A stretch of DNA of 64,000 nucleotides, taken from Chroococcidiopsidaceae cyanobacterium YX2bin18 (GTDB lineage: Bacteria > Cyanobacteriota > Cyanobacteriia > Cyanobacteriales > Chroococcidiopsidaceae). Each line of letters opens with the position of its first letter. Positions within the stretch are counted from its first letter, which is position 1. The DNA lies in the NCBI GenBank assembly GCA_030446505.1, contig JAUJND010000003.1:1-64000 (forward strand), in the 5' to 3' direction. The notes beneath the pieces were generated by a model. It was given only the letters and a program-made list of their open reading frames with translations, was not told the DNA's origin and did not search any database. The translations under genes and the position numbers were made by a program. Shown here one piece after another: positions 1 to 64,000 of the stretch.

Positions 1-1250
1 ACTTTCACACAAAGTTTGAGGATCTCTCCGCCTAATTCTTCAACTTGCTCAAGTGCGCCCGGCACTGAATTGTCATAAAGAACAAGTGGATGGAGATTGC
101 CATCTCCTGCGTGGAATACATTGGCAATGCGATAACCGTATTTCTGGCTGAGATACTTGATTTCTTGCAGCACAAACGGCAGTTGCGTACGCGGAATTAC
201 GCCATCTTGGACATAATAATCAGGGCTGAGGTGTCCAGCTGCTGCAAAAGCTGCCTTGCGCCCCTTCCATAATTTCAGGCGTTTTTCTGGATCATTAGCA
301 GTGGTAATGCTCCTAGCACCATTTTGTTTACAAATGGCGGCAATACGCTGTTTATTCTGGGCAACTTCCACTTCTAAACCGTCTATTTCTACCAGTAGAA
401 TTGCTTCGGCATCTCTGGGATAACAATTAGTTGCTACTACATCCTCTACGGCATTGATACTGAGGTTGTCCATCATTTCCATGCCAGCTGGAATAATTCC
501 GGCGCTGATAATGTCGGATACAGCTGCCCCAGCGGCTTCAACGCTGGTAAAGTCTGCCAAGAGGACACAAATTGACTCAGCTGTTTTGAGAATTTTTAGG
601 GTGATTTCCGTGGCGATGCCTAGTGTACCTTCAGAGCCAACAAAAATACCAGTAAGATCGTAGCCAGGCATTTCCGGAATTTGTCCGCCTACATCTGCGA
701 TCGCCCCATCGGGAAGCACAAGTTTTAATCCTAAAACGTGGTTCGTTGTAACGCCATACTTGAGGCAATGTACCCCTCCAGAATTTTCTGCGACATTGCC
801 ACCAATTGAGCAAATAATTTGACTAGAGGGATCAGGGGCATAGTAAAATCCAGCACCACTAACAGCTTGAGTTACCCAATTGTTAATCACGCCAGGCTGC
901 ACGACAACTTGCTGATTTTCCAAGTCTACGCTGATGATTTGCCGCATCAAGGCAGTGACTATTAGAACACAGTTTTCCGTTGGCAATGCACCACCAGATA
1001 AACCAGTGCCAGAGCCACGAGCAATAAATGGGATGTTAGCGCGATCGCATATCTTCACCACCTCCGCCACTTGTTCTGTTGTTCTGGGTAGCACTACAAC
1101 AGCTGGGCGTTGACGATAGCTCGTTAGTCCATCACACTCGTAAGTAAGCAATTCTTCACGGCGTTGAACTACACCGTTTTTTCCTACGACTGCTTCAAAC
1201 TTTTTAATAATTGGTTTCCAGTTACGTTGTTGTTTTTCTTGGGCTAACAT
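1..1250 (-). CDS. glcD: Glycolate oxidase subunit GlcD (FAD-linked oxidase), truncated by window edge
   Basis: Reverse-strand translation from ATG at 1250: MLAQEKQQRNWKPIIKKFEAVVGKNGVVQRREELLTYECDG...PFIARGSGTGLSGGALP...GGNVAENSGGVHCLKYGVTTNHVLGLKLVLPDG; typical FAD-binding GlcD motifs; open to window start. Confidence 0.93.
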   Translation of the reverse strand, partial: MLAQEKQQRNWKPIIKKFEAVVGKNGVVQRREELLTYECDGLTSYRQRPAVVVLPRTTEQVAEVVKICDRANIPFIARGSGTGLSGGALPTENCVLIVTALMRQIISVDLENQQVVVQPGVINNWVTQAVSGAGFYYAPDPSSQIICSIGGNVAENSGGVHCLKYGVTTNHVLGLKLVLPDGAIADVGGQIPEMPGYDLTGIFVGSEGTLGIATEITLKILKTAESICVLLADFTSVEAAGAAVSDIISAGIIPAGMEMMDNLSINAVEDVVATNCYPRDAEAILLVEIDGLEVEVAQNKQRIAAICKQNGARSITTANDPEKRLKLWKGRKAAFAAAGHLSPDYYVQDGVIPRTQLPFVLQEIKYLSQKYGYRIANVFHAGDGNLHPLVLYDNSVPGALEQVEELGGEILKLCVK

Positions 1251-1670
1251 GGTTTTTTACAGTTTAAGATGAATGTTTAAACTTAAATAAATTGGCTTAA
1301 TTTACAAATTCAGAGTTGAAAAAGTTTTTTTACATACTATTAAAGTTGTTAGTGTAATGTCATATGCTTATAGCGCTCCTGCCTAGTAGATGTATAGTAA
1401 CATCTGTGCTGCTACTAAAGACCATTATAGTAATTCTACTGACTACCCAAACAGTTATTAGTAATAGGTTTTGATTCAAAATCAGTTTTGATTCAGTTGT
1501 CAATCTAAGAGCTATTTTCTGATTTGACTAGCCTAATTCTTAGTAGAATAGCTAACCAAGTCTTTATTTAATTGATAGATAATTTCCTAATTTTAAGCAA
1601 GAAGTTTAAGGCGATCACTCTAAACTTCCTATCACATTGCAGCCACAATACGATAAACAGGGCATACACA

Positions 1671-3817
1671 TTACAAAGGTAACTTTCCACCAATCTGCAA
1701 TCCTGTGGGTAACAATCCTTCCAAGGCAGACTCAGCAGCTTTGTCAGGAAGGTAAGTTGTAATCGGCAAACGAATTGTTTGAGTTGAACCAACGTGCATT
1801 TCACTTAGCCAGTAGACTTGCGCTGCTAAAGTTCCAATTCTAGTATCACCCCGCCGCCGTCGCACAATAATTGGGCGCGGAACAAAGTTGGGTGCTCCTT
1901 TCATTTCTGTCTGCCCTGTTGTCATAACAGCAACTTCAGTATCAGAAATAGTCCATGCCCAACCCCGCCTGGGATTTTCCCATTTTTGTAATTGCTCATT
2001 CCATTGTCCAGCACGAGGATATCCAGACTTCAGAATTTCCACCATATCTATTTTCTGGATTCCAGCTTCTTTTAATTCCGGTGTTAATTCGTCTAGCAAA
2101 TCAAGCTCATCTGCTTGAAAATTCCCATCCCTATGAATAATTAGATGATTAAGTAGAGTTTGATATTTTTGCTCGTAAAGGTGAATTAGCTCAAAAATAA
2201 TGTTACGTAAAGCTGAGATATCAAAAGTTTCACGATGCGCCTGAAACGTAGCTGGAAACCAACCAATAACCCTTCCTTGGGGACTTACAACACAGGCAGC
2301 AACACCAACCGCAACACCTTCTTTACGCCCAATATCCAAACCAAGAAAAGCCTGCGCTTCTGCTTTTCCAGGCATATTTTTTAGTTGCCAGGGACAATAA
2401 CCTAGCTTACCCAAAATTTGCAGCAGTAGGTTATTCCCTGTATTATTATTGAATCCAGAGCGTAATGTACTGTCTTCAGTTGCCTGAGAAGGCAGCATTA
2501 CCTTAATAAACTCTCTTTTTAGGATGGGATAGGGGTCAGATTTTGGTGTAGATGTGAAATTATCTTTATCCGGTACAAACATCAGTGCCAGTTCATAGTT
2601 TTCTAAGTTACGGCATTTCCTCTGAATTTCTATAATGTTATTTAAAGGGTAGGAGCGGAATTCTAGAAATTCCATTTGAATATTGAAACTCTTAACAAAG
2701 TTTTTAAAAAGATTACACCAATTACTAACATTACAATTTTCTGAGCTAAAAGCTATAACTTTTATATTATTTGGCTTTTCCAGCAATTTCCTTTATTTAA
2801 TCCCTGGGCAGGATAGCTACTAAAGTATCCGCCACCAAAATCAAGATTATTTTTAAATTCAGCAAAGTTTGTTTGAAGCTTTGGAGAGTATTGGCTTGTA
2901 GTAAAGGTAATATCTATACCAGGTATGCTTAATCCTCCAGATTTGTTAAGACGCTCAATTCCTTGAATAGCTCTTTTGAATCTGTCATCTATAGATAAAA
3001 CTTGAGCATTAAATATTCTAGATTCAACATCATCTTTAGTAAATGTTTTCTTTAGCAATTGAGGAATATGAGAGTATATAACATCTTTTCCCCTTTAAAC
3101 CATAGTTAACAAGTATAGCGGGTGTCTCTTGGGGAATAGCATTAATAATTTGATCAGAATTTCACCTTTTTCGCGATGGAAATCTAGTAAGCTCTTATTG
3201 CCTAACTCAGAGCTAATACTTGAAACTTTGAATCCAGCTAATCCCGCATAACGACAATTCTTACCATCATAAGTATGAACTAAACCTTGCTCTGGAGATA
3301 GATTTGATAAGTCGCGTTGCTCTAGTGTAAAACGGCTATGATACTCGTTGCTATAATCAAGTGGCAGAAATACATAGTTATTTTTATCAATACGTAAATT
3401 CCAGTTGAGAACTCGTTGTGCTTCAATCTCATCTGAAATGTCTACTGTCTCTAAAAAAGCCTCACGTTTGTAGGCATCTACCCTCAAACGTAAATTGCGA
3501 AAGAAATCGCTCATGCATAGATTTAGCATCTGTTCTAACTGACGGCGATATCTAGAGGCAGTTATATCTACAGGTAAAACTGATAAAATCTCAAAATCAT
3601 TATCACTCGTTAATTGATGAGGACTAAATAAACAAAATTCTGTATTCTCTGCTACTACAGTCATCCCAGTTTGCCGACGCAGACGAGTAGCTAATCTGCC
3701 TAACTCTGACGGTAATTGCTCAGGCGCAATTACTTTCTTCAAAGTTATCCGATGATTGTAGTAAGAGACTGTTGGAATTGGGTTGATAGATTGAAAGCTA
3801 AGTTCATGGATAGCCAT
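1671..3817 (-). pseudogene. Long prokaryotic Argonaute (pAgo), interrupted by small indels; PIWI domain intact in C-terminal ORF
   Basis: ORFs 3095..3817, 2762..3058 and 1671..2786 are collinear. PIWI part: FLGLDIGRKEGVAVG (D151) ... FQAHRETF (E186) ... LIIHRDGNF (D220) ... RLPITTYLPDKAAE (D348). MID-like YPILKREFIKVMLPSQATEDSTL upstream. After three 1-nt repairs the locus is 2148 nt (about 715 aa), a normal long-pAgo length. Confidence 0.85.
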
Positions 3818-4047
3818 GTGTTTTGCTACTTTCTGTAGAGCATGATTTATGCTATTTATTCAACCAAACAATATACTCATGATTTTCTTGTTAAGTCAAT
3901 AAAATATAAAAATAAAGTTTTGTCAATAAGCAATTAGGCAAACCAATGAAAACCCAAAAATATCCCCATAATACATAGAGGATATTCTGCTTATGTGTGC
4001 CTTATTGCGATTGTTATACTTTCCACGCAAGAGCTAATTATTAATAC

Positions 4048-4305
4048 TCACCACTTCAAATAGGCAGCATCAATTCCTTGCTCTCGCCGGATCTTTCCAT
4101 CTTTCTCAAACCAAGTAAGCACCTGTTGAGGTGTCAAATCTTCAATATTGACACCGTTCTCTGCGGCGATGTGCTTCAACAGCTTTAGCGATGAAATTGT
4201 TAGTCTCGTTAAAAACTTTTCGTGGGAAGAAAGCAGCGCTGCGTCTACCTTAGCTGACTCCTCGAATGTTAAAAACTGGGATGATGGTTGCTGTGATGCA
4301 TCCAT
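4048..4305 (-). CDS. Conserved small protein downstream of sufR
   Basis: 85-aa complete ORF (MDASQQPSSQFLTFEESAKVDAALLSSHEKFLTRL...), compact and close behind sufR on the same strand. Confidence 0.6.
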   Translation of the reverse strand: MDASQQPSSQFLTFEESAKVDAALLSSHEKFLTRLTISSLKLLKHIAAENGVNIEDLTPQQVLTWFEKDGKIRREQGIDAAYLKW

Positions 4306-4330
4306 AAATATCTCACTTTAGATATAGCTA

Positions 4331-5017
4331 TTACTTTACTGTGTGCTCTAAGCGTGATTGAACCAAATAGCCGCAGCGGTGTTCGCCATTGATAATCCAG
4401 TGTGTGCGCTCAATAGTGCAATCTGGTAAAACTGTGGCAAACATTTCTAATTCATGCCCACATACGCTAGGGAAAGACTCAGCAACACTAGAAATTGCAC
4501 AGTTATGTTCAGTAATGATGAAACGGGAGCCATAATTATCTCCTGCCTCATTTAGTTCGACTGGATTACACTCAGCCATGCAGCCTTCCTCTTGTCTGAG
4601 GTCTACCAATTTTGACACGCGCTCTAGTAGTAAACCATTACCCAGGCGATCGCGGTAGTCTAACGCCTTACGTTCCCACTGTTTCCGCAATATAGAAATC
4701 ATCTGCTCATGTCCTACTGTCTCTGCCAGTGTATCCAACAGAGAAACAGTAAACTGACCATAGCCATCGCTTAAATGCCGACGCAGGTGATCGCGCCCTT
4801 GGCTACTAAGTTGATACACGTGCTGCGGCCGCCCCATGCCCGCTTGCATAGTCTGATACAAAATCAGTTCTTCCGCTTCCAAATCCTTAACATGACGACG
4901 AACCGCTTGCGGACTAATATCTAGCGCTGTCGCTAGCTCTTGAGCGGTCGCTTGACCCTGCTTCAGTAAATATTGCAGAATATCCTGCTTAGTTGAGGGC
5001 TGCTGCGTAGTCGGCAT
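4331..5017 (-). CDS. sufR: SufR, Fe-S cluster-dependent repressor of the suf operon
   Basis: 228 aa; N-terminal DeoR-like HTH (QATAQELATALDISPQAVRRHVKDLEAEELI); C-terminal cysteines (GCMAECNP, HNCAISSVAESFPSVCGHE); divergent from sufB. Confidence 0.93.
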   Translation of the reverse strand: MPTTQQPSTKQDILQYLLKQGQATAQELATALDISPQAVRRHVKDLEAEELILYQTMQAGMGRPQHVYQLSSQGRDHLRRHLSDGYGQFTVSLLDTLAETVGHEQMISILRKQWERKALDYRDRLGNGLLLERVSKLVDLRQEEGCMAECNPVELNEAGDNYGSRFIITEHNCAISSVAESFPSVCGHELEMFATVLPDCTIERTHWIINGEHRCGYLVQSRLEHTVK

Positions 5018-5054
5018 CTTCGTACCAAAAATTCTATCTAAAAATTTTACTTTG

Positions 5055-5070
5055 ACAACATACCTGTTGT
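5055..5070. promoter_or_regulatory. SufR operator-like inverted repeat 1 (CAAC-N6-GTTG)
   Basis: ACAAC ATACCT GTTGT in the sufR-sufB intergenic region. Confidence 0.8.
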
Positions 5071-5097
5071 TAATGTAGCTTAAAATGGAAATACATT

Positions 5098-5115
5098 AAC
5101 AACATTATTGTTGTT
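5098..5115. promoter_or_regulatory. SufR operator-like inverted repeat 2 (CAAC-N6-GTTG)
   Basis: AACAAC ATTATT GTTGTT, near-perfect palindrome with the same CAAC-N6-GTTG core. Confidence 0.8.
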
Positions 5116-5217
5116 CTTGTCGTCCTTACTTTAACAGCGCGAGATTGGTATTGGTTAGACACTGCCCGTCTGCCATCTTTAAAGAAATTCATTCCAGAAC
5201 ACGAGAGAACACTACTG

Positions 5218-6657
5218 ATGAGTGCTACTGTCAACACCTTAGTCAATCAGCCTTACAAGTACGGCTTTATTACCGATATTGAGGCGGATACGATTCCGCG
5301 TGGTCTTAGCGAAGATGTTGTCCGCCTGATCTCTGCCAAGAAAAACGAGCCAGAGTTCATGCTGGAGTTTCGCCTCAAAGCCTACCGCCAGTGGCTAAAA
5401 ATGACAGAACCCACTTGGCCAAATGTCCAATATCCCAAGATTGATTACCAGAACATCATCTACTACTCTGCTCCCAAGCAGCAGAAGGCAAAGTTAAATA
5501 GCCTGGACGAAGTTGATCCAACCCTCTTGGAAACCTTTGAAAAGCTGGGCATTTCCTTATCTGAACAGAAGCGGCTTTCTAACGTTGCTGTAGATGCAAT
5601 CTTTGATAGCGTCTCAGTGGCCACCACTTTTAAGGAAAAGCTGGCAAAAGATGGCGTTATCTTCTGCTCAATTTCCGAAGCTCTCCAAGAACACCCAGAG
5701 TTAGTGCAGAAGTACCTTGGTAGTGTCGTGCCAGTAGCAGATAACTACTTTGCCGCCCTTAACGCGGCTGTTTTTAGCGATGGCTCGTTTGTGTACATTC
5801 CTAAAAACACCAAATGCCCGATGGAACTGTCTACTTATTTCCGGATTAATAGCGGAGATACAGGACAGTTTGAGCGGACGCTAATTGTAGCAGAAGCAGG
5901 TAGTTCTGTCTCGTATCTGGAAGGCTGCACTGCGCCGATGTACGACACTAACCAACTGCACGCTGCTGTAGTGGAACTAGTTGCCCTAGACAACGCGGAA
6001 ATTAAATACTCCACAGTGCAAAACTGGTACGCCGGAGATGAAAATGGTAAGGGCGGTATCTATAATTTTGTTACCAAACGCGGTTTGTGCCAGGGAGTTA
6101 ATTCCAAGATTTCTTGGACACAGGTAGAAACTGGTTCTGCTATTACTTGGAAGTATCCCAGCTGTGTGCTGATAGGTGATAACTCTGTAGGCGAGTTTTA
6201 CTCTGTTGCGTTGACGAATCACAAGCAGCAAGCGGACACGGGAACCAAAATGGTACACGTTGGCAAGAATACCCGCAGCACAATCATTTCTAAGGGAATT
6301 TCGGCGGGAGGATCATCGAATAGCTACCGGGGTTTAGTCAAGGTAAATCCGAAGGCAGTTGGAGCGCGGAATTATTCTCAGTGTGACTCAATGCTAATCG
6401 GGGATAATGCCCATGCAAATACATTTCCCTACATTCAAGTGCAAAACAACACTGCCCAGGTAGAACACGAAGCTTCGACTTCCAAAATTGGAGTAGATCA
6501 ACTGTTCTATTTCTCACAGCGGGGCATTTCCGCAGAAGATGCGATTTCGATGATGATTAGTGGCTTCTGCAAAGATGTCTTCAATCAGCTGCCGATGGAA
6601 TTTGCGGTGGAAGCAGATAGGCTGTTGAGTCTGAAATTGGAAGGAAGCGTGGGCTAA
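5218..6657 (+). CDS. sufB: Fe-S cluster assembly scaffold SufB
   Basis: 479 aa; [39 protein letters not shown]...; classic SufB. Confidence 0.97.
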
Positions 6658-6780
6658 TTCTTGTGGGGTAGGCGGGAAAGCTTACCCTGTAGAAACTGCA
6701 AATCGCAGGCACAAATTGCAGACACGAATCGCAGGCGAGGATGCCCGCGCCAGATGAGCATAGAGGAAGAGAAGAGAACG

Positions 6781-7569
6781 ATGATTGTTGAAAATAGTGA
6801 AGTTGTGCTGTCAGTGCGTGATCTGACGGCTGAAGTTGATGGAACGCCGATTCTTAAGGGAGTGAACCTTGAGGTTAAGGCGGGAGAAATTCATGCAATT
6901 ATGGGACCGAATGGCTCTGGTAAGAGTACGTTATCGAAGGTTCTAGCAGGGCATCCAGCTTATGAGGTGACTGGCGGTGAGGTGATTTATCGCTCGACAA
7001 ATCTACTGGAAATGGAACCGGAAGAACGAGCTAGGGCGGGTGTGTTTTTAGCGTTTCAGTACCCGATGGAAATTCCAGGTGTGAGCAATTTGGATTTTTT
7101 GCGCGTTGCTTACAATTCTCGGCGTAAACAGCAGGGGTTGGAAGAATTAGATTCCTTTGATTTTGATGAGTTGGTGCAGGAAAAGCTGGATGTGGTGAAG
7201 ATGAATCCTGCTTTCTTGAGTCGGAGTTTGAATGAAGGCTTTTCTGGTGGCGAGAAGAAGCGGAATGAAATTCTGCAAATGGCGTTGCTAGAACCTAAGC
7301 TGGCAATTCTGGATGAGACAGATTCTGGTTTAGATATTGATGCTTTGAAGATTGTCGCTAATGGTGTAAATCAGGTAGCTAATTCTGAAAATGCAACGAT
7401 TCTAATTACTCACTACCAGCGATTACTTAACTATATTGTGCCGGACTTTGTTCATGTAATGTCAGGAGGTCGAATTATCACTAGTGGTGGTAAGGAATTA
7501 GCACTGGAACTGGAGTCCCAGGGTTATGACGGGGTGGTAGAACAAGCTGCGATTGAGGTGGGGGTGTGA
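6781..7569 (+). CDS. sufC: Fe-S assembly ATPase SufC
   Basis: Walker [45 protein letters not shown]. The ORF track starts at 6661, but ATG 6781 ([16 protein letters not shown]) fits the family start better. Confidence 0.96.
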
Positions 7570-8963
7570 TGAGTAGACAATCTTCTACGGCAATTCCTAA
7601 CTCGGATGAAACGGTGGGGTTGACATCTGTACTGGTACGAGATGCCTATTTGACTGAATTATTAAAACAGTGTCAAGGGCTAATCCAGGTAATTGAACCG
7701 GAAGTCGCTTGGATGCAAGAGATACGCGATCGCGCTGCTGCTTGGGTGCGTCAATCGACTATCCCCACTACGCGAGATGAAGAATGGCGATTTACTGATT
7801 TGTCACCTCTACGTCAGATTGCATTTCAAGTAGAGACTCAATCTATTACGTCTCTACTTGACATAACGCCGCTAACTTTACCAGAAGCAGCTAACAGCCG
7901 TTTGGTATTTATAAATGGAGTTTATGCACCGGATCTCTCAGCCGTTGTTGACTTGCCCGACAGTGTTGTCGTCAGTAACTTGACTGGGTTGCCTTTGGAG
8001 TATCGCTCTCGTGTACGAGACTACTTGGCACAGCAACAAGGGACGCAAGAAGTATTCACCGCACTCAATACAGCTGGCATAACGGATATGGCTGTGGTGT
8101 GGATACCGAAAAATCTAGTAGTTGAAACGCCAATCCATCTATTATTTATCTCTACTGCAAGCGGGACACCGATAATTTCTCAGCCGCGCTGTTTGGTAGT
8201 TGCAGAATCGGGTAGTAGTGTAACACTGATTGAAGAGTATACGCACCGTAGAGACGTAGCAGAAGCGGCGGTTTACTTCACTAATGCAGTTACAGAAATT
8301 TGGGTTGAAGAGAATGCCCAAGTTAATCACACTAGAATTGAGCGGGAAAGTGGTACGGCGTTTCATATTGGCAAGAGTGTGATCGCCCAAGCCCGTGATA
8401 GCCGTTATACTTGCAATGCGATTACGCTGGGGGCAAAGCTGTCTCGGCACAATTTAGAAGTTTTCCAGACGGGTGAGCAAACAGAAACTACCTTGAATGG
8501 TTTGACGATGATTGCCCTTCAACAGTTGGCTGATACTCATAGTGCGATCGCTCTTAACCATCCTTACGGTACTAGCAATCAACTACATAAGTGCATCGTC
8601 GCTGATCGCGCTCATGCAGTATTCAACGGTAAAGTCTTTGTCCCTAAAGCCGCGCAATTGACAAATGCTGGGCAACTGAACCGCAATCTACTCCTCTCTC
8701 CTAAAGCCAGAGTTGATACTAAACCTCAGTTAGAGATTACAGCGGATAACGTTAAATGTGCTCACGGGGCAACTGTCAGTCAACTGGACGATGAAGAAGT
8801 ATTTTACCTGCAAAGCCGGGGACTTGATGAGGATAATGCACGTAAGCTTTTAATTAATGCTTTTGCCGCTGAAATTATTAACCAGCTGCCGTTAGTCTCC
8901 CTGCGGGAAAGGCTTTCTACAGCAGTTAGCAAGCAATACTCAGCACTCAGCTTAAAAAGGTAA
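7566..8963 (+). CDS. sufD: Fe-S assembly protein SufD
   Basis: 465 aa; overlaps sufC by 4 nt; [23 protein letters not shown] near the C terminus. Confidence 0.95.
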
Positions 8964-9023
8964 AGAATTTCCTTTCATTTGTGTTTTTGTTACTCCAATT
9001 ATTCATTAATTAAGCCTTGAAAA

Positions 9024-10283
9024 ATGACTTTTACCAAGGAAAAAACCCTCGCTGAGCAAGTCCGTCTTGACTTCCCCATCTTGCACCAGGAAGTTAACGG
9101 CAAACCATTGGTTTACTTAGACAATGCTGCTACGTCCCAAAAGCCAATGTTAGTCTTAAACACTTTACGGGACTACTATGAGCAATACAATTCCAATGTG
9201 CATAGAGGTGTTCATACCCTCAGTGCCAAAGCTACTGATGCCTACGAGGGGGCGCGGGATAAAGTTGCCGCGTTTGTAAATGCTGCTTCACGCCAGGAGA
9301 TTGTTTTTACTCGTAATGCTACTGAGGCGATTAACTTAGTTGCTTACAGTTGGGGATCTAATTTACAGCAGGGAGATGAGATTATCCTCTCGGTGATGGA
9401 ACATCACAGCAATCTGATTCCCTGGCAAATGCTTGCTCAAAGAACAGGCGCGGTGCTGAAGTTTGTTGAACTGACTGAGACTGAAGAATTTAATCTAGAA
9501 CAGTTTAAGTCTCTGATTTCAGACAAAACAAAATTGGTTTCCACTGTTCATGTTTCTAATACTTTGGGTTGTATTAACCCAGTGCAAGAAATTATTGCGA
9601 TCGCTCACAAATACGGGGCGAAAGTTTTAATTGATGCTTGCCAAAGTGTCCCACATATGCCTATCGATGTGCAGCAGATGGACTGCGATTGGTTAGTGGC
9701 TTCTGGACATAAAATGTGCGCTCCCACGGGAATTGGCTTTTTATATGGCAAGTTGGATTTACTGCGCTCTATGCCGCCATTTTTGGGCGGTGGTGAGATG
9801 ATTGCAGATGTATTTCTGGATCATGCTACCTATGCAGATTTGCCGAACAAGTTTGAGGCAGGGACACCAGCAATTGCGGAGGCGATCGCGCTAGGTGCAG
9901 CGGTTGACTACCTTAGTGGTATAGGTATGGATAAAATTTATACCTACGAAGCAGAATTGACAGGGTATCTATTTGAGCAGTTGGCACAAATTCCTGAAAT
10001 TCGCACTTATGGTCCATTACCTAAAGTAGCAGGCTTGGGCAGAGCAGCACTCGCCGCTTTCACTGCTGGCGATGTTCACCCCCATGACTTGTCTACAATT
10101 TTGGATCAGGCTGGAGTTGCTATTCGTGCTGGACATCACTGTACCCAACCATTACACCGCTACTTAGTAGCTCAATCTACTGCACGGGCAAGTCTATCCT
10201 TCTACAACACCCATGAAGAAATTGATGTATTTATTACGACTTTGAAAGAAGCTATAGACTTTTTTGGTAGCATCTTCAATTGA
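9024..10283 (+). CDS. sufS: Cysteine desulfurase SufS
   Basis: 419 aa; [29 protein letters not shown] (PLP lysine), [12 protein letters not shown] (active Cys). Confidence 0.97.
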
Positions 10284-10789
10284 TGAGTGTACATAGAGAA
10301 ATAACACTTGTGTGAAAGCACTGTTGCAGATATCTTTTTGGGATGCTAGAGTTACTGACTAGGCTAGGGATACTGTTCACAGATTGAAATCTGTAAAAGG
10401 ATTTTGTTTGAGGGCATTATGATTCGATCAAGTTGAAAAGCTACAGCAGCGAAACAATAGCTCTCAAGCATCTTCCTTTACAAAATTTCTAAACTTTACA
10501 TACTTTTTTACCTTTTCTTTCTGAAAAATAGCGTGGTTGTTCAGTAGATATGTAATATCAGATGTGGTGTTGTAGTTCAATCAGGTCGAAAAGTTACAGC
10601 AGGTTTCCAAAACTGCACAGGGATCTCTTTCATGTAGGAGAGAACGATTATGCTATAAAGCAGCTAGAGTAAGAAACAACGTAGATAATTTCTTCAGCAA
10701 AACCGCTTACTTATGTGATAATTATTACATTAATGTAGTGTTTTGCTTGTTGAAATCTGTTAAAATTTAAATTGAAGGAGGATATTCGG

Positions 10790-11047
10790 ATGGGTAGTAT
10801 TTCCATAGGTGATACAAAAGAGAAGCTCGATGATGCCATAGAACACGTTATCAAAGAGCAGTGTCGAGTGTCGCTAACTGTTCCGGGAAAGGGAATTGTA
10901 GCTGTAGTTCCTATCAAAGACATGGAGTTTTTAGAAGAACTTGATGAGGATAAGCTGGATTTGCAAGAAGCTTGTGATGCCTTAAAAGATTTAGATCAAG
11001 AGGAAACTGTGCCTTGGGAAAAAATTAAGGCAGACTTAGGTCTTTAG
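10790..11047 (+). CDS. RelB/Phd-like antitoxin
   Basis: MGSISIGDTKEKLDDAIEHVIKEQCRVSLTVPGKGIVAVVPIKDMEFLEEL..., followed directly by a RelE-like toxin gene. Confidence 0.75.
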   Translation: MGSISIGDTKEKLDDAIEHVIKEQCRVSLTVPGKGIVAVVPIKDMEFLEELDEDKLDLQEACDALKDLDQEETVPWEKIKADLGL

Positions 11048-11080
11048 GTCACTCCTCTAGCCTAGATTTGAGAGGTAGTT

Positions 11081-11353
11081 GTGGTTTATAGGATAGAGTT
11101 CTTGAAAAGAGCCGAGAAGCACTTCAAAAGCTTGCCAAGCGATGCTCAAAAACGTCTCTCAAAGAGAATTGATGCTCTAGCTCAAAATCCTCGACCTTCA
11201 GGGGTAAAGAAGCTGTCTAATAATGAAGAAAAATTTTACCGTATTAGAGAAAGCGACTACCGCGTTATCTATCAAATCCATGATCAGTTGCTTCTTGTAT
11301 TTATAGTAGATGTAGGACACCGGAGGAAAATTTATAAAGAACTAATTTCTTAA
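11081..11353 (+). CDS. RelE/ParE-family toxin (GTG start)
   Basis: VYRIEFLKRAEKHFKSLPSDAQKRLSKRIDAL...KLSNNEEKFYRIRESDYRVIYQIHDQLLLVFIVDVGHRRKIYK; canonical RelE fold signature. Confidence 0.9.
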   Translation: MVYRIEFLKRAEKHFKSLPSDAQKRLSKRIDALAQNPRPSGVKKLSNNEEKFYRIRESDYRVIYQIHDQLLLVFIVDVGHRRKIYKELIS

Positions 11354-11425
11354 AAGCTCAACCATATTTAGCTAAAAATTTAGCAAACCTTAATTACTGA
11401 GTTCATAGTTACAGGAGAATCAACA

Positions 11426-11644
11426 ATGGCAGTAACATCTAGCACAATAGAGTCTTTAAGTCCGGGAACCTCAATTATCAAAACTCTACAAAAGTACGGC
11501 ACAGTTCCCATTGACTTTCTAGCAAGAGTTAACGGTAGAAAGCGTTCAGAGATAAAAGAGCACCTAAAAAGCCTTGAACAAGCAGGTTTGATAGAGTGTA
11601 AGGATGAAAGAGTAAGACTAACTAAGGAGGCTGCATTAACCTAA
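11426..11644 (+). CDS. Small winged-helix-like protein
   Basis: 72 aa; IIKTLQKYGTVPIDFLARVNGRKRSEIKEHLKSLEQAGLIECKDERVRLTKEA reads as a wHTH. Confidence 0.5.
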   Translation: MAVTSSTIESLSPGTSIIKTLQKYGTVPIDFLARVNGRKRSEIKEHLKSLEQAGLIECKDERVRLTKEAALT

Positions 11645-11873
11645 GATGGGAGTGTAAATAATCATGTCAAAGTAATATAGATTTAAATAAACGTCAGACA
11701 TAATTTACTCGCTGGTTAAGTTTTTATGCTGGAGTATCTTCAAGCCTGGCGTTTTTTATTTCTTACTACTTAAAAAGGTTAAGGTTTTTACGGTTGTTTT
11801 TTGCTTTGTTTTAGGATTTTTAGTTACAGGACTAGAACTAATTACTGCAAAATACCCCCGAACCTATTTTCTA

Positions 11874-12392
11874 TTGAAAAAGTGTGTTTGGTTGTATGTC
11901 TATGCAACTATTTACGGGGTTATTAGTCTTCTATTAATGTTGAGTCTTGATTCCTTGATTCGGACAGAAACTATAAAGTTAGAGGGTATTGGTATATCAA
12001 ATCCTTGGCGTCAATCCATTGCGATTGGATTATCTACTAAAGCTTTCATGCACCTACGCCTTTTTAACATTAGTATAGGCTCAGAATCTGTGCCAGTTGG
12101 AATAGAAAGCATTGTTCAGCTCTTTGAGCCGTGGTTACTTGGTAGTATTGAGCTATCTGAGTTTAATACTGTTAGGCGCTATCTTCAACCTTGTATAACT
12201 GTATACCCCACTTTAGATAGTGTGAAGAAGACTGTTAAGGACAATATACCATTAACTTTATCTGGCTCTGTAAGAGAGGCATTTAAAATAGATGTTGACA
12301 AAGCGGAGCAAGTGACGGATTTAATGGAACTCTATCTGAGACGCTTTGGTAAAGAAAACTTTGAGCGAATCTTTCCGCTTCCGCATATTTAA
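11874..12392 (+). CDS. Hypothetical protein with N-terminal hydrophobic segment
   Basis: 172-aa ORF; hydrophobic N terminus WLYVYATIYGVISLLLMLSL; no family recognised. Confidence 0.4.
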   Translation: MKKCVWLYVYATIYGVISLLLMLSLDSLIRTETIKLEGIGISNPWRQSIAIGLSTKAFMHLRLFNISIGSESVPVGIESIVQLFEPWLLGSIELSEFNTVRRYLQPCITVYPTLDSVKKTVKDNIPLTLSGSVREAFKIDVDKAEQVTDLMELYLRRFGKENFERIFPLPHI

Positions 12393-12483
12393 AAACATTA
12401 ATGTCCACAATATCCACAATAACTAGAGTACAAGTAATTACAATTATCCTAATGCTACTTCTATCTAATTCTTAGAAGCAAAT

Positions 12484-13150
12484 TTGAAAAAATCTAATGC
12501 TTGCTTTGATATGAGTGATCTAGCCGAGCAAAGAGCAGTGTTACAGAATATTAGCTGGGAAACCTTTGAAACCTTGCTTAAAGAGACAGGTGAAGACAGA
12601 GGCTCTCGCTTTGCTTATGACTGTGGCACTTTAGAAATTATGACTCCGCTTTTTGAGCATGAAAGCTACAAAAGTAATTTTGGTAATTTCATTGTTGCTT
12701 TAGCTGAAGAACTAGAAATTGAAATTAAAAGTGCTGGTTCTACAACACTGAAGAGAAAAATAGCAAATCGAGGCATAGAACCAGATAATTGCTACTACAT
12801 CCAAAATGAGGCAGCTATTAGAGGTAAACAGACACTCGATTTAGCAATTGATCCGCCGCCTGATTTAGCTAATTGAAATTGATATTACTAGCAGTTCTGT
12901 TAATAAATTTGGGATTTACTCAGCGCTGGGTGTATCTGAAGTTTGGAGATATAACGGGCGAGATTTACAATTCTATTATCTAGAAGAATCTGAATATATT
13001 GAGTGTGAGTTTAGCATTGCCTTTCCCATAGTATCGATAATTGAAATGAGTCGATTTATTGAGCAGAGTAAAATCAGCGGGGAAATTTACTTATTGAAAT
13101 CTTTTCGGGCTTGGGTAAGAAATAAAATAGTATCTGTAAGCGGTAATTAG
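12484..13150 (+). pseudogene. Uma2-family (DUF820) endonuclease-like gene with one frameshift
   Basis: N-part MSDLAEQRAVLQNISWETFETLLKETGEDRGSRFAYDCGTLEIMTPLFEHE...DLAIDPPPDLA ends at a premature stop near 12873. The next frame continues IEIDITSSSVNKFGIYSALGVSEVWRYNGRDLQFYYLEESEYIECE; one extra A in 'gctAattg' explains it. Confidence 0.85.
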
Positions 13151-13417
13151 GGTTGAAGATAGGGCAAGCAATAACTACAATTCATTGCCTTATGGACATT
13201 TTAGAAATACAGAACCGAACTAAGGCGATCTCATCCCTCCCATAACCAGAATAGAAGGAAAGCGCGATCGCTCCTCCCATTGCCTAGAACATCTGTAAGC
13301 GATCACAGTTTTAATTCAGCTGAGGTTCAAACTAACGGCTGATTGCTCTGCATGCTTGAAACTGGCACAATTCCGGTATAAGCTTTGACATTTTGGCGTA
13401 GTAGAGGTTACAGATGC

Positions 13418-13879
13418 ATGATTAGATCGTGGATGGTAATTGGGGGTGTAACTTTTTTAGTTGCGCTTTTTGCTAACTTTATTACGCCTAAAGATGTTCA
13501 GTGGTTCAAACGCTTACAAAGACCTAGCTGGCTAACTTTTGAAAAGGCAATTCCGCTGATCTGGATGATTGTCTTTATTTGTGGTGCTTGGTCAGCTTAC
13601 ATCGTTTGGGAAAATACTAGAAACTGGTTATTGATGGGGTTCTACTTACTCGTAGAACTTGTTACCATTGCCTATAACCCAGCGATGCTTAGGCTTCGTA
13701 GTCTTAAGGTAGGTACAATTCTTGGGGGAACTGGGGCAATTTTAGGTATCCTTTTGGCATTGACAGTTTTACCAATTTCTGGTTGGGCAACGGTGTTACT
13801 CCTACCGTATGTGATTTGGAGTCCGATTGGAACTTACACCACCTGGGAAATGATTCGCCTCAATCCCGCAGATGCTTAA
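13418..13879 (+). CDS. TspO/MBR family protein
   Basis: Five hydrophobic segments with FKRLQRPSWLTFEKAIPLIWMIVF (RPSW motif); start approximate. Confidence 0.75.
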   Translation: MIRSWMVIGGVTFLVALFANFITPKDVQWFKRLQRPSWLTFEKAIPLIWMIVFICGAWSAYIVWENTRNWLLMGFYLLVELVTIAYNPAMLRLRSLKVGTILGGTGAILGILLALTVLPISGWATVLLLPYVIWSPIGTYTTWEMIRLNPADA

Positions 13880-13943
13880 TGTCGAGATCAATTGGTTAAA
13901 TGTGATCGCTGTGCGTCTCAATATCTATCACTTGTTTACAACA

Positions 13944-14261
13944 CTAGCCAATTTTGAAACTTGCAAAGCACTCCGCTAAAAGTGCCAGATTGAGCGAGTG
14001 ATATTTAGTCTGTCCTTCTCGGCGAATCTGGAGCACCCCTGCTTCGGCTAGGGTTTTGGAATGGTGGCAGAATAAGGAAAGGCTAATACCCAGTTGATTA
14101 GCAATGTCTGAACCACTCATTTCTGTTTGAGTCACTAGCATTTCCACAATTTGCAAGCGCGTCGGGTCTGAAAGCGCTGCAAAAATTTTGGCTCGATCTT
14201 CAGTCTTACCATGACCTGAAAGAGTTACAGAGGTAGGCGGCTGACTGCTAAATTCCGGCAT
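13944..14261 (-). CDS. ArsR-family transcriptional regulator
   Basis: AKIFAALSDPTRLQIVEMLVTQTEMSGSDIANQLGISLSLFCHHSKTLAEAGVLQIRREGQTKYHSLN. Confidence 0.92.
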   Translation of the reverse strand: MPEFSSQPPTSVTLSGHGKTEDRAKIFAALSDPTRLQIVEMLVTQTEMSGSDIANQLGISLSLFCHHSKTLAEAGVLQIRREGQTKYHSLNLALLAECFASFKIG

Positions 14262-14351
14262 AGTTCACAAGTGCTCCTTGAGCTAACGATACAATATTAC
14301 TTAAACAGTTAAACAACCACTTGACTATTAGTAAAACTAGTTTTAATATTT

Positions 14352-14373
14352 TAGTTAAACAGTTGTTTAACTA
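14352..14373. promoter_or_regulatory. Putative ArsR operator: perfect 9-4-9 inverted repeat TAGTTAAAC-AGTT-GTTTAACTA
   Basis: In the divergent arsR/OYE intergenic region. A related CAGTTAAACAACCA half-site near 14308 and the palindrome AAAACTAGTTTT at 14333-14344 lie beside it. Confidence 0.65.
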
Positions 14374-14398
14374 TTCTATCAAATGAGTGGCGATCGCT

Positions 14399-15511
14399 AT
14401 GGAAACTAACTTAAAGCTGCTGCAACCGATTTCACTTGGTTCTTACACATTAAAGAACCGGATTGTCATGGCACCCCTAACTCGTAATCGTGCTGGTGCT
14501 GGCAATGTTCCTCATGCTATGAACGTGACATATTACCAACAACGCGCTTCTGCCGGATTGATTATTACAGAAGCAACTCAAATTTCACCACAGGGGATGG
14601 GGTATCCCAACACACCTGGAATTCACTCGCCAGAACAGGTAGCAGGATGGCAGCGGATCACAGAGGCGGTACACGCGCAGGATGGGCGGATTTTCTTACA
14701 ACTGTGGCACGTCGGACGAATTTCCCACCCATCATTGCAACCTAATCAAGCATTGCCTGTTGCTCCTAGTGCGATTGCTCCGGATGGAATGGCAGCTACC
14801 TATGAAGGTGAAAAACCGTTTGTTACTCCCCGTGAACTGGAAACTGAGGAAATTTCAGGAATCGTAGAGCAGTACCGTCAGGCAGCTGAAAATGCAGTTG
14901 CTGCTGGTTTCGATGGCGTTGAAATTCATAGTGCCAACGGTTACTTGCTAGATCAATTTCTGCACGATGGCTCAAATCAACGGACAGATCAGTATGGCGG
15001 TTCAATTGAAAATCGAGTTCGTTTATTGATGGAAGTCACTGAAGCCGTAACCCGCGTTTGGGGTTCAGAGCGAGTAGGTGTGCGGTTGTCACCTAGCAGT
15101 AGCTTTGGTAATATGTCTGATTCAGATCCAACTGCTTTGTTTAGCTATGCGATCGCTCAACTGAATCGGTTTGGTCTTGCTTATCTTCACCTTGTTGAGC
15201 CAAGAATTGCTGGTAACGTCACGCTTGAAACAAATGAAGGACTAGGCGCAAAATACTTCCGCCCTCTATACACTGGCATTTTAATCACAGCAGGTGCTTA
15301 CACCCGTGAAACTGGGGAAGCTGTTTTAAGGGCAAATGAGGCTGATTTAGTTGCTTATGGCAGATTATTCATTGCAAATCCAGATCTGCCTAAGCGCTTT
15401 GCGCTCAATGCACCATTGAATCCCTATGATCGCAATACTTTCTATGGCGGTGATCAGGGAGGTTATATTGATTATCCTTTCCTAGAGAACCAACAACTAA
15501 AAACCGCATGA
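14399..15511 (+). CDS. Old Yellow Enzyme-family NADH:flavin oxidoreductase
   Basis: LKNRIVMAPLTRNRA, GLIITEATQISPQGMGYPNTPGIHSPEQV, GFDGVEIHSANGYLLDQFLHDGSNQRTDQYGGSIENR. Confidence 0.95.
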   Translation: METNLKLLQPISLGSYTLKNRIVMAPLTRNRAGAGNVPHAMNVTYYQQRASAGLIITEATQISPQGMGYPNTPGIHSPEQVAGWQRITEAVHAQDGRIFLQLWHVGRISHPSLQPNQALPVAPSAIAPDGMAATYEGEKPFVTPRELETEEISGIVEQYRQAAENAVAAGFDGVEIHSANGYLLDQFLHDGSNQRTDQYGGSIENRVRLLMEVTEAVTRVWGSERVGVRLSPSSSFGNMSDSDPTALFSYAIAQLNRFGLAYLHLVEPRIAGNVTLETNEGLGAKYFRPLYTGILITAGAYTRETGEAVLRANEADLVAYGRLFIANPDLPKRFALNAPLNPYDRNTFYGGDQGGYIDYPFLENQQLKTA

Positions 15512-15552
15512 ACCCTACTTGTTACTGATGGCGTTGTATTAATGGAGCGATC

Positions 15553-16266
15553 ATGATTGAGTTGTACTACTGGCCCACACCAAACGGTCACAAAGTTAGT
15601 ATCTTTCTGGAAGAAGCCCAGCTTGACTACCGAATTGTACCGATTGATATCAGCGCTGGCGACCAGTTCAAGCCAGAATTCTTGCGAATTTCACCTAATA
15701 ATAGGATGCCAGCAATTGTTGACACAACACCAGTTGATGGAGGCGAACCAATCTCAGTTTTTGAATCCGGTGCAATTTTGCTATATCTAGCAGAAAAGAC
15801 GGGAAAATTTATGCCGACTGTTGCCCGCAGTCGTAAAGTAGTAATCGAGTGGTTGTTCTGGCAAATGGGAGGTCTTGGTCCAATGGCTGGGCAAAACCAT
15901 CACTTCGTGCAGTACGCTCCAGAAAAACTGCCTTACGCGATTCAGCGCTATGTGCAAGAAACAAATCGGCTTTATGGCGTGCTTAACCGTCAACTTCAGG
16001 AACGGGAATATATAGCTGGTGATTATTCAATTGCTGACATGGCTTGCTATCCCTGGATTGTTCCTTACGAGCGGCAGCAACAAAAGCTAGCAGACTTTCC
16101 GAATCTCAAGCGCTGGTTTGAAAGGATTAGCTCTCGACCAGCTGTAATCCGAGCTTATGAAAAAGGTAATCCGTTTAGTTCACGTCCAACTGTAAATGAG
16201 GAGAGTAGAAAAATTCTCTTTGGTCAAACAGCAGCAACTCTTCAAGATTTGCCATTGTCTGAGTAA
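15553..16266 (+). CDS. Glutathione S-transferase family protein
   Basis: MIELYYWPTPNGHKVSIFLEEAQLDYRIVPID...FESGAILLYLAEKTGKF. Confidence 0.93.
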   Translation: MIELYYWPTPNGHKVSIFLEEAQLDYRIVPIDISAGDQFKPEFLRISPNNRMPAIVDTTPVDGGEPISVFESGAILLYLAEKTGKFMPTVARSRKVVIEWLFWQMGGLGPMAGQNHHFVQYAPEKLPYAIQRYVQETNRLYGVLNRQLQEREYIAGDYSIADMACYPWIVPYERQQQKLADFPNLKRWFERISSRPAVIRAYEKGNPFSSRPTVNEESRKILFGQTAATLQDLPLSE

Positions 16267-16289
16267 TGAGTGCAACAAATAAAACGCTG

Positions 16290-16603
16290 ATGATCAGCGT
16301 TGCTTTAACTCCTTCTGTTGGCGCGATCGCTTGGCTTTACTCTACAAAGACCTACCGTTTGAGACTTTGCCTTGGTGATTTGTTAAAAAAACTATTGCCT
16401 TCTCAGTTCAGGAAAAAGTGCTAGTGATTGTCGATGGTGATCGCGTCATTCACGATTCTTGGGCTATTGCTGAGTATCTTGAAGCTACTTATACTACTCG
16501 TCCTTGTTTAGTGGAGCGAATGGCACATTATCGATTTATCACTGATTGGTTAGAAACGGTGCTGTATCCTGAGATATTCCGAGTAGTTGCGATAACTCGC
16601 TAG
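16290..16603 (+). pseudogene. GST N-terminal domain remnant
   Basis: VLVIVDGDRVIHDSWAIAEYLEATYTTRPCLVER (GST N-domain signature) in a short ORF with no C-terminal domain. Confidence 0.6.
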
Positions 16604-16741
16604 TATGCACTTAATTCTGCAAGCTCTGCTTTACGCTGCTACCTCTAATCTACCCCAATTATTGCCCTAAACTTACCTAAAAACCCCAAACCACCTGAGT
16701 CAAAAACGGTAGCTTGAGGGCTGCAAGGACTGAAAGCAATA

Positions 16742-16814
<73 letters not shown>

Positions 16815-17289
16815 AGAAGTGGCTTTAGGAGCTTTTTAAAGCAATTGATTTAGGAGTTTCTAGCGGTTCAGTATCCATTAGGTATCCTTAGTAGCAATTA
16901 CGCGGGGGTTAACGCGGGGTTTGCTTTTTAAGCCTTAACAATGATATCTCTTAATGCTTTAGCGTGTCAAGCTATAATATATGCCTAGTGCGCTTTTCCT
17001 GTCCTGCAACCGTCAGTTGCAGGATTTATTGAATTACTAGAGACAGGTTTGAGTATCAAGCCTAAACCCGTCAATGGCGGGGTTTGAACACGCGGATAAA
17101 GTTTTTGCAGCCGTGTATTCCCCTACAAAGCCTCTCCCACATTGCCTCTAGACTGGGAACTGAAAACAAATTTACTATTCTGTGGAAAGGGTTTTTCAAG
17201 TCTTTTGGGTCTTGGGTGGGTCTTGAAACTGTCACACCACCTAATATATTCTCTATGCCTTGGACTCCAAACAGCACCTGGAAGCTTAA

Positions 17290-19620
17290 TCACGCTTATC
17301 CTCAAGCTTAATGGTGCTAATAGCTAACTGAAGACTACTAGCGGTGTCATAATGCCTACCTTCTGAACGCTTCTTAGCTAATCTAGGAACACCCTCAGTG
17401 AATTGAACGCCTCCCTAACTCTTTCATGATGAGTATGTCATTAGGAATAGATAGCTTTTGGGATTCAAACAATTTAACTTAATCCAGTGTTCATCATGAT
17501 AGGTAGCGTTGGCTTTAACAGCATGGAGCTTGGAACACCAATAAGATAATTCTTCTGCTAAATTAGCTCCCACTCCTACAGCATCTACAGCACCGGATTT
17601 AAGCTCAGGGAGAGAACCTACAATCAACTTAACAAAGCCCTTTTGGGACTCAAAAGGAGTCCCCTTTGAGTTCTACTACCAATTGAGTTAAGAGTTTATC
17701 TGATACAGTGTCCTTTGCCAATACGTAGATGCTGGATAAGTCAGTAGTTCTACCCATCAAAGCCTAGATATTGAGCCGTGATGTTACGCCCAATGTTGAA
17801 GCCCTCCAGATGAGGTTTGATAACACTGTGGAATAAACCGTTTAGTTCAGAGGTTATAGCAAGCGAAGCAAAGATTAGGACATAATAGAGGAGGAGTAAA
17901 TCAAAGCAAAAAATGCCAGCCCCCTACAGCTATGACTTGAGAAGAAAAGTAATTGAGGCAATAGATGGAGGAACGGGAAAAACTCAAGCTAGTAAAATCT
18001 TTTAAAATTAGTCGTAATACGATCAATTTATGGCTTGATAAGAGAAAAGAAACCGGAGATTATAGAGCAGATGAAGCATACCAACGAGGCTATGGCGCAA
18101 AAATTCCTGATTTGGAGGAATTTCAAGAGTTTGCCCGAAAACATGGCAGTCAAACTCAACGGGAAATGGCAGAAGCGTGGTCAGGAGAAATTAGTGACAA
18201 AACTATTAGCAAAGCTTTAAAGAAAATTGGATTTACTAGAAAAAACTTACGGATATCAAGAAACAGATGAGCACAAAAGGCAAGAATTTATGGCAAAGAT
18301 TAGTCAAAAGAATCTGGAACAGCGAGTATATATAGATGAATCAGGAATAGATAATCGTTCTGGACTACGGCTACGGTTGGAATGAGAAAGGACAAAGATT
18401 CTTCGACCTAAAATCGGGAAAAAGAAGCATTAGAGTCAGTATTATTAGTGGTTTATGCCAAGGAAAGCTGCTAGCTCCATTAACCTTTGAAGGTTCTTGC
18501 GACCGTTCAGTTTTTGAGCAGTGGCTATCAGAAAAACTACTGCCTGTGCTCAAACCAGGACAGAGTGTAATTTTAGATAATGCCACTTTTCATAAGTCTG
18601 AGAAAATCCGAGAGTTAATCACATCGGCAAAATGTGAACTCGAATACTTACCGCCTTACTCACCAGATTTAAATGAGATTGAGCATTACTGGTTTCCGAT
18701 TAAAACCGAGTGAGAAAATCTCAAGGGACGATTGAAGACTTTCGTGAACGAGTAGATACCTCTGTTCGTTTAGCGTCCTAACCTATAATCCGATTGCTAT
18801 ACATGATTAGGATTATTTGTAACCTCAGTGAAGTCTTTACGGATTATTAACTCACCTGTACCAGTGCAGTTAAGTAAAAGTTGATGTGTAAAAACCCTAC
18901 TACCAGATTTAGAGGGTTCACAAAGTAATTCAGTTCCTTGATAGGAGCTGTACTCTTTAATCAGATTGGCAATCCAAGATTGCTCTGATTCTGGTGTCCA
19001 AACAATATTATTTTCTCTACAAATAATTTTATAAAGTCCTTGCTCACAAGCTTCATAAAGGTCAATAGATACTAGAGAGCCTTCTTTTTCACCAGATGCT
19101 ACTGACTCCACAAGTTTATTGAATTACCCTTCCTCATCCCCTTGTGTACTGATCACCGTTATCTGACCCTGACCCCACATAAGAGACGCTCTAGCACTTG
19201 CTAGCATCTCATCAAGATATTCTACGCTGTCAGCCTCATCTATTATTTGTCTACCTTTCAAACCTCTAAAAACTTCAGGTTTTGAGGGTAACACCTGAAT
19301 TGAATAGCCATTTTTAAAAGTAATTTTAGAAATCTGAGTTGGGTCACGTTGTTTTGGGTTGAATAGCTCTAGTCCATTTACTACTTGAGATACTAGATTA
19401 AGCTTTCCAATCCAGTAACAAACATCTTGACGTAGCCAGTTTTTAGCTGATTCAAAGTTAAAGGATGTGTAGTAGGTATTCCTTGGATTATCCAGTTTAA
19501 TGCAGTTTAAAACGGATTTATACGCTTCTACAAAGGATATTCCAATACGGCGTGATTTTACGCAAACTATGAAAGGGTTTTATTTTTGTAGCCAATTTAT
19601 TTGATATGGTGCAAGATCTT
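17290..19620 (-). pseudogene. Phage terminase large subunit (Mu gp28-like), decayed and split by IS630
   Basis: N-part: SRRIGISFVEAYKSVLNCIKLDNPRNTYYTSFNFESAKNWLRQDVCYWIGK...GRQIIDEADSVEYLDEMLASARASLMWGQGQITVISTQGDEEG*FNKLVESVASGEKEGS. C-part beyond the IS: ITAQYLGFDG/RTTDLSSIYVLAKDTVSDKLLTQLV...SGAVDAVGVGANLAEEL...KKRSEGRHYDTASSLQLAI. Confidence 0.75.
17855..18801 (+). mobile_element. IS630-family insertion sequence (degenerate transposase), TA-flanked
   Basis: Transposase pieces in shifted frames: MPAPYSYDLRRKVIEAIDGGTGKTQASKIF, FKISRNTINLWLDKRKETGDYRADEAY, VYIDESGIDNR, LDNATFHKSEKIRELITSAKCELEYLPPYSPDLNEIEHYWFPIK. Ends: left TATAGCAAGCGAAGCAAAGATTAGGAC against right (reverse complement) TATAGCAATCGGATTATAGGTTAGGAC. 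Confidence 0.88.
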
Positions 19621-19634
19621 ATAGAATGCTGGCA

Positions 19635-20019
19635 TCACACATCACCAAAGTAATGTTGGAACGTTTCTTTAGACATCTGTGTTGTACTATCTATTACTTC
19701 AGTTTTGGTAATGGTGACAGTGTGAGCGCTCATTACCGCCTTTGATGCTTCTAGCCTTATCCTGCTATCTTCATCATCCATAAGGTCTTGTAGCGTATCC
19801 ACTGCTTTACCAAACATTCTTTAAGTTTATCCACAGAATCACTTTGGATCTCACTTAGTAAATCAGAGTAAATCTTTTGAATTCTTCATCATGCTTCTTT
19901 AAGTTATAAAATGTTGTTTTGCAAATATTGTTATCACTTATTATTTTCTTCCAGCTATGACCCGCTATTAAATCACTAGCTATATTTAGCTTTCTGTCAG
20001 AACTAATATCTATGTTCAT
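19635..20019 (-). pseudogene. Phage terminase small subunit-like, frameshifted
   Basis: From ATG 20019: MNIDISSDRKLNIASDLIAGHSWKKIISDNNICKTTFYNLKKHDEEFKRFTLIY (HTH), continuing in other frames as SDLLSEIQSDSVDKLKECLVK and MFGKAVDTLQDLMDDEDSRIRLEASKAVMSAH; directly upstream of the terL remnant. Confidence 0.6.
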
Positions 20020-20163
20020 AAGTTCATATTTCCTATTTATTACTTCTTACTCCATTTTAACTAATAGCTATTAGCAGGTTTTTACGCACTAAAATATTGC
20101 AGTATTTGAAGGATACCAATTTGTTATAATTAAGAAGTAACGTAAATAGGTTAATAAGTTAAA

Positions 20164-20318
20164 ATGTCAAAATTCACAAAAAGCGTAACAATAAGATTCA
20201 CATTAGAAGATGCTAAAAAACAAGAAAATGTGATGAAAGCTAGGAACGTTTTTAAAATATCAGAGATATTAAAAAATTAGTTAATGAAGAAGAACAAAGG
20301 CAAGGTGAGAACCAATGA
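20164..20318 (+). pseudogene. Small ribbon-helix-helix-like protein, frameshifted
   Basis: MSKFTKSVTIRFTLEDAKKQENVMKARNVFKISEILKN*; next frame continues KLVNEEEQRQGEN. Confidence 0.4.
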
Positions 20319-21163
20319 AGGACTTAGAAACATTAAATAATTTGTTTAATAAAGCACAGACAACGCCATTAGGCAAAAAACTATTACGCCGCAATATAAA
20401 AAATATACCTTGTTATATGCAATGGAAGGAAATAGTAAACTTTTTTGATGACCAAAGAAAAACTTTTTACTATCTCAAGGCACTTAGTAACTTAGAGGAA
20501 ATACCAAGTGATGCGGATATACCGCAAAAGTATTTAAATAGTGTTAAAGCTACTCCTTGCTTTTATGTGGATCAGGGAGACGTACCAATTATTTATGCAG
20601 ACAAAGAACTTGTTAGCGGAATGTTGAAAACAGATATTCCAAAAAGTATTTCTCAGTCCATCAAAAAAGTTTACCCTAATTTGATCCTGATGTTGCCAGA
20701 GGGTTCTTTAGTGGTGGAGGGCTTTGATGTGGGTTGTCTGTATCTGAGATACAGTGAATTTTCAAACGGATATATACATCTGCCCTTTGTACAACCCCCA
20801 CAATATGAAAAGAATACCCTTTATTCAGAATTCCCAATAAATGAAATTAAGGTTAATAACAAAGACACTGTATTAAATACACTGGCTTTTGCGCGTGATT
20901 CTAATTACGTCATAACAGGTTCAGTTTGTTTAGATCCAAGCAAAGATGACTACTTAATAACTCAGCATCATGAGTATGCCAAAGCAATAGCAGAGGCGCT
21001 ACGGGCTATTGCTATTCAAACTTACCTAATTCTGGAACATAAGCCTGAGATGGCTACAGAGTCGCCTTATCAGCCGCAAACAAGACAAGAAGCTAGGCAA
21101 TGCCGCATCAATCCGGTAGAGCCTACCAGATGGCTTGGGAAAGGTTTTTCTCTACCTAAATAA
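20315..21163 (+). CDS. Hypothetical protein of the phage-like block
   Basis: 282-aa intact ORF, no family recognised; follows the RHH-like ORF on the same strand. Confidence 0.5.
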   Translation: MKDLETLNNLFNKAQTTPLGKKLLRRNIKNIPCYMQWKEIVNFFDDQRKTFYYLKALSNLEEIPSDADIPQKYLNSVKATPCFYVDQGDVPIIYADKELVSGMLKTDIPKSISQSIKKVYPNLILMLPEGSLVVEGFDVGCLYLRYSEFSNGYIHLPFVQPPQYEKNTLYSEFPINEIKVNNKDTVLNTLAFARDSNYVITGSVCLDPSKDDYLITQHHEYAKAIAEALRAIAIQTYLILEHKPEMATESPYQPQTRQEARQCRINPVEPTRWLGKGFSLPK

Positions 21164-21401
21164 AATAGCTCAAAAGAAATAAGTAGCTTTGGCATCAAGC
21201 AGAAACTTCATTGGAGACGCGGACACTAGAGACAACAACCTTACGGGACAAAACTAAATCCTAAGATTAAAACTATTTGGATCAAACCTTGTTTGGTAGG
21301 TGTGGAGAAAGGCGCTTTAATTGCCGCGTAAAACAAAACCCCTAGCAATATTACCAGCCTTGCTAAGGGTCAATTTAAACAAACAAAAGGAAACAAAACA
21401 A

Positions 21402-21737
21402 ATGAAAATTCTTGATTATTGTTGGATCAATACTGTAGTTGAAACTCCCTTAGATTGTACCAGATTATCATTGATATTGCAAGAAGCAATAGCAGAAATT
21501 GAAGCTTATCCACAAGGAACAAAAATCAAATCAGAGTACCGCATTGATTCAAAACGTACCGCTATAAAACAGTTTAAAGCTGACCTTGAAACAGCCTATA
21601 AAAATTTACATTACTGGTTTTGTACTGAACATGGAAGGCAAACTTTAGAGGAAGAACCTGAGTTTCTTGATGGCTATTTTGGTAGTCAATATTCACCTAA
21701 TGCACTCACACCAATAGAGGCAAACTGTTTATTTTGA
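21402..21737 (+). CDS. Hypothetical protein (ORF may start at 21321)
   Basis: MKILDYCWINTVVETPLDCTRLSLILQEAIAEIEAYPQGTKIKSEYRID...; no family recognised. Confidence 0.4.
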   Translation: MKILDYCWINTVVETPLDCTRLSLILQEAIAEIEAYPQGTKIKSEYRIDSKRTAIKQFKADLETAYKNLHYWFCTEHGRQTLEEEPEFLDGYFGSQYSPNALTPIEANCLF

Positions 21738-21796
21738 GTAATGGATAACGTATAGCCTATTACAATAGAAGTATATGTTATTTATAAATAAAACTT

Positions 21797-22204
21797 ATGA
21801 TTAATCCAGTCCCTAATTTTAACTTTTTAGAGATAAGTTCAGCAACAGCGCGTTGCATGAGGCTATTAGGAAAACCAGATACAGATAAAGATACCGTTGA
21901 ATTAGTACAAGAAATGTTAATTTACAGCGCTGGCACAAAAGACGGCGTGATCTATTACCGCCCTTGGTACGTAGCCGCGTTATTACTGAGCCAAGACCTA
22001 ACTGCAAACAATCTTCTAGAAGCGGATGGAGTTAAGTTTCAGAGCAAGGAAGGCATTGTAAAGTCATTCATTGCCACACAACGGAGCCTTGATTTGAGTC
22101 TTGGTTTAACCCTACCTCCTGGCTTTTCTATAGAAAGCATCATTGGCACTAACCGGAAGCGGGTCTATGGGTCATCCTCTGCTACAGCTACTTTTGCCTT
22201 TTGA
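21797..22204 (+). CDS. Hypothetical phage-block protein
   Basis: 135 aa: MINPVPNFNFLEISSATARCMRLLGKPDTDKDTVELVQEMLIYSAGTKDGVIYYRPWYVAALLLSQ... Confidence 0.45.
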   Translation: MINPVPNFNFLEISSATARCMRLLGKPDTDKDTVELVQEMLIYSAGTKDGVIYYRPWYVAALLLSQDLTANNLLEADGVKFQSKEGIVKSFIATQRSLDLSLGLTLPPGFSIESIIGTNRKRVYGSSSATATFAF

Positions 22205-22206
22205 AG

Positions 22207-23156
22207 TTAAGCAGATTCCTCATCAGAGTTTTGAGCATCGACAACCGCTTTTAAGTCTTTTCTAGGAAGTGGATCATAAGGAAGGGTATAGTTCTTATTG
22301 ATCTGCTCCTGTTCAATCTTTGCAATCAGTTCCAGTGGATTATCAAACCCAAGCTGAACTAAAGCTGTTTCATAGGGAATTAACTGATTTAAAAAGTCTT
22401 CCCTTATAGCGTTGTGTTCCTCTGGAGTTAGCACTATGGAACTAATCTTAAGCTCTGCCACTACGTCAAAATCTTTATAGTTGCTGTTACCTGAGACAAT
22501 GCCAAATAGCATTAGCGCCGCTTTGTAGAAACTCCCTAAAGCTGGCTCTAGGTTTTTAGCATAGTCTTTTACTTTATTACTAAAATCTTGCCTTTGCTGT
22601 AACCTAGATTGAGCGCTAATAGTGCCTTGATTATTACTTAGGATGTGCAACTGAGAGAATTCTTGATAAAGCGCCTCAATTAAAATTTGTAGTTGTTTTA
22701 ATAAGCTCTCACAACTTGAAGGTTCTTTAATGTAAACCCCTGGATTTGCCACGCCTTCATTATTTAAACCTGTGGGCAAGCCGTTAATATAATTTACTGT
22801 AGAAGCTCCCAGTGTAATAGAAGCATTAGGAGTTGGTTTAAATACAAAAGAACCATCAGCCTGTTGTACTTCCTCACCCACAGGTAGAGCATTTATTAGG
22901 TATCTCTCAGCAAACCCCGCTGTAACTGCTAACCTATTGCTTAGTGTAAGCAACATTCCTATATTGTCCTGAATTTTCTTTACAGTGTCCGTTATAGGGC
23001 TGTCAAACGTTAAAGGTATTAGCGCCCAATTATTTCCTAAATCAAGCGTGGTTGAAGCGTCTGGCTTTCTATCATTTAAACTTTGCTGATTTGAGTATGA
23101 TTCCACAGTTAGAACGCCCGTATCAGGATCTAAAATTTGGCGCTCATACCTTACTA
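22207..23156 (-). pseudogene. Phage portal-like protein, N-terminally truncated
   Basis: In-frame extension VRYERQILDPDTGVLTVESYSNQQSLNDRKPDASTTLDLGNNWALIPLTFDSPITDTVKKIQDNIGMLLTLSNRLAVTAGFAERYLI...; portal-like helical C-terminal part; stop codon immediately upstream. Confidence 0.45.
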
Positions 23157-23249
23157 GGAGTTAAAATCAAGCCCCCTCAGCAGTCAGCCATCGTATCCAT
23201 AGACGGCTAATATTTTGATATTCACCCTCCCACAAACCTAAACTTAATC

Positions 23250-23822
23250 CTAGTCTATTAATATAAACAAGCGATTCTCATTTAATTGATTAGGCTTGTA
23301 TTCACCTCCTACAAGACAAAATGGCTTAATTTGATTTGTGTAGCGGCTAAAAACAATGTAGTAGGGAACTCGCAGAATTTGTTCGTAAACTTGCCACTTG
23401 GAAGGTGGTGCTTCGGGAGACGGCGTTGTTTGCCCTAGATCCTCTGCTTCCGTACCTGGAGAAAGTAGTTCAACAACTACAAACGGGCTAACCAATTCTT
23501 GCCACATTACATAGCTTAAACGCAGATTGTTGCCGTCATAAAGTCGGGGAATGCCTAAGACAGCAAACCAATCTGGGCGTTTGTACCAGTTAGGATGCCT
23601 AAGATCGTAATAGAGGTTGAGGTCAGCAGCAGTGAAAATTGTCTCTGGATTCCATCCCAAAGGCTGAAAGGTTTCTCTTAATAATTGCGGTTGATATAAA
23701 TGAAATTCATCGGGCAATCCAGGTTCCTCTGGGTTTTCGCTGGGTAAATCATACATAGTCGGCAACGTCAGCCGTGGGGAAAGGGGTGGATTAGATTGGG
23801 GGGGAAGGCGAGTCGGGAGCAT
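23250..23822 (-). CDS. Uma2-family endonuclease (DUF820)
   Basis: MYDLPSENPEEPGLPDEFHLYQPQLLRETFQP...NLYYDLRHPNWYKRPDWFAVLGI...PFVVVELLSPGTEAEDLG. Confidence 0.9.
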   Translation of the reverse strand: MLPTRLPPQSNPPLSPRLTLPTMYDLPSENPEEPGLPDEFHLYQPQLLRETFQPLGWNPETIFTAADLNLYYDLRHPNWYKRPDWFAVLGIPRLYDGNNLRLSYVMWQELVSPFVVVELLSPGTEAEDLGQTTPSPEAPPSKWQVYEQILRVPYYIVFSRYTNQIKPFCLVGGEYKPNQLNENRLFILID

Positions 23823-23845
23823 ACTAAAAAGGGACTAAGGAGATA

Positions 23846-25207
23846 TTAAACTTGAACTGGAATTTTTGCCTTTTGACGCTGACTCGTCGCAACTAGCCAT
23901 TTGCCGTCAGAGGGTGCTAAAGTCAAGCCACGGCGTACAGGTTGTACTGAACGATCACCAGCGATCGCACACTCAAAGCGCGACAAAATAGTTGCTAGCA
24001 CCAGTTTCATTTCAAATAGCGCAAATGCCATGCCGATACAGCTACGGTTGCCACCACCAAACGGCAAATATTCATATTGCGAGTATTGACGCTTTAGAAA
24101 ACGCTCTGGCTTAAATTGTTTTGGTTCTGGGTATAGCTCCTCGCGCTGGTGAGTTAAATAAATACAGGGAGCAAGCACTGTCTCTGGCTCAAATTTGTAG
24201 CCCATTATTTGCACTGGTGTTTTCACAATTCGTGGCAAGGCAAGCATGGCGATCGGATATATGCGTAGTGTCTCGGCACAAACAGCACTGAGATAAGGCA
24301 AACGAGTCACTGTACTTAAGTCTGGAGAGTCACCAAGGCTACCCAACTCTTTAAGTAGCTTTTGATGGACTTCGGGCAGATGATGAATCCAGTACAACGC
24401 CCATGATAAAGCTGAGGCGGTAGTTTCATGACCAGCGACGAGTAGTGTCATCAACTCATCGTGTAATTCAATATCTGTCATCGGCTCACCATTTTGATCA
24501 CGCGCAGACATCAGTAAGGAGAGGATATCGCTCCGAGATAAATCAGGTTGTTCGCGGCGTTCTTGAATTTCAGCGCTTAGCAGTTGGGCAATTTGCTGCT
24601 TTTGCCGCAGGAAGCGTCCCCAGGGACTCCACGCTCCTAAATCTCTTTGAATTATTGGAAAAAAGAGCAGGCTAGAACCTATTGGAGAGCCAGTTAAATC
24701 AAGGACAGAACGCAGAAGTTGCTTGAGTTGTTCGCAACGCTGTCCCTGATGAAGTCCAAACACAGCTTGCAAAATCACCCGGAGGGAAATTTCTTGCATA
24801 GACGCTCGTACTGAAAAGGGAACACCGATCTCCCACTGGCTAATCACTTGCTCCGTGATACCGCAAATAAGTTTGCCGTAGGATTTCATGCGATCGCCAT
24901 GAAACGGCGGTGTTAATAATCGTCGTTGCTGCTGGTGGCTACGCCCATCAAGCAAAATCAAAGATTGATCTCCCAGCAAAGGCTGTAAAATTCTGTTCGC
25001 TCTCCCAGAGTCAAACTGCTCTGGTGGAGCCGTAAAAATCTCCTGAATTGCCTGTGGGTTGCTTAAAAATACTATAGGTGAACGGCTTAAGTGCAAACTG
25101 AAGCAGTCGCCGTAGCGTTGAGCAGAGCGCTCTAACAAGTCTAAAGGTTTAGCAATCCAGTGGAGCAACTGTAGAAGTGGTGGAGTTTGTGGACTATCAG
25201 GCATCAT
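23846..25207 (-). CDS. Cytochrome P450
   Basis: I-helix AGHETTASALSW, ExxR ETLR, heme loop FGGGNRSCIGMAFA. Confidence 0.97.
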   Translation of the reverse strand: MMPDSPQTPPLLQLLHWIAKPLDLLERSAQRYGDCFSLHLSRSPIVFLSNPQAIQEIFTAPPEQFDSGRANRILQPLLGDQSLILLDGRSHQQQRRLLTPPFHGDRMKSYGKLICGITEQVISQWEIGVPFSVRASMQEISLRVILQAVFGLHQGQRCEQLKQLLRSVLDLTGSPIGSSLLFFPIIQRDLGAWSPWGRFLRQKQQIAQLLSAEIQERREQPDLSRSDILSLLMSARDQNGEPMTDIELHDELMTLLVAGHETTASALSWALYWIHHLPEVHQKLLKELGSLGDSPDLSTVTRLPYLSAVCAETLRIYPIAMLALPRIVKTPVQIMGYKFEPETVLAPCIYLTHQREELYPEPKQFKPERFLKRQYSQYEYLPFGGGNRSCIGMAFALFEMKLVLATILSRFECAIAGDRSVQPVRRGLTLAPSDGKWLVATSQRQKAKIPVQV

Positions 25208-25356
25208 GGCTACTAAAAAATGAGATTTCTTCTATTGTCGATCACGAATTATGCTAGACAGGGTTTTGAGCAAATCCGCCTAAAGGTGATTTAGAGCCAA
25301 GAGTAATCGCAGTAAACTCACAAAGCAGCATTTTACTAATTACGCGATCGCTCTTT

Positions 25357-26618
25357 ATGGATGTTTATCTTATTAATGTGCTTGTCATTGGTTTACTCCT
25401 ACTCATAGTCACGTTGGGGTCAGGCTTGATTGAGCGATTGCCCATTTCCTTTGCCCTGATCTACCTGATCGTGGGTATTTTCATGGGTTCCTATGGATTT
25501 AACTTAATTCAAATCCGACCCGATGCGGTGTTTCTCCAACGGCTAACAGAATTTGTTGTCCTCGTCTCTTTATTTAGCTGTGGTCTGAAAATGAATCGCA
25601 AGCTACGTTCAGGGGGTTGGCGTTCAACAGTGCGGCTGATTGGGTTTTTGATGCCAATTTCAATTTTTGCGATCGCTGCGATTGGTCACTGGTTTTTAGA
25701 AATGGAGTGGGGACCAGCTATTTTATTAGGAGGCATTCTCGCGCCTACTGATCCCGTATTAGCCTCGGAAGTTCAGCTTGCCCATACAGAAGATCAAGAT
25801 GAGTTGCGCTTTGGCTTGACCTCAGAAGGTGGTTTGAATGATGCGCTTGCCTTTCCCTTTGTCTATTTTGGGATTCACTGGTTAGAAAAAGGTAGTAATT
25901 GGGACTCTTGGTTTCAAGAATGGGTTGCTGTTGATTTACTCTGGGCGATCGCTGCTGGCATGGTGATGGGAGTTGTCGTGGCGAAGGTTATTATCTGGGT
26001 TGATGTGAAAATCCAAAACTACAGCCCTGTCGATGAGGCAATGGAGGATTTTGTTGCTATCGGGATAATCCTGCTGACTTATTCCCTCACAGAATTTGTC
26101 AATGGCTACGGATTTTTGGCTGTTTTTGTGGCTGGAATGGTAGCACATCGGACTTATGACAATCCGGAAAAACCACACAATCAACTCGAATTGACCGAGC
26201 GAATTGAAAAACTGCTGGAAGTAGCGACGATTTTAATATTGGGTTCGCTCCTGCGTTGGGAGAGAATTTGGGACTATGCGGAACAAGCTTTTTTAGTAGG
26301 GGGAGGTTACTTTTTGTAATCCGACCTTTGGGAGCTTGGATTAGTACAATCGGTGGTAATTATCGTCCAGCTACACGCTGGCTGTTTGGCTGGTTCGGCG
26401 TTCGCGGTGTCGGCTCTATATATTATCTGTCCTATGCGTTTGGACACGGCTTAAAAGATACATTAGGGGAGCAAATCGCTTGGATCACTTACATCACAAT
26501 TGTGCTTTCCGTAATTCTGCATGGCACTAGTACAACCCCGTTAATGAACTCATATAACAAATACATCAGCAGCCGCCGCAAAAAAGTTAAGTCTACAGCC
26601 AATATTGACCAATCTTGA
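25357..26618 (+). pseudogene. CPA1-type Na+/H+ antiporter with a single frameshift
   Basis: 25357..26319 (GGILAPTDPVLASEVQL...SEGGLNDALAFPFVYF) and 26256..26618 (VIRPLGAWISTIGGN...GWFGVRGVGSIYYLSYA) are one protein; a missing T in the run at 26311-26315 explains the break. Confidence 0.88.
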
Positions 26619-27079
26619 TCCCTGGCTGGGGTATCGCTCGTTTAAAATTTCAAATCTCCTTTCATTTCCTCAATTACAAGTCTATAAAACGCTTTAATAG
26701 AGACTTTTTTGTATTGACGAATACTGGATACCTTAATAATAAAGCAACTCCTAAGGTAGAGGTTAGGTAAAACAGTAGTAGTTATTTTGTTAAAGAGTGA
26801 TGGCACATCAGAACGAATGGCAATATTATGAAAATGTTTATCCAAAAGTTGCAAAAATAGCGATGCTGCGCCTTTGGCTTACAAATAGTACTTATTTCTA
26901 ATTGTTGTCCTGCCTTCTCCTATAACTCTCCAGGTTCTATTTAATACGTATCTGGTAAATCATTTTTACGAGTTGCTAAAACATCTCCATTAGGCTACTC
27001 ATTAGTAGCCGATTTAAGTTAACAATGTTCTGGGTATTGAGCACCCACAACAATCTTGAAAATAAGAGGAATTTTGACT

Positions 27080-27838
27080 ATGAAGCCTTCTAATTTGTCC
27101 AAAACTGTTTGGATTAGTGTCTTTGCCCTAATAACTACTATGTCGCTGATGCCTGCTTCTGCCCAGACTAGCGGTGGTGCAGGTGGTGCGACTTCAGGAG
27201 GTGCTGGCGGCACAACGTCCGGCACTGGTACCGGAGGTGGCACAACGTCCGGCACTGACACTGGAATCGGTGGTACAACTTCCGGTACTGGTACTGGCAC
27301 AACTTCTGGTACTGATACTGGAGTTGATGGCACAACTTCTGGTACTGGCACGACTCCTGGTACTGGTACTACCTTCGGTGGCACAACTTCTGGTACTGGT
27401 ACTGGCACAACTTCTGGTACTGGCACTGGAGTTGATGGCACAACTTCTGGTACTGGCACGACTCCTGGTACTGGTACTACCTTCGGTGGCACAACTTCTG
27501 GTACTGGTACTGGCACAACTTCTGGTACTGGCACTGGAGTTGATGGCACAACTTCTGGTACTGGCACGACTCCTGGTACTGGCACGACTCCTGGTACTGA
27601 CACTGGAGTTGGTGGCACGACTTCTGGTACTGGTACTGAAACTGGTACTAGCGGTATGACTTCTGGTACTACTACCTACCAAGGAACTAGTCCAGCGACA
27701 GGTGATCGCGATTTTGATTGGGGCTGGCTAGGCTTACTTGGTCTAGCTGGTCTGGCTGGTCTGGCTCGCAAATCTTCTGAACCCGTAGCTTACCGTGACC
27801 CCGATCCAGTAAGTCGCACTGGTGGATCTAAGTATTAA
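27080..27838 (+). CDS. Secreted Thr/Gly/Ser-rich tandem-repeat protein with WGxxGxxxG C-terminal anchor
   Basis: Signal peptide [37 protein letters not shown] repeats; C terminus [24 protein letters not shown]. Confidence 0.88.
27270..27600 (+). repeat. Tandem repeat, 108-bp (36-aa) period
   Basis: GGCACAACTTCTGGTACTGGTACTGGCACAAC... at 27380 and again at 27488 with near-identical sequence; an earlier divergent copy is upstream. Confidence 0.9.
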
Positions 27839-28109
27839 ACTGGATTTAAAGTTAGCGAGGCTTCAACTGAAATAGCGGCAACTATTTTAGTTGAAGCCAA
27901 AATAGTTTATAAGAATACTAGTTTAGCTAGTGAGTTTAGCTCAATGGAAGAATTGCTACATAAGTGGTTAGGCGATCGCATAACGCTAACCTGGCTGACC
28001 TTAATGATTGGATTCTGTTGGCTTGTTTACATCCCAAATAGGCATTACTAATTGTTAATAAGCTTGCACATTCACTTGCGAGTTTTAGCTTTTAGTTCAA
28101 GGCTCACAA

Positions 28110-28766
28110 CTAAATCATTACCTCCATACTCGATTCTGGTATTGGAGGACGCAGGCAGAGATAAGCTAGCGCACCAACGAGAGGAAATAGCGCTACTGCC
28201 CAAAAAAACCTAGAATCCCTGAGTTCCCGACGCGCCATATCATCACCCAGCAGTGAAGGAAACACAAGGTATAGCAGGCAAAAATCTAAGCTCATCAAAT
28301 AAATGAAGCGACTAGTACGCCACTGATAAACAAAATCTCCCCAATCTCCAGCCATTATTGCGTAGGCAACCAAGGCTACTGTAGTTAAGCTCAGAAATAC
28401 GCCGAAAGTACGCGAATCTAGCAGTTTCAGCCAAATATCCTTCTGCCCAGAGAATTCTTGACTTGGTTTACGCAGAATTAAATAAGGCATCATGCCAATC
28501 ACTCCGGAGCCGTTCGCCGCTAAGAAAGAGGGCCAAGCAGGTATATCTTGCATCCGGCTATCAATAAATATCAGACAAGCGTAGACTAAGGGCCAGATAC
28601 CCATAAGGCTGAATAGGGTAATAACGAATGGGTTAATACCTGCCCACTGAAGTGTTACTAGTTTTTCAACCAGCGTTAGTGTCCCTGGCTGTTCAAGAGG
28701 AGCCAGTAATAAGGTATAGGCTACAAAGGCAATCCACACTAACCAAAGTACAATTTTTCTGCCCAT
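28110..28766 (-). CDS. Conserved multi-pass membrane protein
   Basis: 218 aa, several hydrophobic segments (GRKIVLWLVWIAFVAYTLLLAPLEQPGTL...). Confidence 0.65.
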   Translation of the reverse strand: MGRKIVLWLVWIAFVAYTLLLAPLEQPGTLTLVEKLVTLQWAGINPFVITLFSLMGIWPLVYACLIFIDSRMQDIPAWPSFLAANGSGVIGMMPYLILRKPSQEFSGQKDIWLKLLDSRTFGVFLSLTTVALVAYAIMAGDWGDFVYQWRTSRFIYLMSLDFCLLYLVFPSLLGDDMARRELRDSRFFWAVALFPLVGALAYLCLRPPIPESSMEVMI

Positions 28767-29029
28767 GATGTACGACTTGTGATTTAACGCTGACCGCAGC
28801 AGGGAAAGGAGATGAATTTAAAGTAAGCAGTATGAGTTGCGCCTGTCAATCTTCTAATTATTAGATGGCGATCGCAACCAAGAGACAATGCAGAATTAAG
28901 TAAGTGATGCCTAGCATTGTCTCTCTTGTAATCTTGCTGCGCGTGCCAACCTCAACGTAAAACGTCACTGAACGATTAGAAGGATGTTTACTGCGGAATA
29001 GTGTCTATCAGGACGAATTCGGAAACGAG

Positions 29030-30112
29030 CTAAGCTGGAACCAGGATACGTCCAGCGTAACCGACACTGTTATAACGTTCAAGCACATCTTGGGCAATTG
29101 TCTTAGCTTGTCCAGAAGCAACTAAAGCTACACTTGCACCTCCAAAACCACCACCTGTTAGACGTGCGCCGAAAACTCCAGGAGTTTCCTGCAATATTGC
29201 CACTAAGGTATCTACTGCTGGTACTGAAACTTCGTAATCGTCGCGCTGACTGGCATGGGAAGCATTCATCAATTCACCAAAACGTTTCGCTGACACCCCT
29301 TTTACAGCTTCAAGCACTCGGTTATTCTCGGAGATCACATGACGAGCACGATGCCAAAGCGGTTCTGGTAATGTTTCTGTGGCTTGTGTAGTAGTGATGT
29401 CTCTTAGCGCTTTTACTCCCAACAACCGCGCGGCTGATTCGCATTCAGCCCGACGCTGGTTATAGCCACTACCTGCCGCTAGTGCATGATGGACACCACT
29501 ATCAAGTACCAAGATTTCTGCTCCTTGAGGAAAAGGGAGCACTCTCCGCTCAAGGGTACGCGTATCCAAAAATAGCATGGAATCAGTATCAGCTAGACTC
29601 GATGCCATTTGATCCATAATGCCGCAGTTTAAGCCAGCATACTGAATTTCTGCTTGTTGTCCCACTTGGGCAATACGTACATCATCGATAGGAAGGTTTA
29701 GGAGTAATCGCACTCCCCTAAGCGTTGCAACTTCCATTGCCGCACTACTAGATAAGCCTACACCTATCGGCACAGATGATTTTATGTATAAATTTAGCGG
29801 CGGTATTGGATATCCTGCTGTTTGCAAAAGTTGGATACACCCAAAAACATAACTTGCGAATCCAGACGATGGGGGATTGTCTGCTAAAATGCTTACTCGC
29901 TCGTCTAAATCTGCGGCGTAAAAGTGGTGTTGGGCATCTTGGCTGAAACCTAGCTGTACTATTGTGCGTTGAGGAATAGCAGTAGGAAGTACAAATCCGT
30001 CATTGTAGTCGGTGTGTTCGCCAAGCAGATTTACTCGACCGGGCGCACTGGCTTGAGCTTCAGGATCTGTACCAAATATTTGCTGGAAGTTAGGCATGGC
30101 ATTTCTAATCAT
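29030..30112 (-). CDS. galK: Galactokinase
   Basis: ASAPGRVNLLGEHTDYNDGFVLPTAI; SSVPIGVGLSSSAAMEVA; TGGGFGGASVAL. Confidence 0.96.
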   Translation of the reverse strand: MIRNAMPNFQQIFGTDPEAQASAPGRVNLLGEHTDYNDGFVLPTAIPQRTIVQLGFSQDAQHHFYAADLDERVSILADNPPSSGFASYVFGCIQLLQTAGYPIPPLNLYIKSSVPIGVGLSSSAAMEVATLRGVRLLLNLPIDDVRIAQVGQQAEIQYAGLNCGIMDQMASSLADTDSMLFLDTRTLERRVLPFPQGAEILVLDSGVHHALAAGSGYNQRRAECESAARLLGVKALRDITTTQATETLPEPLWHRARHVISENNRVLEAVKGVSAKRFGELMNASHASQRDDYEVSVPAVDTLVAILQETPGVFGARLTGGGFGGASVALVASGQAKTIAQDVLERYNSVGYAGRILVPA

Positions 30113-30225
30113 ATAGAGCGATGTCGGCTCAGACTGCGTCTTCCGTGTCCTTCTACCTCGACCCTAGAGCAATTTGGGTACAAAAGTTAGTTCTGTTTGA
30201 ATTTGCTATATACCCCTTGACGAAG

Positions 30226-31104
30226 TTAACGCATCCGCTTTGAAAAGGTAGAAACTGCGTTAACCCAGGTGAAAACAACTAAAAATAGCAGAAATTGAAA
30301 AAGAACGATGCTCGGACCAGAAGCAAAGTTGAAAAGACCAGATATAATCATTCCAGCAATACTGCTTACGGCACCTAAAATGACTGATGTTGCTAGAAAG
30401 TGGGCAAACTGGTGATTTAGGAGTTTGGCAGTAGAGGCGGGAATTACTAGGAAAGCATTTACCAATAAAACGCCCACGGCTTTGATCGCAACGGCAACAG
30501 CAAGGGAGAGAAGTACGACAAAGGCATAGCGATATAGCTGTACTGGAATGCCTTGAACTTGAGCTACATCTGGGTTAAGCGTTAACAAAATTTGCTGCCG
30601 CAGAGTTGATAGTAAGAAAATGCTGCTACCTATAAGTACAAGCAGCGTCAAAATTAAATCTGTCACGTTAATAGCAAGAACATCCCCAAATAGCACTCCC
30701 ATAAGATTGCCGCGATATCCTGGGAGCAAGCTAGTCAAGAGTACACCAATCGCTAAAGCTCCTGAGAGGACAATACTGAGAATGCTATCGCTTGCCAAAT
30801 CAGTTTGGTCAATTAAGTAGAGTACCACTAAGCCAAAAACTAAAGTAAAAGGCAATAACATTACGGTGGGATTTAGCTGTAGTAGAACACCCAAAGCAAC
30901 GCCCACTAATGCTGCATGACCAACGGCATGGCTAAAAAAAGATAGCTCTCGTAAGGTGACAAAACTACCGAGTAAGCCGCCAAGCAATCCCATTAGCACA
31001 GCACCCGCGATCGCCCGTTGCATGAAAGGAAACTGTAGCAGTGTGACTAAATCGGTGCCATTAGTAACTGCTAGCCAACTGAAAGAGTAGTGATTACAAT
31101 CCAT
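30226..31104 (-). CDS. znuB: Metal (Zn/Mn) ABC transporter permease
   Basis: ABC-3 family: FPFMQRAIAGAVLMGLLGGLLGSFVTLRELSFFSHAVGHAALVGVALG. Confidence 0.88.
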   Translation of the reverse strand: MDCNHYSFSWLAVTNGTDLVTLLQFPFMQRAIAGAVLMGLLGGLLGSFVTLRELSFFSHAVGHAALVGVALGVLLQLNPTVMLLPFTLVFGLVVLYLIDQTDLASDSILSIVLSGALAIGVLLTSLLPGYRGNLMGVLFGDVLAINVTDLILTLLVLIGSSIFLLSTLRQQILLTLNPDVAQVQGIPVQLYRYAFVVLLSLAVAVAIKAVGVLLVNAFLVIPASTAKLLNHQFAHFLATSVILGAVSSIAGMIISGLFNFASGPSIVLFQFLLFLVVFTWVNAVSTFSKRMR

Positions 31105-31261
31105 GTTTGCTCAAGTCGTAGCAACCCAAGCTATACCTGGGGAATAGATCATGTTATTGCAAAATGTGACCCACCTTTGAATAGTCAGTATTCTCTTGCA
31201 GGAAAACGGCGGAAACTGCAATGACTTCGTAAACGTTAAAAACGTCATCATTGATAATTTT

Positions 31262-32047
31262 TTAGTGGTGATGGTGGTAGCGACTGAAAGCTGGACCATA
31301 GGTGGCTAAGAGGTTTTGAGGGGAAAGAGCTATATCAGGTGTTCCGGTGCAGACTACAGTTTGGTTGAGACAGAGAACGCGATCACAATGGCGACTCACC
31401 ATATCAATGTCATGGGATATCTGCAACACTGTCCAATCCTCCTCCCGCTTTAGTTGATTCAGCAAGGCATAAAAATCCGCCGCGCCTTGGATATCCACAC
31501 CAGCAAAAGCTTCATCCAGTAACAAAAATTTACGCGGCATCACTATACAATAAGCCAATAACACCCGCTTGAGTTCACCGCCGCTGAGGGTGCCGATTAC
31601 TTGGTTCCGTAACTGGTAAGCACCCACTCGTCGCAAAGCTTGGGCGATCGCAGCTTGTCCTATTCTCTCGCCTCCGGCTTGCCTTTTCACCCATCCTAGC
31701 CCTACTAATTCCGCAACTGAAATCGGAAAGCTCCGGTCAAAAATAAAATTTTGTGGCACATAGCCCAGTTGGTGACAAAGATGCCCCAATCGTTCGACTG
31801 GACGACCAAATATTTCAATCTTGCCGCCTGTTCGCGGAATCAGATTTAGAATTGCTTGGATCAGAGTACTTTTACCCGCTCCATTTGGACCAACTACAGC
31901 TGTATCTGTTCCTGGTAATAATTCAAAGGAGACATCTCGAATAGCAAGATAACTGTTTCGGTACACTGTCAAACCCTCTACGTTAAGGATAGGGTGTTGA
32001 GTATTGTGTGCTGGGTATTGGGTTTTGGGTATTTCAGGAGTCATCAC
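31262..32047 (-). CDS. znuC: Metal ABC transporter ATP-binding protein
   Basis: GPNGAGKSTLIQAILNLIPRTGGKIEIFG; LSGGELKRVLLAYCIVMPRKFLLLDEAFAGVD. Confidence 0.9.
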   Translation of the reverse strand: MMTPEIPKTQYPAHNTQHPILNVEGLTVYRNSYLAIRDVSFELLPGTDTAVVGPNGAGKSTLIQAILNLIPRTGGKIEIFGRPVERLGHLCHQLGYVPQNFIFDRSFPISVAELVGLGWVKRQAGGERIGQAAIAQALRRVGAYQLRNQVIGTLSGGELKRVLLAYCIVMPRKFLLLDEAFAGVDIQGAADFYALLNQLKREEDWTVLQISHDIDMVSRHCDRVLCLNQTVVCTGTPDIALSPQNLLATYGPAFSRYHHHH

Positions 32048-32370
32048 AGTGCAGATTTGCTTTCATTACCGTGAAGTAATGCTGTAGTTTAGTAGATTCT
32101 TCTCAAAAATCTAAGGACGCAAAGTTAAGTTCCAATTAGCGTATCTCCCAGAAATTAATTGCAGCCTCAGCTATTTAGCAATACATCGGCAGTTACGACT
32201 ACTTGCACATTTGCTCTTTGCTGCTTAATTTTCATGCACCAGTGTTCCCGGCAAAATCAAAATTTATACCTTTGTTAAATTTCCACCTACTACCTTAATC
32301 AACCAATAAATTTGCCCAAGCATCATCACTAATTTGTGCCGCAACAATTACTCTTGATTTTATACCTAAA

Positions 32371-32387
32371 ATGAGAATCACTCTCAT
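32371..32387. promoter_or_regulatory. Fur/Zur-like inverted repeat ATGAGAATCACTCTCAT
   Basis: Near-perfect dyad upstream of znuCB (and upstream of the 32684 ORF). Confidence 0.5.
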
Positions 32388-32683
32388 GTTAATCAGTCAT
32401 TGCTTGTGATTGGCACTAAGAAGGCAATGTTAGTTTTGGAGGAAATATAGCAATACTTGGGCAAAAAAACAAAACCACTAGATTTTTGGATGCCCTAGTA
32501 GGGGATTGCTTTTGCAAGCAAGTAAAAGCTCTAATTCTTTATGAAGACTTTTCCCAGAAAACCTATAGATGAGAATTTTTGTGCTTTTGCTAGCTTTTAT
32601 TAAACGCAACCTGTAATGCGCCTAAGAATACAGCAGTGGCTCCTACAGTTTCAACAACCACTTCAGCACACCAGTGAAGTGTA

Positions 32684-32899
32684 ATGGACAGTAATGTGGT
32701 GAAGCAGGTCGAACACTACCAAAAGGCAACTACCCAACAGGAAAGAGATCAACTGTTGTACCAGATAGGGATCAGCGCCAAACTTTTTACTGTTAGAGAG
32801 CTAAATCAAGTTGTTGAGCGCGGTGGGAAACTCTTTGAGGGGCAGAGACAGCGGGTGCTTGGTTATATCGAGGTTTACTGTAACCTGGATTTGGACTGA
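32684..32899 (+). CDS. Small conserved hypothetical protein
   Basis: 71 aa MDSNVVKQVEHYQKATTQQERDQLLYQIGISAKLFTVRELNQVV... Confidence 0.55.
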   Translation: MDSNVVKQVEHYQKATTQQERDQLLYQIGISAKLFTVRELNQVVERGGKLFEGQRQRVLGYIEVYCNLDLD

Positions 32900-33095
32900 C
32901 AAGTGGTTTTATTCTCAATAGTTAGAGGTATTGGACAGCCTATTTTATATCCGTAGGTAGCAGTTCAAGATATTCGGAAGTTTAAAAGATGTGAAGAGGA
33001 GTAATCGCAAAAAGTTTGCACATATTTAAAGAAATTACTTAGAGGCTCCTCATTCCCAAGCTTAACTTGGGAGCAAGGAGCAGTAACTTAGACGC

Positions 33096-33178
33096 TATCT
33101 CAAAACTACTTTTTAGGGTGTAAAGATAAACTTGTGGTTCCTCTATCAGTAGGCAGGACGCTTACACATTTTGAGATA
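33096..33178. repeat. Small MITE-like/IS-end element with inverted TATCTCAAAA...TTTTGAGATA
   Basis: 10-bp perfect inverted termini; the related sequence TTAGACGCTATCTCAgAACTA recurs at 35907-35927. Confidence 0.45.
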
Positions 33179-33200
33179 AGTTTTTAAAACTAAAACTTTC

Positions 33201-34082
33201 CTAGCGCCTTCTGCTACCGAAACTTCCAGAGCGACTTCTGCTTCCAGATGAGCGCCCACTGCCAAAACTTCCAGAAGATGGTCGTCTATAAGTACTGGAT
33301 CTACCAGATCTTAAGGTACTAGAACCAAAGCCTGATCCTGTAGCACGACTACCTGTATTGATACGTGGCGTAGTGCGAGTCGTTGATTGACTAGGTGTTC
33401 TAATGCGTCCCGTGGTGCGTAAATTAGTCCGGCTATTTCTTACTGCTAAAGGCGGTGCATTGTAACGAGTTTGGTAGCGCTCAACTGCTTGCCCGTAAGA
33501 GCTACCATAGCCGCCATGACCCCTGAGTATAGACGCTCCTGGCTGATAAACAGGTGGCACATAATACTGAGGTCTAAACAGAAGACTACCAATTGCTTGA
33601 CCCGCCAGATTACCTGCTACTGCCCCAGCAAAGGGAGACCAAAAACTATTTTCCCGACGCACAACTACGGATTCTTGTTGCCCCGTTTGAGGATTTGTCT
33701 GTGCCTCAGTTACAGCGTGGACGTACTCAATTTTAAAGTCTTCTGTTAGATATAAAATCGGCTGTCCGTTCTCCACTTTGAGATAACTTTTTTGACCAGC
33801 TTTGATTTCCTCATCAGTCAAACGTGCCATCTGGACATTTGCCGCACGAAAGGTCGGAGGTGTCCCAGCTGGGGTATTGAGTAACATTAGGCTGTACTCG
33901 CCAGTGGCATCATCATAAGTAGCCTGTTGTACTGGATACTGACCATCGCTTATTTGAGTAGGAGTAGCTACTGGTGCATTAACGTTCCTCGCTTGAGGGG
34001 TAGTTTCTTCAGGTCCCCCACAGGCAACAGTTGTCCAGCACAACGTTAGGGTTAAAAAAAGGATTGTGAATTTGCGGAACAT
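33201..34082 (-). CDS. Putative lipoprotein with Ser/Arg/Gly-rich C terminus
   Basis: FLTLTLCWTTVACGG lipobox; C-terminal tail SGRSSTYRRPSSGSFGSGRSSGSRSRSGSFGSRRR. Confidence 0.7.
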   Translation of the reverse strand: MFRKFTILFLTLTLCWTTVACGGPEETTPQARNVNAPVATPTQISDGQYPVQQATYDDATGEYSLMLLNTPAGTPPTFRAANVQMARLTDEEIKAGQKSYLKVENGQPILYLTEDFKIEYVHAVTEAQTNPQTGQQESVVVRRENSFWSPFAGAVAGNLAGQAIGSLLFRPQYYVPPVYQPGASILRGHGGYGSSYGQAVERYQTRYNAPPLAVRNSRTNLRTTGRIRTPSQSTTRTTPRINTGSRATGSGFGSSTLRSGRSSTYRRPSSGSFGSGRSSGSRSRSGSFGSRRR

Positions 34083-34191
34083 GAACTTATAAACCGTTAA
34101 TGAAAGTTCTCATACTATCCCCAGTTTAAGCTGACCGAGGTAGTGTCTGCTTGCTCCCTAAGAACGAGAGCGGCTAAACCCAGGCGTGCAA

Positions 34192-34794
34192 TTACAAGGG
34201 AACTAATTCTGGAAAATATTGCAACATCTGGTCATCAGTAAGTTCGTCACCCAACTGAGCTGGAGAGAAATGTACTTGAATTGCCCGCAATTTTTCTTGA
34301 TAGTGCAGGTTAATTATGGCTTTTAGTCCAGCCTTAAGGGCGCTGATATCTGCCAAATTATTTTCCAACTCCGGTACTTCTCCCTCAAAAGCTACCGTAA
34401 TCATCACAATTAGGTTACGTGTTATTGGCAACGACAAAGGCTGATCTTTAGAGCCAGGGACATTTAGATCTGGTTCACTTAAGTAGCGTTGGGCAGAATC
34501 AGTGAATAATTCGTTGAAATAGTCACCAGCTTCGCCTTCGTTCCAAAATACGTCGCCTTCATTGGCAGCAGAGAGCCAGTAGGTATCATATTGCAGTAGA
34601 CTTTGGCAAACTTCGACGAGTCCGAGTCCCAAAGCCTCCATGTCACCTTCAGAGTCGATAGCTTGCCGCGCCGCCCGATTTAAAACTCCTAAAAGTGGTG
34701 CAACTTCTTCTCCTGCTAAATGCAGAAACAGGCGACAGACTACAAAGCGAGTGCGGCCACTCACTTGATTAAAGCGATCGCGCCCTGAGGTCAT
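34192..34794 (-). CDS. DUF1517-family protein
   Basis: RDRFNQVSGRTRFVVCRLFLHLAGEEVAPLLGVLNRAARQAIDSEGDMEALGLGLVEVCQSLLQYDTYW... Confidence 0.7.
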   Translation of the reverse strand: MTSGRDRFNQVSGRTRFVVCRLFLHLAGEEVAPLLGVLNRAARQAIDSEGDMEALGLGLVEVCQSLLQYDTYWLSAANEGDVFWNEGEAGDYFNELFTDSAQRYLSEPDLNVPGSKDQPLSLPITRNLIVMITVAFEGEVPELENNLADISALKAGLKAIINLHYQEKLRAIQVHFSPAQLGDELTDDQMLQYFPELVPL

Positions 34795-34887
34795 TTTTTT
34801 ATCTCCAGAATGAGGCTACTGTATCTCTCAAATTTATAGTTGGAAAGAGCAAATGATTGTGTATGCGTCTAGGCAGAACTTATTTGA

Positions 34888-35748
34888 GTGACGATTATGA
34901 ATATTGGTATTGTAGGGCTGGGACTGATTGGCGGCTCGTTGGGGTTAGATTTGCGATCGCACGGATATCAAGTTTTTGGGTTCAGTCGGCGTGAACAAAC
35001 TTGCCAACAAGCGATTTCTCGTGGAGTAGTAGATCAAGCTAGTGTTGATCCGGCAATTTTAGCAGCAGTACAAGTAGTATTTATCTGTACACCTCTAGCG
35101 GCGATCTTTAACACAGTAGAGCAGATAATTCCGCACCTATCTACAAATACAGTTTTAACTGATGTGGGTTCGGTCAAATCACCTATAGTAAAGGCGATTA
35201 CGCCTATGTGGACTAATTTCGTCGGTGGACATCCGATGGCTGGAACAGCAGACAGTGGACTTGCAGCTGCTCAACTTAATTTATTTGTGCTGAAGCCTTA
35301 TGTCCTGACACCAGTAGCAACAACACCAACTCAAGCAGTAAGTATTGTAGAAAAAGTTGTGCGATCGCTAGGAGCTACTGTGTATTATTGTCGTCCTGAT
35401 GAGCACGACCGAGCAGTAAGCTGGATTTCTCATTTACCAGTTATGGTGAGTGCTGGTTTGATCACTGCTTGTATGAACGAAAGTGATCTTAATGTTTTAG
35501 CATTAGCGCAAAAGTTAGCTAGTTCTGGATTTCGGGATACTAGCCGTGTCGGGGGCGGTAATCCTGAGTTGGGGGTAATGATGGCACGGTATAACAAAGA
35601 GGAATTGTTGCGATCGCTGCATCAGTATCGCTATAGCTTAGAAGCACTGATTAACCTGATAGAGCAGGAAGATTGGATTTCTTTGGAGCAACAACTGAAG
35701 TCAACACATCTAGCACGACCTCATTTTTTAGAATCTGATCTGGGATAA
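34888..35748 (+). CDS. tyrA: Prephenate/arogenate dehydrogenase
   Basis: IGIVGLGLIGGSLGLDLRSHGYQVFGFSR; FVGGHPMAGTADSGLAAA. Confidence 0.92.
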   Translation: MTIMNIGIVGLGLIGGSLGLDLRSHGYQVFGFSRREQTCQQAISRGVVDQASVDPAILAAVQVVFICTPLAAIFNTVEQIIPHLSTNTVLTDVGSVKSPIVKAITPMWTNFVGGHPMAGTADSGLAAAQLNLFVLKPYVLTPVATTPTQAVSIVEKVVRSLGATVYYCRPDEHDRAVSWISHLPVMVSAGLITACMNESDLNVLALAQKLASSGFRDTSRVGGGNPELGVMMARYNKEELLRSLHQYRYSLEALINLIEQEDWISLEQQLKSTHLARPHFLESDLG

Positions 35749-36159
35749 GCTGTCAGGGCAGCACGTTAAATCATTATTGCTTACATACCATCAGCAAAAG
35801 TAAAACATTTAAACTTCAATTAATCTCCGTGAAACAACTGATTTACTGATTAGCTTAATTCAAGGATACTGTAATAAATAGTCAGCTTAATTTGGCAACA
35901 ATCTACTTAGACGCTATCTCAGAACTAGTTTCTAGCTTGTGATATAGGCTTTTAGCATTATAAATTTATAAATATTAAACTCCCAATGCTAGATGTGTTA
36001 TTGGCTACTGTTTAGTAGCGATAGATATCATAGCTTAATGATTATATAAGACAAAATTTAATTGCTTAGCGTTTAGCTATACAATGTATTCAAAATGTAA
36101 ATAAATATTCCAGCAATTTTTTCAGGAGATATTCCTCTTAAACTCGAAGCCTACTTTCT

Positions 36160-37200
36160 TTGGTGAGGTTTCAGATTAACTTTGTTAATAATTCAATGAC
36201 TTATACATTGCCCAAACCAAATTCTCTCTTGAACGGCTTTGATGCAGATCCGCCGAAAATCTTGGTGGTTGACGATCATTGCGCTAGTCGGATGACAGCG
36301 GTTGCACTTTTAGCAGTAGAAGGGTATGAAGTTTTAGAGGCAGACAGTGGTTTGGTGGCGTTAGAACTAGTAATGAAACGCCAACTAGATTTAATCCTGC
36401 TAGATGTGATGATGCCGGAAATGGATGGTTTTGAAGTCTGCCGCCAGTTGAAGCAGGATAACCAAACCAGGTTAATTCCGGTAATTTTTATTACAGCCTT
36501 AAATGATCGGCGATCGCGAATTCTGGGTATTGAAGCTGGGGGAGACGACTTTCTCACCAAACCTTTTGACATTATAGAATTAACAGCTCGTGTTAAGTCA
36601 CTTGTGCGCCAGAAGCGTCTAAATGAAGACTTAGATCACACTGAACAAGTACTTTTTTCGATCGCCTCGGCAATTGAAAGTCGTGATCCCAATACTGGTG
36701 ATCACTGTGAACGGTTAGTGATGCTAGGTAAAGCTTTTGGTGAATATCTGAATTTAACCCGCGCCGAAATGCGAAATTTGCAATGGGGCAGCTATCTCCA
36801 CGATATTGGCAAAGTTGGTATTCCTGACGCAGTGCTGCTCAAAAGTGGAAAATTTACACCCCAAGAGTGGGAAATTATGCAGCAGCACGTTGTTATTGGC
36901 GAGAAGATTTGTCAACCTTTGCAGACAATGCGGGGAGTTATCCCGCTCATCCGCCATCATCACGAGCGCTGGGATGGCTCTGGCTACCCCTATGGACTAG
37001 CAGGTGATCAGATTCCGTACCTAGCTCAGATATTTCAGATGATTGATATTTATGATGCCTTAACAAGTGAACGTCCATACAAAAGGGCGCTGACTCCAGA
37101 AGGAGCATTAGTTGTAATGGCTGAAGAAACAGCAAAAGGTTGGCGCAATCCTAAGTTGCTCCAGCAATTTACTGAATTTGTGCGTTTCAGTCAAACTTAG
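36160..37200 (+). CDS. Response regulator with HD-GYP phosphodiesterase domain
   Basis: REC: ILVVDDHCASRMTAVALLAVEGYEVLEA...LDVMMPEMDGFEVC; HD-GYP: YLHDIGKVGIPD, HHERWDGSGYPYGL. Confidence 0.95.
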   Translation: MVRFQINFVNNSMTYTLPKPNSLLNGFDADPPKILVVDDHCASRMTAVALLAVEGYEVLEADSGLVALELVMKRQLDLILLDVMMPEMDGFEVCRQLKQDNQTRLIPVIFITALNDRRSRILGIEAGGDDFLTKPFDIIELTARVKSLVRQKRLNEDLDHTEQVLFSIASAIESRDPNTGDHCERLVMLGKAFGEYLNLTRAEMRNLQWGSYLHDIGKVGIPDAVLLKSGKFTPQEWEIMQQHVVIGEKICQPLQTMRGVIPLIRHHHERWDGSGYPYGLAGDQIPYLAQIFQMIDIYDALTSERPYKRALTPEGALVVMAEETAKGWRNPKLLQQFTEFVRFSQT

Positions 37201-37284
37201 ACATCACAAGTTAAAAAACTTTCGATTCTGGTTCAGCGTTTATCATTTATTCTTTTAGCTGAAGCTGATAGATGATAAGTAAAC

Positions 37285-38667
37285 ATGGTAGCGGTAGCAA
37301 TTTTAGCGGCTGGACGCGGAACTCGAATGAAATCGTCTCTGCCTAAGGTAATCCATTCCTTGGGGGGGCGATCGCTCGTCGAACGAGTCCTTCAGAGTTT
37401 AACTTCGATTTCTCCTTTAACCCGATGTCTAGTTATTATTGGATATCAAGCTGAACAAGTAAAACTAGCCCTTTCGCGTAGACACGAAGCATCTGACTTG
37501 CCTTCTTTGGAGTTTGTAGAACAGACTGAGCAACTAGGAACAGGTCATGCCATCCAACAATTACTCCCTCACCTGGAAGGCTTCACGGGGGATCTATTGG
37601 TGTTAAACGGTGATGTACCCTTATTACGACCGGGAACCCTAAAGCAGATGTTGAGCATTCACCAAGAGCATCAAAATGCTGCCACAATCCTCACAGCCCA
37701 GTTACCTAATCCCCAAGGCTACGGACGCGTATTTTGTGACGGTCAAAATCTTATTCAGCAAATTGTTGAAGACCGAGACTGTACTGACGCGCAAAAACAA
37801 AATCGCCGCATTAACGCTGGGATTTATTGCTTCCGTTGGCTTGATTTGGCTGCTGTGCTGCCACTACTTCAACCTAACAATGACCAGCAGGAATATTACT
37901 TAACGGATGTGGTAAACCAGCTAGAACCAGTAATGGCTGTTGATGTTGAAGATTACCAGGAAATTTTGGGGATCAATGATCGCCAACAATTGGCAACAGC
38001 ATCCGAGATTTTGCAAAAGCGGGTGAAGTCAGATTGGATGGCTGCGGGTGTAACACTGATTGATCCTGCTAGTATCACGATTGATGACACGGTGCAGTTG
38101 CAACCGGATGTAATTATTGAACCCCAAACGCATCTGCGCGGAAATACAGTGATCCGCTCAGGAAGTCATATTGGACCAGGCAGCTTAATTGAAAATAGCC
38201 AGATCGGTGAAAATGTAACGGTGCTGTATTCCGTGGTGAGAAACAGTATTGTGCAAACGGGAACTGAAGTTGGCCCTTATGCCCATTTGCGAGGTCAGGC
38301 AGAAGTGGGTACTGATTGTCGTGTGGGGAATTTTGTAGAGTTGAAAAATACTAAACTTGGTGCGGAAACGAAGGTCGTTCATTTGTCTTATTTGGGAGAT
38401 GCTACCGTGGGCGATCGCGTTAATATCGGTGCGGGTACGATTACGGCTAACTACGACGGTGTGAACAAACATCCTACCCAAATAGGTGATCGCACTAAAA
38501 CAGGTGCCAATAGCACTTTGGTAGCACCTTTAACCCTAGGCGCTGATGTCACGATTGCAGCTGGCTCTGTAGTTACAGAAAATGTAGCGGATGATTGCTT
38601 AGTGATTGCGCGATCGCGTCAAGTTGTTAAACCAGGTTGGCGCTTAAAATCTACGCAGGAACTCTAG
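37285..38667 (+). CDS. glmU: Bifunctional GlcNAc-1-P uridylyltransferase/acetyltransferase GlmU
   Basis: [26 protein letters not shown]-terminal hexapeptide repeats; [21 protein letters not shown]. Confidence 0.97.
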
Positions 38668-38719
38668 ATGCAAGTTGCTAAATCTTTGTTCTAGTTCGTT
38701 GTAGCTAGCGCTGATGCGA

Positions 38720-38910
38720 AATTTGTGCAGGACACCTGGATGGCTTTAGTTGCGGAAACGGAGTATTTGGTTAGCTGTTGTTGGCGCGGTACTCCTCATA
38801 CTTTATGGAATCCCAACACTGCAACCAGCAAATTTTGGGCGGGTTTACACAGCTTATGCAGGTGTTTTGATTCCTTGTTTCGATTCTTTGGGGCTAGCAA
38901 GAGGTTACAA
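38720..38910 (+). pseudogene. UPF0060/YnfA-family membrane protein remnant
   Basis: [41 protein letters not shown] resembles YnfA core (IPTLQPA.FGRVYAAYGGVFI); N- and C-termini lost to frameshifts. Confidence 0.6.
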
Positions 38911-38914
38911 ATGC

Positions 38915-39889
38915 TTATATACAACCTGTTAGCAAGTCTTCAGTCCATTCGAGAGTGTCACCTATCTGTTGACCATTATGGTAAGCAGCTAAGAGGACTT
39001 GGCTGGTTTTTCCCCAAGCGATCGCGCCCGTAGCATCTATGCTAATTGCTCCTAAATCACGGTTGTGTTGTTGTGCCTCGGCAAACGAGCGCTGCATCGC
39101 GTCTTGAAGCGACAGTCCATCAGTTACACGCACTACAATCCTTGCTGCTAGACACTCATCAATGATATCTTCGCCAATTCCTGTACAACTAACAGCTGCA
39201 TGGGCAGTTGCGTAATTTCCAGCAGGCATGGCTGAATCACTAACGCGCCCAATTCGCTCCAAACCCTTACCTCCCGTTGATGTGCCAGCTGCCAGTCGTC
39301 CTTGACTATCCAGCGCTACAACGCCAATGGTGCGGCTTTGGGATAACTTAGATTCATATAACTCTGATACCACTCCAGGCATCTTTTTGCCAAAATTTGA
39401 CTGTCGCTCGTGCATCCACTCTTGCAGCCTTAAATCTGTCATCGGATCGTAGCTCTTAACTTGGAGTTCTCTTAACATCTCAGCTGCGCCATAATCGGAT
39501 AACACCCGATCATCTGAGTTTTGTAAAATCAGCGCTAATTCAATCGGATGCTGTACGCGCGAAACATTAATTACGCCACTGAAGCGCGATCGCTCACCGT
39601 CCATCAACGCAGCACTCATCCGAATTTGAGCATCGGATTGCAGCACCGAACCAGTGCCAGCATTAAACCGGGGATCGTCTTCTAGAAGTTGACAACCGCG
39701 CACTACAGCGTCACGCGCAGTGGCTCCTGATAAAAGCAGCGGATAAACTTCTTCTACGACTTTAAAGAGAGAATTCCGTACCGCCTCCACTCCATCTTTC
39801 CCTTTGAGGGAACTACCAGCACCACCATGAATAATCAGCTTAGGTTGCACCTGTGACTCCATTTTTACTAACGTCTTAAGCATAAGCAC
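38915..39889 (-). CDS. Isoaspartyl peptidase/L-asparaginase
   Basis: [49 protein letters not shown] (autocleavage Thr). Confidence 0.94.
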
Positions 39890-39951
39890 TGGTTATCAGT
39901 GTGCGGTGACAAGGTAATCTCCCCTGCTCCCCTGCTCCCCTGCCCCCTGCT

Positions 39952-40092
39952 TCATCTCCGGCGACGGCAACGTTCTGAGCAGTATTTCACTTCATCCCAG
40001 CAATCTTCCCATTTTTTGCGCCAAGTGAAGGGGCGTTGACACACAGGGCAAATTTTTGTTGGTAAGTCAGATTTGGAGCGAGGGTGTGCCAT
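39952..40092 (-). CDS. DUF2256 zinc-ribbon protein
   Basis: [46 protein letters not shown]; read directly (below ORF-track size cutoff). Confidence 0.9.
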
Positions 40093-40148
40093 ATTAACTT
40101 AAATCAGTACATTCATCAGCCAATTTTAAGGAATCTTTTTTAAGCGCG

Positions 40149-40877
40149 ATGTCGGAACTTGGATTAACTGGGGTGCGGATTGTATTAGTAGAGCCAGCTG
40201 GTCCTTTAAATGTAGGCGCTGTAGCCCGGATAATGAAAAATATGGGGTTACAGCATTTAGTGCTAGTAAATCCTCAGTGCGATCCGCTTGCAGTTGAAGC
40301 ACAACAAATGGCAGTTCACGCGCTAGATATCCTCGAAGCCGCGCAGCAAGTAGCAACTTTACCAGAAGCATTGCTGGGGTGTACGAGGGCGATCGCTACA
40401 ACCGCTCGTGTTCGTACTTTAGCAACTCAGTTAGAAGATCCCCGCACCACCCTACCTTGGTTACTGGAGGCAGGGATAGCAGCCCTGATTTTTGGACCAG
40501 AATCCCGAGGGCTGAGTAATGAAGAGTTAATTTATGCCCAACGTTTTGTCTGCATTCCCTCAAGTCCCAACTATCCTGCACTAAATCTTGCCCAAGCAGT
40601 AGCGATTTGCTGTTATGAGCTTTATTGTAATCAGCGTTCAAGCGCCGAGAGAAGTCTAGTTACAAGCGATAAGGCTTCATTAGACGTAATGGATGGGTAT
40701 TACCAGCAATTAGAAGCTATCCTGCTTAAAATTGGTTATCTTTACCCCCATACATCAGCGAGTCGGATGCAAAAATTCCGTCAGATGTTCAATCGCGCCC
40801 AGCTTGAAAATAGTGAGGTAGCAATGTTGCGTGGAATTTTGACTCAAATGGAATGGGCGCTCTCTAAAAATCACTAA
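40149..40877 (+). CDS. TrmH/TrmJ-type RNA 2'-O-methyltransferase
   Basis: VRIVLVEPAGPLNVGAVARIMKNMG; LIFGPESRGLSNEEL; NYPALNLAQAVAICCYEL. Confidence 0.93.
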   Translation: MSELGLTGVRIVLVEPAGPLNVGAVARIMKNMGLQHLVLVNPQCDPLAVEAQQMAVHALDILEAAQQVATLPEALLGCTRAIATTARVRTLATQLEDPRTTLPWLLEAGIAALIFGPESRGLSNEELIYAQRFVCIPSSPNYPALNLAQAVAICCYELYCNQRSSAERSLVTSDKASLDVMDGYYQQLEAILLKIGYLYPHTSASRMQKFRQMFNRAQLENSEVAMLRGILTQMEWALSKNH

Positions 40878-41186
40878 TGTTCGCTAACCTATTGGCAGTA
40901 GCAGTCATCTTGATTAAAGTAGGCAAAATGCCTGTGTTTTTAATAGCTAAATCAAATTTCCCAGTAAACTTATTGCAGAACAGCTAAATTGTAGATTTTT
41001 AACTTGCAATTTGTCGCAATTTGATAATGATTGGGATAAACTGATCAGCCAAATACCACTTGCTTTTATAACTTGCTTGGATTATTAGGGTGTACCAGGA
41101 GTTGAGTGTGGTTCAGTATGCAAATAAATCGATAGGGTCACAAGGAGTATCAGTGCCAGAATCTGGGCAGACTGACTCAACGCGGC

Positions 41187-42533
41187 GTGAAGGCAGAAGC
41201 CCAACCCCGCCAACAACAATCGAGAAGCCAGGATAGGGATAATATTCAACCTCCTTACGAGCGGCTACACCAAAAAGCAAGTGTGAGTCGTTCATTCTCT
41301 TCTAATTCGCCGCAGTCATTGCAACAAAGGTTCCAGCAGCAAAAAAAGGGACACCGTTTAAAGCCTGTGGAGTTACCACCAAGACCAAAGATTAATCATC
41401 AAGCTGTTAATCAGGTTAGTCGCCAAGTCAAGGCATCACAGGGAATCAAGCCAAAGTCAGTGAAGGTTCCGCGCCAGTTGCCGCAGCGAAAGCGTCAAAA
41501 TACACCAATTTTGTGTATTTTGCGGCTGCTGATATTGGGAGTTGGGATTGGTGCTCTAGCGGGAACACTGTTGTCAGTTTTAGATCCTACCACTCGGATT
41601 ACGGCAAATGGCTCTAAGACTACAAATGTTCAAAAAACGCAGCAGGAACAAGCGAGTGTAGTGGTTCAACCCTCTGCTTTAAAGCTGAGTCAAGAATCAT
41701 TACCATTAAAAACAGTAGTGCAGCAGCTGGCGGCTAAAAATCCCAAGCTGATGCCAGGAGTCTTTTTTGCGGATCTAGATACTGGCGCTTACGTGGATAT
41801 GAATGGAAATTCAACCTTTTCCGCTGCCAGCATGATTAAGGTTCCGGTTCTCGTCGCTTTTTTTCAGGATGTGGATGCCGGAAAAATTCGCCTGGATGAA
41901 TTGCTGACCCTAAAACAAGAGTTGATTGGTGGCGGTTCTGGGGATATGCAATATAAACCAGTTGGCACAAAGTTCACGGCACTGGAAACGGCAACTAAGA
42001 TGATTGTCATCAGTGACAACACGGCAACAAATATGCTGATTGCCCGCATGGGTGGTGCGGCGGCTTTAAATCAGCGATTTCAAAGTTGGGGCATGAGTGC
42101 AACAGAAATTCGGAATCTGCTGCCGGATTTATCAGGCACCAACACCACAAGCCCTAGAGATTTGGGGCAGTTGATGGCTTTGGTGAATCAGGGGGATTTG
42201 ATGTCGCTGAGGTCGCGCGATCGCTTGCTGGAGATTATGCGGCGGACAAAGACAAAAACTCTGTTGCCACGCGGTCTGGGACAAGGAGCAACAATTGCCC
42301 ACAAAACAGGCGATATTGGTTCAATGGTGGGAGATGTGGGTTTAATTGATCTGCCCAACGGCAAGCGCTACATCGGTGTCGCAATGGTAAAACGCCCCCA
42401 TAACGACAATCGCGCTCAAGAGTTGATTCGCCAAGTTTCTCGTGCTGCTTACCAGGAGTTTAACAAACCAACCGTGATTCAGATTATGCCTACAACTCCT
42501 TTTGTAACTAAAACTCAGGTAGAGGGAAGATGA
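41187..42533 (+). CDS. Serine hydrolase, class A beta-lactamase-like
   Basis: SxxK ([16 protein letters not shown]), SDN ([10 protein letters not shown]), KTG ([15 protein letters not shown]); N-terminal TM anchor. Confidence 0.9.
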
Positions 42534-43552
42534 GGAATTAAATCTTTTGACTCCTCTTGGTTGAGTTGGTCTAAGGTTAACCAGATTTGGTGTAACAACT
42601 CATCTAGTCCTTGGCGCGTGGCGGCTGAAATCAGAAACACAGATGTTTGACTTAAAGTTGCCAGTTGTTGGGCGATTATAGAAGCAGAAACTTCGTTAAC
42701 CGCATCCACTTTGTTAATCGCCAAGATTTGGCGACGCTCTGCTAATCCGCGCCCATAAGCCTGTAATTCTTGCTGAATTGTTTGATAGTCGGCAATTGGA
42801 TCGGGGCTTGTAACATCAACTAAGTGCAGCAGTAAACGGGTGCGCTCGATGTGGCGCAAAAAATCATGTCCTAAGCCAGTCCCCAAATGAGCGCCCGCAA
42901 TTAGACCTGGAATATCAGCGAAAACAGTGCCATCACCACTAGGTTTACGTACTACACCTAAATTTGGAATTAGGGTAGTAAAGGGGTAGTCTGCCACTTT
43001 GGGACGGGCTGCTGACAAGGCGGAAATTAAAGTCGATTTACCTGCATTTGGTAGCCCAATAATTCCCACTTCTGCTAAGAGTTTTAGTTCTAGCCGCAAC
43101 AAGCGGCGTTCTCCTAGCAACCCTGGCAAAGCATATTCTGGGGCGCGGTTGCTATTGCTTAAGAAATGTTTATTTCCTAGTCCGCCTTTGCCGCCTGCTG
43201 CAACACACAAAGTTTGCTCCGGCTCAACAAAATCGCCGATCAGTTGACCTGTTTCGGCATCGTAGACAGCTGTACCGCAGGGAACTTCAATAATGTAATC
43301 GTTTCCGGCTGCGCCTGAGCAATTATTTGGTCCGCCGCGATCGCCGTCTTCTGCTTTAAAGCGATGGGCGTACTTAAAGTCGAGCAACGTTTGCAGGTTT
43401 TCTTTAGCAACCATAATCACCGAACCACCCCGTCCACCATAGCCTCCAGAGGGCCCACCAGCTGGTACATATTTTTCTCGCCGGAAGGCTACAATTCCAT
43501 CACCGCCTTTTCCGGCTTCAACTTCAATTTCTGCTTGGTCGATAAATTGCAT
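42515..43552 (-). CDS. obgE: GTPase ObgE/CgtA
   Basis: [77 protein letters not shown]. Confidence 0.97.
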
Positions 43553-43630
43553 AGATTTAAGAGCGTTTAGCTATCAGCTATCAGCTATCAGCTTAAGAGA
43601 AGGGCTGACCACTGACTGCTGACAGCTAAT

Positions 43631-44323
43631 TTAACAATATTCTGAGACATCTTCACCGCAATCATCCGCTAGGTAAGACAAGGCACGGAAGCGCAAACCC
43701 ACTAGCTGTTCGTAAAGGGGGTTGAGCTTACACAGTGGCGGAATGTGAACGAGCTTATGACCAAAAAGCTTGACATCTCGTTCAAAAGGACACTGAGGGG
43801 GAATCATTTTGCACAAGAACTGCGCCACTTTCGGGTCTTGAATTTCTAACTTATCGAGCCAGTCGCGGACGGGGTGCAGGACATCGATTTCAGTTTGCGT
43901 AGGAGGAGTTATGGGGGTAGTAGACTGCACACTGGCGTTACTGTCATAAAGAGTTTGACGTAGGGCTTTTAATACATCCTCCTGCTGTCCCAAGGTTTCG
44001 CAGAACTGGTGCAATAGCTGATCTTCAGAAACGGAATACGTGCCATCCGCGATCGCCACCATTACGGCTGTGCGTAAGAAATTTTCCGCAGCGGCTGTAT
44101 TTTTCCCTAAAACTGCCGCTAATTCCTGTGGTTTAATTGGTTCTAATAACCTTAAATTCAGGTCAGGAGAGGGTTCATCCTGTGTTAAAGCAGCAATTAC
44201 CTGTTGTTCTTGAGGAGCAAAGTTGCCGTCTGCCCAAGCAATAGCTAGCAGTCCCCGCAGCCAAGCTGTAACATGTTCGGGGCTATAGTTTGGTTTAATA
44301 AGGCATGTCATGAGATAGCTCAT
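43631..44323 (-). CDS. TerB-like domain fused to Mo-dependent nitrogenase C-terminal-type domain
   Basis: N-part LLAIAWADGNFAPQEQQVIAALT (TerB-like); C-part VRDWLDKLEIQDPKVAQFLCKMIPPQCPFERDVKLFGHKLVHIPPLCKLNPLYEQLVGLRFRALSYLADDCGED. Confidence 0.82.
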   Translation of the reverse strand: MSYLMTCLIKPNYSPEHVTAWLRGLLAIAWADGNFAPQEQQVIAALTQDEPSPDLNLRLLEPIKPQELAAVLGKNTAAAENFLRTAVMVAIADGTYSVSEDQLLHQFCETLGQQEDVLKALRQTLYDSNASVQSTTPITPPTQTEIDVLHPVRDWLDKLEIQDPKVAQFLCKMIPPQCPFERDVKLFGHKLVHIPPLCKLNPLYEQLVGLRFRALSYLADDCGEDVSEYC

Positions 44324-44479
44324 AGAAATAAGAAGAATAAATTTATTTTAGATTTTAGATTTAGCTGCATACCCCTTGCTTTGGTATGAAACACCATGCC
44401 ACACCAACTAAACATTCCCAAGCACAAGCTGTCAGATCACCGATGTAAACTAGAAAGCTATTAATGTAAGGATGCTTGT

Positions 44480-44848
44480 GTGACTCTACCAGAATTTGGA
44501 TTGTTTCTGATTGCAATTTTAATGAGCGTCGCTGGACAGTGGTTGCTCAAAGCAGGAGCATTGAAGCTGGGTCAAGTTAATACCAGCAATTTTAGTAGTC
44601 ATGTTTTAGGCATCCTCACTAATCCAGAACTGTTGATGGGTTTGACTTGCTATGGCTTGGGAGCGATCGTATATATTCTGGTATTAACACGGGTCAAACT
44701 TAGCGTTGCTGGTCCTGCTGCCGCTGTAGTTTACGTATTTACTGTTTTATTAGGCTACTTTGTGTTTCAAGAACCAATTCCTTTAAGCCGTGTAATCGGA
44801 TTGGGACTAATTACCTGCGGCGTTTTATTAGTGATTTGGAAAAGTTAA
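44480..44848 (+). CDS. EamA/SMR-like small transporter
   Basis: 122 aa, 4 TM; GQWLLKAGALKLGQVN...AGPAAAVVYVFTVLLGYFVFQEPIPLSRVIGLGLITCGVLLV. Confidence 0.8.
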   Translation: MTLPEFGLFLIAILMSVAGQWLLKAGALKLGQVNTSNFSSHVLGILTNPELLMGLTCYGLGAIVYILVLTRVKLSVAGPAAAVVYVFTVLLGYFVFQEPIPLSRVIGLGLITCGVLLVIWKS

Positions 44849-44866
44849 AGAAAGTGGGATAATACT

Positions 44867-45651
44867 TCAACTTTCGATTGATACCTTAAGCTTATGGATG
44901 GTAGAGCGGCAAAATGAATAAATTTTGCTAGGGGGCTGATAAACTCGATTAATTAATCTCAAGTTTTTTAACTCTCTTTTAAAAAAAGGATGTTGATTAA
45001 GTTGTTCTTCAAATATATTTTGCACATATTTATAAAGTTCGATATCTAATTCATTGTAGTTTTCTATTAGCTTCAAAGTATCTCTAGAAATATCTTTTTT
45101 AGCAGGTCTATTCTTGGTCGTATTTTGCTTAAAATACACAGGAATTTTCCAGTTAAGCTTTGCTTGCATTAAAATTAAAGTTGCATCAAATTTTTCAGTT
45201 AATCTGACAACTGCGAAATGTTCTTGAATATTCTTCTTTGCACTTTCTAGCATCTCTGCTGAGCCTTTGCCATAGTCAGTAATTGCTCCTAAAGTAGATA
45301 AGAGTCTAGCTTGACCATTATCTGTATGCAGACATATTCCACTGGAAACAAAATTTTTCAAGCTAATGTTTTGGGATGTTACTTGTTGATGGAGTTGGTT
45401 ACAGGACTTACTCAGTACGTAGTAATAATGAGAAATAACTCGCTCAACTGGATCGCGCATTAGTGTTATATAAGTAGATGGCTGGGGGAAAGATTCATGC
45501 AATCCAAAGTACAAGGGCTATCAATTGTAAAAATAGTAGATTTTTTATACTGCCGTTCTAAGATTGTATTCAAGGTGCATCCTGCGGTCTTGGGAATATG
45601 AAGAAAAATTACTGATGGTTCTAGGATGTTTCTGTTAAAATTCTTCATCAA
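44867..45651 (-). pseudogene. Sulfotransferase-family protein, frameshifted
   Basis: 45466..45651 (VIFLHIPKTAGCTLNTILERQY, P-loop-like) and 44867..45514 (LYFGLHESFPQPSTYITLMRDPVERVISHYYYV) join at ~45510 after a 1-nt correction. Confidence 0.85.
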
Positions 45652-45714
45652 ACGTTAATTCCTTTTAAATACATTGACACTTAGCAAGTGTACCTGGAAA
45701 CATATTTATCAGAA

Positions 45715-47096
45715 GAATGGGTTTAAAACCCCGTCATGCCTGCATAGCGGAGGACGGCTTTACACAGTGACGTGTTTAGTGTAAGTTAATTCTATGCTAA
45801 ATATGACGTGGGAATTCAAACTAGAACCAACTTCAGAGCAGGTCAAACTCATCGAGCGAATACTCGGCGTGTGTCGTAGCGTGTGGAATTTCGCTTTACG
45901 CGAAAGGAAAGACTGGTTGAATTCCCGCAAGTCGCCCGTCAATGCCTGTTCCATCGTGCAGGAATATATTCTTCCTGCTGACGAGCCATACCCTAGTTAC
46001 CACACTCAGGCTAAACGATTAACTCAGGCAAAAGAACAATTCCCAAAACTCAAAGACGTACACTCTCAAGTGCTACAACAAGTTTTGAGAACGCTGGATA
46101 GGTCTTTTGAGGACATGAGAGCGATGAAGTTAGGCTTTCCTCGCTTCAAAAACAAATACCGAATGCGGTCATTTGTATTTCCTCAATTGGGCAAGAATCC
46201 AATTAATGGTAACTTGCTTAAACTGCCCCAACTTGGACAGATACACCTGCGTTTGTCGCGTCCAATTCCAGAGGGTTTTGAGATTAAGCAGGCTAGGGTT
46301 GTGCGACGGGCATCTGGCTACTTCGTCATGTTGGTATTACAGTTAAATGTATCAGTACCAGATACACGGATATCCGGTCATCCGCGAGGATTGGATCTAG
46401 GTTTTGATAAATTCGTAGCTACTAGCGACTCGGAGCAAGTTAATAGATCCCGCTTTCTGTCAACTCTACAACGCGAGATGAAATTGCTGCAACGTAGGTT
46501 AAAACACAAGCAGAAGGGTTCTAACAATAGACACAAGCTCAATCGTAAAATAGCAAGAATTCATCAACGAATTACCGATACTAGAAAAGACTGGCACTTT
46601 GAACTATCCCACCATCTTTGTGATGGAACAGGAATGATGTTTGTTGAAGATATTGACTTTCGCACTTGGGCGAGAGGGATGTACAGCCGCCATAGTGCCG
46701 ACGCTGGCTTTGGTCAATTCGTTAATATCTTGCAATGGGTATGTTTTAAGCGGGGTGTATTTTTCTCAAAAGTAGACAAGAACTACACTAGTCAGCAATG
46801 TCCTGAGTGTGGGACGCATACAGGTAAGAAAGAATTGAGCGAACGAATTCATTCCTGTCCTGTATGCTTCTACACTGCTTCGCGACGTGGCAGCGGCACA
46901 AGTAATTAGAAATCGTGCGTGGAATTGGTTTCTGGTTCTGGGTCAGGGCATGACCTGGAAGTAAAAGAAATTGTCTGTGGACTGGATGCGGCGGGGACTG
47001 GCGGCAACGTTAGTCTAGCTAGCACGGGACGAAGCAGAAAGCTCAAGAAGTGATTTTGGGAATCCCCGCACCTTTCAGGTCGGGGAGGATGTCAAC
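45715..47096 (+). mobile_element. IS605/IS1341-type element carrying tnpB only
   Basis: Left-end hairpin-like GGGTTTAAAACCCC; right end AATCCCCGCACCTTTCAGGTCGGGGAGGATGTCAA, typical of IS605-family right ends; tnpB inside. Confidence 0.78.
45794..47053 (+). pseudogene. tnpB: TnpB (RuvC-like RNA-guided nuclease family), frameshifted near C terminus
   Basis: RuvC D: GLDLGFDKFVATSD; E: GMMFVEDIDFRTW; Zn ribbon CPECGTHTGKKELSERIHSCPVC. The final RDVAAAQVIRNR lies in a shifted frame, then GHDLEVKEIVCGLDAAGTGGNVSLASTGRSRKLKK*. Confidence 0.88.
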
Positions 47097-47145
47097 AGTT
47101 AAATGTATAGGTAGCACTTAATAGTAGTATTTCCTCAATAGCATT

Positions 47146-48235
47146 TTACAAATACTGAGATAAAACTTTACGGTAGCAATTGGTTTTTGTCCAGCTAAAA
47201 GTATTCGCTCTATTAATACCAAGCGTAATCATGTGCGATCGCAATTTTGAATTAGCTGCAATTGCCTGCATAGCGGCAGTGATTTCCTTTGTGTTGTAAG
47301 GGTTAACCAAAAGAGCAGCATCGCCAGCGACTTCGGGTAGGGATGAGAGGTTGGAGGTAATAACAGGTGTGCCGCAAGCCATTGCTTCTAAAACGGGGAT
47401 ACCAAAGCCTTCCCAGAGGTTGGGGAAGACAAGCGCGATCGCCCTATTAAGTAAGATTGGTAACTGACTATAGGGAACATAATCGAGAAATTTAACTGAA
47501 TCATTTATCCCTAGTTGCTCTATGTCAGCTTTAAGAGGTGGAGTATGACGTGGATCAGTTGAGCCTACTAGCCAAAGTTCGTAATCACGGCATGGTAGTG
47601 CAGCGAAGGCAGCAACTATGCGGTGTAAGTTTTTGTAAGGGTCATGCCGTCCGATGTAAATAAAGTAGTTGCTCTTAGGCAGGTCGAGAAAGCGGAAGTG
47701 GTTAGCGTCGTGTGCCAAAAGTATCGGGGTAATTTTACTAGCTGGGATATTAAAGAAGTCAACGATGTCTTTAGCAGTAGCAGTGGAGTTACAGAGGATA
47801 TGTTGTGCCTGTGCCAGAACTTGGGAATGTAGTAGCGCTGATAGGTAGTGAGGGGTGATGGTTTGGGAAAGCGGAGGGCGATCAGGTCATGGACAGTGAC
47901 AATGTAGCGGCAGTTAGAGAACAAAGGGGCTTCAGGGACAGGGGAAAATAATAGCGCGAATGCAATTGTTTGTAAATTCGTGGTAGTTGCAGTTGAGTCC
48001 ACACAAGGCGACGCAGATGCCCTTTCGTGCCGTAGTCAGGGTTTAAATTCGGGGTACTGGATAGCAGTTGGAGTTAGCAATGTGTGAAGTTAGTAAGGTA
48101 GGGTTAAGGCAATGCAGGTGAGGAAAGAGGTTAGTGGCGTAAGTTGTTATCCCTGTTGGTTTAGTGGTGAGGAACGACAGGTTAACTAAGACTGTGTTTG
48201 ACAAAATGGTAAAGGATCGCCTCAGATAAAGTAAT
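47146..48235 (-). pseudogene. GT4-type glycosyltransferase, broken into three frames
   Basis: NTVLVNLSFLTTKPTGITTYATNLFPHL (in frame with the upstream GT2 ORF), NCRYIVTVHDLIALRFPKPSPLTTYQRYY (47616..48002), NYFIYIGRHDPYKNLHRIVAAFAALP...[44 protein letters not shown] (47146..47718). Confidence 0.85.
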
Positions 48236-49068
48236 ACGCCATAAAGTTTACCAAATGCTACTTTTGGTCTTAATAAGATTAAAATAATTGCGTAGATAAT
48301 TAGCCGAACTAATCTTATTACTAAGAACAGCTTATTAGTATATCTTTCTAAGGTTAACAAGTAGCTGTAGGTACTATGCTTGATTTTCCTAAATATATTT
48401 TTATTAGTAATAGACGAGGGACTATGAATTACAGTTAGCTGTTTAGTAACTGCTACTAAATGACCTTGATTAGCATAACGTCTGCAAAAATCGAAGTCCT
48501 CATAATAAAGAAAATAAGCTGAATCAAATTGGGGGCATTCAGGAAATATCCGGAGATTAATTAGTAAACTACAGGCTGAAACCCAATCACAACAAATATA
48601 TTCTGCATCAGAATCAGTTAAATAGTCCTGATTTAAAATTGCCCCAGTTGCAGGAATAAATTTACCACCAGCAAACCAAACCTTATTGTTAGGAGTATAA
48701 ATAACTGTGCCGACAATTGAAAGTTCTGAGTTAGCTTTAAAAAATAAATCTACTTTATCTAAAACGGATTCTACAATATATGTATCTGGATTGATTAACC
48801 AAACAATTGCCTGATTATCTTGGCTATAAATCCAGCTTAAACCTAAATTACAAGCTCTACCAAAGCCTAGATTAGCTCCTGATTCAAGAATTAATACAAA
48901 TTCTGACTTAAGCAAATGAATAGACTTATCTTGAGGTGAATTATTAACAACAACTATTTTGTGAGGAATAGTCTTACTAGCTTGAATAGAACTGATTAAC
49001 TGAGTAACTAAACTTGTTGAATAATAATTAACTGTTAAAAAGTAAATCACGCCAGTTCGATTTGACAA
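48043..49068 (-). CDS. GT2 family glycosyltransferase; C-terminal ~55 aa run in frame into the adjacent GT4 gene
   Basis: VIYFLTVNYYSTSLVTQLISSIQ...ANLGFGRACNLGLSWIYSQDNQAIVWLINPDT...YYEDFDFCRRYANQG. Confidence 0.85.
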   Translation of the reverse strand: MSNRTGVIYFLTVNYYSTSLVTQLISSIQASKTIPHKIVVVNNSPQDKSIHLLKSEFVLILESGANLGFGRACNLGLSWIYSQDNQAIVWLINPDTYIVESVLDKVDLFFKANSELSIVGTVIYTPNNKVWFAGGKFIPATGAILNQDYLTDSDAEYICCDWVSACSLLINLRIFPECPQFDSAYFLYYEDFDFCRRYANQGHLVAVTKQLTVIHSPSSITNKNIFRKIKHSTYSYLLTLERYTNKLFLVIRLVRLIIYAIILILLRPKVAFGKLYGVLLYLRRSFTILSNTVLVNLSFLTTKPTGITTYATNLFPHLHCLNPTLLTSHIANSNCYPVPRI

Positions 49069-50123
49069 TCATCACCAATCAGGAAGCGTAAAGCTTTCGG
49101 GCGGCGGGGTGCAACAGTTATCTGGGCGCGTTGACCAATCACACTATCAATAATGCGTTGATGAATTCTAGCAATTTGAGCGCCTTGTAAAACTACACTG
49201 TGTTCCAGGTCTGTATCGATCATTATTACTTGGTTAGCAATGCTACTGTAAGGACCAATGAAGCAGTTTTCTATATAGCAATCGCTACCAATTATGACTG
49301 GACCACGAATTGTGCAGTTAATTATTTGGGATCTAGAACCGATTTCCACTCGCCCGATTACCTGACTTTGAGCATCTACTTCGCCAAGTATTGAAGTTGT
49401 CAGGCAAGTATCGAGAATCAGTCGGTTGGCTTCTAATAAATCATCTTTTTTCCCAGTGTCTAACCACCAGCCTTCCAGATTACAAGCTGATACTTGCTTT
49501 TGCTGGTTTATCAGGCATTGAATTGCGTCTGTGATTTCTAGTTCTCCCCTGGAAGAAGGTTGAATACAAGCGATCGCCTGATGAATAACGGGGGAAAAGA
49601 AATAAACACCTACTAGAGCCAGATTCGAGGCAGGGACTTGAGGTTTTTCGACTAACTCTAAAACGCGCCCGTGTTCATCTACTGTGGCAACACCAAAAGC
49701 GCTAGGGTTGGCAACCTGACGTAGCAAAATCAGGGCATCTGGATCTGTTTCCTTAAATTTTGTCAAAAAGTGGCTCAAGTCGCCTTGTTGAATTAAGTTA
49801 TCGCCCAAATACATAATGAAGGGTTCATTACCTAAGAAGGGTTGGGCAATTTGGACGGCGTGAGCGAGTCCAGCGGGTTTGTCTTGGAGAATGTATGTAA
49901 TATTTGCCCCAAAGTAATCGCCTGTTCCAGTTTTAGTTTGCACTTCTCCACCAGTTTCCGGGCTGATAATAATGCCGATATCGATAATCCCAGCAGCGAC
50001 TATTTCTTCAATGCCGTACCAGAGGATTGGTTTATTGGCGACTGGCACAAGTTGTTTAGCCCCAGTGTAGGTGATCGGTCGTAAGCGTGTGCCTTTACCG
50101 CCGGAGAGAATTAGTGCTTTCAT
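49047..50123 (-). CDS. rfbA: Glucose-1-phosphate thymidylyltransferase (long form)
   Basis: MKALILSGGKGTRLRPITYTGAKQLVPVANKPILWYGIEEI; C-terminal left-handed-helix-like repeats. Confidence 0.94.
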   Translation of the reverse strand: MKALILSGGKGTRLRPITYTGAKQLVPVANKPILWYGIEEIVAAGIIDIGIIISPETGGEVQTKTGTGDYFGANITYILQDKPAGLAHAVQIAQPFLGNEPFIMYLGDNLIQQGDLSHFLTKFKETDPDALILLRQVANPSAFGVATVDEHGRVLELVEKPQVPASNLALVGVYFFSPVIHQAIACIQPSSRGELEITDAIQCLINQQKQVSACNLEGWWLDTGKKDDLLEANRLILDTCLTTSILGEVDAQSQVIGRVEIGSRSQIINCTIRGPVIIGSDCYIENCFIGPYSSIANQVIMIDTDLEHSVVLQGAQIARIHQRIIDSVIGQRAQITVAPRRPKALRFLIGDDCQIELA

Positions 50124-51003
50124 AAGTATGGGAGTATTCTGCCAGCATTTTTCTCAGTCCCTGTCGCCAGTGCGGGGGATGAGTTTCTAAAACCTTGGAT
50201 ATTTTCGCACAGGAGAGGACAGAATAGGCAGGACGCTGGGCGGCAGTGGGATAGTCGGCAGTTGCGATCGGGGTAACGCGCTGCACTTTAAGAGAAAAGC
50301 CGAGGTGTTGGGCTTCTTCAAAGATGGCAACGGCGAAGTCGTACCAGCTAGCAACGCCGCTATTTGTATAATGGTATGTCCCAGGAATATCTGGACGTTT
50401 TAGATGGGGAAGCAACTCGGCTACTGCATTTGCCAGGTCACCTGTCCAAGTGGGGCTACCAATTTGGTCGGTGACAACGCGGATTTCTTCACGCTCAGAA
50501 CCCAACTTGAGCATTGTTTTGACAAAGTTATTGCCATAAGTACCGTATACCCAACTAGTACGGAAGATAAGGTGGTTATCGCCGTTGTACCGAATTGCTA
50601 ATTCACCGCCGAGTTTGGATTCACCGTAGACGCTGAGAGGGTTTGTTTTGTCAGTTTCCTGGTAAGGGTGGCTTTGGCAGCCATCAAAGACGTAATCGGT
50701 AGAAAAGTGAATCAGGAAAGCTCCTAATTTTTCAGTTTCTTGAGCCAGAATTCCAGGAGCGATCGCATTAACAGCTTTTGCCGCTTGGGGTTCGCTCTCA
50801 GCTTTGTCTACAGCAGTGTAGGCAGCGGCATTAATCACCACTTGCGGTTGAACTTCTCTGATTAATTGGCGTAGATTATCCGGCTGGATCAGGTCTATAG
50901 TAGGGCGGGCGACAGCAATGACATTCGGGTATGGTGTGAGCGACTGTTGCAATTGTTGACCTAGCTGCCCTGTGCTACCGATAAGTAAAATTAATTGACT
51001 CAT
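50095..51003 (-). CDS. rfbD: dTDP-4-dehydrorhamnose reductase
   Basis: ILLIGSTGQLGQQLQQSL; FSTDYVFDGCQSHPYQETDKTNPLSVYGESKLGGE. Confidence 0.95.
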   Translation of the reverse strand: MSQLILLIGSTGQLGQQLQQSLTPYPNVIAVARPTIDLIQPDNLRQLIREVQPQVVINAAAYTAVDKAESEPQAAKAVNAIAPGILAQETEKLGAFLIHFSTDYVFDGCQSHPYQETDKTNPLSVYGESKLGGELAIRYNGDNHLIFRTSWVYGTYGNNFVKTMLKLGSEREEIRVVTDQIGSPTWTGDLANAVAELLPHLKRPDIPGTYHYTNSGVASWYDFAVAIFEEAQHLGFSLKVQRVTPIATADYPTAAQRPAYSVLSCAKISKVLETHPPHWRQGLRKMLAEYSHTYESTNSLRR

Positions 51004-51019
51004 AAAAACCTCACGGGAG

Positions 51020-52255
51020 CTTGGGAACCTAGCGTCTTTAGACCTGGGAGGAAAAGCGGCACGGGATACTTCAGTATCCCGTGAATATTCTTGCTTGGAT
51101 GAGTTATAATAAGCCTATGATTCAATCCATATCTGTAAAAAGTAAACTTATAGTCCCTCCTAACATCCGTCCACAAATTGACGAGACGTTGGAAGGGTTT
51201 GCGGATGCTTGTAACCAGATATTGGAAATAGCTAAAAAGGAGAAGTGCTACAACACAACTAAACTGCACCATCTGGTTTACAAGCCAGTACGCGCTGCAA
51301 CAGGACTTAAAGCCAACCATGTCTGCCAAGCTATTCGACGGGTAGTTGGTAATTCCAAAGCGAGTAAACAAGTCCACGTTTTTAGACCCACTTCTATAAG
51401 CTTGGACGTTCGTACATTTAAGTATGTGGAGGATGGGCAAACTGTAGGGATCACTCTGAAGTCTGGACGGGTTAACTTCAAGCTGTCTATTGGCGGGTAT
51501 CAGATTGCCTTGCTTAGAGGACAAAATTTGACTTCGGCAACACTGAATAAAACTCGTCAGGGCGACTACTACATTAACTTTGTAGTTGAAATTGACACGC
51601 CTCCAACAGGCAAGACTCCGAAAGTTATTGGAGTCGATTTGGGTAGACGTGACATTGCCACTACAAGCTCTGGTAAGGCTTGGAATGGCGGTAAATTGCA
51701 AGCCACTTGCCCAAATTTAACAGTTAATCGTCGCTTCAAAGCAAACGCACTAGAGGCTCTAGACGAGTTCTCAAGAGGCTTTCTGGCAGAGAGCAACGAT
51801 TTCAGAAAAATATCAATCACACCATTAGCCGTCAGTTGGTTAACGAAGCTCGGGCATCTGGGTCTGCAATTGCATTTGAAGACTTGACTGGAATTAGGGA
51901 CAGAGCAAAAGTGAAAGGGACTAATCAACGTCGCCAACACCATAGTTGGGCTTTCTATCAACTCAGGCTTTTCACAGATTACAAAGCAACTATTGCTGGA
52001 GTCCCAATTGTTCTTGTTAACCCGCTACACATCGAAGACTTGCCATTCCTGTATGCATATCGGCAATAGACTTGCTAAGTCTTTCAAGTGCGTGAACGTC
52101 AGATGTGGGTGGGCTGGAGATGCTGACCATAATGCGGCTAATGTAATCTCGCTTCTTGGGGGTTCCGTAATCAATCCCGAACGACCATTCTTGAGTTGCT
52201 ATGCGCGCAATTTAGGTCTGGGGCAAAGCCCGTCTCTTTAGAGCGGGAATGAAAG
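51020..52255 (+). mobile_element. IS605/IS1341-type element with degenerate tnpB, inserted between rfbC and rfbD
   Basis: Perfect 10-bp hairpin CACGGGATAC-TTCA-GTATCCCGTG (51060-51083); right end GCCCGTCTCTTTAGAGCGGGAATGAAAGC; tnpB pieces between. Confidence 0.7.
51117..52240 (+). pseudogene. tnpB: TnpB, multiple frameshifts
   Basis: MIQSISVKSKLIVPPNIRPQIDETLEGFADACNQIL...VIGVDLGRRDIATTSSGK (D); SAIAFEDLTGIRDRAKVKGTNQRRQHHSWAFYQL (E, other frame); YTSKTCHSCMHIGNRLAKSFKCVNVRCGWAGDADHNAANVI (Zn ribbon and D, third frame). Confidence 0.85.
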
Positions 52256-52270
52256 CTTACTGCTGTTGAT

Positions 52271-52853
52271 TCACTTAATCCTCTTTAACTTTAGCAAGGC
52301 TTGTAATTGAGGAATACTATCAGGTGAAGACTTCGAAAACGTTTTCAGGAGTTGACCAGCTTTATCTTTACCAGAAAGTACGGGTGGGGTGGTGAGGCCA
52401 ATTAATAGCTATATCGGGATCATTCAAAGCAGACAGCGTTCGTGTTGAGGAGCGTAGTAATCTGTAGTTTGTAAAGAACTTCAGCTGCTGCTGAAATTAC
52501 TAGAAAACCGTGAGCAAATCAGGGGGAAGTTGACGTTTGTTTTCCGCACTGAGGATGCAGCTTACCCGGCAAAGGTTGGGGAACTTTTTTGCGGATATCT
52601 ACGGCGACATCAAAAATAGTGCCTGCGATCGCGCGTACCAATTTCCCTTGAGGCTGCTGAATTTGGTAGTGTAGCCCCCGCAAAACGTTCTGGGCGGAAG
52701 GAATGGTTATCTTGCACAAAGTTAACAGCCAGCCCAGTTTTTTCTATAAATGCTTTTTCGTTATAACTTTCATAGAAAAAGCCGCGATTGTCTCCGAAAA
52801 CACGGGGCTCCGATGATTAAAACATCAGCGACTTCAGTTGGCAAAATGTTCAT
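52271..52853 (-). pseudogene. rfbC: dTDP-4-dehydrorhamnose 3,5-epimerase remnant
   Basis: Pieces across frames: MNILPTEVADVLII...NRGFFYESYNEKAFIEKTGLAVNFVQDNHSF; NVLRGLHYQIQQPQGKLVRAIAGTIFDVAVDIRK; TTDYYAP.HER; IPQLQALLKLKRIK. Confidence 0.82.
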
Positions 52854-52909
52854 TTCTCATTACACTTTTCATTAGTAACCTGATAGCAACATCTACTGTA
52901 TCTCAATTC

Positions 52910-53574
52910 ATGAACCAAGAAGAATATCTTAAAAAGCTTTACGAGAATCGTTTTGATTACAAACAAAGAAAAGCTAAACTAGCTCTTTGGAAAGTTCTTA
53001 TTCAGTCTTTTTTACAAAACATATTGCAGGTAAACTCGGTTGTTTTGGATATCGGTGGTGGTTACTGCGAGTTCATTAATCAAGTTAAAACTAGTCAAAA
53101 TATCTTATAGACCTCAATCCTGACGCTAAAAATTTTGCAAATCCAGATATAAATGTACTTAATATTGATATATTAAACTTAAATGATCGTGATTTAACTT
53201 TTCCGCAATTTGATCGAATATTTATTTCAAACTTCTTTGAGCATTTGCGTAATAAGAAGAATTAATCCAAGTTTTATTATTTTTTGTTTTTAATTATCTT
53301 AAACCTGGAGGATCACTCCTAGTAATTCAACCAAATTTTAAGTATTCATCGAAGGAATACTACGATTTTATTGATCATGAGTTGCCAATTACCCTTATCT
53401 CTCTTCCAGAGATGTGGAAACAGTTGGGTTCAAAATTAATGTACCCAAGTTTTTACCGTTTACTACAAAGGTGAGACCAGCTTCGCCCTGAGCTTTTAAA
53501 GCTTTATCTTAGATTACCTTTTTTATGGTATTTCTTGGGTGGTCAAATGTTTGTTAAGGCGGCTAAACCACTCT
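52910..53574 (+). pseudogene. SAM-dependent methyltransferase remnant
   Basis: MNQEEYLKKLYENRFDYKQRKAKLALWKVLIQSFLQNILQVNSVVLDIGGGYCEFINQVK, then shifted frames DLNPDAKNFANPDINVLNIDILNLNDRDLTFPQFDRIFISNFFEHL and NYLKPGGSLLVIQPNFKY. Confidence 0.75.
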
Positions 53575-53615
53575 AGCTGCTTGAGCATTGTAAATATCCT
53601 CAACAATAATACTCC

Positions 53616-54713
53616 TTAGACACCACAATATTTAATAAAACACTTTAAGACAAAATTGCACTGAGGATGGCTTCCGTTGTTAAATATCCATTCATGGATA
53701 TCTTGTAGAGTTGCTTTTGGTGTAAGTGTGGGTCGCCATCCTGTTTTATCGATGACTTTCGATGAGTCAGTGATAAAAATTGGGATATCGCCAGAGCGTT
53801 CTTCTAGGTAAGCTTGGATTTGAGTAGATTTACCTGTAATTGCTTCGCACAATTGGGTAGTTTCGATTAGAGATAGGCTGTTACTAACTCCACCACCAAC
53901 ATTAAAGATTTCACCATCCAGGTCAGTAAAATGCTCTAGTTGATAGGTAACTAGCCTTAATAAGTCTTTAACGTGCAGTAAGTCTCTAACCTGTTTACCT
54001 GTGCCACCAAAGCCAATATAGTTGAGCGGTTTTTGAAAGTAATGAGCAGCAACCCAGAGTACAAAAACACCTTGATCGACTTTGCCCATTTGCCACGGTC
54101 CTGTAATTACGCCGCAACGGTTGATTATTGCCTGAATACCATAAGCTTGCCTGTATTCTTCAATTAAAAGTTCAGAGGCTAACTTTGTAGTTCCATAAAG
54201 AGAACGATGACCATTGAGGGGAAAATCTTCTGAGATACCTTTGTCTGAGACACCGGGAAGATCTTGAGTGGGTAAGATCGCAACTCGGCTAGGTAACTCT
54301 TGTAATTGCAGGGATTTAAGAGCAGCAATTGGATACACACGACTGGTAGACAAAAACACTAATCGAGCCTGTGTAAGTCTTGCTAGCTCCAAAATGTTAA
54401 TTGTACCCAGTAAGTTAGTTTGAAGCACATACTGGGGCGATGTGAACCCCGCTAACACGGAAGGTTCGGCAGAGCAATCTATAATAGTTTCTACATCAAG
54501 TACGCCTGGCTCTAGATCCGAGGGGGAGCGGATATCACCATGAACAAACTGAATACCTAACTGCTTGAACCGGGAAAGATTTAATTCCGAGCCGCGACGA
54601 CGTAGATTATCTAAACAAATAATTTGCCATTGAGGATAGAGTTTTTTTAGACCAATTGCCAGCGAGCTACCAATAAATCCAGCTCCACCTAAAACTAAAA
54701 CTTGATTAGGCAT
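53616..54713 (-). CDS. NAD-dependent epimerase/dehydratase (CDP-paratose 2-epimerase-like)
   Basis: VLVLGGAGFIGSSLAIGLKKLYPQWQIICLDNLRRRGSELNLSRFKQLGIQFVHGDIR; SLYGTTKLASELLIEEY. Confidence 0.88.
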   Translation of the reverse strand: MPNQVLVLGGAGFIGSSLAIGLKKLYPQWQIICLDNLRRRGSELNLSRFKQLGIQFVHGDIRSPSDLEPGVLDVETIIDCSAEPSVLAGFTSPQYVLQTNLLGTINILELARLTQARLVFLSTSRVYPIAALKSLQLQELPSRVAILPTQDLPGVSDKGISEDFPLNGHRSLYGTTKLASELLIEEYRQAYGIQAIINRCGVITGPWQMGKVDQGVFVLWVAAHYFQKPLNYIGFGGTGKQVRDLLHVKDLLRLVTYQLEHFTDLDGEIFNVGGGVSNSLSLIETTQLCEAITGKSTQIQAYLEERSGDIPIFITDSSKVIDKTGWRPTLTPKATLQDIHEWIFNNGSHPQCNFVLKCFIKYCGV

Positions 54714-55491
54714 TCTGCTTTAATCCAACTCTATTTTTGCTTAGGTGGTAGTCCCCGCGAGAAAGATACTTCTCTAGCCAGGCATACAGGACAATAAATA
54801 GATAGCGGCTACCCATTTCTTTAATTTTTAGCTTAGAAACTCCTGTTTGGCGGTTATACCATTTGATAGGCACAACCTTATAAGAAAAACCTCTAACAAT
54901 AGCTTTTAACGGCAGCTCTACTGTGAGGTTAAAATGGTGGCTAAGAATCGGTTGAATTCCATCAATAACTTCTCGACGGTAAATCTTAAAAGCATTGGTA
55001 ACATCGTTGTAATGTAGACCAAATATAACTTTGATGAATAAATTAGCTAAACGGTTTATATACAATTTATGTATTGGGTAATCAACTACCAAACCACCCT
55101 TAATAAACCGGGAACCAAAAACACAGTCGTATCCTTCTTGCAACTTGCGATATCCTGCAACTAAGTCTTTTGGGTCATCTGAGGCATCTGCCATTACAAT
55201 TGCTACAGCATCGCCTTTAAACTCCGCTAGCCCACGACGTACTGCGAACCCAAAACCATTGGGCGGCTGATTATTTACATATCGAACACTTTTGAATACT
55301 TGTGATAAGTTTTGACAGACAGCTAGAGTTGTGTCTGTACTATTGTCGTTGACTATCACAATCTCATGATCAATCTTTTGCTCTTGAAGGGTGTCAACAA
55401 TATTACTAACAGTTCCATGTAGACAGCTTTCTTCGTTATGAGCAGGTATAATAACTGAAATTCTCACTACTTCTCCCTCCCCCACTTTCAC
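54706..55491 (-). CDS. GT2 glycosyltransferase, dolichyl-phosphate mannose synthase-like
   Basis: ISVIIPAHNEESCLHGTVSNIVDTLQEQKIDHEIVIVNDNSTDTT...VIVMADASDDPKDL. Confidence 0.92.
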   Translation of the reverse strand: MKVGEGEVVRISVIIPAHNEESCLHGTVSNIVDTLQEQKIDHEIVIVNDNSTDTTLAVCQNLSQVFKSVRYVNNQPPNGFGFAVRRGLAEFKGDAVAIVMADASDDPKDLVAGYRKLQEGYDCVFGSRFIKGGLVVDYPIHKLYINRLANLFIKVIFGLHYNDVTNAFKIYRREVIDGIQPILSHHFNLTVELPLKAIVRGFSYKVVPIKWYNRQTGVSKLKIKEMGSRYLFIVLYAWLEKYLSRGDYHLSKNRVGLKQNA

Positions 55492-55909
55492 CCCTATTTT
55501 AAAGATAGTAGCATTTTCAAGCCATTTTTAGGATAAACAGGCTTACAGTTTAATAGGCTTTACGTTTACTCGACTTGTCTACAGTACGACCGAGCATCGG
55601 TGTAGCTGAATTATTATTCAAAGCATAAATTAGAGCCTTCCCAAATTGGTATATGCCTTATTACTAAAGTATTTAGCAACATCTAATGTATATAACCAGT
55701 TTCAGTAATTGCTAAGGGCTTATTATTCAGAACGTAAGTTAAAAGCACCAGTTTATTTTAAGCTCATATTAAAAAATTACTAAACTTTGAAAAATATACT
55801 ATTAATGAATCCTATGAACTACTACAGGCGATTTAAAGAATGATGTAGTGATGGCAATTGTCTTAGTTAACTAGCTCTTCTACTAACTGATATTTGTATT
55901 AAACACTAA

Positions 55910-58121
55910 TTAGTCAAGGACAACTACTTCGATTGAGTTATTCAATTGGGTAGCCTCCTTACTTACAGAACTGTAAGCCCAACCTTTAAGAATTACTTTC
56001 CCAATTGGCAAAACATGAGTACTGATTTTAGTATCCCAACCAGAGTTATTATATGCAGAATTATTTAATGCTTTGGCAACATCTGCTCTTTCCAAACTTA
56101 CAGGAGCTACTGCAACCAAAGAATTATTATCTCCGTATGTGATAATAATGCTGTCTGCTGGTCTACCTTCATCAACTACAATAGCCCAACCAGTGGCAGT
56201 GAAAGAAGTAGCCTTTTGCACCTCGACTTTTTGTCCACTGGGGGTATTATTTATCGTATCAAAAAAACCAGTTGCGTAATTTGGAGCAGCTTTGAAGTTA
56301 ATTTCTTTAACATTAGGAATAATAAAGCTATCTGGGGAATTTGTTATTTTATGGCTACCATTAAGTTTAAAAGCTTTTCCTATATTACTATCAAAAGCCC
56401 AGGCTTCTACTTTAATAAGACCCTTCGAAAGCAGACTAGAAGAAAAAGCTTTCTGCCAACTCGAATTATGGTATAGTTCGTTTATTGAAGCTTTAGCAAA
56501 ATCTTTACTTACATCTCTCGTATCAACCACTGTAAATATAATAGAGTTACTTTCAACGTTGTCAATAGTAGAGTTACTCTCCACATTCTCATAAGTAAGA
56601 ACAACTGAGTCGGCTGGTTCTCCTCTTTCTGGTAAAATAGCCCATCCTGAAGCAAAATCTACATTATCGTTTACTTTTATTAAAGTATCAAACGAACCAT
56701 ATGCTTCAGAATTCAAGTCATTAGCTCCCTTAATATCTTGAATTCTGCTACTTCTCACTAACCCCGGTTTCAGAAATCCTAAATTATCAAGAGCATCTAC
56801 TGTAGACTTTAAAGTAACTACATCTGGATAAACCCTTGTTCTCAAGCATTCTTCTTGTTGCACAAAGTTTATAAATAACAAGCAAGATTTTATTTGTAAA
56901 CGAGATGATCTTAAATCAGCCATTTTTTCAACTGCATAGATAGAAGTAGATAGGTGTAAAACTAAGAGAATTGCTCCTAAAAAAAATGTGGATCGAGTAA
57001 GTAATTGTTTATTGGTTGAGAAAAAATATTTTTTCTTGAGGTCGTCAGCAACAATTACTGTTAAGTAAATAACTGATACAGTTAGGTAGACAGAGAAAGT
57101 TGTATACCTTGAATCAAGAGACTGTTGAACGCCAAAGCCTAATCTTCCACAAGTAGTTATTATTGCGCTAATAATTGTGTAAAATCCAATCGTTAGCCAA
57201 GCAGCCATACGATGTAAAAGTGTAAAATCTCGTGAGAATCTTAACAAATAAACACATGAAGCTGAAAAAAGTATAATTAAAATTAAGCCTATAATTGGAG
57301 CAGTAATTAGGGCATTTATGCCTTTGCCGAAGCTAAGTGGAGCACCTAGAAAAGACAAGAAGTAATGAATTGCTTGTTGTGGATGTACTAAAACTTCTGA
57401 AAATCTGGGATGCTGCGATGGCTTTTTGTAATTGTGAAAATAAACTACTTCGTTTAATATGAAATTTGCTATCCAACTAATGACTAACCACCTACTTTTA
57501 TTCAACTCCTTTCGAGATTTGAGTGCCAGAACAGGAAACACCACAATCCAGCACAGTACTCCGTTAGCGAAGGAAAAAGTGCTAATTGTTGATAGTACCA
57601 TTGAAATTAAAAACTTGATTGTTGTTACCAATTTAGAGTAGGCGACTAATATGCAAGTTGTAATGCACGCAATAGGAAAGAATATAATCATTTGCATACC
57701 CCATAACCAGTTTTCCCCTTGGATGGGAGCAAATATAAGTAAATTTGCGATACTAGCTATTAATAACTTCTTTACTATGCCGCCACTAACTGTTAATTTG
57801 CTTAGGGAATAGATATTAAGGGAAATAATACAGGCAAGTAAAAATGTAAATAACATTTCATACCTGACATCCCAGTGGGTCAGATATGCTAGAATAATAA
57901 ATATAAACTTTGGGAAAAATAATCTACTTTCATTATGCTGCATCAACAAATCATTAATAGAAAAGAACCATTATGAATCTTTTCAAATATTGGAGCAATC
58001 CCCACTGGTCCCAGTAGGGAACATTAACGCTATAAATTGAAATAAGAATTCCAAGAAAACAAGCAGGTAAAAGTGCTAAGTAAAAACATAATATTTTTCT
58101 AAATCTATAAGCAGATTGCAT
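55910..58121 (-). pseudogene. Multi-pass membrane protein with C-terminal 'GWAI-PAD-RPDV-GW' modules; N-terminal ~55 aa frameshifted
   Basis: 679-aa ORF 55910..57949 plus N-terminal piece from ATG 58121: MQSAYRFRKILCFYLALLPACFLGILISIYSVNVPYWDQWG..., continuing in another frame FEKIHNGSF/SINDLLMQHNESRLFFPKF. C terminus carries two module copies. Confidence 0.75.
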
Positions 58122-58352
58122 AGCTTTAATTGAATATAATAATTTTGCTATTACTGTTTTTATTAGGTTGATATTGATGCTCAGAATTCATTCTCAAATC
58201 TAAAAAATTTACTTCTTTTAATGATACTATCAACTGTAAACTCAGGTTAAATCAATTGTTAAAAATTAGCAAGTCAAAATAATGTAGATAACGGCAAATT
58301 TTTTAGGGTATAGCTAGATTTACTGCTAACTGTTATTTGCCGTATTTACTAG

Positions 58353-58955
58353 TTAGTCACGTACAACAATTTGACGAGTATTTCCTAATTGGTTTGCTTC
58401 CTTAGTTGTAGAATTGTAAGCCCAAGCTTTTAAAACTACTTCGCCAGCAGGTAAGGCAGAAGAGTCAAGAGTAGTGCTCCATCCAGAGTTTTTATACGCA
58501 GGACTTTTCAAAGCTTTTAAAACATCTGGTCTTTCCAAATTTACGGGAGCGACTGCAACCACCGAATTATTATCTCCATACGTAATAATAACTCTATCCG
58601 GTAGCTTGCCTTCTTCAGGTATAATAGCCCAACCGATTACAGTAACAGGAGTTCCCTTTTGGATTTCGACTCTTTGTGTACTGGAGCCATTTATTGCATC
58701 GAAAAACCCAGAGGAATTTCTAGAAGCAGCTTTGAAGCTAATTTCGTTAACATTGTTGACCCCAGGAATAGCAACGGTATTTGACGAAGCAGTCGCTTGA
58801 GGAGAAGATGTAGCTACAGGACTTGCAGGTGAACTAGGTGAATCAACTGGACTATTAGCGCTTTCAGTACCAGTAGAGCAGGCAGCTAATGACATAGCTA
58901 TTACTGAAATCACAAATTTGGTTGTGTAACGAAAAGTCTTTTTGGGTTGAATCAT
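58353..58955 (-). CDS. Lipoprotein consisting of a single 'GWAI-PAD-RPDV-GW' module
   Basis: Lipobox VISVIAMSLAACSTG; NEISFKAASRNSSGFFDAINGSS...GWAIIPEEGKLPDRVIITYGDNNSVVAVAPVNLERPDVLKALKSPAYKNSGWSTTLDSSALPAGEVVLKAWAYNS. Confidence 0.85.
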   Translation of the reverse strand: MIQPKKTFRYTTKFVISVIAMSLAACSTGTESANSPVDSPSSPASPVATSSPQATASSNTVAIPGVNNVNEISFKAASRNSSGFFDAINGSSTQRVEIQKGTPVTVIGWAIIPEEGKLPDRVIITYGDNNSVVAVAPVNLERPDVLKALKSPAYKNSGWSTTLDSSALPAGEVVLKAWAYNSTTKEANQLGNTRQIVVRD

Positions 58956-59103
58956 AACTACCAGTGAATTGATTAACTAAATAGGTAAATTAAAACACAG
59001 ATTGAGATTAATATTTATGCTAGCCGAGATCATCTGAATAATTTGGAGCGGCTTCATATATAACTATTGCCTTTACTAGGGAGTATTTGGCATGGTAAAC
59101 TCA

Positions 59104-60744
59104 TTAATCATCAGTTGCTAAACCTATCGAGTTTTTTATATTAAACCATGCCGTCCGTAATTTCCAAAACTTACTTGTCTGCATTGCATTAATCATCTCC
59201 TGGGCTTGTAGCAACTCTGCCTGAGTTTTCTGAAGTTCAAGTTGTAACTGATTCAGTTCAGTATGAGTTTGCTGCAAATAGGATTGTGATTCATCTTCTG
59301 TAGGGCTTTGTTGTAGATGATAATGCGATCGCTCCACTTCCCCTAATGAAAACCACTCCAAGGCTTTCTCCAGCTCGATCTGGCTCCAACCTACCTCTGA
59401 TGACTTTACAGGATATCTCGTTGCAGAACGCTCTACTGTAAATGTTCTTTTTACTGGCGGTGTTTCACCTTGATAGTTGCGATTGACTTCAATAAAAACA
59501 CCGAACTCTCGAACAACATCTTTATAATATTTTAGGGCAAAATCAATTTTTACTTTATTACTATACAATTCTATTAATATATCTGGGTCAATAACATATG
59601 TAATTTCTTTCAACACCCATCGTGCCTTTAACTGGTCTTGCCAAAAACTGGAGTTCCACACACATAAGTGTAAATAATGGTCTTCATTATAAAATATGTT
59701 ATGACCAAAAACAAATGCAGAATTTGACCAAGAGTATGGAGTCCAGAACTCTAAATTGGTGCCATCTACACAAACTCGGCTGATTTCCTTAAAAATTTGT
59801 ACTACATGATGGGCAGTGTCAATATGTTCCAAAAAATGAGATGAGTGTACGTAGTCAACACTTTTATCGGGAAATGGTAGAGGTTCAATTTGTAGATTTA
59901 AAACATAATCAACACCTGGTTGCGCTTGTAGATCAATACCAATAGTTCCTTCCTTTTTGCGAGAGCCGCAACCAAGGTCAATCTTCAATTTATTCACTGT
60001 CCTTTCTCCTATAGATCTATGTCCGTTGTTCCATCTAGAAGTTTGCTCAATTTCTGGCGCTGTCTTACTGAGAATAATAATAAATTCCATTCCATTTTTT
60101 TGAACTAACTCAATTTCAATTGGAAAAGACAGCTTATTTTGACAATATAGGAGCAGTTCTAAAAACTCTATTTGAGTCCAAACATGAAAATGAATACTGT
60201 AGTTGAGATTGGTAAGAACTTTAGTACGTGCTGCAACCTCATGTTCAGGATACTTATCAACTAAACGCGCCCACTTTGAGCAGTGGGAGTGCATCGACCA
60301 TAGTGGTTCTTCAGTATAATCGCGAATTAGATGATCTAGAGATGTGACTGAACGATGACAATCAAATGTATAACGCTTATCTGGCACTCCTATATATAAA
60401 ATACCATTCGGCTTCAGTACCCTCAACCAATTTTCAATAGCAAAGATAGGATTTTGACAATGCTCAATCATATGATTGGCAATAATAAAGTCTACTGAAG
60501 CATCTAATACAGAGGATAAATTTTCACCATCATCTACAACATCAACTTCTACTAGTTCATATTCTCCTAGCTCTGGATATGTTTGCTTTAATTGATTAGC
60601 ACTCATGCGATCTAGGTAGCGTACAGTTACTTCAGGAGGAACTTCTACAGGCGCATATAATGCCCCAATCTCAATTCCATTACTCCTTAAGTATCTAGCA
60701 GCAATTAAGCTACGTAATGAATTTTCTAATATCGTGTCTGCCAT
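59104..60744 (-). CDS. Tandem SAM-methyltransferase protein with C-terminal coiled coil and SKFWKLR tail
   Basis: MT1: ...VDFIIANHMIEHCQNPIFAIENWLRVLKPNGILYIGVPD; MT2: LKIDLGCGSRKKEGTIGIDLQ...VDYVHSSHFLEHIDTAHHVVQIFKEISRVC; tail QTHTELNQLQLELQKTQAELLQAQEMINAMQTSKFWKLRTAWFNIK. Confidence 0.85.
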   Translation of the reverse strand: MADTILENSLRSLIAARYLRSNGIEIGALYAPVEVPPEVTVRYLDRMSANQLKQTYPELGEYELVEVDVVDDGENLSSVLDASVDFIIANHMIEHCQNPIFAIENWLRVLKPNGILYIGVPDKRYTFDCHRSVTSLDHLIRDYTEEPLWSMHSHCSKWARLVDKYPEHEVAARTKVLTNLNYSIHFHVWTQIEFLELLLYCQNKLSFPIEIELVQKNGMEFIIILSKTAPEIEQTSRWNNGHRSIGERTVNKLKIDLGCGSRKKEGTIGIDLQAQPGVDYVLNLQIEPLPFPDKSVDYVHSSHFLEHIDTAHHVVQIFKEISRVCVDGTNLEFWTPYSWSNSAFVFGHNIFYNEDHYLHLCVWNSSFWQDQLKARWVLKEITYVIDPDILIELYSNKVKIDFALKYYKDVVREFGVFIEVNRNYQGETPPVKRTFTVERSATRYPVKSSEVGWSQIELEKALEWFSLGEVERSHYHLQQSPTEDESQSYLQQTHTELNQLQLELQKTQAELLQAQEMINAMQTSKFWKLRTAWFNIKNSIGLATDD

Positions 60745-60808
60745 ATAAATTCACCTAGCTTATAGCAATATCCACGTCATTAATCTCATGCTTCAGTCTG
60801 GATGCTTT

Positions 60809-63800
60809 TTATATTTCTATACTATAATCTTCACGAATTTTTGAGAGATTTAGATTATAGCAGGGGTCGTTTTTGATGATGTTTTTCCACTTACTGTGCA
60901 TATACTCATTCTCTTTAAGAAATCTATTTAGTTTTTCAGGAGTATCTTCAATTCCTCGACTTTTGGACTCATAATGGTACAAAACCACGTGCGGTAAGTA
61001 GATATTCCTGTAACCTTTTTCTACCAACTTAAAACACAAATCAACGTCATTAAAAGCAACTGCTAACTCTTCTTCAAAGCCGCCAACTTCTTCAAATGCT
61101 TCCCGCCTACACATCATACAGGCGGCTGTAATGGATGAGAAGTTATTAACAGTATTAAGGTGATTAAAATAGCCTGGTGAGCCAAATGTAAGATGCTTAT
61201 GACAATGGTTTGCTACACCGCCAACACCTGCTACTACACCTGCATGTTGGATTGTATTATCTGGATATAATAATAAAGCACCCACAGCACCAATGGATGG
61301 TCTTTGAGCTTGTTCGACCATTGCCTCAATCCAGTCAGGTGTTATTACTTCTGTATCATTATTTAAGAATAGAAGGTATTTCCCTTGAGATTGTTTAACG
61401 GCAAAGTTATTTATTTTTGAGTAATTAAAAGGAATATCTAGTGAGTAGCACTTAAATCTATTTGGTTCTTTATCTTTCCACTTTCTAATTACATCAAGTG
61501 TTGTTTGCTCTGTACTACCATTATCTATTAAGATAACTTCATAGTTCGGGTACGTAGTTTTTTCAAAAATCGAAGTCAAGCAATTATCAACTATAGAACC
61601 CAAATTTTTTGTTGGAATAATTATAGTTACTAGATCTTCAGTATTAATACAATATCTAATAACATAATAGCCAATAGGACCAGGAGCAGGAGCCACTACT
61701 CCCGCCTCTCCTCTTCTATCAATTGCATCTGAAAGCGCTTTTTTAGCTGCATCTATAGCATATGTTTTAGTGTCTAAGCTACTAGCGGTTGAAGCAGAAT
61801 GGATGCGCCAGTGATACAAAATTTTAGGAATGTGAAATATATTTTCAGTTTTTTCAGTAAACCTTAAAACAAGATCATAATCTTGACTACCTTCATAACC
61901 TGCTCTAAATCCTCCTATTTCATTTATCAGCGATCGCCGATAAGTTCCTAAATGGCAAGTATACATTCGTGACAAGAATGAATCAGGACACCAGTCTGGT
62001 TTAAAAAATGGCTCTTTAAGTTGATTTTGCTCGTCAATTTTATCTTCGTCTGAATAGATCATATCTGCTTCAGGATGTCGATTTAGCATTAATGCTACTT
62101 CATACAAAGCATCTGGAGTTAGCAAATCATCATGATCGAGCAACGTAACAAACTCACCTGTTGCTATCTCTATAGCCGAGTTAGATGCACGAGAGATATG
62201 ACCATTATTATTCCTAAAAACAACTTTTATCCTTGAATCTTTTGAAATGTACTCCTCAAGTACACTCTTAACACAAGACTTAGTTGAGGCATCATCAGCA
62301 ATGCACAATTCCCAGTAAGGGTACACCTGATTTAAAACCGATTCAATAGCTTGCCGTAAGAATTGCTCAGGAGTATTAAAAACAGGTACAATTACACTAA
62401 TGAGTGGTTTATAAGGCAATATTTCTACTGTTTCAGCCATCTTTAGCAGATCAGCTTCCCTGGGAAAATTCTTACTCAGCCACTTAGCATATGGTTCATC
62501 AGTAGTAACATCTGGTATTATCCCAATTGCGGATTGGGCCTTATTCAGCTTAGAATAAATTATCAAAAATAATTTAGCTAGTGAATATCGTATCCCTCTA
62601 ACTCTTAAAACTGCATAGTAATATTTTGCTCGTGAAAGCAAACTTTTAAGATGTAAATTGGAACGTACACTATTCAACAATACAGCTTCTTTCCGCGTAG
62701 CATTGTAAGCCCAAGCCTTGAAAACAACTTTTCCTGCTGGCAAATTAGAAGCGTTAAAGATAACAGTCCAACCACAATTTTTATATGTAGGATTATTAAA
62801 AGCTTTTACTACATCTGGTCTTTCTAAATTTACAGTAGCTATAGCAACTAAAGAATTATGCTTGCCATAGGTAATAAGAACTCTATCGGCTGGCCTACCT
62901 TCCTCAGTTATAATAGCCCAACCACTAGCACTGAGGGGTTTTGATTCAGGTAGCGTGATTGTTGTTGTATTAGAGCCATTTATACCATCAAAGCAGCCAG
63001 TTAAAGTATCTTTATCAGGAGCTTTGAAGTTAATTTCTCTAATATTGGTAACTCCAGGAATATTAACATTAGCTGGTAAATTGGTTGTTTCAGCAAAAGA
63101 TGTTTCGGTGAATCCAACTGTTTGCTTAAATCGAAACCAGACAGTTCGCAATTTCCAAAATTTACTGCTTTCCATCGCGCTGATCATAGTTTGCGATTGC
63201 GTCAACTCAGTTTGAGTTTGGTGTAGTTGAGATTGCGAGCGCTCTAGTTCAGTTTGAGTTTGATGTAGTTGAGATTGCGAGCGCTCTAGTTCAGTTTCAG
63301 TTTGTTGCACTAGAGCTTGTGATCGTTGTAGTTCTAACTGAGTGTGCTGTAGCTGAGATTGGGAGTTGTCCAATTCTGCCTGAGTGTGCTGTAGTTGCGA
63401 CTGCGATCGCTCTAGTTCTGTCTGAATTTGCTGTATATGGGAGCGTGAATCTTGTAGTTCCGCCTGAGTATGCTGTAGTTGCGACTGCGATCGCTCTAGT
63501 TCTGTCTGAGTTTGTTGCAGTTGAGATTGTGAGTTGTCCAGTTCTGTTTGAGTTTGTTGCACTAGAACTTGCGATTGCTCTAGTTCAACTTGAATTTGTT
63601 GTACTTGAGATTGCAGCTTAAAAGTTTGTTCCTCTTTCAGATTAATTGCTCGCTCTGCATCTTTAATTTCCTGTTTAAACAACAAGCATATACTTCGATA
63701 TTTTAAGTATTCATAGGGTGATAACTTATCTTCATTTAGTGATCTGTAGCAATTGTCTACAAAAAAGTTATCTGTTTTATAAATCTCGTTATGATGATAC

Positions 63801-64000
63801 CAAGATCTATCAACTACCTGGGAGCTATTAATAGCTAGATCAAGATCGAAATCAAAATTTAAAGCAATTTTTTCGGCTTCAGCTAAGGGATTATGTACAA
63901 CGTTATCATAACTAACAAAATAGACATTATAATTTCTTGTAAAATATTTTGCGCCAAGACTTTGCTGTAGCCAAAACCTCAGCAGCTTTTTCTCAGACCA
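60809..64000 (-). CDS. Giant multidomain protein: sulfotransferase-like N-part, coiled coil, 'GWAI' module, tandem GT2 glycosyltransferases; extends beyond window
   Basis: Open frame to 64000 (...WSEKKLLRFWLQQSLGAKYFTRNYNVYFVSYDNVVHNPLAEAEKIALNFDFDLDLAINSSQVVDRSWYHHNEIYK...). The TTG 63685 start in the track is internal. GT2-1: ISVIVPVFNTPEQFLRQAIESVLNQVYPYWELCIADDAS; GT2-2: VTIIIPTKNLGSIVDNCLTSIFEKTTYPNYEVILIDNGS. Confidence 0.88.
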   Translation of the reverse strand, partial: WSEKKLLRFWLQQSLGAKYFTRNYNVYFVSYDNVVHNPLAEAEKIALNFDFDLDLAINSSQVVDRSWYHHNEIYKTDNFFVDNCYRSLNEDKLSPYEYLKYRSICLLFKQEIKDAERAINLKEEQTFKLQSQVQQIQVELEQSQVLVQQTQTELDNSQSQLQQTQTELERSQSQLQHTQAELQDSRSHIQQIQTELERSQSQLQHTQAELDNSQSQLQHTQLELQRSQALVQQTETELERSQSQLHQTQTELERSQSQLHQTQTELTQSQTMISAMESSKFWKLRTVWFRFKQTVGFTETSFAETTNLPANVNIPGVTNIREINFKAPDKDTLTGCFDGINGSNTTTITLPESKPLSASGWAIITEEGRPADRVLITYGKHNSLVAIATVNLERPDVVKAFNNPTYKNCGWTVIFNASNLPAGKVVFKAWAYNATRKEAVLLNSVRSNLHLKSLLSRAKYYYAVLRVRGIRYSLAKLFLIIYSKLNKAQSAIGIIPDVTTDEPYAKWLSKNFPREADLLKMAETVEILPYKPLISVIVPVFNTPEQFLRQAIESVLNQVYPYWELCIADDASTKSCVKSVLEEYISKDSRIKVVFRNNNGHISRASNSAIEIATGEFVTLLDHDDLLTPDALYEVALMLNRHPEADMIYSDEDKIDEQNQLKEPFFKPDWCPDSFLSRMYTCHLGTYRRSLINEIGGFRAGYEGSQDYDLVLRFTEKTENIFHIPKILYHWRIHSASTASSLDTKTYAIDAAKKALSDAIDRRGEAGVVAPAPGPIGYYVIRYCINTEDLVTIIIPTKNLGSIVDNCLTSIFEKTTYPNYEVILIDNGSTEQTTLDVIRKWKDKEPNRFKCYSLDIPFNYSKINNFAVKQSQGKYLLFLNNDTEVITPDWIEAMVEQAQRPSIGAVGALLLYPDNTIQHAGVVAGVGGVANHCHKHLTFGSPGYFNHLNTVNNFSSITAACMMCRREAFEEVGGFEEELAVAFNDVDLCFKLVEKGYRNIYLPHVVLYHYESKSRGIEDTPEKLNRFLKENEYMHSKWKNIIKNDPCYNLNLSKIREDYSIEI
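63195..63610 (-). repeat. 42-bp (14-aa, two-heptad) tandem coiled-coil repeat
   Basis: QLQQTQTELERSQS / QLQHTQAELQDSRS / HIQQIQTELERSQS / QLQHTQAELDNSQS / QLQHTQLELQRSQA / LVQQTETELERSQS / QLHQTQTELERSQS / QLHQTQTELTQSQT. Confidence 0.93.

Follow-up and report, generated by a model that had tools for sequence, protein, structure and literature searches.

Does a long prokaryotic Argonaute (pAgo) gene that is spread over three reading frames represent a nuclease recently inactivated in its host, or a working gene masked by indel errors? The question is raised by positions 3817..1671 (minus strand) of the window, by which we mean the whole 64-kb stretch of DNA analysed here. The source assembly is 4.15 Mb in length, 73.5% complete and divided among 153 contigs, and this locus is its only Piwi match. 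The original prediction joined three collinear ORFs into a single protein of about 715 aa after three 1-nt repairs, and proposed that it is a long pAgo. Frame-aware alignment to the intact 721-aa orthologue of a relative, G007 (L010:1495-3660, minus strand; 60-69% identical to the window gene), bears out the reconstruction: the ~715-aa read-through runs over three minus-strand frames, with no other in-frame stop. The gene and its parts are as follows.

1671..3817, minus strand: predicted long-A-type pAgo gene, disrupted (frame-aware alignment to the G007 orthologue; PADLOC pAgo models)
3095..3817, minus strand: fragment 1, a 240-aa ORF with its ATG at 3817; N-terminal domain, L1 and the start of PAZ
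2762..3058, minus strand: fragment 2, a 98-aa ORF; the rest of PAZ and L2
1671..2786, minus strand: fragment 3, a 371-aa ORF; MID-PIWI (Pfam Piwi; phmmer to CpAgo)

The final ~21 residues of fragment 1 are out of frame, and the matching frame of fragment 2 spans ~3088 to ~2793.

Assignment to the long pAgos is agreed upon by the Piwi HMM, the PADLOC pAgo models and the PAZ signal of intact orthologues, and chance similarity to Argonaute is excluded. The 371-aa fragment passed the curated cut-off of Pfam Piwi (6.8e-18), and in a phmmer search of the PDB set it matched CpAgo (1.7e-29), CbAgo (9.4e-27) and CtAgo (2.3e-15). The 240-aa N-terminal ORF, searched alone, matched no Pfam model significantly, and it matched pAgo-type models of PADLOC along its N-terminal part. 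The PAZ region of the window copy is split by the lesions; in the intact G007 orthologue Pfam Piwi was matched and PAZ_3 fell below its cut-off (21.1, E 4.6e-4), and in a more distant copy, L005, PAZ_3 rose above it (27.5 vs 27). The best PADLOC models of the G007 orthologue were PDLC02428 (PprPIWI, 1.3e-97) and PDLC02388 (pAgo, 3.3e-79); PADLOC model names carry no tested function, and the open-access literature searched held no mention of PprPIWI. A structure model of the G007 protein, built from a six-sequence alignment (pTM 0.67; the last 40 residues and short stretches of PIWI are modelled with low confidence), gave CpAgo (E 2.6e-38) and CbAgo (E 1.2e-37) as its best Foldseek matches over the whole length, and KmAgo was also matched over the whole length, so that the whole-length fold match is to N-PAZ-MID-PIWI proteins. 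The nearest solved relatives in both sequence and fold comparison are long-A proteins, and judged from them the window gene is predicted to be an ordinary long-A-type, stand-alone pAgo.

Mapped by frame-aware alignment against the G007 protein, the disruption consists of exactly three frame changes, and the gene is otherwise stop-free to its natural end; identical sites were obtained with the copy of a second relative, G017, as the reference. They agree, within alignment ambiguity, with the 1-nt lesions that had been placed at 3151-3157, 3086-3089 and 2787-2789.

3151..3159, minus strand: lesion 1, one base lost, frame change (~3156-3159 by alignment)
3086..3089, minus strand: lesion 2, one base gained in a G4A4 run, frame change
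2787..2793, minus strand: lesion 3, one base lost in an A-rich stretch (~2790-2793 by alignment)

Lesions 1 and 2 are of opposite sign and ~70 nt apart, leaving ~22 codons out of frame that end in the stop at 3095-3097 read by fragment 1, which falls between them. Lesion 3 lies between L2 and MID. An uninterrupted full-length frame is absent from the window copy and present in G007, G349, G082, L003, L004 and L007. It is conceivable in principle that programmed frameshifting fuses the three frames into one protein, and the G4A4 run at lesion 2 could permit slippage; however, three separate events of both signs would be required, and the sites are not conserved, the genes of G007, G349, G082 and G017 being single-frame across all three. 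Because of this lack of conservation we rejected programmed frameshifting, which is the least probable of the explanations that we considered.

The lesions leave the catalytic centre intact. The complete DEDD tetrad that had been proposed from the 371-aa ORF (D151, E186, D220 and D348) sits on the tetrad columns of CpAgo and CbAgo, and in our alignment these columns are invariant among six intact relatives. The sequence contexts of the four residues are, in the same order, GLDIG, HRETF, HRDG and LPDKAA.

2334..2336, minus strand: catalytic D151 (orthologue column D501)
2229..2231, minus strand: catalytic E186, the glutamate finger (column E536)
2127..2129, minus strand: catalytic D220, HRDG motif (column D570)
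1743..1745, minus strand: catalytic D348 (column D698)

The 5'-phosphate pocket of MID, for which the long-A pattern is Y/H/R-K, Q and K, is likewise kept as Y, K, Q and K in the window (orthologue columns 438, 442, 453 and 479) and in every tested relative of the clade. The full tetrad and MID pocket lie within the 371-aa ORF, as they would if a MID-PIWI protein, of 371 aa or from a shorter internal start, were still produced and acted as an Argonaute without PAZ; long pAgos that naturally lack PAZ have been described (PMC6299218). Against this, the ORF opens with a TTG right after a purine stretch, too close for a normal ribosome site, its first ATG falls within MID, and no relative has this form, the intact copies being full length and the broken ones breaking elsewhere. 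We regard a functional fragment of this kind as highly improbable.

The alternative that deserves the most weight is that the gene is intact in the organism and encodes a working long-A nuclease, the three indels being sequencing or assembly errors of a metagenome-type assembly. To estimate the indel background, 32 window regions (32.6 kb) were aligned by the same procedure to ORFs of a sister species, G001, the background thus being that of the 64-kb window. Ten frame events were listed over the 32 regions. Six of them (5178, 23260, 23177, 36156, 41207 and 48208) are located near gene starts, or at gene ends or past them, and were judged to be alignment artefacts; the true internal frameshifts are at 12874 (a Uma2-like gene), at 26306 (a Na+/H+ exchanger, in a G5 run) and at 47955 and 47821 (a glycosyltransferase). 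No event occurred in 25 of the 32 regions, a number that rises to 29 of 32 for internal events once the gene-end artefacts are set aside. The pAgo gene thus carries three lesions in 2.15 kb, compared with about four in the ~30 kb of coding DNA matched to references elsewhere in the window (binomial P 0.008, with a count that depends on judgement), a density about ten times the window background. The runs hit by the indels are short, and the genes of the adjoining suf operon, the sufR-like gene and the glcD-like gene are all intact. Other observations are those expected of a gene that is whole in the organism. The few other frameshifts in the window mean that the assembly, which is incomplete and split among many contigs, may carry some error; only 1-nt indels are seen in the pAgo gene, with no nonsense substitutions; every catalytic and MID pocket residue is kept; and codon-level constraint is not relaxed. 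The dN/dS ratio is 0.17-0.19 between the window copy and those of G017 and G007, compared with 0.16 between G017 and G007 and 0.26 between G007 and the Crocosphaera copy. Relaxed selection in the window copy was found neither by dN/dS nor by unique changes at conserved positions, and this is equally expected if some or all of the lesions are assembly errors. Since dN/dS is not raised, either the loss is recent on the divergence scale or some of the lesions are errors.

The copies of the relatives bear on the same choice. With the intact protein as query, this clade was found in nine of the 391 genomes searched in the order; one copy (G061) is cut by a contig end and was left out, and of the remaining eight, five are broken, each by a different lesion, and three (G007, G349 and G082) are intact. 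G349 and G082 seem to correspond to L002, a Crocosphaera MAG contig, and to L005, respectively. Intact copies also occur beyond the order, two in Pseudanabaena and one in Oscillatoriales. A single TAA, at codon 123, interrupts the G017 copy, whose contig (L052, C180:1-20000) is plasmid-like, with a Mob_Pre relaxase, a D5-type primase and genes that we take to be ParA-like. In G034, a single 3.84-Mb contig that is 98% complete, one TAA stands where the intact L005 copy, ~96% identical, has a glutamate codon. The G139 copy carries one frameshift and one stop (TAA). In G177 a group II intron (RF00029, 57.1 bits; L068:6145-7030, C51) without a long ORF lies near codon 505, and the gene resumes on another contig (L069:5511-5884) from about codon 594, with an 8-nt overlap judged against the G139 sequence. 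This layout suggests an insertion or a rearrangement; the intron may splice, without repairing the split, unless the split is a misassembly. As the lesions differ in kind and place, they are independent events. The tetrad is retained as DEDD in the broken copies of G000, G017 and G034 and reads DEDE in G139.

As a comparison gene, gyrB was found in 12 of 13 genomes and is intact in all of these, the window's own genome included; the difference from pAgo breakage (Fisher P 0.004) is to be read as one that ignores the contrast between an essential and a dispensable gene. In G139 (C199:1791-5060) and G177 (C10:88875-91619), gyrB gave two match pieces within one open frame (1102 and 927 aa, respectively), as expected of an intein.

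In the tree the window copy stands beside those of G007 and G017 (support 98/98), and its clade is distinct from the remaining pAgos of the family and order (100/100). A second clade that is common there shares only ~26-31% identity with the window protein and has mostly YY, not YK, at the first MID pocket pair. About 3 of 20 of its copies are also frame-broken (G010, G014 and G016; L070, L071 and L072), that of G014 in a five-contig, 100%-complete genome. No report on the frequency of pAgo pseudogenes was found in the open-access literature searched, whose coverage is incomplete.

Both parts of the earlier either-or, recent inactivation and masking by errors, thus have observations on their side, and the numbers of broken copies are small. 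The lesion density and the independently broken relatives, one of them in a single-contig genome, favour recent inactivation over error, and we judge a working gene hidden by artefacts to be unlikely, though well ahead of the fragment and recoding explanations. The locus probably holds a stand-alone long-A-type pAgo, with a DEDD tetrad and a YK-type MID pocket, that spreads horizontally and has recently been inactivated in this copy.

The surroundings of the gene in the window are the following.

1..1253, minus strand: an intact gene, cut by the contig start, which we take to be a glcD-like FAD-linked oxidase; 93% identical to that of the sister species G001
4048..5017, minus strand: an intact 85-aa ORF and the SufR-like winged-helix regulator of the adjacent suf operon

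In G001 the two flanking regions are found on separate contigs, next to other genes and not to a pAgo, and in G002 and G006 they are far apart. The pAgo gene therefore lies at a break in gene order, which is consistent with acquisition by transfer. A repeat search and Rfam found no mobile-element scars at the locus. Neighbours of the pAgo gene differ among the window, G007, G017, L002, L005 and G139; given these varied surroundings, there is no conserved partner effector, of the sort that accompanies the short, long-B or PLD-associated types, in any neighbourhood examined. Elsewhere in the window, a ~35-nt sequence at 39917-39959 is repeated many times across the G001 genome and also occurs in G002, and four kilobases at 16270-20310 are without an ORF of at least 110 aa and include a tRNA-Phe at 16741-16815.

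By analogy with the nearest solved relatives, CpAgo and CbAgo, from which DNA-guided action is inferred, the intact ancestor would have bound short 5'-phosphorylated DNA guides in MID and PAZ, and its PIWI domain would have cut complementary DNA of invading plasmids or phages, as CbAgo, CpAgo and SeAgo do. With the frame lost, no full-length nuclease would be made, and its fragments are unlikely to function. Such losses may be recent and recurrent owing to the conditional nature of the defence and its occasional cost, for example in a cell retaining a plasmid open to attack by the Argonaute. In Synechococcus elongatus, SeAgo acts as a barrier to RSF1010 plasmids, and retention of such a plasmid selects for ago mutations, namely 1-, 4- and 10-nt deletions, a missense change and a stop (PMC10653904), a spectrum that the natural lesions resemble. 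A plasmid link was examined through Mob_Pre and MobA_MobL relaxases over 60 relatives. MobA_MobL was too rare, and Mob_Pre was carried by three of six genomes with a broken pAgo vs four of 18 with an intact one, which is not significant (P 0.31), so that a link between relaxases and pAgo breakage is unsupported. With this association negative, a plasmid cause of the losses stays hypothetical, and we consider it doubtful that selection for retaining a useful plasmid explains a repeated loss, in nature, of catalytically complete Argonautes of this clade through small, independent lesions. If true, plasmid-driven loss would be a natural counterpart of the RSF1010-selected Synechococcus mutants.

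By itself, the window locus would be just another decayed defence gene, of mild interest as part of a series of independent losses in its clade. Seen alongside the relatives, it points to conditional selection on the active long Argonautes of this group. The lesions spare the active site, and counts of 'active' pAgos based on the tetrad only would overstate the number of genomes with a working one. The three intact copies, the five broken ones and a sister genome without the gene provide a natural set in which to test selection against Argonaute.

Among known systems, the best sequence and fold matches are CbAgo and CpAgo of Clostridium butyricum and C. perfringens (PDB 6qzk, 9jh7, 9jh8), stand-alone active nucleases with which the window gene shares the N-PAZ-MID-PIWI architecture and the DEDD tetrad; unlike them, the window copy is frame-broken, and the identity is only ~19%, in the fold alignment. 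Among PADLOC models, those for PprPIWI and pAgo come closest to the intact orthologue. CtAgo of Chroococcidiopsis thermalis (PDB 9iad) and ChAgo (PMC11817465) are cyanobacterial long pAgos too, but distant from the window gene. SeAgo of S. elongatus PCC 7942 is likewise a cyanobacterial long-A pAgo, likened here by description, and its gene is one for which inactivation by small indels and stops has been recorded under plasmid selection (PMC10653904).
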